A stretch of 64,000 nt of DNA from NCBI RefSeq assembly GCF_015644665.1, contig NZ_JADOBQ010000001.1, positions 806,001-870,000 of the forward strand, in the 5' to 3' direction. The notes under the pieces were generated by a model. That model was not told the origin of the DNA. It saw only the letters and a list, made by a program, of their open reading frames with translations, and did not search any database. The position numbers were made by a program, and so were the translations under genes. Below, in pieces: positions 1 through 64,000 of the stretch. This DNA is from Roseobacter sp. MH60115 (lineage in GTDB: Bacteria; Pseudomonadota; Alphaproteobacteria; Rhodobacterales; Rhodobacteraceae). Each line of letters starts with the position of its first letter. Positions within the stretch are counted from its first letter, which is position 1.

Positions 1-561
1 GAGGGCCTGGAGAAATTCGCCAATCTGCGCGCCTATTACGGGTTCATGTGGGGCCATCCGGGCAAGAAGCTGATCTTCATGGGCAGCGAGTTTGCGCAAG
101 GGGCAGAATGGAACCACGACAGCAGCCTCGACTGGCACCTGCTGGATGTCGATCTGCACCGGGGCATGCAGACGCTGATACGCGACCTCAACGCGCTCTA
201 CCGGGCGCATCCGGCCCTTCACACGCTGGACGCAAAGCCCGAAGGTTTCGAGTGGATCGAGGAAAACAGCGGTGACGAATCCATCTTTGCCTGGGTGCGT
301 CGTGGCACGGGCGACACACCCGCCATGCTGGTGGTGTCCAACTTCACCCCGGTCACCCGGACAGAACGCCGCATCGGCGTGCCGGAACAAGGTCACTGGG
401 GCGAGCGTTTGAACACCAATTCGGAATTCTACGGCGGTGATGGCCGTGGCAACATGGGCGGTGTCCGGAGCGAAGAGATTGCTGCGTCGGGGAGGGCGCA
501 GTCGATCCGGATCACGCTACCACCGCTGACGACTCTCTTCTTCGAAGTGGAGCGTGGCTGA
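1..561 (+). CDS. glgB: 1,4-alpha-glucan branching enzyme, C-terminal part (cut by window edge)
   Basis: The reading frame is open from base 1 and ends at TGA 559-561, giving the last 186 residues of a GH13 branching enzyme. The visible part starts in the end of the catalytic barrel ([19 protein letters not shown], then [14 protein letters not shown]), which is highly characteristic of GlgB, and continues into the C-terminal all-beta domain ([14 protein letters not shown]). The enzyme cuts alpha-1,4 glucan chains and re-attaches them through alpha-1,6 bonds in cytoplasmic glycogen synthesis. It is followed by glgC 47 bases downstream, so it heads or precedes the glycogen operon. The start and the catalytic Asp and Glu lie outside the window. 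Confidence 0.95.
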
Positions 562-580
562 CGCCCCGGGAAAAGGGGCG
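562..580 (+). other. small hairpin between glgB and glgC
   Basis: CGCCCC at 562-567 and GGGGCG at 575-580 pair around a 7-base loop directly after the glgB stop. No T-run follows, so a processing or mRNA-stability element is more likely than a terminator. Confidence 0.3.
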
Positions 581-608
581 CAAAAAGACAAAAATGGGAG
601 GAAAATCA

Positions 609-1868
609 ATGGACCGAGAAACGCAAAGGCTTGCACAGCAGACGATGGCCTTTGTTCTGGCCGGGGGCCGGGGCAGCAGGCTGTACGAGTTGACCGACAG
701 GCGCGCCAAACCCGCGATGTATTTCGGCGGGAAAAGCCGGATCATCGATTTTCCGCTCTCCAATGCGGTGAACTCCGGGATCAGGCGCATCGGCGTGGCC
801 ACGCAGTACAAGGCGCACTCGCTGATCCGGCATCTGCAGCGCGGTTGGAGTTTCTTTCGCGCGGAACGCAACGAGTCGCTGGATATCCTGCCCGCCTCGC
901 AGCAGCTCGACAACGAGAACTGGTACAAGGGCACGGCCGACGCGGTCGCCCAGAACAAGGATATCATCGAAGGCTACGGCCCCAAATACATCGTGATCCT
1001 TGCAGGCGACCATATCTACAAGCAGGACTATGCGATGATGATCCGCCACCACGTGGAAAGCGGGGCGGATGTGACCGTCGGCTGCATCGAGGTGCCGCGC
1101 ATGGAGGCCACCGGGTTCGGCGTGATGAAAGTCGATACCGAAGACCGCATCCTGGACTTTGTCGAAAAACCCGCTGATCCGCCCCCGATGCCCGGCCACC
1201 CGGATCACGCGCTGGCCAGCATGGGCATTTATGTCTTTGAGACGGAGTATCTTTTCAAGGTGCTGGCCGACTGCGCCGCGCAGCCCGACTACAACCACGA
1301 TTTCGGCGGCGATGTGATCCCCGAGATCGTCCGCAACGGCAAGGCGGTGGCACACCCCTTCAGCCGCTCCTGCGTACGCTCCAGCCTTGAGAAAAAGGCC
1401 TATTGGCGCGATGTCGGAACCGTCGATGCTTTCTGGCAGGCCAACATCGATCTGACGGATTTCACGCCCGAGCTGGATCTCTTCGACAATGAATGGCCGA
1501 TCTGGACCTATTCGGAGCTCACGGCACCCGCCAAATTCATCCACAACGAGGAAGGTCGCCGTGGCCATGCGGTCTCCTCCATGGTGTCGGGGGGCTGCAT
1601 CATTTCGGGATCACGGCTGGACCAATGCCTGCTGTTTACTGGTGTGCGCACCCATTCGTTTTCGCAACTGGATGGTGTCGTGGCCCTGCCGTATGTGGAG
1701 ATCAACCGGAACGCCCAGCTTCGCAATGTGGTGATTGACAGGGGGGTCGTCATCCCGCAAGGCCTCGTTGTGGGCGAGGACGCGGAAGAGGACGCCAGAC
1801 GGTTCCGACGCACGGCAAACGGCACCTGCCTCATCACCCAACCGATGATCGACAAACTGGACCTCTGA
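609..1868 (+). CDS. glgC: glucose-1-phosphate adenylyltransferase (ADP-glucose pyrophosphorylase)
   Basis: A 419-residue protein that makes ADP-glucose from ATP and glucose-1-phosphate, the committed step of bacterial glycogen synthesis. The N-terminal nucleotide-binding loop is AGGRGSRL (about residues 18-25), followed by KPAMYFGGK and the IIDFPLSN motif; the C-terminal third is the left-handed beta-helix type region. Length matches bacterial GlgC (about 420). The ATG at 609 is chosen over an in-frame ATG at 594 because GGGAGG at 596-601 sits at the right distance upstream of 609 and would overlap the earlier start. The next gene, glgA, begins one base after the stop. Family members are allosterically controlled by glycolytic intermediates; the effector cannot be read from the sequence. 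Confidence 0.96.
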
Positions 1869-1869
1869 C

Positions 1870-3324
1870 GTGAAAATTCTCTTTGTTGCCTCGGAATGCG
1901 CGCCCTTCGTGAAAACCGGCGGGCTGGCGGATGTGATTGGCGCGGTGCCCAAGGCGTTGGCCCCCCTCGGGGTCGATGCCCGGGTGATGCTGCCCGTCTA
2001 TCCGGCCCTGCAGGCCCTGGCAGCAAAGGGAAAAGAGGTCTGGACCTCGGACGACCTTCACGGCGGACCCGCACGCGTGCTGTCGTGCCAGGCAGAGGGG
2101 CTTGATCTGCTGCTGCTCGACGCGCCGCATCTTTTTGATCGTCCGGGCAATATCTATCTGGGCGCGGATGGGCAGGACTGGCCCGATAATGCGCAGCGTT
2201 TCGGCGCCCTGTCTTTCGTGGCTGCCGAGGTCGCGGCGGGTGGCCTCACGGATTGGCGCCCTGACGTGGTGCACGCCCATGACTGGCAGGCCGGGCTGGT
2301 GCCCGCCTACCTGCGCCAGAAGAACGGCCCCGTGCCGCCCACGGTTCTGACAATCCACAACATCGCGTTTCAGGGGCTTTTCGACCCCTCGCTCATGACC
2401 TCGCTTGGCCTGTCCTCTGCGCATTACACACCGGAGGGGATGGAGTATTTTGGACGTATCGGGTTTCTGAAGGCGGGTCTCGCTTTTGCCGACAAGATCA
2501 CCACCGTCAGCCCCACCTACGCGCGCGAACTCATGCAGCCGGAATTCGGCATGGGGTTGGAGGGGCTGCTCCGGGCGCGAAACGCGGATCTGACCGGTAT
2601 TCTCAACGGTATCGATCTGGACGCATGGAACCCCGAGACGGATGCCGCGCTGGTGGCTCCTTACTCTGTGAGAAGCCCGAAGAAGAAAGCAAGCAATCGC
2701 GCCGAGGTGTTGAAGCGGTTCGATCTGGAAGCTGAGGGGAGTGGTCCGCTCTTTTGCGTGATCAGCCGCCTGACCACGCAAAAAGGGCTCGATCTGTTGC
2801 TGGAGGCGCTGCCGATGCTGGTGACGCGCGGCGCGAAACTCGCTGTGCTGGGCAGCGGAGAGAAAGACCTAGAGGCCGGTTTCATGGCCGCCGCGCGCAG
2901 CCACCCCGGCGCGGTGGGCGTGATCATCGGGTATGATGAACCGCTGTCGCATCTGATGCAGGGCGGCAGCGATGCAATCCTGATCCCCTCGCGGTTCGAG
3001 CCCTGCGGCCTGACCCAGCTGTACGGGCTGCGCTACGGGACGCTGCCGGTTGTGGCGCGCACCGGCGGGCTGGCGGATACGGTTATCGACGCCAATGAGG
3101 CCGCGCGCAGTGCCAAATGCGCCACCGGTGTGCAATTCGCGCCGGTCACTGCCCCGGCGCTGGAGCAGGCGATCCTGCGGACCTGCGATCTCTTTGACCA
3201 GCCATCGGAATGGGCCGCGATGATGCGCCGCGCGATGCGCCACCCGGTGGGGTGGGATGTCTCGGCGCAGGCGTATAAGGACATCTATGCATCGTTGCTG
3301 GATGCACGCACGCTGCAGGATTGA
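1870..3324 (+). CDS. glgA: glycogen synthase (ADP-glucose-dependent, GT5)
   Basis: A 484-residue GT5 glycosyltransferase that elongates alpha-1,4 glucan from ADP-glucose. The N-terminal KTGGLADV motif (residues 15-22) binds the ADP-glucose phosphates; HAHDWQAGL and the C-terminal SRFEPCGLTQLYGLRYGTLP and TGGLADTV segments are the usual GT-B fold signatures. The start is GTG at 1870, one base after the glgC stop, giving the expected MKILFVASECAPFVKTGG N-terminus. The 3' end overlaps or abuts glgX, so translation is probably coupled. Confidence 0.97.
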   Translation: MKILFVASECAPFVKTGGLADVIGAVPKALAPLGVDARVMLPVYPALQALAAKGKEVWTSDDLHGGPARVLSCQAEGLDLLLLDAPHLFDRPGNIYLGADGQDWPDNAQRFGALSFVAAEVAAGGLTDWRPDVVHAHDWQAGLVPAYLRQKNGPVPPTVLTIHNIAFQGLFDPSLMTSLGLSSAHYTPEGMEYFGRIGFLKAGLAFADKITTVSPTYARELMQPEFGMGLEGLLRARNADLTGILNGIDLDAWNPETDAALVAPYSVRSPKKKASNRAEVLKRFDLEAEGSGPLFCVISRLTTQKGLDLLLEALPMLVTRGAKLAVLGSGEKDLEAGFMAAARSHPGAVGVIIGYDEPLSHLMQGGSDAILIPSRFEPCGLTQLYGLRYGTLPVVARTGGLADTVIDANEAARSAKCATGVQFAPVTAPALEQAILRTCDLFDQPSEWAAMMRRAMRHPVGWDVSAQAYKDIYASLLDARTLQD

Positions 3325-3329
3325 CCGCC

Positions 3330-5426
3330 ATGGACCATGACATCACCGCCGGCAGCCCGATGCGCATGGGCGCGCATTTCGATGGTGAAGGCGTCAACTT
3401 TGCCGTGTTTTCGGCCCACGCACAGAAAATGGAGCTCTGTCTGTTTGACCCGGCGGGCCAGCGCGAGGTCTCGCGCCTGTCCCTGCCGGAACGCACGGGC
3501 AATATCTGGCACGGGTATGTGGCGGGGCTTACGCCCGGCGCGATCTACGGATACCGGGCGCATGGCGCCTATGCGCCGGATCAGGGACACAGGTTCAATC
3601 CGCATAAACTGCTGCTCGACCCCTATACCAGGGAGTTGGCAGGGCGATGGGTGAACGACTCCGCGACACTGGGCTATGACGCGGCGGCCCCGACCGGCGA
3701 TCTGTCCTTTGATCAACGGGATTCAGCGCCCTTCGTGGCGAAATCCGTGGTGTCCGATCCTTCCACCTTTGCGCCCATCACGCACCCCCTGCGCCGGGCG
3801 TGGGATGAAACGCTGATCTATGAAACCCACGTCAAAGGCGCGACGCAGCAGCACCCGCAGGTGGCCGACGCCCTGCGTGGCAGCTATGAAGGGCTGGCCT
3901 CGGACGCGGTGATTGAGCATCTGCACAAACTGGGCATCACTGCGATCGAGCTTTTGCCGGCGCACGCCTTTCTGAACGACGCCTTCCTGCTGGAGAAAGG
4001 TCTGGTCAACTACTGGGGGTACAACACGGTCGGCTTTTTTGCGCCCGAACCCCGATACTTCGGTCCACAGGGGCTGGCAGGTTTTCGCACCATGGTGCGC
4101 CGCTTTCACGATGCGGGGATCGAGGTGCTGCTCGACGTGGTCTACAACCACACGGCAGAGGGGGATCATCGCGGTCCCACCTTGTCGTTCCGGGGCCTCG
4201 ACAATGCATCCTATTACCGGCTGCTCAGCGGTCAGCCGCGGTATTACGTGAACGACACGGGCACCGGCAACACCGTCAATCTGTCCAACCCATATGTGTT
4301 GCGCATGGTCATGGACTCCCTGCGCTTCTGGGTGGAGTGCATGGGCATCGACGGGTTCCGCTTTGATCTGGCAACGACCCTTGCGCGGGAAGATCACGGG
4401 TTCGACCCGCATGGTGGTTTTCTGGATGCGTTGCGTCAGGACCCGACACTGGCGGGGGTCAAGATGATTGCGGAGCCCTGGGATATCGGGCCGGGTGGCT
4501 ACAGGTTGGGTCAGTTCCCGCCCAAGTTCGGGGAATGGAACGACGCCTACCGCGATACCGTCCGGCGGTTCTGGAAGGGCGACACTCACAGTGCCCAGGA
4601 ACTGGGCGCGCGGCTTCTGGGCTCGGCGGGTGAGTTCGACCGGGGCGGACGGCGCGCGTGGTCGTCGGTCAACTTTCTGGCCGCGCACGATGGGTTCACG
4701 CTGGCGGATGTCACGCGCTACAACCAGCGCCACAACATGGCAAATCTCGAAGACAATCAGGACGGGCATAACGCCAATTATTCCTACAATTGCGGGGTAG
4801 AGGGGCCGAGCGCTGATCCCGCTATCGAGGCCCGACGCCAGCAGCGCCAGCGCAACATGCTGGCCACGCTCTTCCTGTCACAGGGCACGCCGATGGTGCT
4901 GGCAGGCGATGAGTTCGGCAATTCGCAGGGTGGCAACAACAACGCCTATTGTCAGGACAATGAAACCGCCTGGCTCGATTGGGATGCGGCAGACCGGGAG
5001 ATGATCGATTTCGTGGCCGAGCTGTCGGCCTTTCGCGCGCGGCACCCCGCGCTGCGTCAATCGCGGTTTCTGCATGCCGCACAGCGCCCTGCCGATGGGC
5101 TACCGGATGTAGTCTGGTCCGATTTCGGCGGCCATCCGCTGAACTGGCGTGACCCGGGGCTGTCGAGCCTCTGCGTCACCTTCCGCTGTTCCGCCGAAGC
5201 GGCCACGCAGGTGGCGCATGATGACACCGTCTTTGTGATCTTCAACCGCGCCGAGACGTCTGCGGATGTGTCGGTCCCGGCACCGCCCGCCGGTCGCCAG
5301 TGGCGTTATGGCATCGACAGCGCCGGGCAGGTTGTAGCGGGTGCGGCGGTCACCGAAGATCGGATCGCGGTCGCGGGGCCGTCGGTCATGGCCCTGGTTC
5401 TGGTACCGGAAGACGCCCCCCTATGA
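3330..5426 (+). CDS. glgX: glycogen debranching enzyme GlgX (GH13)
   Basis: A 698-residue isoamylase-type debranching enzyme that hydrolyses alpha-1,6 branches of limit-dextrin glycogen. It has an N-terminal CBM48-like module (GAHFDGEGVNFAVFSAHA), then the GH13 barrel with LLDVVYNHTAEG, the nucleophile region GIDGFRFDLA, the acid/base region MIAEPWDIG and the transition-state pair in FLAAHDGFT. I start at ATG 3330 because AGGA at 3317-3320 is well spaced for it; an in-frame TTG at 3321 that overlaps the glgA stop is the alternative and adds three residues. The 3' end overlaps malQ by ATGA. Confidence 0.95.
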   Translation: MDHDITAGSPMRMGAHFDGEGVNFAVFSAHAQKMELCLFDPAGQREVSRLSLPERTGNIWHGYVAGLTPGAIYGYRAHGAYAPDQGHRFNPHKLLLDPYTRELAGRWVNDSATLGYDAAAPTGDLSFDQRDSAPFVAKSVVSDPSTFAPITHPLRRAWDETLIYETHVKGATQQHPQVADALRGSYEGLASDAVIEHLHKLGITAIELLPAHAFLNDAFLLEKGLVNYWGYNTVGFFAPEPRYFGPQGLAGFRTMVRRFHDAGIEVLLDVVYNHTAEGDHRGPTLSFRGLDNASYYRLLSGQPRYYVNDTGTGNTVNLSNPYVLRMVMDSLRFWVECMGIDGFRFDLATTLAREDHGFDPHGGFLDALRQDPTLAGVKMIAEPWDIGPGGYRLGQFPPKFGEWNDAYRDTVRRFWKGDTHSAQELGARLLGSAGEFDRGGRRAWSSVNFLAAHDGFTLADVTRYNQRHNMANLEDNQDGHNANYSYNCGVEGPSADPAIEARRQQRQRNMLATLFLSQGTPMVLAGDEFGNSQGGNNNAYCQDNETAWLDWDAADREMIDFVAELSAFRARHPALRQSRFLHAAQRPADGLPDVVWSDFGGHPLNWRDPGLSSLCVTFRCSAEAATQVAHDDTVFVIFNRAETSADVSVPAPPAGRQWRYGIDSAGQVVAGAAVTEDRIAVAGPSVMALVLVPEDAPL

Positions 5427-7447
5427 CTGCGGATCGGAGCCTTGCGGCGCTCGCCCGCTTTTGCGGCGTATTCGACCGATTTCTCGATCTGGAAGGCGTC
5501 ATGCGCCCGACCAGTCCGGATACCCAACGGGCCTTGCTGCGGGCAAACGGTCTGGATGTCGGGTCAGACGCCGCCGTGCGCGACACCCTCGCCGCGCTTC
5601 AGGCGGAGCAGGAGGAACGTCTGATCCCGCAGGAGATCGTGGTGACCTGCGATACACCGAACGTGCTGCGGTGTGAGGGTGAGGTGGACTGGCACCTGAC
5701 GTTGGAAGAGACCACGCGCCCCTTCGCCCGAGGCACAATCGATGGCGAGATAGCCCTGCCGCCGCTGCCAGCTGGCGTGCACCACCTGCATATCCAGTCA
5801 GGTAAGCGTCGCCAGACCACCACCGTCATCTCCGCCCCGGCGCGCACACCGTCCCTGCAGGAAAGCGCAGGGAAGGAGCATTGCTGGGGTGTGGTGGCAC
5901 CGCTTTACGGTCTGCAGTCGCGGCGCAATGCGGGGTTGGGCGACTTCGAAGATCTCGCACAGCTGGCCGAGGGGCTGGGCGCACAAGGCGCTGGATTTCT
6001 GGGCATCAATCCTGTGCACGCGCTGGGATGGGCTGCGCAGGACACGATCAGCCCCTATTCGCCAAGCCACCGCGGGTTTCTGAACACGGCGCATATCGCG
6101 CTGGATCGCTTGGCGGGTCTGCCGGATGCAGGGTCACCGGTCAGGGCAGAGGGCGCGCTGATCGACTACGCAGCACATTCTCAAGCCCATCGCGCCGCCT
6201 TGCGGACAGCTTTTGATCGATTTCAAAAGAGCGCGTCGGATGCGGAAAAGGAAGCGCTGACGCGGTTCACGCAAGAGGGCGGCGCGGCGCTGGAGACTTT
6301 CGCGCTTTTCGAAGACCTGAGCACCCGTCTGGGGCAGGACTGGCGGCACTGGCCGGAGGAAAAGCGCACGCCCGAGGCGGCGCGCGCCAGCGGGGCAGCA
6401 TCGGAGACCGGCTTTCACCTCTGGCTGCAATGGGTGGCGGATCACCAATTGCAAGAGGCTCAGAGGCGCGCGCGAAAAGGGGGTATGGCGCTGGGGCTCT
6501 ACCTCGATCTGGCCGTTGGCGCGCGTCTGGACGGGGCCGAAGCCTGGGCCGCCGCCGACACGCTGGCACAGGGCGTATCGCTGGGCGCGCCACCAGATCA
6601 CCTCAGCCCGGCGGGACAGAACTGGCAGCTGGCGGCCTATGCGCCCCTTAAACTCGCCGCCCGGAACTACCAGCCCCTGCGGCAGGTGCTGCGACAGGTC
6701 CTGCGGCATTGCGGCGTTTTGCGGATCGACCATGCGCTGGGGCTCAACCGCAGCTATTGGATCCCCGAGGATGGCAGCCCGGGGGGATACATCCGGCAGC
6801 CGTTTCAATCGCTCATGGCGTTGATTGCGATCGAGGCGCAGCGCGCGGGCGCGGTGATCGTCGGCGAAGATCTCGGGCTGGTCCCCGACGGGTTTCGCGA
6901 CACCATGGCGGCCAAGGGGTTTTACGGCTACACCGTGCTGCAATATGAGAAAACCAAGGCAGGTCGCTTTCGCAAGGCACAGGACCTGCGCCCCCAGTCA
7001 CTGGCCTGTTTCGGCACCCATGACACGCCGACGATCCGGGGGTTCTGGACCGGGTGCGACATCGAGTGGTGGCACCGGCTTGACTGGATCGACGATGCAG
7101 GCAAAGGCAAAGCGCAAGAAGAACGCAAAGCCGAAAAGGCCGATTTGTTGGGCGTGCCTGACGCGCAGCTGACACAAAGAGATGCCAGTGATCTGCGGGA
7201 CAAAGTGCATGGTGATCTTGCTCAGGGGCCGGCAGCGCTGGTGGCTGTGCAACTTGATGACGTCTTGGAAGTGGAGGAAGCGCAGAACCTGCCGGGCACG
7301 ATTGACGCGCACCCAAACTGGCGGCGTAAAATCCCGGTGGACGTCCAGGAGATTGCCACGCAGGATGTGATGAAAAAGACCGCGCAGATTATGGCAGACG
7401 CCGGGCGCAGCGGGTTAAAGGTAAAGACGCGAAAGGAATTTCCATGA
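5423..7447 (+). CDS. malQ: 4-alpha-glucanotransferase (amylomaltase, GH77)
   Basis: A 674-residue GH77 enzyme that transfers alpha-1,4 glucan segments between maltodextrins, recycling the short chains left by GlgX. The core shows YGLQSRRNAGLGDF, SPYSPSHRGFLN, the nucleophile segment RIDHALGLNRSYWIPED, the acid/base segment VGEDLGLVPD and FGTHDTPT. About 120 N-terminal residues form a poorly conserved extra domain, as in many proteobacterial MalQ proteins. ATG 5423 overlaps the glgX stop (ATGA); the longer in-frame extension upstream lies inside glgX and is not used. The 3' end overlaps pgm by ATGA. Confidence 0.95.
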   Translation: MTADRSLAALARFCGVFDRFLDLEGVMRPTSPDTQRALLRANGLDVGSDAAVRDTLAALQAEQEERLIPQEIVVTCDTPNVLRCEGEVDWHLTLEETTRPFARGTIDGEIALPPLPAGVHHLHIQSGKRRQTTTVISAPARTPSLQESAGKEHCWGVVAPLYGLQSRRNAGLGDFEDLAQLAEGLGAQGAGFLGINPVHALGWAAQDTISPYSPSHRGFLNTAHIALDRLAGLPDAGSPVRAEGALIDYAAHSQAHRAALRTAFDRFQKSASDAEKEALTRFTQEGGAALETFALFEDLSTRLGQDWRHWPEEKRTPEAARASGAASETGFHLWLQWVADHQLQEAQRRARKGGMALGLYLDLAVGARLDGAEAWAAADTLAQGVSLGAPPDHLSPAGQNWQLAAYAPLKLAARNYQPLRQVLRQVLRHCGVLRIDHALGLNRSYWIPEDGSPGGYIRQPFQSLMALIAIEAQRAGAVIVGEDLGLVPDGFRDTMAAKGFYGYTVLQYEKTKAGRFRKAQDLRPQSLACFGTHDTPTIRGFWTGCDIEWWHRLDWIDDAGKGKAQEERKAEKADLLGVPDAQLTQRDASDLRDKVHGDLAQGPAALVAVQLDDVLEVEEAQNLPGTIDAHPNWRRKIPVDVQEIATQDVMKKTAQIMADAGRSGLKVKTRKEFP

Positions 7448-9075
7448 CCATTCAGACCATTTCCAAAGGCCCGTTCGAGGGGCAGAAACCGGGGACCTCC
7501 GGTCTGCGCAAGAAAACCCGCGTCTTCATGGAGCCGGGGTATTTGGAATGTTTCGTGCAGGCGACCTTCAACGCTATCGGCGGCGCGGCAGGTAAGAGTT
7601 TCGTGATCGGCGGCGACGGGCGGTATTTCAACCGCGAAGCGATCCAGATCATGCTCAAGATGGCGGCGGCAAATGGTGCTGCGCGCGTGATCGTGGGGCA
7701 GGGCGGGCTGCTGTCCACGCCGGCGGTGTCCAACCTGATCCGCCAGCGGCAAACCGATGGGGGCTTCGTCCTCTCTGCCAGCCACAATCCGGGTGGGATC
7801 GATGCGGATTTCGGCGTGAAATACAATGTCAGCAACGGCGGCCCCGCGCCGGAGGCCATCACGCAGGCGATGTTTGACCAGACGCAGACCATCGACAGCT
7901 ACCGGATTCTGGAGACGGCCGATATCGATCTCTCCACCTGCGGCACGTCGTCGGTGGACGACATGCAGATCGAGATCGTCGATCCCGTCACCGATTATGC
8001 CGCGCTGATGGCAAAGCTCTTTGACTTCGATAAAATCCGCGCGCTCTTTGCGGGCGGTTTCACCATGCGCTTTGACGCCATGCATGCGGTGACCGGCCCC
8101 TACGCCACCTCCATTCTGGAAGGGGTCTTGGGCGCCCCGGCGGGCACCGTGATCAACGCCGTGCCCAGTGAGGATTTTGGCGGTGGGCATCCGGACCCCA
8201 ACCCGGTCTGGGCCAAGGAGCTGATGGATGAGATGATGTCCGACACAGCCCCCGATTTCGGCGCGGCCTCGGACGGCGATGGTGATCGCAACATGATCGT
8301 GGGGCGCGGCGTCTATGTGACCCCCTCCGACAGTCTCGCCGTGCTGGCCGCGAACGCGCAGCTGGCGCCCGGATATGCCAGGGGCCTCGCGGGGGTTGCA
8401 CGTTCGATGCCGACCAGTGCGGCCAGCGACAAGGTCGCCGAACGTCTGGGGCTTGCCTGTTTCGAGACCCCCACGGGCTGGAAGTTCTTTGGCAATCTGC
8501 TGGACGCGGGCAAGGTGACGCTCTGCGGGGAAGAGAGTGCGGGCACGGGTTCAGATCACGTGCGCGAGAAAGATGGTCTCTGGGCGGTGCTGTTGTGGCT
8601 GAACATCCTGGCGGAGCGCGGTCAGTCGGTTGCCGATATTCTGACCGATCACTGGGCCACCTACGGGCGCAACTATTATTCGCGCCACGATTACGAGGCC
8701 GTGCCGACCGAGGCGGCAAATGCCTTGATGCAGGGTGTGCGCGACCGGTTGGGCGCGCTGGCCGGGACCACCATTGCCGGTCTTGAGGTGACGGGTGCGG
8801 ATGAGTTTTCCTATCACGATCCGGTGGATGGATCGGTCAGCCACAATCAGGGCCTGCGGCTCTGGTTTGCGGGCGAAGGGCGGGCGGTTCTGCGACTCTC
8901 GGGCACGGGCACCGAAGGCGCGACCCTGCGGGTCTATCTGGAGCAATATGCGCCGCCCGAGGCGGATCATGGTCTCACACCCGATGTGGCGCTGCGCGCC
9001 GTACGCGATGCGGTGGTTGAGATCACCGGCATGCAGGCCCATCTGGGACGGATCGAGCCGGATGTGAAAACGTGA
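7444..9075 (+). CDS. pgm: alpha-D-glucose phosphomutase
   Basis: A 543-residue alpha-D-phosphohexomutase that interconverts glucose-1-phosphate and glucose-6-phosphate and so links glycogen to central metabolism. The phosphoserine loop is SASHNPGG with the catalytic serine at residue 113; the metal loop is SDGDGDRN; the sugar-binding loop is CGEESAGTGSDH; the C-terminal phosphate-binding part is RLSGTGTEGATLR. Length is typical for the Pgm (not ManB) subfamily. It starts with an ATGA overlap on malQ and is the last gene of the glycogen operon. Confidence 0.97.
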   Translation: MTIQTISKGPFEGQKPGTSGLRKKTRVFMEPGYLECFVQATFNAIGGAAGKSFVIGGDGRYFNREAIQIMLKMAAANGAARVIVGQGGLLSTPAVSNLIRQRQTDGGFVLSASHNPGGIDADFGVKYNVSNGGPAPEAITQAMFDQTQTIDSYRILETADIDLSTCGTSSVDDMQIEIVDPVTDYAALMAKLFDFDKIRALFAGGFTMRFDAMHAVTGPYATSILEGVLGAPAGTVINAVPSEDFGGGHPDPNPVWAKELMDEMMSDTAPDFGAASDGDGDRNMIVGRGVYVTPSDSLAVLAANAQLAPGYARGLAGVARSMPTSAASDKVAERLGLACFETPTGWKFFGNLLDAGKVTLCGEESAGTGSDHVREKDGLWAVLLWLNILAERGQSVADILTDHWATYGRNYYSRHDYEAVPTEAANALMQGVRDRLGALAGTTIAGLEVTGADEFSYHDPVDGSVSHNQGLRLWFAGEGRAVLRLSGTGTEGATLRVYLEQYAPPEADHGLTPDVALRAVRDAVVEITGMQAHLGRIEPDVKT

Positions 9076-9091
9076 TCCCGCCGCGCCTTTC

Positions 9092-9120
9092 TTGACAGCA
9101 CGGAAGGGCTGACCGAATCT
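9092..9120 (+). promoter_or_regulatory. possible sigma70 promoter before the Rieske gene
   Basis: TTGACA at 9092-9097 is a perfect -35 element, 17 bases before GAATCT at 9115-9120, which is a poor -10. It lies in the only gap between the glycogen operon and the gene at 9153, where a new transcription unit would be expected to start. Confidence 0.3.
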
Positions 9121-9152
9121 GACCCCGGACCTGTCACAGCCGGAGTTGCCAG

Positions 9153-10475
9153 ATGATCAGCCAGGAATTGAATGACGCCCTGACCCAATCGGGTCCGGGC
9201 ACACCTGCGGGCGAGGTCATGCGGCGCTATTGGCAGCCCGCGGCCCTCTCTGATGAACTGGCGGGGACCCGACCGGTGGTGCCGGTGAAGCTGCTGGGCG
9301 AGGACCTCGTGCTTTTTCGCGACAGTGAGGGGGAGCTGGGTCTGATTGAGCGGGCCTGCCCGCACCGGGGCGCGGACCTGTGTTACGGGCGGCTCGAAGA
9401 CAACGGGCTGCGCTGCCCGTTTCACGGCTGGCACTTTGACCGCACCGGCCAATGCGTCGAACAGCCCGGCGAGCCCGAAGGTTCCCAGATGCACAGGCAG
9501 ATCAGGAACAAGAGCTACCCGGTGGTCGAGCGCAACGGGATCGTCTTTGCCTATATGGGCCCGGGCGACCCGCCACCGCTGCCGGGGTTCGATTGCTTTC
9601 GTGCGCCGGACAGCCATGTCTTTGCCTTCAAGGGGCTGTGGGAGTGCAACTGGCTGCAGGCGATGGAGGTCGGCATCGACCCTGCGCATGCCTCCTTCCT
9701 GCACCGCTTCCTGCAGGATGAAGATCCCGCCGACAGCTACGGCAAGCAGTTCCGCGATACCGCGGCCAATACGGACATCCCGATGACAAAGCTGCTGCGC
9801 GACTACCCGCGCCCCGACATCAGCGTGGAGGAGACTGATTACGGCCTGCGCCTGATCGCGCTGCGTCATCTGGACGATGGCCGCACCCATGTGCGCGTGA
9901 CCAACCAGATTTTCCCGCAGGCAATTTCCATCCCCATGAGCCGCGAGATGATCATCACGCAATGGCATGTGCCCCTCGATGACAGGCGCTGCTACTGGTA
10001 TTCGATGTTCACCAGCTTCACCGACCCCGTGGACAAGGAAAAGATGCGGGATCAGCGGTTGAAGGAACACCGCCTGCCGGATTACGCGCCGCGCAAGAAC
10101 AAGCGCAACAATTACGGCTACGACCCCGAAGAACAGGCGGGCGAGACCTATACCGGCATGGGGCTGGATATCAACGTGCATGACCAATGGGCGGTGGAAA
10201 GCCCGGGGCCGATCTTTGACCGGACGAAGGAGCATCTGGGTAAGACGGATGTGGCGATTGTGCGGTACCGGCGCATGTTGCGTGCGGCCATGGCGGCCCT
10301 GGAGCAGGGGAACGCGGAGAGCTTGCCGATGGGCAATGGGGGAGACCCGGCCATTATACAGGGACCGATCAGCAATGACACCATCGCGATGACCTCTGAC
10401 TGGAAAGCGGCCTATACCGCCAGCGATGCAGAGCGGCGCGCAGGCTGCACCGGCTGGGATGCGACGATCACCTGA
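9153..10475 (+). CDS. Rieske-type non-haem iron oxygenase, alpha subunit
   Basis: A 440-residue oxygenase with an N-terminal Rieske [2Fe-2S] domain: CPHRG (Cys69, His71) and CPFHGWH (Cys88, His91). The catalytic domain has a mononuclear iron site in a D-x2-H-x4-H arrangement (Asp176, His179, His184, in GIDPAHASFLHRF). The closest family is the phthalate 4,5-dioxygenase / O-demethylase type, which works without a beta subunit. A separate reductase is needed and none is next to it. The substrate is not evident. It starts at ATG 9153 and is followed after 64 bases by a glutamine-synthetase-like gene, which hints at a nitrogen-containing substrate (inference). Confidence 0.9.
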   Translation: MISQELNDALTQSGPGTPAGEVMRRYWQPAALSDELAGTRPVVPVKLLGEDLVLFRDSEGELGLIERACPHRGADLCYGRLEDNGLRCPFHGWHFDRTGQCVEQPGEPEGSQMHRQIRNKSYPVVERNGIVFAYMGPGDPPPLPGFDCFRAPDSHVFAFKGLWECNWLQAMEVGIDPAHASFLHRFLQDEDPADSYGKQFRDTAANTDIPMTKLLRDYPRPDISVEETDYGLRLIALRHLDDGRTHVRVTNQIFPQAISIPMSREMIITQWHVPLDDRRCYWYSMFTSFTDPVDKEKMRDQRLKEHRLPDYAPRKNKRNNYGYDPEEQAGETYTGMGLDINVHDQWAVESPGPIFDRTKEHLGKTDVAIVRYRRMLRAAMAALEQGNAESLPMGNGGDPAIIQGPISNDTIAMTSDWKAAYTASDAERRAGCTGWDATIT

Positions 10476-10539
10476 CAGCGTTTTTCGCGTGACGGACCCG
10501 GAGACGGCGGGCTAGGCTCTCTCGGGGACAGGAGGACAT

Positions 10540-11985
10540 GTGAGCGGGAATGCGGGGATTTCGCAGGGCAGGCTGGCGCAAACCGGTCTGCTGGCCGCAG
10601 ATGCGGTGGCAGCGGCAGAGGCGTTGCTGGCCGATCTGCAGGGCAACGATCTGGAAACGGTGCGCGTTCTCTTCCCCGATCAGCATGGGGTGTTGCGGGG
10701 CAAGACACTTGTGGCTTCGGCGCTGGCTTCTGTCTTTACCGCTGGCATCTCTGTCCCCTCGACGCTCTTTCTGAAAGACACCTCGCACCGCACCGTTTAT
10801 CCAGTGTGGGACGGCGCGGGCGACAGCCCGGTGCAGGGCGCAGGGGATGTGTTGCTTGTCCCGGACCCGTCGACGTTTCGGCACTTGCCACAGGCACCGG
10901 GGTCTGCGTGGATTCTCTGCGATGCGGTGATGAAATCCGGTGCGGCCCTTCCCTTTGCGCCGCGCACAGTTCTCCGCCGTGCGGTGCAGGCCCTGACGGA
11001 CGCGGGCCTGCAAATGCAGGTGGGGCTGGAGGTGGAATTCCACGTTTTCGAGATCACCGACCCCGCGCTGGAGCATGGTGATGCCACGATGCCGCCTGCG
11101 CCGCCGGTCACCCGCAATCTCGCCCCCGGCTACCAGTTCCTGACAGAGACGCTTTACGCCCGGTTGGAACCCGTTTCCGAGATGTTGCGCCGTGCGGTTC
11201 AGGCCATTGGCTTGCCCTTGCGGTCCATGGAGGTCGAGATGGGCCCGAGCCAGCTCGAATTCACCTTCGATCCGGCGGACCCGATGACGCATGCGGATAA
11301 CCTGATGATGCTGCGCACGCTGGTCAAAGAAGTCTGCGCACAGGAAGGGCTGCATGCAACCTTCATGAGCCGGCCAAAGCTGGACAACGGCTGCGCCTCC
11401 GGCTGGCATCTGCATCAGTCACTGTTCGACACCATGGGTACGCCTCTGATGATGCCGCAGCCCGACGGAACCCTCAGCACCCATGCGGCGGGCTGGATTG
11501 CCGGGCTGCTGGAGCATGCCGCCGAAAGCTGTTTGCTGACCACACCGACGGTCAACGGCTACAAACGGTACCAACCCTACAAGCTGGCACCTGACCGGGT
11601 GGTTTGGGGGCATGACAATCGCGGTGCCATGCTGCGTGCGATCATGGCGCCGGGCGACCGCGCTTCGCGCATTGAAAACCGTGTGCCCGAGACGGCAGCC
11701 AACCCCTACTATGCCTTCGCCAGCCAGATACTCAGCGGGTTGGACGGCTTGACCTATGGGCGCACGCCGCCACCGCCCGTTGAAAACCCGCATGGCGCCG
11801 GCGCAGAGGCCTTGCCGCGCTCTCTCGGCGCTGCCATTGATGCCTTTGAGACATCGGCGTTCTACCGGGCGGCACTGGGTTCAGAGGTCGTGGACTATCT
11901 GGTCCGGATCAAACGGGCCGAGTGGGAACGGTATCTGGCGCATGTCTCGGATTGGGAACAGGCAGAGTATTTCGGGTTGTATTGA
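10540..11985 (+). CDS. glutamine-synthetase family ligase (probably gamma-glutamyl-amine type)
   Basis: A 481-residue protein of the glutamine synthetase fold. It shows the GS beta-grasp start (VRVLFPDQHGVLRGKTL), the metal site VGLEVEFHVFE, the ATP-site stretch LDNGCASGWHLHQS and the C-terminal NRVPETAANPYYAFA. Sequence character is that of GS-like ligases (gamma-glutamylputrescine, -anilide or -isopropylamide synthetases) rather than housekeeping GlnA: the adenylylation-loop context of GlnA is absent. The start is GTG 10540 behind CAGGAGG at 10530-10536. The stop overlaps the next start by one base (TGATG). It may attach glutamate to an amine before the Rieske oxygenase acts, as in aniline degradation; that is inference from neighbourhood. 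Confidence 0.85.
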   Translation: MSGNAGISQGRLAQTGLLAADAVAAAEALLADLQGNDLETVRVLFPDQHGVLRGKTLVASALASVFTAGISVPSTLFLKDTSHRTVYPVWDGAGDSPVQGAGDVLLVPDPSTFRHLPQAPGSAWILCDAVMKSGAALPFAPRTVLRRAVQALTDAGLQMQVGLEVEFHVFEITDPALEHGDATMPPAPPVTRNLAPGYQFLTETLYARLEPVSEMLRRAVQAIGLPLRSMEVEMGPSQLEFTFDPADPMTHADNLMMLRTLVKEVCAQEGLHATFMSRPKLDNGCASGWHLHQSLFDTMGTPLMMPQPDGTLSTHAAGWIAGLLEHAAESCLLTTPTVNGYKRYQPYKLAPDRVVWGHDNRGAMLRAIMAPGDRASRIENRVPETAANPYYAFASQILSGLDGLTYGRTPPPPVENPHGAGAEALPRSLGAAIDAFETSAFYRAALGSEVVDYLVRIKRAEWERYLAHVSDWEQAEYFGLY

Positions 11986-13292
11986 TGCGTTTTTGTGGAT
12001 GGGTTTTGGGCGTGATGATCGGCTCGGCAGCGGCGGCGGACTTGCCCGCGCCGGTGACAGATGCCGATTTCATGCCCCTCGATGTGGATCAGGTCCGTCT
12101 GGGCCAGATGCTGTTTTACGACCCAATCCTGTCGGGCAATCGCAACATCTCCTGTGCCACCTGCCACCACCCGAAATTCGCCACCGCGGATGGCGTTGCC
12201 CTGTCGCTGGGCGAGGGGGCTGTGGGGCTCGGCCCGGATCGCAAGATCGCAGCGGATAATATCCCCGAACAGCGTATCCCGCGCAACGCGCCCGCGCTTT
12301 TCAATCTCGGCGCGCGGGAATTTACCGTTATGTTCCATGATGGCCGCATCGAGGTGGACCCCGACAAGCCCGGCGGTCTGCGCACGCCCATGGGGGCGGA
12401 GATGACCCAAGGGTTCGCCAACCTTCTGTCCGCCCAGACGATGTTCCCGGTGCTCAGCGCTGATGAGATGGCCGGTCATTATAGCGAAAATGACATCAGC
12501 CAGGCGGTGCGGCAGGGGCGGATCACCGGACCGGATGGCGCATGGTCCAGGCTCAGCGCAAGGGTGGCGGAAACCCCCGGATATGCCCCCTTGGTCGCGG
12601 CCGCGTTTCCAGAAGCGGAGGCGCTGACCTTTACGGACATCTCCGATGCCATCGCCGCCTTTGTCGCCTTTGAATGGCGCGCGGATGGCAGCACCTTTGA
12701 CACCCACCTGCGCGGCGAGACCGAGTTGCCGCCGCAGGCCCAACTGGGCATGGACCTCTTTTATGGTGCGGCGGGATGCAGTGCCTGCCACAGTGGCCCC
12801 TTTCAGACGGACCACGGCTTCCACGCCATGGGCGTGCCGCAGTTCGGGCCGGGCAAGGCGGCGCGGTTCGAAAGCCACGCACGGGATGTGGGGCGCATGC
12901 GGGTGACCGGGCGGGACGTAGACGCCTATGCCTTCCGCACGCCCTCCCTGCGCAACGTGCTGCACACCGGACCTTACGGGCACACCGGCAGTCATGCCGA
13001 TCTGAGCCAGTTTATCGCGGATCATATGGCGGGGAGGGACGCTCTTGACCGCTTCGATCCTGCGTCGGTGACGCTCCCTGATTTGCCCGGGGCGGAAGAT
13101 TGGCGGCATATGGACGACCCGGCAGAGCAGGCGGCGTTGCGGGCTGCCGTCACCCTGCCGCCGCAGGGCCTGACCCCCGATGATATCGCCGCGCTGGTTG
13201 CGTTTCTGGCGGCGCTGGGCGACCCGGTGGCCCTGAAGGGGCGCCTGGGCGTGCCGGATACCGTGCCGAGCGGGCTGCCTGTCGACCGCTAG
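11985..13292 (+). CDS. MauG/MbnH-like di-haem cytochrome c peroxidase family protein
   Basis: A 435-residue exported protein. A signal peptide ends near residue 18 (MIGSAAAADLP). Two c-type haem sites are present: CATCHH (Cys57, Cys60, His61) and CSACHS (Cys265, Cys268, His269). The order and spacing match the CcpA/MauG superfamily, whose members either reduce peroxide or oxidise Trp/Tyr residues of a partner protein through a high-valent iron state. It starts at ATG 11985, sharing one base with the upstream stop. It faces a secreted FG-GAP protein whose stop codon overlaps its own. Peroxidase and protein-modifying roles cannot be told apart from sequence alone. Confidence 0.85.
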   Translation: MRFCGWVLGVMIGSAAAADLPAPVTDADFMPLDVDQVRLGQMLFYDPILSGNRNISCATCHHPKFATADGVALSLGEGAVGLGPDRKIAADNIPEQRIPRNAPALFNLGAREFTVMFHDGRIEVDPDKPGGLRTPMGAEMTQGFANLLSAQTMFPVLSADEMAGHYSENDISQAVRQGRITGPDGAWSRLSARVAETPGYAPLVAAAFPEAEALTFTDISDAIAAFVAFEWRADGSTFDTHLRGETELPPQAQLGMDLFYGAAGCSACHSGPFQTDHGFHAMGVPQFGPGKAARFESHARDVGRMRVTGRDVDAYAFRTPSLRNVLHTGPYGHTGSHADLSQFIADHMAGRDALDRFDPASVTLPDLPGAEDWRHMDDPAEQAALRAAVTLPPQGLTPDDIAALVAFLAALGDPVALKGRLGVPDTVPSGLPVDR

Positions 13293-14761
13293 GGGCGCAG
13301 GGTCTGGCGCTGATTGACGGCTAAATCCCGGCGCTGCGTGATCTGCCCATCCGGCCATGTGATGGTCACGTCGGCGGATGTCGCTGTCCCCAGCCCGAAG
13401 TGCAAAGGCCCCGCTTGCCCGCCCGCGTGGCCACCGCCCACGGTGAGCTCCTGCACCTGCGTCACACCGCCCGCAGTGAGTTCGACAAGCGCGCCCACGG
13501 CATGGGTGTTGGCGCCTTCCATACGCAGCTCAAGCGCCAGCCAATGGCCCATGCCTTCGGTCACATTGCGATAAAGCTCCATCGGCGCGCGCCGGTTCAT
13601 CACCACCAGATCAAGCCGCCCGTCGCCGTCCAGATCGGTCAGAGCAGCCCCCCGCGACCGCGCCACCGTGGCAACACCTGCCTCGACCGAGCGTTCCTTG
13701 AAGGTGCCGTCGGCCTGCTGAATGAGCAGTGTATTGGGGTCTTCCATGGCCAGTCCTGGCATCTGGTCCACATTGCCCTTGGCAATGAAGAGATCAGGTG
13801 CTGCGTCATTGTTCACATCTGCAAATTCAGCATGCCATCCGGTCGACGGGCGCCCGTCATCGCCCACATGTGGCCGTTGCGCGTAGGTGCCAAGGCCAAA
13901 GGGCGCGCGGCTGTACAGCCCGTCTTCGCCAGCGATCTGCATCAGCTGGTCGCCCATGGAGGTCAGCATCACCTCGGAACGTCCGTCGCCGGTGATGTCC
14001 CGGCTGGCGATGCCCATGCCCCAGACGCGCACGGTTTCCCACCCGTCGTCCGGCCCGAGAAAACGCCCCATCGCCAGATCGTACATCTGTTCAGACCCGT
14101 CGCGCACATAGTAATGACGGTCGTTGGAGATGCGCAGGCGTTTGGTCCCGCTGGCATCCCGCGCAAAGAGCATGGAGAGCGCGCAGTGCCCCGGAGAGAG
14201 GGGGCTGGCGGCAAACCCGTCGCCCTGCCAGCGGTGCAGGCTATTGTTATCGCAAGCCTCGAAAGGGCCCTCGGGGTCGTCGCGGTCCACGTAGTTGCCA
14301 ATGGCCAACACCGGACCAGGGGCCTCCCATGTGGCTGAAAAGGCGGTGGACCAGGCGCCGCCACCGTCAAAGCCCAAGGTCTCGTTCGCGGGAGTAAAGC
14401 CGCAGGCACCATCACCACGCAGCAGTTGGTTTTCGCCCACGCGCAGCAGCATCACATCCAGATGCCCATCGCCATCAACGTCCAGCGGATAGGCACCGGT
14501 TGTGCCCGTGAAAGTGGGCAGGGGGGCGGCGGCAAATTGCATGGCCCCCTGATTGATCATCAGGGTCGCCGGGCTTTCACCGCCCGCCGCCAGCAGATCA
14601 GGCAGCGCGTCCCCGTTGCAATCGAAGACAGCCACACCGCCGCCGACAAAATGCTCCCACCCGCCGGTGTATTGGTGCGGGGGCAGGTTGGCTGACAGGT
14701 CGTCAAACAGCACCTCGGCGCCGGCGGATTGCGCCAGCAGGCAGAGCAATAGCACCCTCAT
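13289..14761 (-). CDS. secreted FG-GAP / ASPIC-UnbV (CRTAC1-like) beta-propeller protein
   Basis: About 490 residues. A signal peptide (MRVLLLCLLAQSAGA) fixes the start at 14761; the open frame extends further upstream but only into the ROK gene. The mature protein has repeated calcium-binding FG-GAP loops (DCNGDALPD, DVDGDGHLD, DITGDGRSE, DVNNDAAPD, DLDGDGRLD) and a C-terminal ASPIC/UnbV domain (VTITWPDGQ). It has at least four cysteines and many tryptophans. Family members are extracellular or periplasmic; function is unknown. Its start overlaps the stop of the ROK regulator by ATGA, so the two are likely co-translated, and its stop TAG (13289-13291) overlaps the stop of the di-haem gene. 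Confidence 0.85.
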   Translation of the reverse strand: MRVLLLCLLAQSAGAEVLFDDLSANLPPHQYTGGWEHFVGGGVAVFDCNGDALPDLLAAGGESPATLMINQGAMQFAAAPLPTFTGTTGAYPLDVDGDGHLDVMLLRVGENQLLRGDGACGFTPANETLGFDGGGAWSTAFSATWEAPGPVLAIGNYVDRDDPEGPFEACDNNSLHRWQGDGFAASPLSPGHCALSMLFARDASGTKRLRISNDRHYYVRDGSEQMYDLAMGRFLGPDDGWETVRVWGMGIASRDITGDGRSEVMLTSMGDQLMQIAGEDGLYSRAPFGLGTYAQRPHVGDDGRPSTGWHAEFADVNNDAAPDLFIAKGNVDQMPGLAMEDPNTLLIQQADGTFKERSVEAGVATVARSRGAALTDLDGDGRLDLVVMNRRAPMELYRNVTEGMGHWLALELRMEGANTHAVGALVELTAGGVTQVQELTVGGGHAGGQAGPLHFGLGTATSADVTITWPDGQITQRRDLAVNQRQTLRP

Positions 14762-16017
14762 CCGCGCCCCTCCGCCATCGCATCGGCGATTTCCGACAGC
14801 GCCAGTGCCGCAGCCCCATGAGCCCACATCAGGTCACCCCAGGCATGGGTTTCGACCTTTTGCGGGGCGGCATCGCGGTTCAACGTCAGTGTATGCATTT
14901 CGCGCAACACCTCATCGGCGTAGAGGTAGTCGTACTGCATCCGCTCGCCCGAAAGGATGATCAGCGGGGGATCGAAAAGGTTCACCAGATTGGCCAGCCC
15001 CAGCGCCAGAAACCGACCCGCGCGGCGGAAAATCACCCGCGCGGCTTCGTTCCCGGCCTTCGCCTGCTCGTAGAGCTGTTGCAGCATCACATCCGGGGCG
15101 GTTGCGTCCGAATTCGACGGATCAAGGGCCGTGGAGGCCTCGCGCACCAGTGCATAGTCCGCAATATAGGCCTCAAGGCACCCGCGCTGGCCGCACTGGC
15201 ACAGCGCGCCGTCCATCTGAACCTTGGTGTGGCCCAGTTCCATGCCCAGCGAGCGCGCGCCGCGGTAGAGCCGGTGATTGATCACCAGCCCCATGCCCAC
15301 GCCCTGTTCGATGGTGACCACGGCGAAATCCGCCATGGCGCGCCCCTTGCCGAACCAAAGCTCGGCCAGCGTGACGAGGTTGGCGTCATTGTCGACCGCC
15401 ACCGGCACGCCAAAGGCATCCTCGGCGAGCGCCCGCAGGGGTCTGTCCGCCTCGGTAAGCAGGGGAGACCAGACCATCTGGCCGCTGGCGTGGTCGATCA
15501 TGCCCGGCATGCCAAGGCCGATGCAGGCGATATCGGCGCGCGCCAGCCCGGCCTCCTCCAGCAGGGCATCCAGCACATGACCGGTCTCGATCAGGATCTG
15601 CTCTATCGAGCGTCGTTGCGGGATGCAGGCGAGGCTCGCCTGTGCCAGCGGCTGGCCTGCCGCGTCCACCAGAAGGGCAGTATGCTGGGCGCGCGCCAGT
15701 TTGATCCCGACCACATAGCCCGCATCCGGTTGCACCGACAGCGCCACGGGCGGTCGCCCGCGGGAGGTGCTGCGCGTGGCGTCGCTGCCTTCCTGCAACA
15801 GGCCAAGGTCCAGCAGCTCCCCCACCAGCGCGGTGATGGAGGCCGGGCTCACTTTCAGCTGTTTGGCCAGATCGATGCGTGAAATCTGCCCCGCCGAGCG
15901 GACAGATTCGAAGACGCGATGGAGCAGAGAGGTGCTCGGCGCCTCCGATTCGGGGCGAATCGGACCACATCCCACCGGCGCATCCCCGAGATCAGGCTGT
16001 GAAATCTCCACGTTCAT
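14758..16017 (-). CDS. xylR: ROK-family transcriptional repressor, probable xylose regulator
   Basis: A 419-residue ROK repressor: an N-terminal winged helix-turn-helix (SRIDLAKQLKVSPASITALV, about residues 40-60) followed by a sugar-kinase-like ROK domain with GLGMPGMIDH and the zinc-binding CQCGQRGCLEAY motif. It is divergent from xylF across a 202-base AT-rich gap, the usual arrangement of XylR with the xylose transport and catabolic genes, so xylose is the likely inducer (inference from context). The gene overlaps the downstream FG-GAP gene by four bases, which is unusual for a regulator of this type. Confidence 0.85.
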   Translation of the reverse strand: MNVEISQPDLGDAPVGCGPIRPESEAPSTSLLHRVFESVRSAGQISRIDLAKQLKVSPASITALVGELLDLGLLQEGSDATRSTSRGRPPVALSVQPDAGYVVGIKLARAQHTALLVDAAGQPLAQASLACIPQRRSIEQILIETGHVLDALLEEAGLARADIACIGLGMPGMIDHASGQMVWSPLLTEADRPLRALAEDAFGVPVAVDNDANLVTLAELWFGKGRAMADFAVVTIEQGVGMGLVINHRLYRGARSLGMELGHTKVQMDGALCQCGQRGCLEAYIADYALVREASTALDPSNSDATAPDVMLQQLYEQAKAGNEAARVIFRRAGRFLALGLANLVNLFDPPLIILSGERMQYDYLYADEVLREMHTLTLNRDAAPQKVETHAWGDLMWAHGAAALALSEIADAMAEGRG

Positions 16018-16219
16018 TTATTCACGTCCCGAAAATAACAATGCAAAACAGACGGGATTTTCACAAAAATCCGCCGATAAATCAGGATATGCCCGATATT
16101 TTAGCTCATACTGCATAAATTTATTTTGACAGCTGAATTAAAACAGTCAATCCTTTTGCGCATGCCAAGTTAGAAACGGGCATCAACAGTCAACAGAACT
16201 GTCCCATCGGGAGGATACA
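16018..16219. promoter_or_regulatory. divergent xylR/xylF control region
   Basis: A 202-base AT-rich gap between the ROK repressor and xylF. TTGACA at 16126-16131 is a perfect -35 for xylF but the -10 near 16149-16154 is poor. ACAGT (16186-16190) and ACTGT (16198-16202) form a small inverted repeat close to the xylF start and could be part of an operator. A Shine-Dalgarno GGGAGG precedes ATG 16220. Confidence 0.45.
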
Positions 16220-17242
16220 ATGAAGAAGATGATGATTATGGGCCTGGCCGTCTCGGCAGCCCTGAGTACCGCTGCATTTGCGCAGGACCTGACGGTCGGC
16301 GTGAGCTGGTCGAATTTCCAGGAAGAGCGGTGGAAGACAGATGAAGCCGCGATCAAGGCCGCGCTTGAAGAGGCGGGCGCTTCCTATATTTCGGCGGATG
16401 CGCAGGCATCTGCGGCCAAACAGCTCACCGATGTGGAAGCGCTGATCGCCCAAGGCGCTGACGCGCTGATCATCCTCGCGATGGACAAGGATGCGATTGG
16501 CCCCGCGGTCGACAAGGCCGATGCGGAAGGTATCCCGGTTGTGGGCTACGACCGTCTGATCGAAGACGACCGCACGTTCTACCTGACCTTTGACAACAAG
16601 GGCGTGGGCCGGATTATCGCCGAGACAGTGACCGCGGCGCAGCCGTCGGGCAACTTCGCGATCATCAAGGGTGACAAAGGCGATCCGAACGCGGGCTTTC
16701 TGCTGGAAGGCATGATGGAAGTGATCGGCGACAAGGTCGAGAGCGGCGAGATCAAGATCGTCGGCGAAGCTTTCAGTGATGGCTGGAAGCCGGACAACGC
16801 GCAGAAAAACATGGAACAGATCCTGACCGCGAACAACAACGAAATTGACGCGGTTCTGTCCCAGAACGACGGTATGGCCGGTGGCGTGATTTCCGCGCTG
16901 TCGGCTCAGGGTCTGAGCGTGCCGGTCGGCGGGCAGGACGGTGACCATGCCGCACTGAACCGCGTGGCCCGCGGCGAGCAGACCGTGTCGGTCTGGAAGA
17001 ACTCCCGCGAACTCGGGGCTGCGGCTGCCGAAATCGCGGTTGCGATGGCCAATGGCACCGCGATGGGCGACATCGACGGCGCTGTGAAATGGTCCGGCGG
17101 CGAGAACGGCGTGGAGATGACTGCCATTTTCCTTGAGCCGACCCCGATCACCAAGGACAACCTGAGCGCGGCCATCAATGCGGGCCATATCGCGAAGGAC
17201 AAGGCCTGTGCCGGCGCCATGGACGGCGTTGACGGCTGCTGA
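16220..17242 (+). CDS. xylF: D-xylose ABC transporter, periplasmic binding protein
   Basis: A 340-residue type 1 sugar-binding protein with a signal peptide cleaved after about residue 22 (STAAFAQD). The start of the mature protein, VGVSWSNFQEERWKTDEAAI, is characteristic of XylF. It delivers xylose to the XylH/XylG importer. It is followed by a strong hairpin at 17256-17281 before xylH, which probably lets the binding protein be made in excess. Confidence 0.95.
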   Translation: MKKMMIMGLAVSAALSTAAFAQDLTVGVSWSNFQEERWKTDEAAIKAALEEAGASYISADAQASAAKQLTDVEALIAQGADALIILAMDKDAIGPAVDKADAEGIPVVGYDRLIEDDRTFYLTFDNKGVGRIIAETVTAAQPSGNFAIIKGDKGDPNAGFLLEGMMEVIGDKVESGEIKIVGEAFSDGWKPDNAQKNMEQILTANNNEIDAVLSQNDGMAGGVISALSAQGLSVPVGGQDGDHAALNRVARGEQTVSVWKNSRELGAAAAEIAVAMANGTAMGDIDGAVKWSGGENGVEMTAIFLEPTPITKDNLSAAINAGHIAKDKACAGAMDGVDGC

Positions 17243-17255
17243 TCCTTGACCATCT

Positions 17256-17286
17256 GCCGGGCGCGCACCGCCGCGCCCGGCTCTTT
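17256..17286 (+). terminator. hairpin with T-rich tail between xylF and xylH (partial terminator)
   Basis: A perfect 10-base GC-rich stem (17256-17265 with 17272-17281), 6-base loop, followed by TCTTTT. It lies 14 bases after the xylF stop and inside the operon, so it probably terminates part of the transcripts or protects the 3' end of xylF mRNA. Confidence 0.7.
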
Positions 17287-17375
17287 TCGAACTTTCTGAA
17301 TTGCCGGATGTAGCTGTCCCCGCGCGATCACTGTGCGGACAGGACCCGTACATCTCGCAAGGGACGCGCTGAACC

Positions 17376-18698
17376 ATGACCGATCAAACAACGCAACCAC
17401 CGGGCACCACCAAAGACAGCGAGAGCGCAATCGCGCGCTTTTTCCGCGAGACCGAGCTCGACACCCGGCTGCTGGGCATGCTCGGCGCGCTGGCGATCAT
17501 CTGGATCGGGTTTCACGTCTATGGTCAGCTGGTGAACGGCTTCGGCGCGTTTCTGACCCCGCGTAACCTGTGGAACCTCTCGGTCCAGACGGCCTCCATC
17601 GGGATCATGGCGACCGGTATGGTGCTGGTGATCATCACCCGCCACATCGACCTCTCGGTCGGTTCGATGCTGGGTTTCTGCGCGATTGTCATGGGGGTTG
17701 TGCAGGTCAATATCCTGCCGCAGTTCCTCGGCCTTGGCCACCCGATGATCTGGATCATCGCGGTGATCATCGGCATCCTCTGCGGCAGCTTCATCGGTGC
17801 CTTTCACGGCGCGCTCATCGCCTACGGCAAGATCCCGGCCTTCATCGTGACGCTGGGCGGGCTGCTGGTCTGGCGCGGCGCTGCCTTCCTCGTCGCGCGC
17901 GGCGAGACGATCTCGCCCGTTGATCCAACCTTCCGGCTCATGGGCGGCGGGCCCTACGGAGCTATCGGCGCCACCGGCAGCTGGATTGTTGGCATCCTCG
18001 GTTGTATCGCCGTGCTCGGTCTCATTCTGATGGGCCGGCGCAAGCGCACCACGTTTCACATCGCGCAGCGGCCGGTCTGGGCGGAAACCTTCCTTGCCAT
18101 CGTCGGCTGTGGCGCTGTGATCGGTGCGGTGCTGCTGGTGAATGCCTACCCCTGGCCGCGCGGCATCGTGCGCCGCTATGCTGAGGCCGAAGGCATCACC
18201 GTGCCCGAAGGTGGCCTCTTCATATCCCATGGTTTCGCCATCCCGGTCCTGATCCTGATCGCTGTCGCCATCTTCATGACCATTCTGATGTCGCGCACCC
18301 GCTTTGGCCGCTATGTCTATGCCATCGGCGGCAACCCCGAGGCAGCAGAGCTTGCAGGCATCAACACCCGCTGGATGACCGTGAAGATCTTCGCGCTGAT
18401 GGGCGCGCTCACCGGTCTTTCCGCCGTGGTTGCGTCGGCACGTCTCGGCTCGGCCACCAACGCTCTCGGCACGTTGGACGAGCTCTACGTCATCGCCGCC
18501 GCCGTGATCGGGGGCACATCACTTGCCGGTGGGGTGGGCACCATCTACGGCGCCATCCTCGGCGCGCTCGTGATGCAATCGCTGCAGACGGGCATGGTGC
18601 TCATCGGCTTTGACGCCGCCATCCAACAGGTCGTTGTCGGCTCGGTCCTCGTGCTCGCCGTCTACCTCGACATCCTCTACCGCCGCAGATCCAAGTGA
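17376..18698 (+). CDS. xylH: D-xylose ABC transporter, permease
   Basis: A 440-residue inner-membrane permease of the ribose/xylose (BPD_transp_2) family with many hydrophobic helices. TGMVLVIITRHIDLSVGSMLG and the C-terminal GTSLAGGVGTIYGAILGALV are the family signatures. A long cytoplasmic or loop region around residues 215-265 separates the two halves, as in XylH. It overlaps or abuts xylG. It pairs with XylF and the single-domain ATPase XylG. Confidence 0.94.
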   Translation: MTDQTTQPPGTTKDSESAIARFFRETELDTRLLGMLGALAIIWIGFHVYGQLVNGFGAFLTPRNLWNLSVQTASIGIMATGMVLVIITRHIDLSVGSMLGFCAIVMGVVQVNILPQFLGLGHPMIWIIAVIIGILCGSFIGAFHGALIAYGKIPAFIVTLGGLLVWRGAAFLVARGETISPVDPTFRLMGGGPYGAIGATGSWIVGILGCIAVLGLILMGRRKRTTFHIAQRPVWAETFLAIVGCGAVIGAVLLVNAYPWPRGIVRRYAEAEGITVPEGGLFISHGFAIPVLILIAVAIFMTILMSRTRFGRYVYAIGGNPEAAELAGINTRWMTVKIFALMGALTGLSAVVASARLGSATNALGTLDELYVIAAAVIGGTSLAGGVGTIYGAILGALVMQSLQTGMVLIGFDAAIQQVVVGSVLVLAVYLDILYRRRSK

Positions 18699-18709
18699 GG
18701 GCGCAGACC

Positions 18710-19471
18710 ATGACAGACACATCTCAAACCCCGCTTGTCCAGCTCAAGGATATTTCGATCTCATTCGGCGGCATTCGCGCCGTGGATCACGTGAGCCTTG
18801 ATCTCTATCCCGGTGAAGTTGTTGGCCTTCTGGGTCACAACGGGGCGGGCAAGTCGACGCTGATCAAGATCCTCTCGGGCGCCTATCAGAAGGACGGCGG
18901 CGAGATATGGATCGAAGGCAAGGAAGCCAACATCCAGAGCCCGCGCGACGCACGCGACTACAACATCGAGACGATCTACCAGACGCTCGCGCTGGCCGAC
19001 AATCTCGATGCGGCCTCGAACCTCTTTTTGGGGCGAGAGCTGACGACCGCTGCGGGCTTCGTCGATGATGCCAAGATGGAAAGCGAGACGGCCAAGATCA
19101 TGGCGCGGCTCAACCCCAATTTCCGCAAGCTGAAGGAGCCGGTGAGCGCGCTCTCCGGCGGTCAACGGCAGTCGGTCGCGATCGCCAAGGCGGTCTACTT
19201 TAAGGCGAAGATCCTGATCATGGACGAGCCCACTGCCGCCCTCGGCGTGCATGAAACCAAGATGGTGGCGGACCTCATCCAAGAGCTGAAAAAGCAAGGC
19301 CTTGGCATCTTCCTGATCAGCCATGACACCCGCGAGATGCTGGAGCTCTGCGACCGCGTCTCAGTCATGAAAAACGGCAAGATGATCGGGACCGAGCGCG
19401 TCGAGGACGTGACCGAGGACGATATCCTCAGCATGATTATCATGGGCAAGAAGCCGGATCAGGCGGCCTGA
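18710..19471 (+). CDS. xylG: D-xylose ABC transporter, single-domain ATP-binding protein
   Basis: A 253-residue ABC ATPase with Walker A GHNGAGKST (residues 42-50), signature LSGGQ (148-152) and Walker B ILIMDEP (168-174). It has only one nucleotide-binding domain, unlike the tandem (about 510-residue) E. coli XylG, so it should work as a homodimer, as FrcA-type sugar ATPases do. ATG 18710 is preferred because GTGAGG lies 9 bases upstream; a GTG at 18695 overlapping the xylH stop is an alternative. The frame is intact to the stop and the next gene starts 3 bases on, so this is not a truncation scar. Confidence 0.92.
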   Translation: MTDTSQTPLVQLKDISISFGGIRAVDHVSLDLYPGEVVGLLGHNGAGKSTLIKILSGAYQKDGGEIWIEGKEANIQSPRDARDYNIETIYQTLALADNLDAASNLFLGRELTTAAGFVDDAKMESETAKIMARLNPNFRKLKEPVSALSGGQRQSVAIAKAVYFKAKILIMDEPTAALGVHETKMVADLIQELKKQGLGIFLISHDTREMLELCDRVSVMKNGKMIGTERVEDVTEDDILSMIIMGKKPDQAA

Positions 19472-19474
19472 CCC

Positions 19475-20914
19475 ATGTACCTTGGGCTCGATCTCGGCAC
19501 CTCCGGCCTGAAGGCCTTGCTGATCGACGCGGATCAGCGGCTGGTTGCGGAAGCGACGGCGCCGCTGACCGTGCAGCGCCCGCACAGTGGCTGGTCAGAG
19601 CAGAACCCGGCGGACTGGCTTGCTGCGGCCGAAATTGCGATGACCGCGCTGGCCGCGCAACACCCGCTGGATGCGGTGCGCGGCGTCGGGCTCAGCGGGC
19701 ACATGCATGGCGCCACGCTGCTTGACGCAGCGGGCGACGTTCTGCGGCCCTGTATGCTCTGGAATGACACCCGCAGCCATGCGGAAGCCGCCGTCTTCGA
19801 TGCCAACCCGCAGTGGCGTGCGATCACCGGCAACATCGTTTTTCCCGGCTTCACCGCGCCGAAAGTCGACTGGGTCCGCGTGAACGAGCCTGAGATCTGG
19901 AAGAAGACGGCGAAAATCCTGCTGCCCAAGGACTATCTGCGCCTTTGGCTGACCGGCGAAGCCGTCTCCGAGATGTCCGACGCTGCGGGCACCAGCTGGC
20001 TGGACACCGGCGCGCGCGACTGGTCCGACGTGTTGCTCACGGCCTCCGGTCTTACCCGCGATCAGATGCCCGGTCTCGTCGAGGGCTCCGCGCCATCCGG
20101 TAAACTCCGTGACACCCTTGCCAACCGCTGGGGGCTGCCCAAAGGCGTCGTCGTCGCGGGTGGCGCCGGAGACAATGCCGCCTCCGCCGTTGGTATGGGC
20201 GTCGTGAAACCGGGGCAGGCCTTCCTGTCGCTCGGCACCTCCGGCGTGCTTTTTGCCGCCAGCGCCGCCTACCAGCCCGACGCGCCCACCGCCGTGCACA
20301 CCTTCTGTCACGCGCTGCCCGACACCTGGCATCAGATGGGCGTGATCCTCGCCTGCACCGATGCGCTGAACTGGTACGCAGGCCTTGTGCAGTCTGATGC
20401 CGCCAGCCTCACAGCTGATCTTGGCCCGCTGCAAGCGCCCGGTGAGACGCTGTTTCTGCCTTACCTGGGTGGTGAGCGCACCCCACACAACGACGCCGCT
20501 ACCCGTGGCGCGTTCCTTGGCCTCGGACACGCCACCGACCGTACCGCAGGCACCCGCGCGGTGCTTGAAGGCGTAAGCTTTGCGTTCCGCGACAGCCTTG
20601 ATGCCCTGCGCAGCACCGGCACCCAGATCGACACGCTTGTGGCCGTCGGCGGCGGCAGCAAATCCGACTACTGGCTCCAGGCCCTCGCCACGCTTCTCGA
20701 TATGCCGATCGACCTGCCGGAAGCGGGTGACTTCGGTGGCGCCTTCGGGGCTGCGCGGTTGGGTCTGATGGCGGCGACCGGCGCGGGGACGGAGATCGCC
20801 ACGCCCCCCGCGACCGCACGGACCATCGCGCCGGAGATCGGCCTGACATCCGCATTCATGGACAAACACGCGCAATATCGCGCAGCTTATCGCGCCCTCA
20901 AGGAGGCCCTATGA
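19475..20914 (+). CDS. xylB: xylulokinase
   Basis: A 479-residue FGGY-family kinase that phosphorylates D-xylulose for entry into the pentose phosphate pathway. The N-terminal phosphate-binding loop [16 protein letters not shown], the SGHMHGA substrate motif and the C-terminal [15 protein letters not shown] motif are typical of XylB. It starts 3 bases after xylG and overlaps xylA by ATGA. Confidence 0.96.
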
Positions 20915-22215
20915 CCGACTTCTTCGCTGGCATCTCGCCCGTCACTTACAATCCCGACGCGCCAGCCGATCAACTGGCCTTCCGTCACTACAAACCCGAC
21001 GAGATGGTCGCGGGCAAGCGCATGGAAGACCACCTGCGCTTTGCCGTCGCCTGGTGGCATAGCTTTGCCTGGCCGGGTGGGGACCCCTTTGGCGGACAGA
21101 CTTTCGAGCGCCCGTGGTTCGGCGACACGATGGACCTGGCGCGATTGAAGGCCGATGTGGCGTTCGAGATGTTCGAAATCCTTGGGCAGCCGTACTATTG
21201 CTGGCACGACGCGGATATCCGGCCCGAAGGGAACAGTTTCGCCGAAAGCAAACGCAATTTCGAAGAGATCATCGACTATATCGGCCAGAAGATGGACGCG
21301 CAGGGCACTAAGCTGCTCTGGGGCACGGCCAACCTCTTCTCGCACCGCCGCTTCATGGCGGGCGCGGCGACCAACCCCGACCCGGAGGTCTTTGCCTGGT
21401 CCGCCGCGACAGTGAAGAACTGCCTTGATGCCACGCACAAGCTCGGCGGTGAAAACTACGTGCTCTGGGGCGGGCGCGAGGGCTATGAGACCCTGCTCAA
21501 CACCGATCTGAAACGCGAACGCGCGCAGGCCGGGCGTTTCCTGCAGATGGTCGTCGATTACAAGCACAAGATCGGCTTCAAGGGCGCGATCCTGATCGAG
21601 CCTAAGCCGCAGGAGCCCACAAAGCACCAGTACGACTACGATGTCGCCACCGTTTATGGCTTCCTCAAGGAGTTCGGCCTCGAAGGGGAAGTCCAGATGA
21701 ACATCGAGCAGGGCCACGCGATCCTTGCTGGTCACAGCTTCGAGCACGAACTGGCCACGGCTGCGGCGCTTGGCATCTTCGGCTCCATCGATATGAACCG
21801 CAACGACTACCAGTCCGGCTGGGACACCGACCAGTTCCCGAACAATGTGCCCGAGGTGGCATTGGCCTACTACGAGGTGCTTAAGGCGGGTGGTTTCACC
21901 ACCGGCGGCACCAACTTCGACGCGAAGCTGCGCCGCCAGAGCCTGGACCCGAAAGACCTCATCGCCGCGCATGTGGGGGCCATGGACATCTGCGCGCGCG
22001 GGCTGAAAGCCGCGGCGGCGATGCTGGACGACGGCGGCCTTGAAGCAGCCCGTGCCGCACGCTATGCCGGATGGGACGCAGCTGAGGGCCAGAGCTGGCT
22101 GACTTCCGCGACGCTGGATCAGATCGAAGCGCAGGTGGCGGGCGGCGGTATCGACCCGCAGCCGCGCTCTGGCCAGCAGGAAATTCTAGAAAACCACGTT
22201 AACCGATTTGTCTGA
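20911..22215 (+). CDS. xylA: xylose isomerase
   Basis: A 434-residue class II xylose isomerase converting D-xylose to D-xylulose with two divalent metals. Visible landmarks are [10 protein letters not shown] (catalytic His/Asp region), [17 protein letters not shown] (metal-binding Glu), [16 protein letters not shown] and the [16 protein letters not shown] metal-binding stretch. Length matches class II enzymes (about 435-440). It begins inside the xylB stop (ATGA) and is followed 12 bases later by glk. Confidence 0.97.
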
Positions 22216-22227
22216 GGACACCGAACC

Positions 22228-23163
22228 ATGGCCCTTATCCTCGCCGATGTTGGAGGTACAAACGTCCGCTTCGCCTGTGCGCGGGAGGGCGCAATTCAGA
22301 GCGAGTTGACGCGCCGCTATCAGAATGACGATTATGCGGATTTCGACGCGGCGCTGGAGACCTATCTGGCGCAGATCGGGCTCGAAACGGCTTCGGCGCT
22401 GAGCGTTGCGGTCGCCGGCCCGGTGACCGACCAGAAGGCGCGCCTGACGAACCGGGGTTGGGAGTTCCAGACCGAGGCGCTTGCGCGAGCCCACGGGCTC
22501 CAAAGGGTCTATCTGCTCAACGATCTCAGCGCGTTGGGCTATGCGCTCGACAGCCTGGACGCGGACGGTCTTGCACCCGTCCTTGAAACCGAAGCGCCGT
22601 TGAACGGTGGCGATCAGCGCCTGGTGGTTGGCGTGGGAACCGGGTTCAACGTTAGCCCGGTGCTCAGCCTCGCGGGCGCGGCGGTATGTCTGCGGGCCGA
22701 GGCCGGTCTCGGCAGCCTGCCGTCGCGGGTCTCGCGCCTGCTCGAAGCGTATCTCGAAGGTCCGGCTTCCTGGGTCCGCTGTGCTGAGGATGCGGTGCGT
22801 GGCCCGGGGCTGGCAGAATTGCATGCCGCAGCGACCGGGAAACCGAAGATCGACGCGCGCGACGTCATCGCGGCGGCCAACGGCGGCGATGCGGAGGCGG
22901 TTGCATCGGTCAAGGTCTACGCGCGGATGCTGGGCGAGCTGGTGCTGGATCTACGGTTGCTCTACATGCCGCAAGGCGGGATTTTCATGGCCGGATCGGT
23001 CGTGCGCGGGCTGCTCGACAGCCCGGCGCGCGCGACCTTCATCGAAACACTGCGCGCGCCGCCGTCGGCAAAATCGACGTTGGCGCCGGTGCCTGTCTCG
23101 TTGATCACTCAGGATGAGGCGGCGCTGCTCGGGTGCCTCGCCTTCGCCCGCTCGTTGGGCTGA
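22228..23163 (+). CDS. glk: glucokinase
   Basis: A 311-residue glucokinase of the Glk (non-ROK) family, shown by the N-terminal phosphate loop LADVGGTNVRFA (about residues 5-16), VAVAGPVTDQ, the YLLNDLSALGYAL catalytic region and VGVGTGFNVS. It phosphorylates glucose in the cytoplasm. As the last gene of the xylose operon it suggests that the operon also serves glucose, or that xylose and glucose are released together from the same polymers. Confidence 0.9.
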   Translation: MALILADVGGTNVRFACAREGAIQSELTRRYQNDDYADFDAALETYLAQIGLETASALSVAVAGPVTDQKARLTNRGWEFQTEALARAHGLQRVYLLNDLSALGYALDSLDADGLAPVLETEAPLNGGDQRLVVGVGTGFNVSPVLSLAGAAVCLRAEAGLGSLPSRVSRLLEAYLEGPASWVRCAEDAVRGPGLAELHAAATGKPKIDARDVIAAANGGDAEAVASVKVYARMLGELVLDLRLLYMPQGGIFMAGSVVRGLLDSPARATFIETLRAPPSAKSTLAPVPVSLITQDEAALLGCLAFARSLG

Positions 23164-23185
23164 CGCCGCGCACACAGCTGTAGCG

Positions 23186-25084
23186 TCAGATTGACCACCA
23201 CGCGACATCTGCCGCCGCGATCATCTTGCCCTGAAACTCGACCGGTTCCGGCCCGTAGTTGAACGCGAAGCGATGGGTGGCCGTGTCTCGCAGGCGCAGT
23301 CCTTCCGGGAGATTCTGCGCCGGGAGACCGGCCTCCTTTGCCAGGCCGTGTACGATTCGCTCCCAAAGCTCCGCGTTGGGCCATGCGCCGAGATAGTGCA
23401 TCTGGCCATCGCCCATCAGCACCGGCTCACCTGTCTCTGCTTCGATCAGCGCCTCGGCGCTGCCTTCAAGGTCCTCGACCCAGTGTTGCACCGCACCACC
23501 GCCCAGGACCGCGCGCGCCACGTAAGGCGGCAAGCTCTCCACCCGCGTCGCGGTGACATCGAGGCCGGGCAGGGCGGGCCCCATCGGCGTCGGGATGCGC
23601 AGCTCATCGGTGACCGTGTTGCTGCGCGGGCCGACCAGCGCGACCGTGCCCGCCAGCGCATAGCGCAGCGTTTCCGGCATCGTGGCCATACCGGGCGCGA
23701 GCACCAGCGCATAGGCGGACAGGTCCGAGGTGGTTGACGGTACGATGTCGATGGAAAAACCGCAGCGGCGCAGGGCCCGGTAGGCATCCAGCATCAACCG
23801 GAAGTAACTGAACCCCTCGCCCTGCGGCAGCGTCGCCCAGGCCCATTCCGAGGGGTAGTCGAAGATCAGCGCAACCGGGGCCTGCTGCATGGCAATGTCC
23901 GGCATCTCGGCAATTTCGCGGCCCACCTGCGCGGCCTCGGCCAGCCCTGCGGCTGGGGCATTGTCTGGCCGCTTCAACCCGGCGTGCATCTGTTCCTGCG
24001 CGAAGGGGGCCTGTCGCCAGCGGAAGTAGCTCACCACCTCCGCGCCATGGGCAAAGGCCTCCCAACTCCAGAGCCGGACCATGCCCGGCAGGGGCGCGGG
24101 GTTGTGCGGCGCCCAGTTCACCGGGCCGGGTTGCTGCTCCATCACCCACCAGCGCCCGTCGCGGCCCACGGCGCGGTAGAGGTCGTGGTGGAAGGCCTGC
24201 ATGTCCGGGTCGCCCTGCTGGAGATAGCGCGCCTTATGCTCTGCTGTGCCTTCCAGGCGGTCCGAGAGGAAGCCAATTGGGTAGCTGTCCCAGCTGGCGA
24301 TGTCGATGGAGGCGCCCACTTTGAAATGGTCGAAGTCCAGCACCCGGCCCATGTAGTTGTGGATCAGGGGCGCGTCACTTCGGGCGCGCAGGGCGGCCAC
24401 TTGCACCTCGTGATAGGCCACCACCTGATCGGAGGAGAAGCGGCGAAAGGCCAGCTCGTGGCTTGGGTTTGGTTGCGTCACCGTGAGGTTCGGCAAGTCG
24501 ATCTCGTCGAAACTGCGGTACTCCATCGACCAGAAGACATTGCCCCATGCCTCGTTGAGCGCGTCGATGCTTTTGTAACGCTCTGTCAGCCACGTCCGGA
24601 ACGCGTCCCGCGCCGCATCCGAGTAGGAGAGAATCGTGTCGTGGCAGCCATATTCATTGTCGATCTGCCAGGCGTGGATGCGCGCATCACGCCCGTAGCG
24701 ATCGCCCAGCACTTCGGCGATCTTGCCGCTGGCGGCGCGGTAGCCTGCATGGCTGAAACAGTAGTGCCTGCGCGAGCCGAAGCCGCGGGTATGGCCCTGC
24801 GCATCGACGGCCAACATGTCGGGAAACCGCTCCAGCATCCAGCGCGGGGGCGTGCAGGTAGGGGTGCCGAGCACGATTTTCAGGCCTGCGCTGCTCAGCA
24901 CCTCGATGGCGCGGTCCAGCCAGTCAAAGGCGAACACACCCGGTTCCGACCCAATGCGGCTCCAGGCGAACTCGCCGATGCGCACCCAGGAGATGCCCGC
25001 CGCAACCATTTCGGCGGCGTCTGCGGGCCACATCTCCTCGGGCCAGTGTTCGGGGTAGTAGCAAACGCCCAACGCGCGGTTCAT
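23186..25084 (-). CDS. beta-galactosidase, GH42
   Basis: A 632-residue GH42 enzyme. The N-terminal barrel begins GVCYYPEHWPEEMW; the acid/base glutamate is in WQIDNEYG (Glu144) and the nucleophile region is LWSWEAFAHGAE. The trimerisation domain and C-terminal beta-domain follow. It lacks an obvious signal peptide, so it hydrolyses imported galactosides in the cytoplasm. It is the last gene of the galactoside operon and overlaps the lactonase gene by ATGA. It is convergent with glk, with 22 bases between the two stops. Confidence 0.93.
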   Translation of the reverse strand: MNRALGVCYYPEHWPEEMWPADAAEMVAAGISWVRIGEFAWSRIGSEPGVFAFDWLDRAIEVLSSAGLKIVLGTPTCTPPRWMLERFPDMLAVDAQGHTRGFGSRRHYCFSHAGYRAASGKIAEVLGDRYGRDARIHAWQIDNEYGCHDTILSYSDAARDAFRTWLTERYKSIDALNEAWGNVFWSMEYRSFDEIDLPNLTVTQPNPSHELAFRRFSSDQVVAYHEVQVAALRARSDAPLIHNYMGRVLDFDHFKVGASIDIASWDSYPIGFLSDRLEGTAEHKARYLQQGDPDMQAFHHDLYRAVGRDGRWWVMEQQPGPVNWAPHNPAPLPGMVRLWSWEAFAHGAEVVSYFRWRQAPFAQEQMHAGLKRPDNAPAAGLAEAAQVGREIAEMPDIAMQQAPVALIFDYPSEWAWATLPQGEGFSYFRLMLDAYRALRRCGFSIDIVPSTTSDLSAYALVLAPGMATMPETLRYALAGTVALVGPRSNTVTDELRIPTPMGPALPGLDVTATRVESLPPYVARAVLGGGAVQHWVEDLEGSAEALIEAETGEPVLMGDGQMHYLGAWPNAELWERIVHGLAKEAGLPAQNLPEGLRLRDTATHRFAFNYGPEPVEFQGKMIAAADVAWWSI

Positions 25085-25941
25085 AGGATCACCCTTGGTT
25101 CCGGCAGCCCCTCCGCGATGTTGTGCAGAGCGAAAGTTTGGCCATGCGGGCTTTGATCATGCGCCACGTCGGCGGACAAGCCTTGCCGGGCGCTGGTCAC
25201 GTAGAGCGTGCGGAAATCCGCGCCGCCAAAGGCGGGGCAGGTGGCGTGTACCCCTGGCACGTCAACCGCCCGCAGGAACGCCCCGTCCGGCGCGTAGGCC
25301 GCGACGCGCGCGGCCCCCCATTGCGCGATCCAGACTGTGCCGTCTTTGTCCACAACGGCCCCATCGGGGTTCAGATGCTCCGTGGAGAGGTCCAGGAATG
25401 GTACCGGCGCGGCTTCGGGCCAGCCTTCGCTGTCGAGAGCCAACCGCATGACCTTTTGTGTCGATGTGTCGGTGAAGTAAGCGCAGCTGCGGTCGGGTGC
25501 AAAGCAGATGGCGTTGGGGATCGTGATCTCGGCGAACAGCTTGTGCAGCTTGCCCTGATAGAAGCGATAGATCGCGCCCGCGCCGCCCTCCGCGTTGCGG
25601 CCCATGGTGCCGATCCAGAAGCCGCCCCAAGGGTCCGCGCGCCCATCGTTTGAGCGGGTCACCGGGTTGTCCTGCTCCAGTCCGCAGATACGCGTCTTGC
25701 CGCCGTCTGTGAGGTCGAACCGCCAGAGCCCGCTGGCTGAGGCGATGAGCAGCGTGTCAGTGTCCACCCATCCGGCAGCAGAGACGGGCTCGTCAAAGCG
25801 CCACTCCAGCGGGCCGGAGGCATCGCGGCTCAGCAGCCTGTGGCGCATGATGTCGAACCAGAAGAGCTGCGCCCGCTCCGGGTGCCAGAGCGGGCCTTCC
25901 CCCAGAATGCAGCGCCGGTCGTCAAAGACCTCTGCGCTCAT
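25081..25941 (-). CDS. SMP-30/gluconolactonase-family sugar lactonase
   Basis: A 286-residue six-bladed propeller of the SMP-30/LRE family, recognised by LGEGPLWHPERAQLFWFDI, the metal-site segment SNDGRADPWGGFWIGTM and NAICFAPDRS. It opens sugar lactones. Located between dgoA and the beta-galactosidase, with four-base overlaps on both sides, it most likely hydrolyses galactonolactone to galactonate (context inference). Confidence 0.88.
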   Translation of the reverse strand: MSAEVFDDRRCILGEGPLWHPERAQLFWFDIMRHRLLSRDASGPLEWRFDEPVSAAGWVDTDTLLIASASGLWRFDLTDGGKTRICGLEQDNPVTRSNDGRADPWGGFWIGTMGRNAEGGAGAIYRFYQGKLHKLFAEITIPNAICFAPDRSCAYFTDTSTQKVMRLALDSEGWPEAAPVPFLDLSTEHLNPDGAVVDKDGTVWIAQWGAARVAAYAPDGAFLRAVDVPGVHATCPAFGGADFRTLYVTSARQGLSADVAHDQSPHGQTFALHNIAEGLPEPRVIL

Positions 25942-26543
25942 CCGACCGCCTTGTTGTAGGCGGCGACGATGCGGCTGGCCTGTGCTGCAACGTCCTCAGC
26001 GCTCATTCCCGGTTTGTAGAGCGCCGAGCCAATGCCAAAGCCGTCCGCGCTGGCCGCGATCCACTGGTCGAAATTCTCTGGCCCCGCGCCGCCCACTGCA
26101 TAGACCAGCGTGCCCTTGGGCAGGATCGGGCGCATGGCTGCAAGACCGCTGGTGCCCGCCATCGCGCCGGGGAAGAGCTTCAGCCCGTCCGCGCCTGCCT
26201 GCAGCGCGGCGAAGGCCTCGGTGGGGGTGAACACCCCGGGCCAGCTGTGCAGGTCGAGCGCCTTGCTGGCCCGGATCACTTCCACATCGCAGTTCGGCGA
26301 CACGATGAGCCGCCCGCCGACCTCGGCCACGGCGTTCACTTCTTCGGTCGTCAGAACTGTGCCCGCGCCGACCAGCGCATTGTCGCCATAGCTGCGCACA
26401 AGCGTGCCGATGCTCTCCAGCGGATCGGGGGAGTTCAGCGGCACCTCGATCCGGGTGATGCCAGCGTCGATCAGCGCTTGTGCGATGGCGGGGGCTTCGG
26501 GCGGGGTGATGCCACGCAGAATGGCAATGATGGGCAGGGTCAT
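25938..26543 (-). CDS. dgoA: 2-dehydro-3-deoxy-6-phosphogalactonate aldolase
   Basis: A 201-residue KDPG/KDPGal aldolase. The catalytic Glu33 lies in RIEVPLNSPDPLESI and the Schiff-base Lys122 in GLKLFPG. The N-terminus (IIAILRGITP) and the SPDPLESI stretch point to the galactonate-type enzyme rather than Eda. It splits KDPGal into pyruvate and glyceraldehyde-3-phosphate. The start at 26543 overlaps the dgoK stop (ATGA); longer upstream in-frame sequence runs through dgoK and is not coding. Confidence 0.93.
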   Translation of the reverse strand: MTLPIIAILRGITPPEAPAIAQALIDAGITRIEVPLNSPDPLESIGTLVRSYGDNALVGAGTVLTTEEVNAVAEVGGRLIVSPNCDVEVIRASKALDLHSWPGVFTPTEAFAALQAGADGLKLFPGAMAGTSGLAAMRPILPKGTLVYAVGGAGPENFDQWIAASADGFGIGSALYKPGMSAEDVAAQASRIVAAYNKAVG

Positions 26544-27445
26544 GTGTAAACCTTCGACTGTCTGTGGGCGGCGGTCAGCCCGGCCAATGTTGTTTTTTCC
26601 GTGTCGACAAGCATCGCTTCCAGTCCCTGCGGGCGCAGGGCGGATTGATAGGCGCGGGCCTGATGCCCGGTGCCGAGAATGGCGATGTTCTGGCCCAGCC
26701 AATAGGCGCGGGCGGCAGCAAGCTCGGCCCCGATCAGCAGCCCGGAGAGCGCGGCACGGCTTTTGGCGGCCTCGGTTCCGTGCAGCAGGTGATCCGCGCG
26801 CAGCCCGAAGAGGCGGGCAGCAAGACGTTCGGGGTGGGACATGGCGTCGGCGACGGCGGTGGTAAAGGCCTCGGCATCCCAATCCGCGCCGGTGACCGAG
26901 TGGCGCAGCACCGAGCGGTCGCTGATCAGCGCAAAGAGTTCGCCGGTCATGAAGGTCTGAAAGCTGACAACTTCGCCTGCGCTCAGATGCACCCATTTCG
27001 TATGCGTGCCGGGCAGGCAGAGCACACCATCCCAACCGGGGTTCAGCGCCAGAAAACCGGCGATTTGCGTTTCTTCGCCGCGCATGACGTCTGCCGGGCT
27101 GTTCTGCGAGAGGCCCGAGACCACCCGCACGTCCAGGTCCGCTTCGGTTGGTGCCGTGGTCAGATGTTCGGAGAGCGGTGTGCAGGGCACTGTGCGATAG
27201 GGCGCTTCGACCCAGCCCTGACGGGACCCGACCATGCCGCAGGCGATGACCGGCACCTTGCCCGCGTCCAACCAGCCCGCGATCAGGCGGAGCAAGGCTG
27301 CTTCGAATTCGGAGGCCGCCAGCCGCCCCATGCCATCCTCGGATTGTGCCCGCGCCAGAACACGCGACCCCTGCATGGCAAAGGCGCGCAGATTGGTGGT
27401 CCCCCAATCGACGGCAATCCAGTCTGGTGCGATCTCCTCGCTCAT
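26540..27445 (-). CDS. dgoK: 2-dehydro-3-deoxygalactonokinase
   Basis: A 301-residue DgoK-family kinase: AVDWGTTNLRAF phosphate loop near the N-terminus, VIACGMVGSRQGW, and CLPGTHTKWV. It phosphorylates 2-keto-3-deoxygalactonate, feeding DgoA. It starts 4 bases after the SDR stop and overlaps dgoA by ATGA, so the catabolic genes are translationally linked. Confidence 0.94.
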   Translation of the reverse strand: MSEEIAPDWIAVDWGTTNLRAFAMQGSRVLARAQSEDGMGRLAASEFEAALLRLIAGWLDAGKVPVIACGMVGSRQGWVEAPYRTVPCTPLSEHLTTAPTEADLDVRVVSGLSQNSPADVMRGEETQIAGFLALNPGWDGVLCLPGTHTKWVHLSAGEVVSFQTFMTGELFALISDRSVLRHSVTGADWDAEAFTTAVADAMSHPERLAARLFGLRADHLLHGTEAAKSRAALSGLLIGAELAAARAYWLGQNIAILGTGHQARAYQSALRPQGLEAMLVDTEKTTLAGLTAAHRQSKVYT

Positions 27446-27449
27446 ACGC

Positions 27450-28220
27450 TCATCCCGTGGTCACGACGCCGCCATCGACGACCATGCATTGCCCCGTCAT
27501 CATCTTGCTGGTGTTCGACGCCAGAAACAGCACGGCATCGACGATATCCTGTGGCTCAAGATGGGTCTTCAGGCACTGCCGCTCCAGATGTGCGGCGAGC
27601 CCCTCGGGTGTCGCCCATTTGTCCAACTGCTTTTCCGTCAGCACCCAGCCCGGCGCCAGCGCGTTCACGCGGATGCCATCCGGCCCCAGCTCGCGCGCGA
27701 GGCTGCGGGTCATCGCGGTGATGCCGCCGTTTGCCGAGGTATAGGCGGGGTAGCCCGCGTTGCCCATCATATAGCTGATCGAGCTGAAGTTGATGATCGA
27801 GCCCGCGCCGCGCTCCTGCATCATCGGGGCCACGGCTTGCGCAGCAAAGAAATAGGCCTTGAGGTTGACCGACATCAGGAAATCCCATTCCTCCGGTGTC
27901 ACGTCCTTCCAGCTGTGCCGCTTGTCATTGGCCGCGTTTGAGACCAGCGCGTGGATCGGACCGTGCGCATCGGCGGCTTCTGCGATGGTCCGTTGCAGGC
28001 CTGCGGTGTCGGTGATGTCGCCCTGAAAGAACAGTGGGCGCACGCCGTGCTTGGCCTCCATCTCATCGACAAAGGCACTCGCATCCGAACGCCCGATGAA
28101 GGCGACCTTGGCCCCTTGCGCCAGAAAGCCATCCGTCAGGTCGGCGCCAATCCCTGAGCCGCCGCCGGTGATGTAGATCGACACGCCGTCAAGGTCGTGG
28201 AATGTGGCTGTCTTGGTCAT
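27450..28220 (-). CDS. SDR-family sugar 1-dehydrogenase-like protein with an altered YxxxK motif
   Basis: A 256-residue classical SDR protein: TGGGSGIG cofactor loop (residues 18-25), SNAAN (94-98), Ser147 and Tyr160. It resembles bacterial xylose/arabinose/galactose 1-dehydrogenases (for example the VVDGG C-terminus and APGWVLT). In this operon, oxidation of galactose to galactonolactone is the missing first step, so that is its probable job. Oddly, the catalytic YxxxK is YTSAN: the lysine position (164) is Asn. Either the enzyme uses a variant mechanism or it has lost this activity. Confidence 0.82.
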   Translation of the reverse strand: MTKTATFHDLDGVSIYITGGGSGIGADLTDGFLAQGAKVAFIGRSDASAFVDEMEAKHGVRPLFFQGDITDTAGLQRTIAEAADAHGPIHALVSNAANDKRHSWKDVTPEEWDFLMSVNLKAYFFAAQAVAPMMQERGAGSIINFSSISYMMGNAGYPAYTSANGGITAMTRSLARELGPDGIRVNALAPGWVLTEKQLDKWATPEGLAAHLERQCLKTHLEPQDIVDAVLFLASNTSKMMTGQCMVVDGGVVTTG

Positions 28221-28251
28221 GAGCGTACCTCGTCAGTCGCGTGCGAAAGGG

Positions 28252-30336
28252 TCATAGCCGTTTTCCTTCCAGCACCCATAGGGTTTCAGGATAGCTCCAG
28301 GGCAGGGCGATCCCATTGTGCATGAGGGCCGCCCCGGTCAGCGTGAGCGGCCCTTGTTTCAGAGCCGGGCTGCCGCGCGACAGTTCGGTGGCCTCATGCC
28401 GGTTGCGCAGGCTGATCTCGTAGCGCGCCTCCGGGTCCAGCCGCGTGAGCCGCAGGGGGCGTGGCGCGATCTGGCGCGAGGTGCCGGACTTGCCTGCAAA
28501 TATCACGAACTGGCTGCCGTCACGGGTCATCTGCTGCTCAGCAATCATCGCAGTGTCGGTCGCATCCAGCCGTAGGATATCCGCGCCATACATCCAGTCG
28601 CGATTGGCCTTCCACCAGCTGGTCACATCGCGCAGCACCTCTGCCTCATGCTCGGTCAGCTCGCGCGGGTCCATCTCGAACCCCAGATGTCTTTGTGCCG
28701 CCACCCAGGCGCGGAAGGAGATGTCGAGGATGCGCCCCGAGGTGTGGCACTTGCGCGGGCCAACATGGCTGCCAGTCACGGCAGCGGGCAGGAAGAGCGC
28801 GGCGTTGTGCTGCATCTGCAGCCGCTCCAGCGCATCATTGCTGTCGCTCAGCCAGACGCGCTGGGTGCGGCTGAGTATGCCGAAGTCGATGCGCCCGCCG
28901 CCCGAGGCGCAGCTTTCAATCTCCACATCCGGAAAATCGGCGCGCAGCCGGTCGATCAGCGCATAAGACCCCCGCGTCTGCGCTGCGTCCGGTGCTGGCA
29001 GCACGCGGTTGTGGTCCCATTTGATGTAGTCGATGGGATGCGCGCTCAGCAGGGCTGAGATCCGCTCATAGAGGAACTCGCGCACCTCCGCCAATCCCAT
29101 ATTCAGGGCCTTTTGCTGTCGCCCGAGGATCTGGTCTTCGGCCCCCAGCGCCCAGTCTGGATGCGCCCGGTGGATGTTGCTGTCAGGGTTGATCATCTCC
29201 GGCTCAAACCAGATGCCGAAGGCCATGCCTTCCGTGTGCACGTGCTCGATCAGCGGCCCCAGCCCGTCGGGATACTTGCGCGGGTCCACTTCCCAATCGG
29301 ACAGCGAGGAGGTGTCATCGTCGCGTTGCCCGAACCAGCCGTCATCCAGCACGAAACGCTCTGCGCCAAGGTCAGCTGCCCGCGTGGCGATATCCTTCAG
29401 CACGTCGAGCTTGTGGTCGAAATAGACCGCTTCCCAGCAGTTATAGTGCACTGGGCGCGGGCGTCCGGGGCGTGTCCAAGTCACGATGCGGTCGCGCAGG
29501 TGCCGCTGGAAGGACACCGCGCAGCCGTTGAACCCATCTGAGGAGTAGACCGCATAGAGCGGCGCCGTGCGGAACTCGGTGCTCGGCGCTGTTTCCATGC
29601 GTGCAGCATGGCCAAACTGGATCTGGCGGCGGCCATCGGGCAGCTCTTCCGCGATCATCCGGTGTCCGCCGGACCAGCCGTAGTGAAAGGCAAAGGCCTC
29701 ACCGCTGGCATTGGTGGCACCCCGGCAGGGCACGATCAGCCCGGGGAAATGCTCATGCCCGGTGCGGCCCGTGCGGTTTTCGCGGTAGCGGATGCCGGGG
29801 GACCAGGCCGTGCGGTTGAGCTGAAACTCCCCACACCAGCGGCCCGCCACGTCGATCATCTCATCCGACTGCTGCGGCGCGGGCAGCACGGGCGCGGCCA
29901 GCCAGTGCAGGTGCAAGGGTCGGTCGGAATTCACCCGTGCGGAGAGCGCAATCACATGGGTGTCCGGGTCCAACACGAACTCTGCCGTATAGGTCAGCCG
30001 GTTCCGGGCATCCTCGCAAATCACGGTCAGCTGCTGCCCGGCCTCGACCACCTCGCGCAGCTTGAACGCGGGCAAAAGCGGCGCACCATCGCTGTCGCGC
30101 ACGATCAACCCGGGCTGGCCGGGGAAGGTGCGCGATGCTTCCGGGCAGATCGACAGATCCGGGTTCTCGTCCAGCATCCCGCCGGTGACGTCGAGCGTCA
30201 CAGCGGCTGCCAGTTGCGCCAGATCCTCCCCCTCAGGCAGCGGCGGCCCCCAGTAGATCACCTGGAGGCAGCGTCCGCCTGTGGAGGCAAGGACCAAGGT
30301 CTGGCGATCATCGTCCAGACGCCAGTGTGTTGTCAC
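28252..30336 (-). CDS. alpha-galactosidase, GH36
   Basis: A 694-residue GH36 enzyme with an N-terminal beta-supersandwich, a TIM barrel and a C-terminal beta-sheet domain. The barrel has FVLDDGWFGQRDDD, GIWFEPEMI, the nucleophile in YIKWDHNR and the acid/base region in WLSDSND; CASGGGRIDFGIL is the usual substrate loop. No signal peptide is visible, so it acts on imported alpha-galactosides. The start is GTG 30336, overlapping the permease stop as GTGA; the longer open frame upstream is inside the permease gene. Confidence 0.92.
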   Translation of the reverse strand: MTTHWRLDDDRQTLVLASTGGRCLQVIYWGPPLPEGEDLAQLAAAVTLDVTGGMLDENPDLSICPEASRTFPGQPGLIVRDSDGAPLLPAFKLREVVEAGQQLTVICEDARNRLTYTAEFVLDPDTHVIALSARVNSDRPLHLHWLAAPVLPAPQQSDEMIDVAGRWCGEFQLNRTAWSPGIRYRENRTGRTGHEHFPGLIVPCRGATNASGEAFAFHYGWSGGHRMIAEELPDGRRQIQFGHAARMETAPSTEFRTAPLYAVYSSDGFNGCAVSFQRHLRDRIVTWTRPGRPRPVHYNCWEAVYFDHKLDVLKDIATRAADLGAERFVLDDGWFGQRDDDTSSLSDWEVDPRKYPDGLGPLIEHVHTEGMAFGIWFEPEMINPDSNIHRAHPDWALGAEDQILGRQQKALNMGLAEVREFLYERISALLSAHPIDYIKWDHNRVLPAPDAAQTRGSYALIDRLRADFPDVEIESCASGGGRIDFGILSRTQRVWLSDSNDALERLQMQHNAALFLPAAVTGSHVGPRKCHTSGRILDISFRAWVAAQRHLGFEMDPRELTEHEAEVLRDVTSWWKANRDWMYGADILRLDATDTAMIAEQQMTRDGSQFVIFAGKSGTSRQIAPRPLRLTRLDPEARYEISLRNRHEATELSRGSPALKQGPLTLTGAALMHNGIALPWSYPETLWVLEGKRL

Positions 30337-31181
30337 TTTACGGCCCCCAGGGTCAGACCTGCGATGAAGTGCTTCTGCATCAGGAAGAACATCAGCACCG
30401 GGGGCAGGGCAGCCACAATCGAGCCCGCGCTCATCAGATGATAGGCGGCGCGGAACTGCGCGTTGAAGCTGGTGATGCCGGCGGTGACCGGCTGGCTTTC
30501 CGGCCCCTGGGTCAAGACCACGGCCCAGAAGTAATCGTTCCAGATGAAGGTGAAGATCAGCACCGACAGCGCCGCAATCGCGGGCTTCATCAGCGGGATC
30601 ACCACATACCAGAAGATCTTCCACTCTGCGATGCCTTCCACGCGCGCCGCCTCGACCAACTCGATGGGTAGAGCGCGGATAAAATTGCGCATGAAGAGCG
30701 TGCAGAACCCGGTCTGGAATGCGATGTGAAACAGCACCAGCCCGGTCTTGGTGTTGTAAAGCCCCATGTCGAGCGTCAGGTCCCGCACCGGCACCATCAG
30801 GATCTGGAAGGGCACAAAGTTGCCCGCCACAAACATGAAGAAGACCCAGATGTTCGACTTGAACTTGTAGATCCCCAGCGCAAAACCCGCGAGGCACGAC
30901 AGCGCCACCGCTCCAATCACAGTCGGCACCGTGATCAGCACCGAATTCAGCATGTAGCGCGGCATGTCGGAGTTGAAGAACACTTGCCCATAGTTGTTGA
31001 ACATCTCGAAAGACGACGGCAGGCCCCAGTAGTTGCCCTGGGTGAAATCCACCGCCGGTTTGACCGAAAAGACGGCCACGGCGATCAGCGGCAGCAGCCA
31101 CATGACCAGCGCCAGGGGCAGCAGCGACTGATAGGTCAGTTGCCAGGAACGCGGGGTTTTTTCAATCGGTGTCGGGAACAT
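30333..31181 (-). CDS. sugar ABC transporter permease (MalG/UgpE type)
   Basis: A 282-residue inner-membrane permease with about six helices and the EAA loop (ELVEAARVEGIAEWKIFWYVVIP). It forms the importer with the permease at 31548-32474, the binding protein at 32626-33882 and probably the ATPase at 34924-35982. It lies one base after the YjbR-like gene and overlaps the alpha-galactosidase start. Confidence 0.92.
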   Translation of the reverse strand: MFPTPIEKTPRSWQLTYQSLLPLALVMWLLPLIAVAVFSVKPAVDFTQGNYWGLPSSFEMFNNYGQVFFNSDMPRYMLNSVLITVPTVIGAVALSCLAGFALGIYKFKSNIWVFFMFVAGNFVPFQILMVPVRDLTLDMGLYNTKTGLVLFHIAFQTGFCTLFMRNFIRALPIELVEAARVEGIAEWKIFWYVVIPLMKPAIAALSVLIFTFIWNDYFWAVVLTQGPESQPVTAGITSFNAQFRAAYHLMSAGSIVAALPPVLMFFLMQKHFIAGLTLGAVK

Positions 31182-31182
31182 C

Positions 31183-31551
31183 TCAGCACTCCTCCGGCAG
31201 GGGCGGCAGCGCGGCCTGCGCCTTCTTGGTCATGCCGCTGCGAATGGTTGTGTAGGAGACGGCAACGCGGTGCCTGGCTTCCTCCGGATCCAGCGTCGGT
31301 AGGTCCAGACGGACCCAGGCACCCCGGAAATAGGCGGGCTTTCCGGCGGCCCCGCTCTCGATCAGCATGCGTGCCATCTCGGTATCGGCGCAGCGCACCA
31401 CCACGTGGTCATCATTCGTCGCGCGCTCTTCGGTGTGGCCAAAGCAGGCGAACATCTTGCCGCCGACCTTCCAGGCATCGAGCTCCCCCGGGCCGGACAG
31501 CACCGCGCCGGGATGCACCGCACAGAGGGTATCGAACTCGGGCCGGGTCAT
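31183..31551 (-). CDS. MmcQ/YjbR family protein
   Basis: A 122-residue protein of the MmcQ/YjbR (CyaY-like fold) family, with GKMFACFG near residues 31-38, followed by a central beta-strand region and the C-terminal SYTTIRSGMTKKAQA segment. The function of the family is not established; a DNA-binding role has been proposed from the fold. The start at 31551 overlaps the upstream permease stop (ATGA) and the stop is one base before the next permease, so it is embedded in the transporter operon. No sugar-related role is known for this family. Confidence 0.8.
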   Translation of the reverse strand: MTRPEFDTLCAVHPGAVLSGPGELDAWKVGGKMFACFGHTEERATNDDHVVVRCADTEMARMLIESGAAGKPAYFRGAWVRLDLPTLDPEEARHRVAVSYTTIRSGMTKKAQAALPPLPEEC

Positions 31552-32474
31552 CGGCCTTTCTCCTCGGACCACATCGACCATAGGAAGTAGGCGATAAAGA
31601 CCAGCATGATGAGGAAGAGCACAACGGCGATGGCCGCACCATAGCCCATGCGGAAGCCATATTCGCTGAGCGCTTTCTCGAACATGTAAAAGCTCAGCAC
31701 CCGCGTCTGTCCGAACGGCCCACCGTTGGTCATGATCGAGATCAGGTCAAAGCTCCGCAGCGCGCCGATGATCGTCACAACAAAGGCGATGAAGGTCGCG
31801 GGCTTGAGCTGCGGAATGATGATGTACCACAGCATCTTCCAGCCCTTGGCTCCGTCCAGACGTCCCGCCTCGATCTGCTCGGGGTCCACGGCGTTGAGGC
31901 CGGTGAGATAGAGGATCATGCAATAGGCAGTCTGCGGCCAGAGGCCCGCGGCGATGATGCCATAGGTGGCCATCGTCGGGTCGCCCAGCACGTTGATCGG
32001 CCCCATCCCGACAAAGCCCAGGATGTTGTTCAGCAGTCCTTCATTGGGCAGGTAGAACCACGAAAAGACGAGGCCCACAACCACCTGCGACAGAACAAAG
32101 GGAAAGAAAAACAGCGACTTGTAGATGCGGATGCCGGTCACCGTCTGGTTCAGGAACAGTGCGATGAAAAGTCCGCCCGGGATCGCCAGCAGATAGAACA
32201 GCAGCCATTTGAGGTTGTTCCACAGCGAGACCTCGAAGGCTGAATCGTCCATCAGCTCCACGTAGTTGTCCATGCCGATGAACCGCGCCTCTCCCAACCC
32301 GTCCCAGTCGTAGAAGGAGATCGCGATCGACTGGTAGATCGGCCAGATGACGTAGAAGGCGAAGAACAGAATCGCAGGCGCCAGAAACAGCCAGGGCGTG
32401 ACGGCAATCTCGTTGCGTTTGTACCAGCCGCGCTCGGATTTCGCGGGGGCGATTGTGGGGTCTATGGCTGTCAT
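31548..32474 (-). CDS. sugar ABC transporter permease (MalF/UgpA type)
   Basis: A 308-residue inner-membrane permease with a charged N-terminal tail, six to seven helices and the EAA loop (EAGRLDGAKGWKMLWYIIIP). It is the first permease of the galactoside importer, 151 bases downstream of the binding-protein gene with a strong hairpin between them. Confidence 0.92.
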   Translation of the reverse strand: MTAIDPTIAPAKSERGWYKRNEIAVTPWLFLAPAILFFAFYVIWPIYQSIAISFYDWDGLGEARFIGMDNYVELMDDSAFEVSLWNNLKWLLFYLLAIPGGLFIALFLNQTVTGIRIYKSLFFFPFVLSQVVVGLVFSWFYLPNEGLLNNILGFVGMGPINVLGDPTMATYGIIAAGLWPQTAYCMILYLTGLNAVDPEQIEAGRLDGAKGWKMLWYIIIPQLKPATFIAFVVTIIGALRSFDLISIMTNGGPFGQTRVLSFYMFEKALSEYGFRMGYGAAIAVVLFLIMLVFIAYFLWSMWSEEKGR

Positions 32475-32588
32475 CGACGCATCTCCTCAGTCGTGCGATG
32501 CACGCAAGGGCGTGCGGGGCGGCACTTGCGGCGCATACGGCAACACAGGTCCGTGCTGGCGAATGGGTCGCAGGGTGGAAAGGCGGGA

Positions 32589-32617
32589 TGGCCGGGCGTT
32601 TGGGAGCCGCCCGGCCA
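32589..32617 (-). other. perfect hairpin between the binding-protein gene and the permease gene
   Basis: A 10-base perfect stem (32589-32598 with 32608-32617) and a 9-base loop, a few bases past the binding-protein stop. No U-run follows on the minus strand, so it is more likely a 3'-end stabiliser or processing site than a full terminator. Confidence 0.6.
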
Positions 32618-32625
32618 GTCGTTTG

Positions 32626-33882
32626 TTATTGGTAGACGCGTTCCTGCACCTTATCGAGGCGCTTGAGGATATCGTCGAGGTTGTCGGGGAAGACCATGAA
32701 TTCCTGCAGACCCTGCATTGCTTCATTGGCCATTTCCGCCGGGAAGTCGCGGTCAAAGAACTGTGCCACGCCACCCGGAGAGTTTTCGGACAACATCGCG
32801 AAGCCTTCGTTGAGGAACTTGTCGTCATCCACGGCCGATTTCGAGTTCACCGGCAGCTGCCCGAGGTTTTCACCGTTGTTAATCTCGGTCTGAACACTGG
32901 CCGACACCACGTGGCGCAGGAACTCGCGCGCCGCTTCCTTGTTCGACGCATTGGCCGGGATGTGGAAGGTGTCGGTGGGCGCATCTTCGGCCAGCTCGAT
33001 GCCGGGCGTGATTTCAGGGAACTGGTAGAAGTCCAACTTGCTGTCATCAAGACCCGCTTCGCGCAGCGGCGCCACGGCAAAGTTGCCTTTCAGGATCGCA
33101 GCGGCCTCGCCGTTCACCAGGAAGGGCAGCGATTCCTGCCAGGAGTAGTTCTGGTGGTTGTCGACAAAGGCGCCCATGTCGATCAGCTCGCGCCAGTTGG
33201 CGAAGGTCTGCTTGACGCGGTCATCCGTCCATTTGACTTGGCCCTGGGCCAATTCCATATGGAAATCAAAGCCATGCGTCCGCATGTTCAGGTAGTCGAA
33301 CCAGCCGCCAGCGGTCCAGAGAAACTTGGTGCCGATGGTGTAGCACTTGCGCCCCGAATCGAGGATTGTCTGACAGTTGGACTTCATCTCGTCGAAGTTG
33401 GCAGGCTCGCTCAGGCCCAGTTCGTCATAGATGTCTTTGCGGTAGTAAACGCCCCACTGGTAGTAGGTATAGGCCACGCCCCACTGCTTGCCGTCGATGG
33501 TCATCGCCCCCTTGGTCGAGGCCAGCGCTTCGGCGATCTCGGGCTCTTCCCAGAGGTCCGAGACGTCTTCAAAAAGTCCCGCGTTCACGAAGGGCGTCAT
33601 CCGGTTTGCCGCGTACCATGTGGCCACGTCAGGCGAATCCGCGGTCAGGAAGTTGCGAATCTGCGTCTTATACGCGTCGCGATCAATGATCGTGGTTTCG
33701 ATGGCCAGATCGGGGTGCAGGGCCTGGAAGTCCGCAATCATCGCTTCCATGGTCGCACGCGGCGCCGGGTTCGATGTGTCGAGGAAAATTTTCAGGTCGC
33801 CCGTCAGCTCTGCCGAAGCCGCGCCGGCAAGCATTGTTGACCCCGCCAATGCCATAAGCATTGTCTTGGTGGTGAAACGCAT
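32626..33882 (-). CDS. sugar ABC transporter, periplasmic binding protein
   Basis: A 418-residue extracellular solute-binding protein of family 1 with a signal peptide ending near MLAGAASAEL. It has the expected LKIFLDTSNPAPRATMEAMIADFQ start. With an alpha-galactosidase, a beta-galactosidase and the galactonate route in the same operon, the ligand is probably a galactoside (melibiose/raffinose type, or an algal galactosylglycerol); the exact sugar cannot be read from the sequence. Confidence 0.92.
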   Translation of the reverse strand: MRFTTKTMLMALAGSTMLAGAASAELTGDLKIFLDTSNPAPRATMEAMIADFQALHPDLAIETTIIDRDAYKTQIRNFLTADSPDVATWYAANRMTPFVNAGLFEDVSDLWEEPEIAEALASTKGAMTIDGKQWGVAYTYYQWGVYYRKDIYDELGLSEPANFDEMKSNCQTILDSGRKCYTIGTKFLWTAGGWFDYLNMRTHGFDFHMELAQGQVKWTDDRVKQTFANWRELIDMGAFVDNHQNYSWQESLPFLVNGEAAAILKGNFAVAPLREAGLDDSKLDFYQFPEITPGIELAEDAPTDTFHIPANASNKEAAREFLRHVVSASVQTEINNGENLGQLPVNSKSAVDDDKFLNEGFAMLSENSPGGVAQFFDRDFPAEMANEAMQGLQEFMVFPDNLDDILKRLDKVQERVYQ

Positions 33883-33939
33883 GGTGTCCTCCCTAAGGTA
33901 CGTTTGCGATTTTTGTCCCCCCGATCCCGCCTGAATGAA

Positions 33940-33956
33940 GTTTCATTATTTGGAAC
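33940..33956. promoter_or_regulatory. candidate operator (IclR-type inverted repeat)
   Basis: GTTTCA (33940-33945) and TGGAAC (33951-33956) form an imperfect inverted repeat with a 5-base spacer (5 of 6 positions match). It lies just downstream of the predicted start point of the galactoside operon and may bind the divergently encoded IclR protein. Confidence 0.35.
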
Positions 33957-33958
33957 CA

Positions 33959-33978
33959 AGTTTTATATATTGAAAACT
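33959..33978. promoter_or_regulatory. candidate operator overlapping the -10 of the galactoside operon
   Basis: AGTTTT (33959-33964) and AAAACT (33973-33978) form a perfect inverted repeat with an 8-base AT spacer. It overlaps the -10 element and start point of the minus-strand promoter, a repressor-like position. Confidence 0.4.
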
Positions 33979-34004
33979 ACAGCGCAATCTGCTTAGCCTG
34001 TCAA
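33976..34004 (-). promoter_or_regulatory. sigma70-type promoter of the galactoside operon
   Basis: On the minus strand TTGACA (34004-33999) is followed after exactly 17 bases by TGTAGT (33981-33976), 4 of 6 matches to the -10 consensus. Transcription would start near 33969, about 87 bases before the binding-protein start codon. Confidence 0.6.
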
Positions 34005-34127
34005 CAGTGTTCTTCGGGAAACTGAAGACACAGCGCAGCCTGCAAGGAGGCGGAAGGCATCGCAAGCCACTGGTTTGCAAATGATTTTCCGAAATGCAGG
34101 GGGTTCGCGCATCACGGGAGGAGACCC

Positions 34128-34919
34128 ATGTCCGGCGACGGCACGGTTGGCAAAGCGTTAGATGTTCTGGATCAGGTGGCCGCCTACGGCCAGCCTGTGC
34201 GCTTCGCGACTCTGCTGGCTGAGAGCGATTTTCCCAAGGCGACGCTCTACCGTTTTCTCCAGACCCTCACGAATCAGGGCATGCTGGAATACGACCCGGA
34301 CCGGCAGACCTATGCGCTTGGTGTGCGGCTCGTGCGGTTGGCGCATGCGGCCTGGACGCAAAGCTCGCTGGCGCCCATTGCGCGGCCCTTCCTTGACCAG
34401 CTCAGCGCCGAGACCGGGCAGACGGTGCACCTGGCGCAGCTCGACAATGCCCAGGTGCTCTATGTCGACAAGCGCAACGCGGCCCAGCCGGTGGAGATGT
34501 TTTCGGACGCGGGCAAGGTCGGCCCGGCCTATTGCACCGGCGTCGGCAAGGCGATGCTGGCCTTCCTGCCCGAGGAGCATCTGGAGCGGGTGATTGCCCA
34601 ACAGAGTTTTCATCGATTTACCGACCATACCTACACGACACGCGAGGCGCTCTGCGCGGAACTCGCGGCGATTCGCACCCGCGGCTACGCCTTTGACCGC
34701 GAAGAGCATGAACCGGGCATCATCTGCATCGCGCACCCGATCCTGACGGGCACCGGCCGCGTGCTGGGGGCGATGTCGATCACCGGCTCACTGCAAGCCA
34801 CCGATTTCACACAACTGGAAAGCTGGGCCCCGCGTCTGGCGCGCACGGCTCACACCATTGCGCAAGAGGCTCAGGCCTGGCGCTTTCCGGACACACATCT
34901 TCAACACACAGGGACCTAA
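34128..34919 (+). CDS. IclR-family transcriptional regulator of the galactoside operon
   Basis: A 263-residue IclR regulator: N-terminal winged helix (KATLYRFLQTLTNQGMLEYDPDRQTYALG) and a C-terminal effector-binding GAF-like domain (TGVGKAMLAFLPEE, EEHEPGIICIAHPI). GGGAGG stands upstream of ATG 34128. It is divergent from the galactoside operon and immediately upstream of the importer ATPase, so it is most likely their local regulator, with a galactose-derived ligand (inference). Confidence 0.88.
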   Translation: MSGDGTVGKALDVLDQVAAYGQPVRFATLLAESDFPKATLYRFLQTLTNQGMLEYDPDRQTYALGVRLVRLAHAAWTQSSLAPIARPFLDQLSAETGQTVHLAQLDNAQVLYVDKRNAAQPVEMFSDAGKVGPAYCTGVGKAMLAFLPEEHLERVIAQQSFHRFTDHTYTTREALCAELAAIRTRGYAFDREEHEPGIICIAHPILTGTGRVLGAMSITGSLQATDFTQLESWAPRLARTAHTIAQEAQAWRFPDTHLQHTGT

Positions 34920-34923
34920 GATT

Positions 34924-35982
<1,059 letters not shown>

Positions 35983-36000
35983 GGCTGCGGCAGGTCCGGG

Positions 36001-36020
36001 CGCGGGCCATCAGGCCTGCG
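36001..36020 (+). other. hairpin after the ATPase gene
   Basis: CGCGGGCC (36001-36008) and GGCCTGCG (36013-36020) can pair in RNA (one G-U) around ATCA. It follows the ATPase stop at 35982 and may mark the 3' end of the iclR-ATPase transcript, but lacks a U-run. Confidence 0.3.
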
Positions 36021-36139
36021 GGACCACCCTGTGCGCGGGGCAGCGGATTTGACATCGGCGGCCCTTATTCGGGCGGCACGCGCTTCCTATATCAGAGGTT
36101 GCATCGGGCTCACGCCATCAATCCAACAGGAGGAATTAT

Positions 36140-36982
36140 ATGAAATCTGCGCTCACCCTTGCCCTGTCCCTGTCGGCGATCACCGCCGGCGCCGCCATCG
36201 CCGCCGAGGCGACCGACGAAGACATCGCAGCACAACGGGCAGCCCTCGCGGCGGCCACAGAAGGGGCGGGTTTCGGGCCACAATCCCCGCGTGACCTCAG
36301 CGTTGTGACGGGCGACAATACCCGTGTGTTCGCCAAGGCCCCGGCGCATACGGAGATGAACCTCTGCAACATCCATTTTCACGAAAACGCCGAGCATAAG
36401 GGCGGCCAGTTCACGACCTATGCGGGCAACGGCGATGGCAAGGGCGCGGGCACCGGGTTCAAATATGACGGCACCCTGACGGAGGCGGAACTGGCGCCCT
36501 ACGACGGCACTGTCGGGGCGGGTAAATACGGCGACCTGCAGCCCGGTGACACCATCGAGTTGCATTACGTGCACACGACCGCGCAGGTGACCCCGGGGCC
36601 GACCCTTGGGGCCTGCCTCAGCGAGGCGATTGCCAACCCCCAACTGCGGGTCGAAGCGCAGGTCTTTGTTCTGGTGAACGATGATGCCGCGCTCGATTTC
36701 ACCCAAGCCGCGCGGGTCGAGGTTGTGGATGGCCTGCATCAGGCGCCGGGCATTCCCACCGACACCGGCACGCCGATCCTGTATCCGGGTTCGACCACCG
36801 GCCCCAGCTTCAACGAGGCGGGTTCCCCGTTGCAGGTGACGTGGAGCGTGCGGCCCGAGGTGGCCAAGGTATCGATCCGCTCGGTCGAGGCATGGCTTGC
36901 CGACAATGTCTTTGACGAGGATCACGCCCATGGTGTCCGCAATCTGGTTGTGAACCCTGCGCTCCTGTCTCCGATCAACTGA
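36140..36982 (+). CDS. delta-class carbonic anhydrase, exported
   Basis: A 280-residue protein with a signal peptide cleaved after about residue 22 (ITAGAAIAAEA). The core carries the delta-class pattern known from diatoms and dinoflagellates: CNIHFHENAEH (Cys76, His79, His81, His86), then GDTIELHYVH (His142, His145), a second cysteine at 159 and a VEAQVFVLVND strand. Three of the histidines should bind zinc. It would interconvert CO2 and bicarbonate in the periplasm. An AGGAGG ribosome site precedes ATG 36140. It stands alone between two transport systems with no obvious operon partner. The assignment rests on motif recall, not a search. Confidence 0.8.
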   Translation: MKSALTLALSLSAITAGAAIAAEATDEDIAAQRAALAAATEGAGFGPQSPRDLSVVTGDNTRVFAKAPAHTEMNLCNIHFHENAEHKGGQFTTYAGNGDGKGAGTGFKYDGTLTEAELAPYDGTVGAGKYGDLQPGDTIELHYVHTTAQVTPGPTLGACLSEAIANPQLRVEAQVFVLVNDDAALDFTQAARVEVVDGLHQAPGIPTDTGTPILYPGSTTGPSFNEAGSPLQVTWSVRPEVAKVSIRSVEAWLADNVFDEDHAHGVRNLVVNPALLSPIN

Positions 36983-37338
36983 ACTTTGAAAAATCGCTTT
37001 AAGACAGGTATCTAAGGCCCAAAGCTAATCTTGCCCCGTACTCTTCGCGCACGGGGCAAGATGCTGTTTGGATCAATCGGTGTCTTCCAAGGCAGGGGAC
37101 ACCAAACGCCTCAGAATTGATCAGCCTGGCCAAAACTACTTCAAGGTTGAAATATTTGTTCTTGAAATAAATGCGCGCCCCGCTTAGCCTTTTCGCAAGG
37201 TGGCAGCGGGTGCGCCTGTTTTTACGGTCGCTTCTGCATCTGCCCGATGGACAAATCCGCCTGTGATGTTCCACAGTCCGGCACATCGACATGCAATAGG
37301 GCACGCCAAGAGGCCCTTCAATAAACGGGAGTGTATAG
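36983..37338. other. 356-base non-coding gap with several inverted and direct repeats
   Basis: No gene is visible. After the carbonic anhydrase stop there is a perfect 12-base-stem hairpin (37028-37062), then nested repeats GATCAAT (37071-37077)/ATTGATC (37116-37122) enclosing GGTGTC (37079-37084)/GACACC (37098-37103). GTTTGG (37066-37071)/CCAAAC (37102-37107) is an alternative pairing. TTGAAATA occurs twice (37147-37154, 37162-37169), 15 bases apart. TTGAAA (37162-37167) with TAGCCT (37185-37190) is a weak promoter candidate for the binding-protein gene at 37339. Confidence 0.5.
37028..37062 (+). terminator. strong hairpin after the carbonic anhydrase gene
   Basis: ATCTTGCCCCGT (37028-37039) pairs perfectly with ACGGGGCAAGAT (37051-37062) around an 11-base loop, 45 bases after the stop. 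The downstream sequence is GCTGTTTGG, so the T-tract is weak. Confidence 0.6.
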
Positions 37339-38487
37339 ATGCAATTCAAATCACTGATCCTCGCGGCGGGGCTGACAGCATTGGCCAGCGCCGGTTTTGC
37401 GGATGGACATGCGGGCAAGGTCAAGGTCGGCATGATCACCACGCTGTCGGGCGGGGGCGCGGGCCTCGGCATCGACGTGCGGGACGGGTTCATGCTGGCG
37501 GCCAAGATGGCGGGCAACGACAAGCTGGAGGTCGTGATCGAAGACGACCAGCGCAAGCCCGAGATCGCCGTGCAACTGGCCGACAAGATGATCCAGTCCG
37601 AGAAGGTGGACATCATGACCGGCATCATCTGGTCTAACCTCGCCATGGCCGTGGTGCCAGCGGCCACCGCGCAGGGCAAGTTCTACATCTCACCCAATGC
37701 GGGGCCTTCGGCGCTGGCGGGCAAGGGGTGTCACCCGCTCTATTTCAACGTGGCCTGGCAGAACGACAACCTGCATGAGGCAGCGGGGGCCTACGCCAAT
37801 GACGCAGGCTACACCAACAGCTTCATTCTGGCGCCGAACTACCCCGCGGGGCAGGACGCGCTGACCGGATACAAGCGCATGTATGGCGGCGAACTGGCGG
37901 GCGAGATCTACACCAAGCTGGGCCAGACCGATTATGCCGCCGAGATCGCGCAGATCCGGGCCTCCGGGGCGGATAGCGTGTTCTTCTTCCTGCCGGGTGG
38001 CATGGGCATCTCCTTCCTCAAGCAATATGCGGGCTCCGGCGTGGACCTGCCGGTTGTCGGCCCCGCCTTCAGCTTTGACCAGGGTATCCTGCAGGCGGTG
38101 GGCAATGCAGCCCTTGGCGTGAAGAACACCAGCCAGTGGAACAAGGATCTCGACAGCCCGGCCAACGCGGCCTTTGTCGATGCATTTCAGGCCGAATATG
38201 GTCGGCTGCCCTCGCTCTACGCCAGCCAGGGGTATGACGCGGCGAACCTCATTCTCAGCGCCATGGACAAGGCGGATGTGAAAGACGCCGATGCCTTCCG
38301 CGCGGCCCTGGCGGCAGCGGAATTCGATTCTGTGCGCGGCGACTTCACCTTCGGCACCAACCAGCACCCGGTGCAGGACTACTACGTGCGCGAGGTGATT
38401 AAGGAGGGCGATGTCTTCACCAACAAAATCATCTCTGCCAGCCTGACCGACCACGTCGATGCCTACGCCGCCGAGTGCAGCTACTGA
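37339..38487 (+). CDS. branched-chain-type ABC transporter, periplasmic binding protein
   Basis: A 382-residue LivK-like binding protein. A signal peptide ends near GFADGHA (about residue 24). It has the family's VKVGMITTLSGGGAGLGIDVRDGF start and the NYPAGQDALTGYK region. It begins an operon with a BKACE enzyme and a complete LivHMGF set. The ligand is not necessarily an amino acid: members also bind aromatic acids, amides and short organic acids. Unlike three other binding-protein genes in the window, it is followed after 3 bases by the next gene with no hairpin. Confidence 0.9.
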   Translation: MQFKSLILAAGLTALASAGFADGHAGKVKVGMITTLSGGGAGLGIDVRDGFMLAAKMAGNDKLEVVIEDDQRKPEIAVQLADKMIQSEKVDIMTGIIWSNLAMAVVPAATAQGKFYISPNAGPSALAGKGCHPLYFNVAWQNDNLHEAAGAYANDAGYTNSFILAPNYPAGQDALTGYKRMYGGELAGEIYTKLGQTDYAAEIAQIRASGADSVFFFLPGGMGISFLKQYAGSGVDLPVVGPAFSFDQGILQAVGNAALGVKNTSQWNKDLDSPANAAFVDAFQAEYGRLPSLYASQGYDAANLILSAMDKADVKDADAFRAALAAAEFDSVRGDFTFGTNQHPVQDYYVREVIKEGDVFTNKIISASLTDHVDAYAAECSY

Positions 38488-38490
38488 GCG

Positions 38491-39207
38491 ATGCTGCAAG
38501 CCTGCCTGAACGGAAATGCCAGCGGGGCGGGCGTGCCGGTCACGCCTGCCGCGCTGGCGGCGGATGCGGCTGTCGCCCGCGATCTGGGGGTGCGCCACCT
38601 GCATGTGCATCCTCGTGATGCGGATGGGGCGGAAACGCTGCAGCAGGGTCCGACCGATGCCGCCATTGCCGCCTGCCGGAAGGCCGCGCCGGATATGTCT
38701 GTCGGCATCGGTACCGGCACCTGGATTGCGCCGGGTCCAAAGGGGCGCATGGACGACCTGGCGGGGTGGCGGTCGCCGCCGGATTACGTGTCGGTCAATC
38801 TCAACGAGCCCGATGCGCCGGAGGTCATGGCGCTGACGACCCGTTGTGGGATCGGGGTGGAGGCCGGGATCTGGAGCGACGCGGATGCCGCGCGTTTCTG
38901 CGCGCTGGACCTGCCGCCACAAACCCGGATCCTGATCGAAATGCCGGACGCGGGGGACGTGGATTTGGAAATCGACCGTATCCGCGCCCGGCTCAGCACT
39001 GCGGGCCGGACCGAAGCTGTCCTGCTACATGGCGAGGGGGTTTCTGCCTGGCCCTGCTTGCGCCGTGCGGCGCAAGAGGGTCTCTCCTCACGGATCGGTT
39101 TTGAGGATTGCGACCACCTCCCCGATGGCACGCCCGCCGGCGACAACGCCTCCCTGATCTCGGCAGCGGCGCAGATTTTCCGCGACGCCGGGCGTCCGCT
39201 CGCATGA
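38491..39207 (+). CDS. 3-keto-5-aminohexanoate cleavage-type (BKACE) enzyme
   Basis: A 238-residue member of the DUF849/BKACE family, which condenses a beta-keto acid with acetyl-CoA and releases acetoacetate plus a CoA ester. The metal-site motif is RHLHVHPRD (His38 and His40 likely bind zinc), with TGTW (75-78) and GVEAGIW (Glu124) as further conserved parts. It is shorter than the usual 270-310 residues, apparently through loops being trimmed rather than a frameshift. Its position between the binding protein and the permeases suggests that the imported compound is, or becomes, a beta-keto acid (inference). It overlaps livH by ATGA. Confidence 0.85.
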   Translation: MLQACLNGNASGAGVPVTPAALAADAAVARDLGVRHLHVHPRDADGAETLQQGPTDAAIAACRKAAPDMSVGIGTGTWIAPGPKGRMDDLAGWRSPPDYVSVNLNEPDAPEVMALTTRCGIGVEAGIWSDADAARFCALDLPPQTRILIEMPDAGDVDLEIDRIRARLSTAGRTEAVLLHGEGVSAWPCLRRAAQEGLSSRIGFEDCDHLPDGTPAGDNASLISAAAQIFRDAGRPLA

Positions 39208-40121
39208 GCACGCTGCTGCTGATCGAGCAGGTCCTGAACGGGCTGCAATTCGGTGTAATGCTGTTCCTCATGGCCGCGGGGCTGACTTTGATCTTTGGCG
39301 TCATGGGGCTGATCAACCTCGCGCATGGTTCGCTTTACATGGTGGGCGCCTTTGCAGCCGCAGCCGTGGCTGGGGCCACCGGGTCGTTTGTGCTGGCCCT
39401 CATCGCCAGCCTGATCGCCGCCGCGGCTGCCGGGGCGATCATTGAACTTGTGGTGATCCGCAGGCTCTATGACCGCGACCACCTTGATCAGGTGCTCGCC
39501 ACCTTTGCGCTGATCCTGATCTTTTCCGAAGGCACGCGCTGGGTTTTCGGGTCCTTTCCGCTTTTTCTCGACATCCCCGATTTGCTTGCCGGTCCGGTGA
39601 CGCTGCCCGGCGGCATTCAATATCCCGCTTACCGCCTGCTGATCATCGCCATCGGGCTTCTGGTCGCCTTTGGGCTGTTCCAGCTCATCGCGCGCACCCG
39701 CATAGGTATTCAGATCCGCGCGGGTGAGAGCGACCGCGAGATGATCGCAGCACTTGGCGTCGATATCTCCAAACTCTACACGCTGGTCTTTGCCCTCGGC
39801 GCGGCCCTTGCCGGTCTGGCCGGAGCCCTGGTGGGGGCGATCCAGTCGGTGCAGGTGGGCATGGGAGAGCCGGTGCTGATCCTCGCCTTTGTGGTGATCG
39901 TCATCGGCGGCATCGGCTCCATCAAGGGCGCGCTGGTAGGCGCCTTGCTGGTGGGGCTCACCGACACATTGGGCGGCGTGCTGCTGCCGGGCTTTTTCGG
40001 CACCTTCATGGAACCATCGGCGGCTACTGCCGTCGGCTCCTCTCTGGCATCGATGTCGATCTACATTCTGATGGCGGGGGTGCTGCTCTTCAAACCCACC
40101 GGCCTGTACGGGAGCGCCTGA
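39204..40121 (+). CDS. livH: branched-chain-type ABC transporter permease LivH
   Basis: A 305-residue LivH-like inner-membrane permease with about eight helices: LNGLQFGVMLFLMAAGLTLIFGVMGLINLAHGS is the family start (shown here by its first 20 residues LNGLQFGVMLFLMAAGLTLI). ATG 39204 overlaps the BKACE stop (ATGA). It works with LivM, LivG and LivF directly downstream. Confidence 0.93.
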   Translation: MSTLLLIEQVLNGLQFGVMLFLMAAGLTLIFGVMGLINLAHGSLYMVGAFAAAAVAGATGSFVLALIASLIAAAAAGAIIELVVIRRLYDRDHLDQVLATFALILIFSEGTRWVFGSFPLFLDIPDLLAGPVTLPGGIQYPAYRLLIIAIGLLVAFGLFQLIARTRIGIQIRAGESDREMIAALGVDISKLYTLVFALGAALAGLAGALVGAIQSVQVGMGEPVLILAFVVIVIGGIGSIKGALVGALLVGLTDTLGGVLLPGFFGTFMEPSAATAVGSSLASMSIYILMAGVLLFKPTGLYGSA

Positions 40122-40122
40122 G

Positions 40123-41106
40123 ATGTCCCGCGCCACCCTCCTCAACACGGCCCTCTTTCTGATGTTGCCGATCACCGCGCTGGCGGCACTGCTGCTCGAT
40201 GAACCCTTTATCATCACGCTCGCCACCAAGGTGGCAATCCTCGCGCTTGCGGGCGTCGGCCTCAACATCGCACTCGGTCTCGGCGGTCTGGTCAGCCTTG
40301 GTCATGCCGCGTTTTTCGGCATCGGCGGTTATGCCATGGGCATCCTTGCGCACCATGCCCAGACCTTCACCCCGTTGATGGAGGCGCCCTTCCTCCTCGA
40401 CGGCACCAAATCCATGCCGGTGATCTGGCTGGTGGCGGTGATCGCAGGCGCATGCGCCGCGCTGCTGATTGGCGCGCTCAGCCTGCGCACCTCCGGCGTC
40501 TATTTCATCATGATCACGCTCGCCTTTGGCCAGATGCTCTATTACTTCGCGATCAGCTGGCCCGCTTATGGGGGGGAAGACGGGTTGTCGATCTATGTCC
40601 GCAACGGGTTCCCGGGGCTGAACACGCTCGATCCGATCCAATTCTTTGCGCTGTGCTTTGCCCTGCTGGCCCTTGTGCTTTTCTGCGCGGGCAGGCTTGC
40701 GGCCGCGCCCTTTGGGCTGGCGCTGTCCGCCGCGCGTCAGAACCCCGAGCGGGTGGAAACGGTTGGCCTGTCGCCCTACAGGCTGCGCCTGCTGGCCTTT
40801 GTGATCTCAGGCGCAATCACGGCCCTTGCGGGCGCGCTCTTTGCCGATCTCAACCGATTTGTCAGCCCGACGATGCTCAGCTGGCAGATGTCGGGTGAGA
40901 TCATGATTTTCGTCATTCTCGGCGGTGTGGGGCGGCTCTTTGGCCCCGTTGCGGGGGCGGCGCTCTTCATCCTGCTGGAACATGTTTTGGGGGGCCTGAG
41001 CGATTTCTGGCACGTCTACCTGGGCATATTGCTGCTGCTGGTCGTGCTCTTTGCGCGCGGCGGCATGATCGGGTCGCTGGCCGGACGGGAGGTAGCCCAT
41101 GACTGA
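40123..41106 (+). CDS. livM: branched-chain-type ABC transporter permease LivM
   Basis: A 327-residue LivM-like permease with the GLNIALGLGGLVSLGHAAFF motif and multiple hydrophobic helices. It starts one base after livH and overlaps livG by 8 bases. Confidence 0.93.
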   Translation: MSRATLLNTALFLMLPITALAALLLDEPFIITLATKVAILALAGVGLNIALGLGGLVSLGHAAFFGIGGYAMGILAHHAQTFTPLMEAPFLLDGTKSMPVIWLVAVIAGACAALLIGALSLRTSGVYFIMITLAFGQMLYYFAISWPAYGGEDGLSIYVRNGFPGLNTLDPIQFFALCFALLALVLFCAGRLAAAPFGLALSAARQNPERVETVGLSPYRLRLLAFVISGAITALAGALFADLNRFVSPTMLSWQMSGEIMIFVILGGVGRLFGPVAGAALFILLEHVLGGLSDFWHVYLGILLLLVVLFARGGMIGSLAGREVAHD

Positions 41107-41854
41107 GCCGCTGCTGCAGATCAAATCCCTCAACAAATCCTTTGGCGCACTCACGGCCACGGATGATGTCTCACTCACCTTACACCCCGGCGAAATTCAC
41201 GCCCTGATCGGGCCCAATGGCGCGGGGAAATCGACCCTGATCAAGCAGGTGGCGGGCGGGCTGCAGCCCAATTCCGGTGAAATCTGGTTTGACGGGCGCA
41301 ATGTCACCGGGCTCAGCACCGTGGCCCGCGCGCGCGCCGGGCTGGGCCGCACTTTCCAGATCTCCTCTTTGGCGATGGAATACACCGTCCTGCAAAACGC
41401 GGTTCTGGGCGCGGTGGGGCACAGCGGTGCGGTCTGGCGGTTTTTCACCCCGGTCATGCGGAATGCTAAGCTGCGCGCGGCGGCGATGGCCGCGCTGGAA
41501 CGGGTCGGGCTGGTGGAACATGCCGCCAAACGCACCGCCGATCTCAGCCACGGGCAGCGCCGCCTGCTGGAGGTGGCCGTGGCATTGACCCTGCAGCCGC
41601 GCGTGTTCCTGATGGATGAGCCGATGGCCGGGCTGGGGGCCAGCGGATCAAAGCGGCTGACGGGATTTCTGGATGGGCTGCGCAGCGAGGCGCCGATCCT
41701 GCTGGTCGAACACGACATGGACGCGGTCTTTGCGCTTGCGGATCGCATCTCGGTGCTGGTCTACGGCAAGGTCATCGCCACCGGCACGGCGGAAGAAATC
41801 AAGTCCGACCCCGCCGTGCGCGAGGCCTATCTGGGCGAGGAGGAGGCCGCATGA
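41099..41854 (+). CDS. livG: branched-chain-type ABC transporter ATPase LivG
   Basis: A 251-residue ATPase with Walker A GPNGAGKST, signature DLSHGQRRLLEVAVAL and Walker B VFLMDEPMAGLG. The LivG-type signature differs from LSGGQ, as usual for the family. It overlaps both livM (8 bases) and livF (ATGA). Confidence 0.93.
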   Translation: MTEPLLQIKSLNKSFGALTATDDVSLTLHPGEIHALIGPNGAGKSTLIKQVAGGLQPNSGEIWFDGRNVTGLSTVARARAGLGRTFQISSLAMEYTVLQNAVLGAVGHSGAVWRFFTPVMRNAKLRAAAMAALERVGLVEHAAKRTADLSHGQRRLLEVAVALTLQPRVFLMDEPMAGLGASGSKRLTGFLDGLRSEAPILLVEHDMDAVFALADRISVLVYGKVIATGTAEEIKSDPAVREAYLGEEEAA

Positions 41855-42540
41855 GTTTCCTCACGCTGGATGGGGTCGAAGCTTTTTATGGCCCGTCGCA
41901 GGCGCTTTTTGGCGTCAACCTGTCATTGGCCGAAGGCGAGGTTTGCGCGCTCATGGGCCGCAACGGCATGGGCAAATCCTCCACCATCAAGGTGATCTGC
42001 CGCCTGCTGAAACACAGCGCCGGGCATCTGGCCTTCGACGGGCGGGACATGGCGGCGGTGCCCCCGCATAAGGCGGCGCGCGCAGGTCTGGGGTTGGTGC
42101 CCGAGGGGCGGCGCTGCTTTCCCAACCTCACCGTGCGCGAAAACCTGATTGCGGCGGCACGTCCAGGGCATTGGGATTTTGATCAGGTCGCCCGCCTGTT
42201 CCCGCGTCTGGCGGAGCGTCAAGACCAGTCCGCCGCTTCGCTCTCGGGCGGAGAGCAGCAGATGCTGTCCATTGGTCGCGCGCTGATGACGAACCCGCGG
42301 CTTTTGTTGCTGGATGAGGCGACGGAAGGGCTCGCGCCCGTCGTGCGGCAGGAAATCTGGGCGGCTGTGCGGCAGCTGAAATCGGGCACTGGCATGGCGA
42401 TCCTTTTGGTCGATAAGTCGCTGGCCGAGTTGCATCAGGTGGCCGACAGCGCGGTGATCCTGGAGCGCGGGGCGACGGTCTGGTCCGGGGCGATGGCTGA
42501 GATCACCCCTGCGGTGGCCGATCAGTTTCTGGGCGTCTGA
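41851..42540 (+). CDS. livF: branched-chain-type ABC transporter ATPase LivF
   Basis: A 229-residue ATPase with Walker A GRNGMGKSS, signature LSGGEQQMLSIGRAL and Walker B LLLLDEATEGLAP. It is the second ATPase of the importer and the last gene of the operon. No clear terminator follows. Confidence 0.93.
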   Translation: MSFLTLDGVEAFYGPSQALFGVNLSLAEGEVCALMGRNGMGKSSTIKVICRLLKHSAGHLAFDGRDMAAVPPHKAARAGLGLVPEGRRCFPNLTVRENLIAAARPGHWDFDQVARLFPRLAERQDQSAASLSGGEQQMLSIGRALMTNPRLLLLDEATEGLAPVVRQEIWAAVRQLKSGTGMAILLVDKSLAELHQVADSAVILERGATVWSGAMAEITPAVADQFLGV

Positions 42541-42779
42541 GCCTCGGCCCTACAACCTGCAAGGGCAGAGACCACGCGGGTCAGCGTCCGCATCACCTGA
42601 TTTCCCAGAACCATTTGAACCCACGGTGACACAAGGGTTGCGCGAAGGGTGCCGCGCTCCGGGGTATCGGTTTTTTTGCCGTGCGGGCGGGTGACCCTGA
42701 AAACGACCCTAAGGTCACCGATTTCCAACGGAACATGCAACAACGAGCCGCCTGTGACAGGCCCGCCATCGTCTTTCAT
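42522..42779 (-). CDS. uncertain small hypothetical protein
   Basis: An 85-residue open frame from ATG 42779 (a TTG at 42863 would give 113 residues). It contains the segment LHVPLEIGDLRVVFRVTRP and a mixed charged/hydrophobic C-terminal half, which reads more like a real protein than the opposite strand. The ribosome site is weak, there is no recognised domain, and its 3' end overlaps livF by 19 bases. It may be a chance frame. Confidence 0.25.
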   Translation of the reverse strand: MKDDGGPVTGGSLLHVPLEIGDLRVVFRVTRPHGKKTDTPERGTLRATLVSPWVQMVLGNQVMRTLTRVVSALAGCRAEAQTPRN

Positions 42780-43033
42780 CGTGGCTACCGCTTTTCCAAG
42801 GCATGATTTGGCGCTGCCACCCTTGGCGGGCAGCCTTTCAGAGGATCGCCGGGCGCTTATCAATTGTGCAGGGCCAAGAGTGATCGGTGCGCGGGCACAA
42901 TGATAGGGCTAGTGGAACGAAACCTTCGGACGGAAGTTGGTAAGATGAAGGGAAAATATATATTATTATCAATTTCTTACAGGTATTAATTAATGTGAAC
43001 GTGCCGCGTCCGCCGAAGAGCCGCGACAGAATA
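42780..43033. other. non-coding stretch with an AT-rich tract
   Basis: No convincing gene. Bases about 42951-42995 are markedly AT-rich (TATATATTATTATC and TATTAATTAAT) against a GC-rich background. ATTGTGC (42863-42869) and GCACAAT (42895-42901) form a loose inverted repeat. The tract separates two transcription units that converge here. Confidence 0.4.
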
Positions 43034-43062
43034 AAGGCCCCGCGGGGGGACTGCGGGGCCTT
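43034..43062 (-). terminator. terminator of phoX
   Basis: AAGGCCCCGC (43034-43043) pairs perfectly with GCGGGGCCTT (43053-43062); on the minus strand the stem is followed by TTTATT. It lies 28 bases after the phoX stop. Confidence 0.8.
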
Positions 43063-43090
43063 ACATTGTCTGAAATGACTTTAACAATCG

Positions 43091-45124
43091 TTAGATGGCG
43101 ATTTTACCGCCACCCTGTTTGGTCACCACGACAACCGACGGACGCGGCGGCATGGATGGGTCGAAGTCGGGCCAGCGTGTCGCTGGATCCTCAAACGTGG
43201 AATTCCGTTCGAAGCCTTTGAAGTCCTTGGTCCCGTCCGTGCCGGGGTGCTGAACCGCGAGGAACAGCGTCTCGCCGCTGTCGTGGAAGTAGGGACCGCA
43301 GAGCTCGCCCCCCACAGGGCAGCGGAAGAAGAGCTTGGAGTGCCCGCGCAGGTCTCCGTCCGTCTCCAGCGAATACAACCCGTCGGATTTGCCGGTCTTG
43401 CCCCAGCCGGAGCCCTGATCGGTCGAGATCCAGAGACGGCCATCCGCGTCGAACGCGCAGTTGTCGGGGGACCCGAACCAGCCGTTTTCGGAGGTTTCCG
43501 GGTTCCACTGTGCGCCGACCTCTTCGATGGTCGGATCGCCGCATTTCACCAGGATCGACCAGGTGCCCGTGGTGGCCGCGTGGTCTCCGCCGTCCTCTTT
43601 GATCTCGATGATGTGACCAAAGGAGGACTCGGGCCGCGGGTTGGCCGCGTTCACCTGATCGGCTGTCCGACGGGTGTTGTTGGTCAGCATGATATAGGCG
43701 GTGCCGTTCGGGCCCGGCTGCGCGTCCTCGGGGCGGTCCATCGGCGTCGCACCCAACAGGTCGGCGGCAATGCGGGTGTCGATCATCACATCCGCCTGGC
43801 TGTTGAACCCGTTCTCCGCCGTCAACGGGCCTTCCCCATGCACCAGAGGCAGCCATGCCACGGTGCCATCCGCGTCGAACCGTGCCACGTATAGCGTGCC
43901 GTCGGACATCAGCGGGCTGCCGAACACAGCGTTTTCATCCGTCACCGTGCCGCCAGAGACGTATTTGTATTGGTAGTCAAAGCGGTTGTCGTCGCCCGAG
44001 TAGATCACCAGCTTGCCGCTTGACGAAATGGTGGTTTCCGCGCCTTCGTGACGGAAGCGGCCAAGCGCCGTGTGTTTGATCGGTGCCGCATCGGGGTTGC
44101 GCGGGTCGACCTCGACAATCCAGCCCCAGCGGTTGGGCTCATTCGGTTCCTTGTCGATGTTCCAGCGGTCGTGGTACTGGCCCCATGCGTACCAGCGGCC
44201 CGGCACGCCGTAACGCTTCATATTGGCGGCTTCCGGCTGGGCGGAAATGTCCGGCTTGTCCTCGCCGTCCACCACATCGGTCCAGAAATAGCCGTGGAAG
44301 TTCTCCTCGGCCATCAGATAGGTCCCCCAGGGCGTCATTCCGCCCGCACAGTTGTTCACCGTGCCAATCACCGTCATGCCTTCGGGGTCCGCGTTGGTCT
44401 TCATCCGGGTGTGACCGGCGGCGGGGCCGTCGATGGTCATCTCGGTATTCAGCGGCGTGATCCGGCGGTTGTATGCGCTGTCACGCACCAGTGCCCATTT
44501 GCCGTCGTCACCCTGCGCAATCTCGACTACCGAGCCGCCGTGCGCGGCCATCTCGATGTCGACCAATTCCTTGGTCATGCCGGTGAACCCATCGCGGTCC
44601 TGACGGCCGAGACCGGGGAACATGACCTCTTCGTTGGTGTACTCGTGGTTGACGCAGAGCAGCCCGCGCGTGCCTTCGTCATTCAGCGCGGTAAAGCCCA
44701 CGTAGTCGTTGTTGTAGCCGAACTGCTGCAATTGCGCCTCGGCGGTCTGGTTCATCACGTCGAACTCGGGCGCATCGGCGGTGATCGGATCGCCCCAGCG
44801 CAGCAGGATATCGGCGTTGTACCCTTCGGCGATATGATGCTTTTCGTCGTTGCCCCAAGTCAGCTCTTCGAAGTTGTAGCGGCCCGTGGCATGGCCTGCG
44901 GCGGTCGCCTGCCGCGGCGCAATCATCGCTGACGTCCCAAAGAGCGCGGTTGTCGCAGACACGCCCAGCATGCCCTTGAGCATGTCGCGGCGGCCATAGC
45001 GGCTGTTGATCACATCGCCGATCGTGCGGCTCAGATTTGGGTTTGTCGGAATGTCGTCGTAGGCCTCATAGGCTTCCGCTTTGTTTCCGTGCTCCGGGTC
45101 ATTGATGATATCTTTGCGGTTCAT
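43091..45124 (-). CDS. phoX: PhoX-family alkaline phosphatase, Tat-exported
   Basis: A 677-residue PhoX-like (DUF839) phosphatase, a calcium/iron enzyme that releases phosphate from organic esters in the periplasm. The twin-arginine motif YGRRDMLKG (Arg45, Arg46) followed by a hydrophobic stretch (TTALFGTSAMIAP) marks Tat export; the signal is preceded by about 40 extra residues, as is common in this family. Landmarks include YNFEELTWGN, VNHEYTNEEVMF, NNCAGGMTPWGTYLMAEEN and VYSGDDNRFDY-like segments. A GAGGAAG ribosome site precedes ATG 45124. Phosphate control through PhoB is expected for the family; a weak Pho-box-like repeat lies upstream. Confidence 0.93.
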   Translation of the reverse strand: MNRKDIINDPEHGNKAEAYEAYDDIPTNPNLSRTIGDVINSRYGRRDMLKGMLGVSATTALFGTSAMIAPRQATAAGHATGRYNFEELTWGNDEKHHIAEGYNADILLRWGDPITADAPEFDVMNQTAEAQLQQFGYNNDYVGFTALNDEGTRGLLCVNHEYTNEEVMFPGLGRQDRDGFTGMTKELVDIEMAAHGGSVVEIAQGDDGKWALVRDSAYNRRITPLNTEMTIDGPAAGHTRMKTNADPEGMTVIGTVNNCAGGMTPWGTYLMAEENFHGYFWTDVVDGEDKPDISAQPEAANMKRYGVPGRWYAWGQYHDRWNIDKEPNEPNRWGWIVEVDPRNPDAAPIKHTALGRFRHEGAETTISSSGKLVIYSGDDNRFDYQYKYVSGGTVTDENAVFGSPLMSDGTLYVARFDADGTVAWLPLVHGEGPLTAENGFNSQADVMIDTRIAADLLGATPMDRPEDAQPGPNGTAYIMLTNNTRRTADQVNAANPRPESSFGHIIEIKEDGGDHAATTGTWSILVKCGDPTIEEVGAQWNPETSENGWFGSPDNCAFDADGRLWISTDQGSGWGKTGKSDGLYSLETDGDLRGHSKLFFRCPVGGELCGPYFHDSGETLFLAVQHPGTDGTKDFKGFERNSTFEDPATRWPDFDPSMPPRPSVVVVTKQGGGKIAI

Positions 45125-45155
45125 GTGCTTCCTCTGTCGGTGGCGTTATTGTGGG

Positions 45156-45181
45156 GCGCGGCATCGAATCCTATGCCGCGC
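45156..45181 (-). other. hairpin in the phoX leader
   Basis: GCGCGGCAT (45156-45164) and ATGCCGCGC (45173-45181) pair perfectly with an 8-base loop, 31 bases before the phoX start. It may influence phoX translation or mark the end of the upstream gene's transcript. Confidence 0.45.
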
Positions 45182-45209
45182 ACTGTCTCATTCGATCTGC
45201 CCGGCGCTT

Positions 45210-45227
45210 GTAACGCCCTTATGACGG
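45210..45227 (-). promoter_or_regulatory. weak Pho-box candidate upstream of phoX
   Basis: ATGACGG (45221-45227, plus strand) matches 6 of 7 positions of the reverse Pho half-site ATGACAG; GTAACGC 11 bases away (45210-45216) matches only 3 of 7. The spacing is right but only one half is good. Confidence 0.3.
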
Positions 45228-45284
45228 ATCACTGCTGTTTTTGAGGTCCCCGGCAAAAAGGTTAACAGCAACCCTCGCGAGAAA

Positions 45285-46487
45285 TCAACCGAGCCGGGAA
45301 ATCAGCGCCGGGATATGCTTTTTGAACGGAAAAAACCCCTTGGTGGCCAAAGGCCAGGCCGCCGCGTCAAAAGCGCGCTGCAGACGCACCAGCGGTGGCG
45401 CCTCCGGATGCTTCTGCACCTGTGCCACCACATCGGCCACCGGCCCCACGGGCGCATAGGCGGTGACAATCTGTTGCAGGTTCTCACGCCGCGCCCAGTC
45501 GAGCACGCCGGCGACATCACCCAGCGGCTGGGACAGAACCCCCAGCTTGCCGGACCAGCGCGCGCAGGCATCCTCTGCCGCCTGCGCCCGGAAGGCCGCG
45601 ACGTGCGGAGCGGGCATCAGCGGGCTGACCCCGTTCGCCGGCGCCACCACGGCGCTGGCCACCGGAGACAGCTGCTCCAGAAGAAATCCCGGGCTGAGGT
45701 CATCGGCATGCAGCAAGACGCCCGTGCGCAGGCCGAGATCGACGGGGTCTTGGGCGGGCAGGCCGCGCGGGGCAGGCACGGGCGTTGCCGCGCGCGGCAC
45801 GGCGGTGGAGGCCAGCCCGGTCGGGCGAAACCGCCCTTCGGTGTATTTGGCGATGTTGTCGGCCCGCGCGAGATACGTCTTGCCGATGGTCTGTACCCCG
45901 GCCACCCAGCGCCAGCCCAGCGTGTTGGACGCCGGATCGCCATCCAGCAGATGCCGCAAAAAGAATTCCGCGCCCAGCTGCCACGGCAGCTCCAGCGTGA
46001 AAATCCAGATCGATGCAAACCACATCCGCGCGTGGTTGTGCAGATAGCCCGTCTCCACCAGCTCCCGCGCCCAGAAATCGAAACATGCAAACCCGGTCTG
46101 GCCGGTGCAGGCCGCTTCCCACCGCGTCCGCAGGCCGGACTGGGTCTGCAACTCGTCGATCTGCTGCCTCAAGTCCTGTTGATACTGTGCCCAGATCCCG
46201 GGGCGCAATTCCAGCCACCCTTTCCAATAGGTCCGCCAGAAGACCTCCTGCACGAATTTCTCCGCCGCCCTTGCCGAATGCCGCGCCAGCACCGCCTGCA
46301 AAACCTCCGCTTCGGTGATCAGCCGACAGCGCAGGTAGGGTGACAATGTCGAGACCCCCGCATGCCGCCCGGGGCCCAGATCATAGTTGCGTCGCGCGGC
46401 ATATTGCTGCCCGGCGCGCGGCAGGAAGTCGGCCAGTCTTTCCAGCGCTGCGGTGCGCGTGGGGGGGAAGGCAACAGAAGCGGTCAT
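45285..46487 (-). CDS. photolyase/cryptochrome-like flavoprotein with apparently permuted domains
   Basis: About 400 residues. The N-terminal half is a photolyase FAD-binding helical domain: STLSPYLRCRLI, FVQEVFWRTYWKGW, ETGYLHNHARMWFASIW, HLLDGDPASNTLGWRW. No alpha/beta antenna domain precedes it. Instead, the last 170 residues form an alpha/beta-like region (TGVLLHADDLSPGFLLEQL through ATKGFFPFKKHIP) that ends like the photolyase N-domain. This suggests swapped domain order (inference). ATG 46487 is preferred to a TTG at 46535. It may repair UV damage or sense light. It is co-directional with phoX. Confidence 0.8.
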   Translation of the reverse strand: MTASVAFPPTRTAALERLADFLPRAGQQYAARRNYDLGPGRHAGVSTLSPYLRCRLITEAEVLQAVLARHSARAAEKFVQEVFWRTYWKGWLELRPGIWAQYQQDLRQQIDELQTQSGLRTRWEAACTGQTGFACFDFWARELVETGYLHNHARMWFASIWIFTLELPWQLGAEFFLRHLLDGDPASNTLGWRWVAGVQTIGKTYLARADNIAKYTEGRFRPTGLASTAVPRAATPVPAPRGLPAQDPVDLGLRTGVLLHADDLSPGFLLEQLSPVASAVVAPANGVSPLMPAPHVAAFRAQAAEDACARWSGKLGVLSQPLGDVAGVLDWARRENLQQIVTAYAPVGPVADVVAQVQKHPEAPPLVRLQRAFDAAAWPLATKGFFPFKKHIPALISRLG

Positions 46488-46638
46488 CCGGGGGGACGTA
46501 GTCGCGCCCGCCCGCAGATCAATCCTTCGCGTCAAGATTGCAACGGCCCCCCTTGCAGCCCCCCGACACCGACACTAAGCTTTGCGTAACGGTTCGTCGG
46601 GTATGGTCCCTCGAACACCAACTGACAGGCATTCCCAC

Positions 46639-47268
46639 ATGAAAGATCCCATCGACACCTATATGAATACGCTTGTGCCCATGGTGGTGGAGCAGACCAG
46701 CCGGGGCGAGCGTGCATATGATATCTTCTCGCGCCTTCTGAAAGAGCGGATCATCTTCCTCTCAGGCCCCGTGCACGACGGGATGTCGTCGCTGATCGTG
46801 GCCCAGCTGCTGCATCTTGAGGCGGAAAATCCGTCGAAGGAAATCAGCATGTACATCAATTCGCCGGGCGGCGTGGTCACCAGCGGTCTGTCGATCTACG
46901 ACACCATGCAATATATCAAGCCCAAGGTTTCCACATTGGTCATCGGGCAGGCAGCCTCCATGGGATCGCTGCTTTTGACAGCAGGTGAGGCCGGCATGCG
47001 GTTCTCTTTGCCGAACTCCCGCGTGATGGTGCACCAGCCCTCGGGCGGCTATCAGGGTCAGGCGACAGACATCATGATCCACGCGCAGGAAACCCAAAAG
47101 CTCAAGACGCGTCTGAATGAAATCTACGTGAAGCATACCGGGCAAACCCTTAAAAAGGTTGAAGAAGCGCTGGAGCGTGACAATTTCATGTCGCCGGAGG
47201 AGGCGAAAAAATGGGGTCTCATCGACGAGATCGTCGAGAGCCGCAACAAGGATGAGGACGACAGCTAA
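46639..47268 (+). CDS. clpP: ATP-dependent Clp protease proteolytic subunit
   Basis: A 209-residue serine protease with catalytic Ser107 (GQAASMGS), His132 (MVHQPSGG) and Asp181 (ERDNFMS). It forms the tetradecameric barrel that degrades proteins unfolded by ClpX. The start at ATG 46639 matches the mature-type N-terminus ([20 protein letters not shown]); an earlier in-frame ATG at 46582 is less likely. clpX follows after a 140-base gap, which contains a hairpin. Confidence 0.97.
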
Positions 47269-47350
47269 ACGTCACGCCGGACGCACAGTCAGTTTACCAT
47301 TTAGCGATTGTGGACCTGCCAGCGCTGGCCTAAGCTGCCATAAAGACAAC

Positions 47351-47378
47351 GCAGCACGCGTTACACGCCGCGTGCTGC
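47351..47378 (+). other. hairpin between clpP and clpX
   Basis: GCAGCACGCG (47351-47360) pairs perfectly with CGCGTGCTGC (47369-47378), loop of 8 bases. There is no T-run, so it may stabilise clpP mRNA or attenuate clpX. Confidence 0.5.
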
Positions 47379-47408
47379 CGGACACACGCAAGACCTGGAA
47401 GGGTTGAC

Positions 47409-48674
47409 ATGGCTACGAATTCAACGGGCGACAGCAAGAACACCCTTTATTGCAGCTTCTGCGGCAAGAGCCAGCATGAGGTGCGTAAGCTGATCGCCGG
47501 GCCAACCGTTTTCATCTGCGATGAATGCGTTGAGCTCTGCATGGATATCATCCGCGAGGAGACAAAAGCCTCCGGTCTCAAGGCCACGGATGGGGTGCCG
47601 ACACCCAAGGACATCTGCGAGGTGCTCGATGATTACGTGATCGGGCAGGCGATGGCCAAGCGGGTGCTCTCGGTTGCGGTGCACAACCACTACAAGCGGT
47701 TAAACCACGCCCAGAAGGGCGGCGACATCGAGTTGGCGAAATCCAACATCCTGCTGATCGGCCCCACGGGTTGCGGCAAGACGCTGCTGGCCCAGACACT
47801 GGCGCGCATTCTCGACGTGCCGTTCACCATGGCTGATGCGACCACGCTGACCGAGGCCGGTTATGTGGGCGAGGATGTCGAGAATATCATTCTCAAGCTG
47901 TTGCAGGCCTCGGAATACAACGTCGAACGGGCGCAGCGCGGCATCGTCTACATCGACGAGGTCGACAAGATCACGCGCAAGTCCGAAAACCCCTCGATCA
48001 CCCGCGATGTGTCGGGCGAGGGGGTGCAACAGGCGCTGTTGAAGCTGATGGAGGGCACCGTGGCCTCCGTACCGCCGCAGGGCGGGCGCAAGCATCCGCA
48101 GCAGGAATTCCTGCAGGTGGATACCACGAACATCCTCTTCATTTGTGGCGGTGCGTTCGCGGGCCTCGACAAGATCATCGCGGCGCGCGGCAAGGGCTCG
48201 GCCATGGGGTTCGGTGCTGACGTGCGCGACAACGACGAGCGCGGGGTGGGTGAGATTTTCACCGATCTCGAACCCGAGGATCTGCTGAAATTCGGTCTCA
48301 TCCCTGAATTCGTCGGTCGTCTGCCTGTTCTGGCGACGCTGGAAGATCTGGACGAAGACGCGCTGGTGACCATCCTGACCCAGCCCAAGAACGCGCTGGT
48401 CAAGCAGTATCAACGTCTCTTCGAACTGGAAGACACCACGCTTTCCTTCACCGAAGATGCGCTTTCGGCGATTGCCAAGCGCGCGATTGAGCGCAAAACC
48501 GGTGCCCGGGGTCTGCGGTCCATTCTGGAAGACATTCTGCTCGACACGATGTTCGACCTGCCCGGGTTGGAGAGCGTCACCGAAGTTGTGGTGAACGAAG
48601 AGGCGGTGGTCTCTGAGGCAGCACCGCTGATGATCCACGCGGACGCAGAGAAAGAACCGGCCAGCGCGGGCTGA
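47409..48674 (+). CDS. clpX: ATP-dependent Clp protease ATP-binding subunit ClpX
   Basis: A 421-residue AAA+ unfoldase. The N-terminal C4 zinc finger has Cys15, Cys18, Cys37 and Cys40; Walker A is GPTGCGKT (118-125); Walker B is VYIDEVD (180-186). Pore loop (TEAGYVGED) and RKHPQQEF loop are present. The ClpP-docking loop reads MGF instead of the usual IGF, a conservative change. It feeds tagged substrates to ClpP and is followed by a clear terminator. Confidence 0.98.
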
Positions 48675-48695
48675 TCACGCTGCCGGATGTCTCTC

Positions 48696-48724
48696 AAGGC
48701 AGGTCTTTTGGGCCTGCCTTTTTT
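48696..48724 (+). terminator. rho-independent terminator of clpX
   Basis: AAGGCAGG (48696-48703) and CCTGCCTT (48713-48720) pair around a 9-base loop; the stem runs into TTTTTT. It lies 21 bases after the clpX stop. Confidence 0.9.
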
Positions 48725-48845
48725 GCGCGGAGCGTGCATATCTAACGCGGAAATATATGCGTGAGCCGCAATATGTCGTCCAGGCGGGCGGCCAAACAGC
48801 GGGCGTAGCGAAGAGATCCAATCGATACACAGTGGGAGTAGGAGT

Positions 48846-49208
48846 ATGGCGATTCAGCGCATCAAATCAGGTGGCGAGTACGAAGAAAAAATCGGCTATT
48901 GCCGTGCGGTTGTAGCGGGCGGCTGGGTACATGTCGCGGGAACAACCGGGCAAGGCGACACGGTTTTGCAACAATGCAAATCGGCTTTGCAAATCATCGA
49001 GACAGCTTTGCAAACTGCTGGTGCCAGTTTTGCAAATGTGGTGCGTGTCACCTATATGCTGCCTGATGCTGCTGACTTCGCCCCCTGTTGGCCCCTGCTA
49101 TCGGAGGCCTTTGGTGCGAATCCTCCGGCGGCGACCATGATCGAATGTGGTCTGATCGACCCGAAATTCCGCATCGAGATCGAGGTGACAGCGCTCCTGC
49201 CGGAATAG
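48846..49208 (+). CDS. RidA family protein
   Basis: A 120-residue YjgF/YER057c/UK114 (RidA) protein, a trimeric fold in which family members hydrolyse reactive enamine/imine intermediates. ATMIECGLIDPKFRIEIEVTA carries the conserved arginine (residue about 110), here quoted only as IDPKFRIEIEV. It stands between clpX and ndufA12 with its own upstream region. The coding sequence contains several TTTGCAA boxes at 21-22-base spacing (48965-49036), one in a different codon phase; see findings. Confidence 0.92.
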   Translation: MAIQRIKSGGEYEEKIGYCRAVVAGGWVHVAGTTGQGDTVLQQCKSALQIIETALQTAGASFANVVRVTYMLPDAADFAPCWPLLSEAFGANPPAATMIECGLIDPKFRIEIEVTALLPE

Positions 49209-49301
49209 GCGGGTGAAAGCCGTTTCACGCGACGCATCCATCTGGACGTTTCGCACGCAATCGGCCATACGTTGAGACGACAGTGCGACCGGAGGCATTT
49301 C

Positions 49302-49685
49302 ATGGGACTTCTGACTTCTATCTTGCGCGCAGTGACCTGGTGGAATGGCCAGACGCTGAACACGCAGCTTTGGACCTGGCGCAAGGGCATCAAGGTCGGC
49401 GAGGACAGTCAGGGCAATATTTTCTATGAAAACAAGGATAAAAGCCGTCGCTGGGTGATTTACAACGGAGAGGCCGAGGCCAGCCGTATCGACCCGGAGT
49501 GGCACGGCTGGTTGCACCGCACATGGGAAGCGGCCCCGACAGAGGCGCCCTTGCCGCGCAAGTCATGGGAAAAACCGCATCAGGAAAATCTGACAGGCAC
49601 CGCACTCGCCTATGCGCCAAAAGGATCCATCCGTCGGGCGGATCCTGAACCGCGCAGCGATTATGAGGCCTGGTCGCCGGAGTAA
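49302..49685 (+). CDS. NADH:ubiquinone oxidoreductase 17.2 kDa subunit (NDUFA12 family)
   Basis: A 127-residue accessory subunit of respiratory complex I, typical of alphaproteobacteria and mitochondria: [23 protein letters not shown] and the [24 protein letters not shown] core (quoted in part: PEWHGWLH). ATG 49302 is chosen over 49272 because of GGAGG at 49291-49295. The next gene, mlaD-like, follows after 8 bases; the block is conserved in Rhodobacterales. Confidence 0.95.
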
Positions 49686-49693
49686 TGATTTAA

Positions 49694-50140
49694 ATGTCTG
49701 AAAACACCACCGAAGTCATCATCGGCGCGGGGGTTTTGGCCGCCGCTGTCGGGTTTGTCATCTATGCAAGCCAGGTGTCGGGCTTTACCGGCTCGGCAAC
49801 GACCTATCCGTTGGAGGCCAGTTTCCGCAGCCTCGAAGGGGTCAGCGTGGGCACGGATGTGCGCCTCGCGGGCGTGCGCGTGGGCACCGTCGCGGCGGTT
49901 GATCTCAACCCCGAGACCTACCGCGCCGATACCACCGTCTCCGTGCAGCAGGGCATCGAAATCCCCGATGACAGCGCCATCGTGATTTCCTCCGAAGGGC
50001 TGCTGGGCGGGAACTTCGTGGAAATCGTGCCGGGCGGCTCGCCGTTCTACTTTGAGGCCGGCGACACGATCACGGACACGCAGGGCGCGGTGAGCCTTGT
50101 CTCGTTGCTCTTGAAATTCGTGAGTGGTTCGTCTGAATGA
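49694..50140 (+). CDS. mlaD: MlaD-type outer-membrane lipid asymmetry protein (MCE domain)
   Basis: A 148-residue protein with one N-terminal membrane helix (IIGAGVLAAAVGFVIYAS) and a single MCE domain (YPLEASFRSLEGVSVGTDVR, GIEIPDDSAIVISSEGLLGG). MlaD forms a hexameric ring that carries phospholipids between the inner and outer membranes. The other mla genes are not adjacent here, as is usual in this group. It overlaps the DUF2155 gene by ATGA. Confidence 0.92.
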   Translation: MSENTTEVIIGAGVLAAAVGFVIYASQVSGFTGSATTYPLEASFRSLEGVSVGTDVRLAGVRVGTVAAVDLNPETYRADTTVSVQQGIEIPDDSAIVISSEGLLGGNFVEIVPGGSPFYFEAGDTITDTQGAVSLVSLLLKFVSGSSE

Positions 50141-50493
50141 TCTGGCGGGCCGCGCTGCTGATCGGGGTGATGGCGAGCGGGGCGGGCGCCCAGCAGGTGA
50201 CCGAAGCCGAAGGGGCCATCCTGCGTGGCCTCGATAAGATCAGTGGACAGGTTTACGACATCGAGATGAAAGCCGGTCAGACGGCGGTTTTCGAACAACT
50301 CCGGATCACGTTGAATTCCTGCCGCTTCCCGGTTGGCAACCCCTCGGGCGACGCCTTTGCCGCGTTGGAGATCGCGGATCGGGTGCAGGGGTCCACCGTC
50401 TTTTCAGGATGGATGATCGCATCGGCACCGGCGCTGTCGGCCATGGATCACGCGCGCTATGACCTCTGGGTGATGCGCTGCACCACCTCCTGA
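50137..50493 (+). CDS. DUF2155 family exported protein
   Basis: A 118-residue protein with a signal peptide (LIGVMASGAGAQQ) and the DUF2155 pattern LRGLDKISGQ, LNSCRFP, FSGWMIASAPALSAMDHARYD and VMRC. Two cysteines could form a disulfide. Function is unknown; it is nearly always found next to mlaD-like and aat genes in this group. Its last 37 bases overlap the end of aat on the other strand. Confidence 0.9.
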   Translation: MIWRAALLIGVMASGAGAQQVTEAEGAILRGLDKISGQVYDIEMKAGQTAVFEQLRITLNSCRFPVGNPSGDAFAALEIADRVQGSTVFSGWMIASAPALSAMDHARYDLWVMRCTTS

Positions 50494-51089
50494 GGGCTGC
50501 GGAGTGGCGGCAGGGTAAAACTGGCCGGCACATCACGCGCCGCCGCGAGGGCCGCATGGTAGGCCGCGCGTGAGATTTCACGCCCGCCCAGAGAGGCCAG
50601 GTGCTCCGTCAGGAATTGGGTATCAAACAGCATGAACCCGCCGTCGTTGAGCCGGTCGACCAAACAGGCCAGGGCGATCTTCGACGCGTTGGTGCGGCGC
50701 GAAAACATGCTTTCCCCAAAGAACGCCGCGCCCAGCGTGACGCCATAGACACCGCCCACAAGCGTCCCGCCCTCCCAGACCTCCAGCGCATGGGCTTGGC
50801 CGCCCTCGTGCAAGGCCATGTAAAGGCGCCGGATTTCCGCATTGATCCAGGTGTCCGCGCGATCCGCGCAGCCTTCGACGACGCCCGCGAAATCCTGGTT
50901 GATGCTGATCTCGAAGCGCGTGTTGCGCATGGCGCGGCGCAGCGACCGCGAGGCGTGAAAGCCATCCAGCGGCATCACGCCCCGGCGCTGCGGGTCCACC
51001 CAGAAAATCTCCGGATCGTCGCGATGTTCGGCCATGGGGAAAATCCCCGAGGCGTAGGCCTGCATCAAGACATCCGGGGTCAGGCGCAC
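50457..51089 (-). CDS. aat: leucyl/phenylalanyl-tRNA-protein transferase
   Basis: A 210-residue N-end-rule transferase that attaches Leu or Phe to N-terminal Lys/Arg, marking proteins for ClpAP. The start region AYASGIFPMAEHRDD and the core GGVYGVTLGAAFFGESMFS, CLVDRLNDGGFMLFDTQF are characteristic. The start is GTG 51089, 10 bases after the accC stop. The 3' end overlaps the DUF2155 gene (convergent). Confidence 0.95.
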   Translation of the reverse strand: MRLTPDVLMQAYASGIFPMAEHRDDPEIFWVDPQRRGVMPLDGFHASRSLRRAMRNTRFEISINQDFAGVVEGCADRADTWINAEIRRLYMALHEGGQAHALEVWEGGTLVGGVYGVTLGAAFFGESMFSRRTNASKIALACLVDRLNDGGFMLFDTQFLTEHLASLGGREISRAAYHAALAAARDVPASFTLPPLRSPQEVVQRITQRS

Positions 51090-51098
51090 CGCTCAGCG

Positions 51099-52451
51099 TC
51101 AGCCGTCGCCGAGATTGGTTTCCAGCCAATGCTCCAGCCAGTGGATGTTGTAGTTGCCCGTGAGCACGTCCTCTTCCTGCAACAGCGCATGAAAGAGCGG
51201 CACCGTGGTGTCCACGCCATCGACGATCAACTCGCCCAGAGCGCGGTTCAGACGGGCCAGTGCTTCGGGCCGGTCGCGCCCGTGCACGATCAGCTTGCCA
51301 ATCAGGCTGTCGTAATAGGGCGGGATCGAATAGCCGTCATAGAGCGCCGAGTCCATCCGCACCCCCAGACCGCCGGGCGCGTGATACTGCGTGATCCGCC
51401 CCGGGCAGGGCGCGAAGTTCGGCAGTTTTTCGGCGTTGATCCGCACTTCGATGGAATGGCCGTTGATGGTCAGGTCTTCCTGCTGGAACGACATCTCCAT
51501 GCCAGAGGCCACGCGGATTTGTTCGCGCACCAGATCGACGCCAAAGATGGCTTCTGTGACGGGATGTTCCACCTGCAGGCGGGTGTTCATCTCGATGAAA
51601 TAGAACTCGCCGTTCTCATAGAGGAACTCGATGGTGCCCGCGCCGGTGTAGTTGATCCGCGCCACGGCATCGGCGCAGGTTTTACCGATAGCCGCGCGTT
51701 CTTCGGCGGAAATCGCGGGGCCGGGGGCCTCTTCAAACACCTTCTGGTGGCGGCGTTGCAGGGAGCAATCGCGCTCGCCCAGATGCACGGCGCGGCCCTT
51801 GCCGTCGCCGAAGACCTGGATCTCGATGTGGCGCGGCGTGGTCAGGTATTTCTCGATATAGACTTCATCATTGCCAAAGTTGGATTTGCCTTCGGCCCGG
51901 GCGGTCAGAAAGGCTTTTTCCATTTCCCCCGCGTTCTGCGCCACCTTCATGCCGCGGCCACCGCCGCCTGCCGTGGCCTTGATGATCACCGGGTAACCCA
52001 TGTCCTCGCCGAGGCGTTTGGCTTCTTCCAGCGTCGCGACGCCGCCATCGGAACCGGGCACGCAAGGAACGCCGAGCTTCTTCATGGTATCCTTGGCGGT
52101 GATCTTGTCGCCCATGATGCGGATATGTTCCGCCGTGGGGCCGATGAAGGTCAGGTCATGATCCTCGACCACCTGCACGAAGCCCGCGTTTTCCGACAGA
52201 AAGCCGTAGCCGGGGTGAATGGCTTCGGCCCCGGTCACCTCGCAGGCCGCGATGATGGCAGGTACCGAGAGGTAGCTTTGCGCGCCCGAGGGCGGGCCGA
52301 TGCAGACGCTTTCATCTGCCATGCGCACATGCATCGCGTCGCTGTCAGCGGTGGAATGCACGGCGACCGTGGCAATGCCCATCTCGCGGGCGGCACGCAC
52401 GACGCGCAGCGCGATCTCGCCGCGGTTGGCTATCAGGATTTTTTCGAACAT
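51099..52451 (-). CDS. accC: acetyl-CoA carboxylase, biotin carboxylase subunit
   Basis: A 450-residue ATP-grasp enzyme that carboxylates biotin on AccB. Visible: MFEKILIANRGEIALRVVRA, the glycine-rich loop KATAGGGGRGMKVA, ERDCSLQRRHQK, FIEMNTRLQVEHPVTE. It is 12 bases downstream of accB and 9 bases before aat. Confidence 0.98.
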   Translation of the reverse strand: MFEKILIANRGEIALRVVRAAREMGIATVAVHSTADSDAMHVRMADESVCIGPPSGAQSYLSVPAIIAACEVTGAEAIHPGYGFLSENAGFVQVVEDHDLTFIGPTAEHIRIMGDKITAKDTMKKLGVPCVPGSDGGVATLEEAKRLGEDMGYPVIIKATAGGGGRGMKVAQNAGEMEKAFLTARAEGKSNFGNDEVYIEKYLTTPRHIEIQVFGDGKGRAVHLGERDCSLQRRHQKVFEEAPGPAISAEERAAIGKTCADAVARINYTGAGTIEFLYENGEFYFIEMNTRLQVEHPVTEAIFGVDLVREQIRVASGMEMSFQQEDLTINGHSIEVRINAEKLPNFAPCPGRITQYHAPGGLGVRMDSALYDGYSIPPYYDSLIGKLIVHGRDRPEALARLNRALGELIVDGVDTTVPLFHALLQEEDVLTGNYNIHWLEHWLETNLGDG

Positions 52452-52463
52452 GTCCCGCGCCCC

Positions 52464-52964
52464 TTATTCAAGGATCACAAGCGGCGTGCCGAATTCCACC
52501 GCCGCACCATCCTCGACGATGATACGCTTGACGGTCCCGGCCCGGGGGGCGGGGATGTGGTTCATGGTTTTCATCGCCTCGACGATCAGCAGGGTGTCGC
52601 CTTCGTCCACGCTGGCCCCGACCGAGATGAAGGCTGGCGCACCGGGTTCCGCCTGCATGTAGACCGTGCCGACCATGGGTGAGGTGACCGCGCCGGGGTG
52701 GTTGGCCGGGTCTTCCCCGCCTTCGGCGGCGGGCGCGCTTGCGGCCGGTGCGGATGCCTCCGGGGCGGTGGCCGCTGGGGCCGGAGCCGCAATCTGGCTC
52801 ACCACCGGTTGTGCCTGTTGCAGATGGCGGCTGACGCGCACGTTCAGGCTGTCATCGGCGCCATAGTCCCGTTTGACCTGCAGCTCTGTCAGATCGTTTT
52901 CCCGCAGCAATTCGGCCAGGGCCTGAATAAAGGCCACATCGGCGTCATGGTTCTTTTTTGTCAT
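52464..52964 (-). CDS. accB: acetyl-CoA carboxylase biotin carboxyl carrier protein
   Basis: A 166-residue carrier with the biotinylation motif VEAMKTMNH (Lys132), preceded by an Ala/Pro-rich flexible linker (about residues 52-82). It shuttles carboxybiotin between AccC and AccAD for malonyl-CoA synthesis. It is divergent from the acyl-CoA ligase at 53112. Confidence 0.97.
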
Positions 52965-53111
52965 GTAAGTCCTCGACCGTTCGGGGGAGCCTTGTTTTGC
53001 GCGGCCCTTGTTCCTGCATCCCCGTTATAGGGGAAGGTCAGAGCCATGAAAACCCGCCTCTTGCAGCGGTGTCCGGGGCGCGTAGATTGGGCCGCGAGGG
53101 AGGGTTGTTTG

Positions 53112-54626
53112 ATGAATCTGGCACATTGGCTTGAACGCAGCGCGACGGCGATGCCGGACCGTCCGGCGTTGTTCCTAGGCAGGCAGCAGGTCGCGACCTA
53201 TGGCGTGTTTTTTGCGCAGGCCCGCGCGGTGGCGGGGTGGCTGCAATCGCAGGGTGTGCGGCCGGGGAACCGTGTCGCGATTTTCATGAAGAACGTGCCC
53301 GACTATCTGGTGGTCTTCTACGGGATCTGGTCGCTGGGCGCCGTGGTCGTGCCGATCAACGCCAAGCTGCACGGGCGGGAGGCGGCCTATATTCTTGAGG
53401 ATGCAGGCGCCGCGCATGTCTTTGTCTCGCCCGATTTGCGCGAGGGCCTGAGCGACGCGGGCGTTGCCGTGCCGATGACCGAGGCGCCGGGTCCGGCCTT
53501 TGACGTCGTCGTGCGCCATGCGCCGATCCAGACCATCACGCCCCGGTCCGCAGAAGACCTTGCCTGGCTCTTTTACACCTCTGGGACGACCGGCAAGCCC
53601 AAGGGGGTGATGATCACCTTCCGCATGCTCACAACCATGAGCCTGTGTTACACGCAGGACGCCGACCCGGTGCATCCGGAGGACACAACGCTCTATGCCG
53701 CGCCGATGAGCCATGGCGCGGGCATCTACAACATGATGCATGTCCGGGCGGGGGCGCGGCATGTCTGTCCGGCATCAGGTGGGTTCGATCCCGGTGAAAT
53801 CTTCGATCTTGCCGCGCATTTCGGGTCCGTCCAGATCTTTGCCGCCCCGACGATGGTGCAGCGGATGACCCATGTGGCCAGGGCCACGGGTCGCGATGGG
53901 GCTGGCCTGCGCACGGTCGTCTATGCGGGTGGGCCCATGTACAACGCGGACATTATCGAAGCCGTGGACCATTTCGGCCCGATTTTCGTGCAAATATACG
54001 GGCAGGGGGAGTGTCCCATGGGCATCACCGCGCTCAGCCGCGCAGATGTTGCCAACCGCAGCACGCCGGGGTGGGCGGACCGACTCCAGTCCGTGGGGCG
54101 GGCGCAATCCGCCGTCGAAGTGCAGATTGGAGATGAAAAAGGCGTTCCCGTGGCCCCCGGAACCCATGGCGAAATCATGGTGCGCGGCGATACCGTCATG
54201 CCCGGATACTGGCAAAACCCGCAAGCCACGGCCGGGACGCTCGTCAATGGCTGGTTGATGACGGGCGACATGGGGTTCATGGATGCGGGCGGCTATGTCA
54301 CGATGCAGGACCGGTCCAAGGACATGATCATCACCGGCGGTTCGAACGTCTATCCGCGTGAGGTCGAGGAAGTTCTGCTGCGCGATCCGGATGTGTCGGA
54401 GGTCTCGGTGGTGGGGCGGGATCACCCTGAATGGGGCGAGGAAGTTGTGGCCTTCATCGTGGGCGATGTCGAGCCCGCACGGCTGGACGCGCTCTGTCTG
54501 GACAACATCGCACGTTTCAAACGCCCGAAGGCCTATATCCCCATCGAGGCTTTGCCCAAAAACAATTACGGCAAGGTGCTCAAAACCGAGCTCCGCGCCC
54601 GTCTGAAATCACAGGGCGGCACGTAG
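53112..54626 (+). CDS. AMP-dependent acyl-CoA synthetase/ligase
   Basis: A 504-residue ANL-superfamily enzyme that activates a carboxylic acid through an acyl-AMP. The phosphate loop is YTSGTTGKPKGVM, followed by QIYGQGECPMGIT (A5-type region), GYWQNPQATA, and TGDMGFMDAGGYVTMQDRSKD (quoted in part: TGDMGFMDAGGY). The C-terminal catalytic lysine lies in LPKNNYGKVLK. The substrate (fatty or aromatic acid) cannot be told. ATG 53112 is chosen because GGGAGGG lies just upstream; a longer form from 53046 is possible. Confidence 0.88.
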   Translation: MNLAHWLERSATAMPDRPALFLGRQQVATYGVFFAQARAVAGWLQSQGVRPGNRVAIFMKNVPDYLVVFYGIWSLGAVVVPINAKLHGREAAYILEDAGAAHVFVSPDLREGLSDAGVAVPMTEAPGPAFDVVVRHAPIQTITPRSAEDLAWLFYTSGTTGKPKGVMITFRMLTTMSLCYTQDADPVHPEDTTLYAAPMSHGAGIYNMMHVRAGARHVCPASGGFDPGEIFDLAAHFGSVQIFAAPTMVQRMTHVARATGRDGAGLRTVVYAGGPMYNADIIEAVDHFGPIFVQIYGQGECPMGITALSRADVANRSTPGWADRLQSVGRAQSAVEVQIGDEKGVPVAPGTHGEIMVRGDTVMPGYWQNPQATAGTLVNGWLMTGDMGFMDAGGYVTMQDRSKDMIITGGSNVYPREVEEVLLRDPDVSEVSVVGRDHPEWGEEVVAFIVGDVEPARLDALCLDNIARFKRPKAYIPIEALPKNNYGKVLKTELRARLKSQGGT

Positions 54627-54638
54627 CGCGCCGCCCTG
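54612..54638 (+). other. hairpin overlapping the acyl-CoA ligase stop codon
   Basis: CAGGGCGGC (54612-54620) pairs perfectly with GCCGCCCTG (54630-54638) around a 9-base loop that holds the TAG stop. A short GTTTT lies further down. It may serve as a terminator between the convergent genes. Confidence 0.5.
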
Positions 54639-54647
54639 CGGGTCGGG

Positions 54648-55451
54648 TCAGTTTTCAGACTGCAGTACGGTGCAGGTTGTACCATTCGCGCCGATGACAA
54701 GGACATCCTCGATCTCGCCCTCACCGATGGCGCCAGTGCCGCTCCAGGGGATGTCCTGACCCAGGCCCAACGGCTGATCAGAGACCGTGACACGCGCCCA
54801 CATGCATTCCGGCATGCCGCTTGTGCCAATCGGAAAATCGATCTCCGGCATATCGTAGGTGACAAACCCGTCGCGCACACTGACGCGGTGGTTGCGCAGG
54901 GCCCATTCGCCCGGCCCGAGAATGGGTGAATCGTCCGTCCAGTCGCCGTCCCGGTTGGCATCGACCAGCACGTTGAAGAACACCTCATGCTGCCCGATGC
55001 TGTTGATCTGGATGCGGAAATTGAGTTTCGCCGGAAGCCTGTCGGGCGCTGAAGGTGCCGCAACCAGCCAGTCGTAGGTCACCCCGTCATCATAGTCGGT
55101 GGTGATGTTCGGCACATTTGTGCCCGGTGGTCGCCCCCGGGGGTTGATCGGATCGGGATCGTTTGGGTCGGTGTAATCCGCCTCGACCGTGACGTATTCG
55201 CCGATCCAGTACCGGCAGCGCACCTGGGCGCGGGGCCCGTCGCTGGCGCGCCGCGAGGGGAAGGCACCGATGTCGGCGCCCGGTGCCGCATAGCCCGTCG
55301 GGGTTTGATCCGGGGCATCGCCGAATTCCTCCCCGTCAAATCCGACGCAATTCGTTGTGGTGAAGGGGTCTTGCGTGAAAAGAACGCAGGCAGAGAGTGT
55401 TGCAGTGAACAGAAAAGAGATCATTAAAATCAATCGACTAGGAATAAACAT
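54648..55451 (-). CDS. predicted lipoprotein, GEVED-like
   Basis: A 267-residue protein with a lipoprotein signal (ISFLFTATLSAC; lipobox LSAC, lipidated Cys22). The mature part has EFGDAPDQTPTGY, DANRDGDWTDD, a Ca-binding-like loop, and ends with GEGEIEDVLV, a GEVED-type motif found in secreted and surface proteins. It probably sits in the outer membrane or periplasm. Function unknown. The start at 55451 is supported by GGGAG upstream and the signal sequence. Confidence 0.75.
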   Translation of the reverse strand: MFIPSRLILMISFLFTATLSACVLFTQDPFTTTNCVGFDGEEFGDAPDQTPTGYAAPGADIGAFPSRRASDGPRAQVRCRYWIGEYVTVEADYTDPNDPDPINPRGRPPGTNVPNITTDYDDGVTYDWLVAAPSAPDRLPAKLNFRIQINSIGQHEVFFNVLVDANRDGDWTDDSPILGPGEWALRNHRVSVRDGFVTYDMPEIDFPIGTSGMPECMWARVTVSDQPLGLGQDIPWSGTGAIGEGEIEDVLVIGANGTTCTVLQSEN

Positions 55452-55519
55452 TGTCTTGCTCCCAAGTGTTGAATAGGGGGCAAGTGTGCGCCTCATCGCT
55501 GGATCGGTCAAATTGCCGC

Positions 55520-55549
55520 AAAAAAACCCGGTGCAGCGGATGCACCGGG
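55520..55549 (-). terminator. rho-independent terminator of the second liv operon
   Basis: On the minus strand CCCGGTGCA (55549-55541 arm) and TGCACCGGG pair perfectly around 5 bases, followed by seven T (55526-55520). It lies about 30 bases after the livF stop at 55580. Confidence 0.92.
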
Positions 55550-55579
55550 GTCTCATCGTCTTAAGCTCGGATTTCGGCG

Positions 55580-56335
<756 letters not shown>

Positions 56336-56365
56336 CGGTATCGTCCTTCGGTTGGCCGGGTAAGC

Positions 56366-56448
56366 GGTGGACTGAAGTCCACCCTACCTGTCGGTTTCGG
56401 ATGTCGTGGCCCCTGTCGTACGGCAGGTAGGGTGGGCTTCAGGCCACC
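56366..56448. repeat. REP-like palindromic doublet between livG and livF
   Basis: Two 25-base arms (56366-56390 and 56424-56448) are inverted copies with 23 of 25 positions matching. Each arm is itself nearly palindromic (GGTGGACT-GA-AGTCCACC in the first). The unit core is GGTAGGGTGGGCTTCAG-like. It resembles the short interspersed palindromes seen in many copies in proteobacterial genomes; copy number outside this window is unknown. Confidence 0.7.
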
Positions 56449-56460
56449 CTTGCACAAGGG

Positions 56461-57225
56461 TCACGCCGCGTCTTGGGTTTCGCCCAGATAGGCTTCGCGG
56501 ACCTTCGGATTGCCCTTGATGTTGTCCGGCGTGTCCTCGACCAGCGGCGTGCCCTGGGCCAGGACGGTGATCCGCTCCGCCAGGGAGAACACCACATGCA
56601 TGTCGTGCTCGATGATCGCGATGGTAATGTCGCGCTCCTCGCTGATCTGTCTCAAGAGGTCGATGGTGTTGTTCGTATCCGCCCGCGCCATGCCCGCCGT
56701 TGGCTCATCCAGGAGCAGCAGACGTGGCTCCTGACTGAGGCACATGCCGATCTCCAGCCGCCGTTTGTCGCCGCGCGACAGAGACCCTGCGTGCATCTCC
56801 CGTTTGTCAGCCATGTTCATGTCTTCGAGCATATGTTCCGCGCGCTCAATCATGTCGCGCTGCGAGGGGATGCTGGACAGCGCGTTCATCTGAAACGCTC
56901 CGTCGCGCTTGGCAAAGCAGGGGATCATCATGTTTTCCATGACGGATAAGTCGGCAAAGATTTCCGGCGTCTGGAACACCCGGGAGATGCCCATCTGGTT
57001 GATTTCATAAGGTTTGCGCCCGAGCACTGACTGGCCATCGAACATGACCGATCCGGTGTCGGGGATCAGCTTGCCCACAAGACAGTTCAGTAGCGTGGAT
57101 TTCCCCGCGCCATTGGGGCCGATGATCGCATGCACCGAGTTTTCCGCGATGCTCAGGTTCACATCCCCCAGTGCCTGCAGGCCTCCAAAGCGTTTGCCGA
57201 CGTTCTTAACCTCGAGAATTCCCAT
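56461..57225 (-). CDS. livG: branched-chain-type ABC transporter ATPase LivG (second system)
   Basis: A 254-residue ATPase with Walker A GPNGAGKST, a LivG-type signature SLSRGDKRRLEIGMCL and Walker B LLLLDEPTAGM. It follows livM after 11 bases. It is co-directional with livF across the REP-like element. Confidence 0.93.
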   Translation of the reverse strand: MGILEVKNVGKRFGGLQALGDVNLSIAENSVHAIIGPNGAGKSTLLNCLVGKLIPDTGSVMFDGQSVLGRKPYEINQMGISRVFQTPEIFADLSVMENMMIPCFAKRDGAFQMNALSSIPSQRDMIERAEHMLEDMNMADKREMHAGSLSRGDKRRLEIGMCLSQEPRLLLLDEPTAGMARADTNNTIDLLRQISEERDITIAIIEHDMHVVFSLAERITVLAQGTPLVEDTPDNIKGNPKVREAYLGETQDAA

Positions 57226-57236
57226 GTCTTCTCTCC

Positions 57237-58433
57237 TTATTCGGCCGGTGTTGTCTTGCCGTCGGGCTTGTCATCCGCTGGCTTTTTGCGCTTGAAGAGC
57301 CGTCCCACACGCTGGCCGCCTTCGACGAGGCCACCGGGCAGGAAGATCACCACCAGCATGAACAGGATGCCCAGGGTCAGGTGCCAGCCTTTGCCGATGA
57401 AGGGGTAGACCAGCGTGATCAGCAGATCTTCGATCCCATCGGGCATAAAGGCGAACCATTGTTCCAGGATCGACTTGTTGATCTTGGAGACGATGTTCTC
57501 AAAATACTTGATGAAACCCGCGCCCAGCACCGGCCCGATCAGCGTTCCGGCGCCGCCGAGGATGGTCATCAGCACGACCTCACCGGACGCCGTCCAGAAC
57601 ATCCGCTCTGCGCCCACCTGCGTGTCCATTGCCACCAGCAGACCACCCGCAAGCCCGGCATACATACCGGAAATCACGAAGGCCGCCAGCGTATAGGGTT
57701 TGGAGTTCAGACCCGTGTAGTTCAGCCGCTGCTGGTTCGACTTCACCGCCCGCAGCATCATGCCAAAAGGCGAGCGGAAGATGCGGATCGAGAGATAGAA
57801 GGCGACGAGCATGATCACGGCGGCCACGTAGTAGCCTGCGTTGAAGGTAAAGACCCAATCGCCCATGGTGAGCTCAAAGCTTTGCTTCATATCGAGGCCA
57901 AAGAGGTTGGCGCGCGGCGTCTGTCCCGGCTCCAATGCGCCATCGAGGATGCGCGGGTCGGTGTATTTCGGCTGCAGGCCGGTTTCCCCGCCGGTGATGG
58001 GCGTCAGCACGGAGTAGGCCAGTGCATAGGACATCTGGGCAAAGGCCAGCGTCAGGATCGAGAAGTAGATGCCCGAGCGGCGCAGCGAAATCCATCCCAC
58101 CAGCAGCGAAAAGAGGCCCGCCACCAGCACCGAGATCACGATGGCCGGGATCACATTCATGGTCAGCAGTTTCATCATCCAGATTGCGGCGTAGGAACCG
58201 ACCCCGAGGAAGGCCGCGTGGCCAAAGCTGAGGTAGCCCGTGAGACCAAAGAGAATGTTGAAGCCGATGGCGAAAATGCCAAAGATCACCAGCCGCTGCA
58301 TCAGATCCGGGTAGCCCGCGTTGAACTGCGCCATGGCGGAGCCCTCGGGGAAGGGGTTCAGGATGAAGGGGGCAAAGACGCAGAGGATGGCGACGATGAT
58401 CAGGAGGGTGAAGTCTTTTTTTGTCAGGCCCAT
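57237..58433 (-). CDS. livM: branched-chain-type ABC transporter permease LivM (second system)
   Basis: A 398-residue permease, with [20 protein letters not shown] as the family motif and several helices. It is longer than the first LivM (327) because of an insert around residues 145-185 ([18 protein letters not shown]). It starts 2 bases after livH. Confidence 0.92.
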
Positions 58434-58435
58434 GA

Positions 58436-59467
58436 TTATTCCTCCATCACGCCTTTGCGGCCCATCAGGCCGCGTGGACGGGTGAGCAAGATGATGATGG
58501 CGACCAGGTAGATGATGATCTGGTTGATGCCGGGCAGGGTCTCAAGCACGATGGCCATGGAGGCGAAGCTCTCAAGAATGCCCAGAAGGAAGCCTGCGAG
58601 CACAGCACCTGAAAGGGACCCCATACCGCCGACAACCACCACGACGAAGCTGAGCACGAGGAAATCCATACCCATGTGGTAGTTGGGCGAGTTGATCGGC
58701 GTGTACATCACCCCTGCAAGGCCTGCCACGGCGGCGGCGATGCCGAACATGATGGTGAAACGCTTGTCGATGTTGATGCCCAAAAGGCCCACGGTCTCGC
58801 GGTCGGCCATGCCGGCGCGCACGACCATGCCAAAGGTGGTGAATTGCAGGAAGGCAAAGACCGCGCCGATGATCACGGCCGCAAAGGCAAAATAGACAAG
58901 CCGCCAGTAGGGGTAGATGATCGTATTCGGGTCGAAGCCCAGCATCGCGCCGAAATCGAACGAGCCGCGGAAGGCGTCAGGCGCGGGCGTGGGGATCGGG
59001 TTGGCGCCGTAGAAATACTTGATGATCTCCTGCAGCACGATCGCAAGGCCGAAGGTCACAAGGATCTGATCGGCGTGGGGACGCTTGTAAAAGTGCTTGA
59101 TCAGCCCGCGTTCCATCGCAAAGCCGATGCCGACCATGACCGGGATCGCAAAGAGGATCGACAATGGCACCGCCCAGTCGATGATCACATCGCCCGTGGC
59201 CTGGCCGAAGATGTCGTAGATATAGGGCACATCCACCTTCAGCGGATTGCCCAGAAAGTCCTTTTGCGTCTCGTCGATCACCGTGTGGCTGAGCGTCAGA
59301 ATCCGGCTCAGGGTGACCGCGCAGAAGGCCCCGATCATGAAGAGCGCGCCATGCGCAAAATTCACCACGCCGAGCGTGCCGAAAATCAGTGTCAGACCCA
59401 GCGCAATCAGCGCATAGGCGGAGCCTTTGTCGAGGCCATTGAGAATTTGCAGGATGATTGCGTCCAT
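58436..59467 (-). CDS. livH: branched-chain-type ABC transporter permease LivH (second system)
   Basis: A 343-residue permease with [20 protein letters not shown] near the N-terminus and [15 protein letters not shown]. An extra loop (residues about 60-95) holds charged residues. It follows the binding-protein gene across an 80-base gap containing a perfect hairpin. Confidence 0.92.
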
Positions 59468-59514
59468 GGTCCCACCTTCATGAAACGGTCGTGGCCCCGG
59501 AGGTCCCGGGGAGG

Positions 59515-59541
59515 ACAGGGCGGAGACCGGCTCCGCCCTGT
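59515..59541 (-). other. perfect hairpin between the binding-protein gene and livH
   Basis: ACAGGGCGGAG (59515-59525) pairs with CTCCGCCCTGT (59531-59541) around a 5-base loop, 6 bases after the binding-protein stop. There is no U-run, so an mRNA 3'-end stabiliser or attenuator is likely. Confidence 0.65.
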
Positions 59542-59547
59542 AAGAGG

Positions 59548-60897
59548 TCAGGCGCCCGGGTTGCAGGTGCCTAAGCTACCGCCCGCGAACTGCGGGTGAT
59601 CCGGCGCATATGTCACCTGCTCAACAGGTGTCACCTCGACGATTTCGAGAAGGTCGAACTCGGATGTCGGGTTCTCTTTCCCTTTCACGACCAGCACGTC
59701 CTTGAAGCACTGGTGGTCGTCGGCGCGATAGAGCGTCTTGCCGTTGCCCATGCCGTCGAACTCGAAGCCTTCGAGGGCCTCGACCACGCCGCAGGGGTTG
59801 AACGTGCCCGCACGCTCGCACGCATCCGCATAAAGCAGCGCCTGGACATAGCAGGTGTGCGCGGCCTGGCTGGGCGGGAAGCCGTATTTGGTGCCGAACG
59901 ACTGCACGAAGGCCTTGGACCCTTCGTCGGTCAGCGACCAGTGCCAGTTGGTGGAGCCGAAGATGCCCTTCACGTTGGCGCCCGCACCCTTGGCCATCAG
60001 GCGCGAGTAGAGCGGTACGATGATTTCGAAGTTCTTGCCGTTGACCTGCTTGTCGCGCAAGCCGAACTGCACCGCGTTGGTCAGCGAGTTGACCATGTTG
60101 CCGCCATAGTGGTTCAGCACCAGCACATCCGCGCCCGATTGCAGGACCGGCGCGATGTAGGACGAGAAGTCGGTCTGTGTCAGCGGTGTCTTCACCGCGT
60201 TCACGGTTTCCCAGCCCATCGCTTCGGTGGAGGATTTCACCGCTTCTTCGGTGGTGTAGCCCCAGTTGTAATCGGCGGTCAGGTGGTAAGCCTTGCGGTC
60301 CGAGCCATATGCGTTCTTCAGCACCGGTGCCAGCGCGGCGCCTGACATGTAGGAGTTGAAGAAGTGGCGGAAGCCGTTGGCCCGCTTGTCTTTCCCGGTG
60401 GTGTCATTGGAGTGCGTGAGGCCCGCCATGAAGATCACGCCCGCCTCCTGGCAGAGCGCCTGCACGGCCACGGCCACCCCGGAGGAGGAGCCACCGGTGA
60501 TCATCACCGCGCCGTCTTTTTCGATCATCGACTTGGCAGAGGCGCGTGCGGCATCCGATTTCGTCTGCGTGTCGCCCGTGACATATTCGACCTTCTTGCC
60601 GAGGATGCCGTTGCCCTGCAGGGCCTTGGACGTGAATGTATTCATCATGCCGCCGTCGCCGCCCCCGTTCAGGTGCTCGACCGCCAGCTCATAGGCGCGC
60701 AGCTCGTCCGCGCCCTCATCCGCATAGGGACCGGACTGGGGCACGTTGAAGCCCAGGGTCACAGTGTCGCCCTGCGGGGCGTTCAGATAGCCTGCATGCG
60801 CATCGGCACGCAGATACGTCGGCAGTGTCAGACCGGCGGCACCGGCCACGGCACCGGTCTTGATCAGACCGCGACGCGTAAGTTTCGAATTGGACAT
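59548..60897 (-). CDS. branched-chain-type ABC transporter, Tat-type binding protein
   Basis: A 449-residue type 1 binding protein with a twin-arginine signal (LTRRGLIKTGAVAGAAGLTLP). The mature part has VTLGFNVPQSGPYADEGADE and HYGGNMVNSLTNA. It starts the second transporter operon. The divergent gene is an ScfR-type regulator, so the ligand may be a carboxylic acid rather than an amino acid (inference). ATG 60897 is fixed by the signal sequence; the frame upstream is an extension only. Confidence 0.9.
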   Translation of the reverse strand: MSNSKLTRRGLIKTGAVAGAAGLTLPTYLRADAHAGYLNAPQGDTVTLGFNVPQSGPYADEGADELRAYELAVEHLNGGGDGGMMNTFTSKALQGNGILGKKVEYVTGDTQTKSDAARASAKSMIEKDGAVMITGGSSSGVAVAVQALCQEAGVIFMAGLTHSNDTTGKDKRANGFRHFFNSYMSGAALAPVLKNAYGSDRKAYHLTADYNWGYTTEEAVKSSTEAMGWETVNAVKTPLTQTDFSSYIAPVLQSGADVLVLNHYGGNMVNSLTNAVQFGLRDKQVNGKNFEIIVPLYSRLMAKGAGANVKGIFGSTNWHWSLTDEGSKAFVQSFGTKYGFPPSQAAHTCYVQALLYADACERAGTFNPCGVVEALEGFEFDGMGNGKTLYRADDHQCFKDVLVVKGKENPTSEFDLLEIVEVTPVEQVTYAPDHPQFAGGSLGTCNPGA

Positions 60898-61133
60898 GAA
60901 AATCCTCCCAGTTGGTAAAACGAACACCCGATGTTTCCTCCAAAATCGGGCGCGCGATGCACAAAGGTGCAAACTTAGTTATCGCGTAGTAAATGAAAAT
61001 TGCGCAACAAGTGCCTTGAAATGCTCATTTATTTTGTAAATAAATCGACAAATTGGCAGGGTGAATTGTAAATTAAGTGATGTTGCGGCGCAGAAAGCCG
61101 TTGAAAAGGCATAGTTTTGCGAAAGAGGTTGAA
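60898..61133. promoter_or_regulatory. divergent control region of the liv operon and the ScfR-type gene
   Basis: A 236-base gap, AT-rich near 60990-61075. TTTGTAAA (61033-61040) and ATTGTAAA (61065-61072) lie 32 bases apart and TTGCGCAA is at 61000-61007; they resemble the TTTGCAAA-type sites I recall for ScfR regulators. TCGACA (61045-61050), 16 bases before TGTAAA (61067-61072), is a plausible promoter for the regulator, overlapping one box. Confidence 0.4.
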
Positions 61134-62423
61134 ATGGCACGCGAGGGATTGACCGGCAGTCGGATCAGGGAGCGACGGTCAGTTGCGGGCCTGCGGCAGG
61201 CCGATCTGGCGCGATCTTTAGGCATTTCGGCCTCCTATCTCAATCTGATTGAACACAACCGACGCAGAATCGGCGGTAAGCTGCTGCTCAACATCGCGCG
61301 CGTTCTGGATGTAGAGCCATCGATGCTCACCGAAGGGGCCGAGGCGGCGCTGATTGCCACGCTGCGCGAGGCGGCAACAGCGGCCAATCTGACCGAGGCA
61401 GAGGCGGCTCGTGCCGATGAATTCGCCGGTCGTTTTCCGGGGTGGGCAGAGGTCCTGGCAACCGGTCACCGGCGCATTGCCAGTCTGGAGCGCACGGTGG
61501 AAACCCTGTCAGACAGGCTGACACACGACCCGCATCTGGCGGCCTCGGTGCATGAGCTTTTGTCGACGGCAGCGGCGATCCGGTCGACGGCGGCCATTCT
61601 GGCGGATGATGCGGAGTTGACGGATGAATGGCGTGACCGGTTTCATGCCAACATCAATCAGGAAAGCAGGCGGCTCGCCGACAGTTCCAAGGCGCTGGTG
61701 CAGTATCTCGATGCCGGGCAGGGGGTGGAGGATGCCGGTGCGAGTCCGCAGGACGAGTTGGAAGCCTTTCTGAGCGAGCACGATTATACTTTCGCCGCGC
61801 TGGAGCAGGGCAAGGATACGCCGGAGGGCATGATCGCCGCCGCGTCCAGCCTCAGATCCAACGCCGCACGTCACATGGCCCGCGGGATTCTTGAGCGGGT
61901 GGTTGAGGATGCGCGGCAGGTTCCGTTACCCAGGCTGCAAAGCGCGCTGAACGAGACCGGCCCCGATCCGGTGGCCTTGGCACGTCACCTTACCGTGCCC
62001 GTGGCGATGGTCCTGCGGCGCATGGCGAGCCTGCCCGCCGTGGAGGCTGGCTTGGTGGTTTGTGACCGCGCCGGCAGTCTGCTCTTTCGCAAGCCGACCA
62101 CCGGCTTTGTCATTCCACGGTTCGGTCCGGCCTGCGCGCTCTGGCCGCTCTTTTCCGTGCTGGGACAGCCCGGGCAGGTGGTCCGCACGCCGCTGGTGCA
62201 ATTGGGACGCGGGCGCGCGGCCTTTGACTGTTTTGCGGTGGCCGAGGTGGTTGGCGCGCCCAGCTACAATCAGACGCCTCTGGTGCAGGCGAGCATGCTG
62301 GTGCTGCCCAACAGCGCCGCCGATGCCGCCCAGCCCGCAGAAGTGGGTGCCTCTTGCAGCGTTTGCCCGCGTGACGGCTGTGCCGGGCGGCGCGAGCCCT
62401 CGATCCTCAGCAATGGATTGTAA
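61134..62423 (+). CDS. ScfR-type short-chain acyl-CoA-responsive transcriptional regulator
   Basis: A 429-residue protein with an N-terminal XRE helix-turn-helix (RQADLARSLGISASYLNLIE, about residues 22-41), a central helical part (ELLSTAAAIRSTAAILADD) and a C-terminal acyl-CoA regulator domain (DUF2083) ending in the cysteine motif CSVCPRDGCAGRREPSI. Family members sense short-chain acyl-CoA esters and control propionate, acetate or glyoxylate-related genes. ATG 61134 has AGAGG upstream; an earlier ATG at 61077 is possible. It is divergent from the second liv operon. Confidence 0.88.
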   Translation: MAREGLTGSRIRERRSVAGLRQADLARSLGISASYLNLIEHNRRRIGGKLLLNIARVLDVEPSMLTEGAEAALIATLREAATAANLTEAEAARADEFAGRFPGWAEVLATGHRRIASLERTVETLSDRLTHDPHLAASVHELLSTAAAIRSTAAILADDAELTDEWRDRFHANINQESRRLADSSKALVQYLDAGQGVEDAGASPQDELEAFLSEHDYTFAALEQGKDTPEGMIAAASSLRSNAARHMARGILERVVEDARQVPLPRLQSALNETGPDPVALARHLTVPVAMVLRRMASLPAVEAGLVVCDRAGSLLFRKPTTGFVIPRFGPACALWPLFSVLGQPGQVVRTPLVQLGRGRAAFDCFAVAEVVGAPSYNQTPLVQASMLVLPNSAADAAQPAEVGASCSVCPRDGCAGRREPSILSNGL

Positions 62424-62482
62424 ACGCAGTTGTCGTACCGGTTTTTGACGTCAGGGACGCGTAGATGCCGCCCTTCAAAGCT

Positions 62483-62511
62483 TTGACAGGCAGCATAAAA
62501 CAGACGATAGT
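62483..62511 (+). promoter_or_regulatory. sigma70-type promoter of the receiver gene
   Basis: TTGACA (62483-62488), a 17-base spacer and GATAGT (62506-62511; 4 of 6 to the consensus). It is 68 bases before the start codon at 62579. Confidence 0.6.
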
Positions 62512-62578
62512 TTAACTTCGCCCCGAGGGAGGCAGGCAACATGTCTGACGGGGCAGCGCCTTTTGGGAGGAGGTCGCG

Positions 62579-62962
62579 ATGGGAAAGCATGTGCTTTTGG
62601 TCGAAGATGAGCTGAACATCATCGAAGCCATTCGATTTTTGCTGAGCCGGGAGGGTTGGCAGGTGGACACACATTCTGACGGAGCCGATGCCACGGACGT
62701 GATCCGCAGCAGCAAGCCCGACCTTGTGGTGCTGGACGTGATGCTCCCGGGCAAAAGCGGTTTCGACATCCTTGAGGAGTTGCGCGGCGATGCCGCCACG
62801 GCGGATCTGCCGGTGCTGATGCTGACCGCGCGCGGGCAGAGCCGGGACCGTGAAATGGCGGAGAAAGCCGGTGTGAGCCGTTTCATGACCAAGCCCTTTT
62901 CCAATACCGAGGTGCTGACAGCGGTGCGCGATCTGCTCTACGTGCACGGGCAGCGGACCTGA
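62579..62962 (+). CDS. single-domain response regulator (receiver only)
   Basis: A 127-residue CheY-like receiver with the acidic pair Glu9/Asp10, phospho-acceptor Asp53 (VVLDVMLPG), Thr83 (LTA) and Lys105 (FMTKPF). There is no output domain, so it probably acts by phosphotransfer or protein binding. GGGAGGAGG precedes ATG 62579. It starts a cluster with a small membrane protein and a symporter-like sensor kinase. Confidence 0.95.
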   Translation: MGKHVLLVEDELNIIEAIRFLLSREGWQVDTHSDGADATDVIRSSKPDLVVLDVMLPGKSGFDILEELRGDAATADLPVLMLTARGQSRDREMAEKAGVSRFMTKPFSNTEVLTAVRDLLYVHGQRT

Positions 62963-62965
62963 GCG

Positions 62966-63241
62966 ATGGCGCCGCGCGGCTCACCGCTGTTTCTGGAGCG
63001 CGGCAGTTACCGCCAGCGCCGGGTCATGGATGCAGCACGTCTGGTGGTGTTTCTCGGCGTCGGCCTCTGGATGATCCCGCTTTTGTGGCCCACTGCAGGG
63101 ACGGCGGAGGAGGCCGTGCCGATGTCGCGCGCGCTGCTCTATGTCTTTGGCATCTGGTCGCTGCTGATCCTGGCGTCGGTCTATCTGGCCTATCGCATGC
63201 GGTGGCTGCCGAAGACGCCGGAGGACGCTGAGGCGCCATGA
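62966..63241 (+). CDS. small two-helix membrane protein
   Basis: A 91-residue protein with two hydrophobic segments (LVVFLGVGLWMIPLLW; LLYVFGIWSLLILASVYLAY) and charged ends. It overlaps the following sensor kinase start. Its topology is like that of DUF4212 proteins, which sit next to sodium-solute symporters, but I do not see the full family signature. It may be an accessory subunit of the symporter-like sensor domain (inference). Confidence 0.7.
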   Translation: MAPRGSPLFLERGSYRQRRVMDAARLVVFLGVGLWMIPLLWPTAGTAEEAVPMSRALLYVFGIWSLLILASVYLAYRMRWLPKTPEDAEAP

Positions 63242-64000
63242 TGGCCTCGCTCAATGCACTGGTCGCGGTCTGCCTGGCCTATGTGTTTTTCCTGTTCTGC
63301 GTGGCCTTTGCCGCTGAACGGGCAGGTGTCCGGGGGCGGGCCCGGTGGCTGCTGCGCTCCCCGCTCGTCTACACGCTGTCGCTGTCGATCTACTGCACGG
63401 CCTGGACGTTCTATGGCGCGGTGGGCTATGCCGCCCGGTCCGGGTTGGAATATGTGACCATCTACCTAGGCCCTAGCCTTGTGATGATCGGCTGGTGGTG
63501 GATCGCGCGGCGGCTGGTGCGGATCGGGCGCAGCCACAAGGTCACCTCCATCGCCGATCTCATCTCCTCGCGCTATGGCAAATCCAACGGCCTCGCCATC
63601 GTGGTCACGGTGATGGCGGTGATCGGCGTGACGCCCTACATCGCTTTGCAACTTCAATCGGTTACGGCCTCCCTGTCTCTCTTTGCCGCCGCCGAGCAGG
63701 GCAGCCTCACGGATGCGGACGAGGCCCGCGCCGCCGGGTTCTGGATCGCCGTGGGCCTTGCGCTTTTCACCGTGCTCTTCGGCACCCGCAATCTCAACGT
63801 GAACGAACGCCAGCACGGGGTGGTGATCGCTGTCGCGGTGGAGGCGGTGGTCAAGCTGATAGCCCTGCTGGCGGTTGGCGTCTTCGTCGTCTGGGGGATC
63901 GCGGGCGGCGTGTCGGAAACGCTGGCGCGGATCGATGCCTCGGACCTCGGCACGTGGGAGATGGATGGCAGCCGCTGGGCCGGGCTGACCTTTGTCTCTG
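63238..64000 (+). CDS. symporter-like (SSS-type) sensor histidine kinase, N-terminal part (cut by window edge)
   Basis: An open frame runs from ATG 63238 (or 63241) to the window end, 254 residues, with about six membrane helices: LNALVAVCLAYVFFLFCVAF, VYTLSLSIYCTAWTFYGAVG, YLGPSLVMIGWWW, then SIADLISSRYGKSNGLAIV and VTPYIALQLQSVTASL, GVVIAVAVEAVVKLIALLAV. This is the sodium-solute-symporter-like sensor domain of CbrA/CrbS-type hybrid kinases; the kinase part should lie beyond the edge. With the receiver and ScfR genes nearby, a role in acetate or organic-acid sensing is plausible. Confidence 0.82.
   Translation, partial: MMASLNALVAVCLAYVFFLFCVAFAAERAGVRGRARWLLRSPLVYTLSLSIYCTAWTFYGAVGYAARSGLEYVTIYLGPSLVMIGWWWIARRLVRIGRSHKVTSIADLISSRYGKSNGLAIVVTVMAVIGVTPYIALQLQSVTASLSLFAAAEQGSLTDADEARAAGFWIAVGLALFTVLFGTRNLNVNERQHGVVIAVAVEAVVKLIALLAVGVFVVWGIAGGVSETLARIDASDLGTWEMDGSRWAGLTFVS

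Follow-up and report, generated by a model that had tools for sequence, protein, structure and literature searches.

A probable NewPHL-type photolyase of Roseobacter with the FAD domain first and a C-terminal domain predicted to have the antenna-domain fold

Roseobacter sp. MH60115 encodes a 400-residue photolyase in which the FAD-binding catalytic domain comes first and an α/β domain comes last, the reverse of the class I order. The gene lies on the minus strand of a 64,000-nucleotide stretch of contig NZ_JADOBQ010000001.1 (hereafter the window, to which all coordinates refer), at positions 45285–46487, with the ATG at 46487 and the stop codon at 45285–45287. In the encoded protein, a helical FAD/catalytic domain (residues 8–225; 45813–46466), delineated by Pfam, by phmmer against the Protein Data Bank (PDB), and by structural superposition, is followed by a variable linker (residues 226–252; 45732–45812) and by the C-terminal α/β domain (residues 253–400; 45288–45731), which was assigned the antenna-domain fold from a structural model, superposition, and an indirect profile link. 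Near its end, this domain contains a conserved segment with the consensus YDxxAWPHATxGFFxFKxxIP (residues 372–394; 45306–45374). We consider it highly probable that the protein is a photolyase of the NewPHL type, with photoreduction through two tryptophans, splitting of cyclobutane pyrimidine dimers (CPDs), a C-terminal domain serving as a lid, and a domain order that originated by a cut in the linker and re-joining of the halves. The architecture itself is known, inverted photolyase order having been stated in the passages of PMC9426592 and PMC13274461 that deal with this family.

The only Pfam family represented in the open reading frame (ORF) is FAD_binding_7 (residues 78–211; E = 2.4e-23; profile positions 1–131 of 203), and the matches to the NCBIfam photolyase models, far under the respective cut-offs, are confined to residues 5–224. 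Likewise, when the PDB was searched with phmmer (46 sequences), the catalytic half of class I photolyases aligned with about residues 8–205, as exemplified by 1tez, of which the catalytic half alone (residues 206–394) matched residues 8–197; there was no match beyond residue 257, so that no solved structure containing the C-terminal domain was found by sequence. Nothing precedes the catalytic half, in agreement with the preliminary description of this DNA, which had reported that no antenna domain stands ahead of the FAD domain, had assigned both FAD-binding motifs to the N-terminal half (they are located at residues 142–194), and had judged the C-terminal part to be of α/β type. The latter is borne out by a model of residues 228–400 built alone from 59 sequences (pLDDT 94.4; pTM 0.86).

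This order is widespread in other Rhodobacterales, as the search proposed in the preliminary description revealed. A scan of genome contigs yielded at least 578 relatives, of which the best 80, ranging from Rhodobacterales to Microbacteriaceae, were kept. One open frame extends from query residue 15 or earlier to residue 390 or later in 79 of these 80 loci, the exception (L075; residues 1–220) being situated at a contig end. Because the FAD-first order is held in a single frame in 79 of the best 80 loci, we rejected the possibility that a frameshift or truncation in an ordinary photolyase produced it as an artefact, although the best-scoring 80 of at least 578 relatives are a favorable sample for this purpose. 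Matches at E ≤ 4e-76 were found in 32 of 99 relative genomes and in 17 of 19 genomes of the genus, the genome of MH60115 being counted in both; one genome (G006) has the protein divided between two contigs, and the match in another (G066) is limited to residues 7–222. These matches, together with the full-length frame kept in 79 of the best 80 loci, indicate that the gene is not a chance ORF. A profile of the C-terminal domain searched against 200 genomes of the phylum matched in seven, in open frames of 379–457 residues. One genome (G024) carries two full-length family copies (C38:223288 and C42:207558), which share 52% and 47% identity with the query.

Both halves of the protein are predicted to resemble the two domains of class I photolyases. 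The full-length model, calculated from 60 aligned sequences (59 picked from the best 80 loci), has a mean pLDDT of 95.7 and a pTM of 0.92, the latter value meaning only that the domain placement is confident. Its FAD part (residues 1–231) superposes on residues 170–411 of the Thermus thermophilus photolyase 1iqr (Z = 16.3; rmsd 2.6; 211 aligned residues), and residues 253–400 of the C-terminal model superpose on residues 2–148 of the same structure (Z = 10.4; rmsd 2.8; 137 aligned residues; 17% identity) and, with similar scores, on PhrB (4dja; Z = 10.5; rmsd 3.0; 141 aligned residues). Thus, as the preliminary description had anticipated, the C-terminal half of the model does superpose on the photolyase α/β domain; given that the two halves match residues 170–411 and 2–148 of 1iqr, respectively, the protein would correspond to a photolyase that was cut in the linker and had its halves exchanged. 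The comparisons of models therefore support the conclusion that the C-terminal domain has the fold of the photolyase N-terminal (antenna) domain, with universal stress proteins as close structural rivals.

The main rival explanation, which we consider unlikely, is that the family gained its C-terminal domain independently, as a Rossmann-like domain of the universal stress protein kind that took over the role of a lid, so that no relocation of a photolyase domain took place. Against the C-terminal model, universal stress proteins have Z scores of up to 10.0, within one Z unit of the best photolyase score (10.6), and a universal stress protein ranks first in a Foldseek search with this domain, in which there were no matches at an E value of 0.001. 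Furthermore, sequence searches did not tie the domain directly to antenna domains: direct hhalign comparisons with those of class I photolyases gave 2.0% and 3.9–6.0%, that is, no detectable similarity; none of 59 C-terminal domains matched the Pfam family DNA_photolyase; and a PDB profile search with the C-terminal domain retrieved six sequences, none of them a photolyase (best E = 0.31). However, among the 50 superposition rows, 26 of the 28 photolyases and cryptochromes align to model residue 171 or beyond, whereas none of the 22 others passes residue 156. The stretch that separates photolyases from universal stress proteins in this manner includes GFFPFKKHIP. The preliminary description had noted the resemblance of this sequence to the way the photolyase N-terminal domain ends, and the superposition does place it in the part matched with that end.

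The independent acquisition of the domain is further disfavored by intermediates from a sister group. We assembled the α/β domains of 12 FAD-first relatives, split or fused, using the first 150 residues of each (alignment A6 holds the full-length domains). In hhalign, this bridge set matched 69 C-terminal domains of the NewPHL-type family over 131 columns (85.2% and 89.1% in the two directions) and 17 class I antenna domains over 135 columns (96.6%); these percentages are single-pair figures rather than database-search values, and the 66 controls, comprising six reversed-profile comparisons and 60 comparisons with 20 unrelated families, did not exceed 3.1%. In a Pfam scan of 11 of the 12 bridge-set domains (L141 was left out), DNA_photolyase was matched with E values of 2e-4 (L143), 7e-4 (L111), and 0.013–0.15 (four domains), five domains had no match, and none passed the curated cut-off of the family. 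The sequence link of the C-terminal domain to antenna domains is thus indirect, running through the sister-group intermediates alone; with this link and the superposition taken together, independent acquisition of the domain appears unlikely.

The distribution of conserved positions suggests what the C-terminal domain might do. Columns conserved at 90% or more are numerous in the FAD core (101 of 218) and in the final segment (9 of 23), but few in the α/β core (5 of 119) and absent from the linker (0 of 27). Conservation of the final segment over the α/β core leads us to favor an interface or lid, and not a pigment pocket, as the role of the C-terminal domain; it would pack on the catalytic domain and close the FAD site, and would not act mainly as an antenna. 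In the 2020 NewPHL study, this domain reportedly covers the FAD site, and NewPHL is reported there as a possible substitute for DASH proteins. The notion that the domain has kept a pigment after its move and now transfers energy to FAD from a different side is compatible with its antenna-domain fold, but the poor conservation of the α/β core speaks, if weakly, against it, and we regard this possibility as improbable. The proposal in the preliminary description that the rearrangement would change how an antenna pigment meets the flavin found no support; conservation is concentrated in the FAD domain and the final 23-residue segment.

The catalytic residues were read from 60 aligned family sequences and 8 class I sequences. 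The two positions aligned with the lesion-stacking tryptophans, W84 (46236–46238) and W194 (45906–45908), the asparagine near flavin N5, N188 (45924–45926), and the first and second tryptophans of the electron chain, W192 (45912–45914) and W169 (45981–45983), all encoded on the minus strand, are invariant in both sets (60/60 and 8/8). The place of the third (outer) tryptophan, which is tryptophan in all eight class I sequences, is occupied by T115 (46143–46145, minus strand); in the 60 family sequences, this site is T in 31, S in 7, A in 5, a gap in 5, one of various other residues in 12, and W in none. We take W84 and W194 to be equivalent to W277 and W384 of Escherichia coli photolyase, N188 to N378, and W192, W169, and the T115 site to W382, W359, and W306, respectively. 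On this basis, FAD held in the helical domain would be photoreduced via the two-tryptophan chain W192–W169, and the excited reduced flavin would then donate an electron to a CPD lodged between W84 and W194, resulting in splitting of the dimer. By analogy with published orthologs, the most likely substrate is a CPD in single-stranded DNA. That the protein is instead a cryptochrome-like photoreceptor is very improbable: the photolyase superfamily includes both kinds, and the genome already has two FAD_binding_7 proteins, namely this ORF and a 480-residue frame that best matches class I models, plus one DPRP protein, but both lesion-stacking tryptophans and the asparagine near N5 are invariant, and the NewPHLs described in the relevant parts of PMC9426592 and PMC13274461 repair CPDs.

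By its traits, that is, the inverted domain order and the tryptophan dyad, the ORF looks like a member of NewPHL, with which it was compared by published description, and it is a putative ortholog of the protein of Dinoroseobacter shibae. The founding description of NewPHL is reportedly that of Emmerich et al. (2020; doi 10.1093/nar/gkaa1147). Neither D. shibae A8LJA9 nor M. mesophilicum M7YZC8 figured in the best 80 loci of our scan. According to the respective passages of the literature, NewPHLs/SPLs repair CPDs in single-stranded DNA, have an inverted domain topology, and include D. shibae A8LJA9 (PMC13274461); the Prochlorococcus protein Phr7 consists of an N-terminal FAD domain and a C-terminal Z-domain, and for the Phr7 type, CPD photolyase activity on single-stranded DNA was shown in D. 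shibae and M. mesophilicum (PMC9426592); and the D. shibae NewPHL has the tryptophan dyad only (PMC8948257). The protein analyzed here shares with NewPHL the FAD domain at the N terminus, the other domain at the C terminus, and the dyad, and Rhodobacterales, the order of D. shibae, is also the order of most of our matches; no difference was found in this comparison of descriptions. The C-terminal part is named the Z-domain in the NewPHL literature, where the antenna-domain fold is not stated in the passages concerned (PMC9426592, PMC13274461).

Short photolyase-like proteins (SPL; Xu et al. 2021), treated with NewPHL as one group in the relevant part of PMC13274461, are described in passages of PMC9649867, PMC9498864, and PMC9178010 as being without the α/β domain. 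The ORF, in contrast, has this domain at its C terminus, and those FAD-only relatives that we examined carry it in the gene that follows. The adjacent phr4 and phr5 genes of Synechococcus and the fused phr6 of Cyanobium, as described in PMC9426592, resemble the ORF in that the FAD part comes first and the photolyase domain second, split or fused; unlike the NewPHL-type family, which has no such conserved set, Phr4 and Phr6 contain four Fe-S cysteines according to the same account. Finally, class I CPD photolyases (1owl, 1dnp, 1iqr) share both domain folds and the catalytic, lesion-stacking, and inner tryptophan residues with the ORF, but their α/β domain is N-terminal to the FAD domain, the third tryptophan is missing here, and FAD_binding_7 is matched only in part.

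The photolyase gene adjoins divergently oriented clpP and clpX genes (46639–48674, plus strand). Given that a clpX-like cluster is present in 34 and a clpP-like cluster in 33 of the best 80 of at least 578 loci (clusters named by eye), this gene order is probably old in Rhodobacterales. A functional link with clpPX was rejected as unproven, the adjacency being most simply explained as conserved gene order. On the other side, the downstream gene (43091–45124, minus strand) encodes a 677-residue protein with a twin-arginine-like start (SRYGRRDML), which is presumably PhoX/DUF839-like.

To place the inverted order in an evolutionary context, we examined FAD-first relatives outside the NewPHL-type family. 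In a class-wide sample of 240 genomes, the best 20 places were examined as loci, the sample, loci, and alignments all having been selected by similarity to the NewPHL-type ORF. Six of these 20 places contain an FAD-only gene of the FAD-first branch, and in all six, the next same-strand open frame encodes the α/β domain. The two frames overlap by four bases in L146, L150, and L151 and by eight bases in L147 and L148, and in L149 the ATG of the α/β gene lies 14 bases past the stop of the FAD gene. Deinococcus sp. QL22 (L143) has the same arrangement in two annotated genes that overlap by four bases, so that the adjacent downstream gene encodes the α/β domain in all seven FAD-only relatives examined (six overlapping, one at 14 bases). 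The two parts are combined in a single gene on three other Deinococcus plasmids and in one reading frame on two Persicobacter plasmids. Among 398 genomes of the phylum, a search at E = 1e-55 detected one split pair (G085), which was already in the set, and none further. Two other short frames (G093, 282 residues; G382, 279 residues) turned out to be ordinary class I catalytic parts cut by contig ends.

Several observations on individual loci may be recorded here. Lone photolyase-type α/β genes follow FAD-only genes in L143 (1666–2187), L133, L147–L150, and L132/L151, and the annotation of the QL22 gene reads "hypothetical protein". On one Persicobacter plasmid (L144, 2950–4524), the last part of the fused FAD-first gene is overlapped by another photolyase-superfamily frame. 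A further locus (L131, 715–3724, in G003) contains two overlapping photolyase-superfamily frames in the same direction, one class II-like (TIGR00591) and the other class I/DASH-like.

A phylogenetic tree of 62 FAD domains places all 44 FAD-first rows on one side of a branch with 100/98 support, where they are divided into the NewPHL-type family (32 rows; 100/98) and a sister group (12 rows; 96/90). The tree was built under LG+G4, without a mixture model, and does not tell which of the two domain orders came first; the position of two very long rows (L131) is uncertain, and class I does not form one clade, with L165 located outside. The direction of change between the split, fused, and ordinary orders is one that we infer. 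The order seen in the Roseobacter protein most likely originated when the linker between the domains was cut and the halves were joined again in reverse, perhaps via a two-gene stage. The circular permutation suggested in the preliminary description agrees with the domain order and the fold, but a gene split with later re-fusion accounts for both no less well. For the FAD-first branch as a whole, comprising NewPHL and its sister group, we tentatively suggest, as a possibility somewhat short of an even chance, that ordinary photolyases were split in the linker into adjacent, co-translated genes, FAD first and α/β second, which were then re-fused in reversed order, and that FAD-only "short" photolyases are one half of a two-gene enzyme rather than ancestors that had no such domain.

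In passages of PMC9649867 and PMC9498864, Xu et al. (2021) are cited for the proposal that all photolyases and cryptochromes descend from short photolyases. The presence of the α/β domain in the next gene of all seven FAD-only relatives speaks against short photolyases as ancestors that never had this domain. Taken alone, the Roseobacter protein is one more member, from a marine bacterium, of a described family, and the bearing of the analysis on the origin of NewPHL and on the split gene pairs is weightier: if the C-terminal domain is a relocated antenna domain, and if FAD-only relatives keep it next door, the proposal of a short-photolyase ancestor becomes directly testable.
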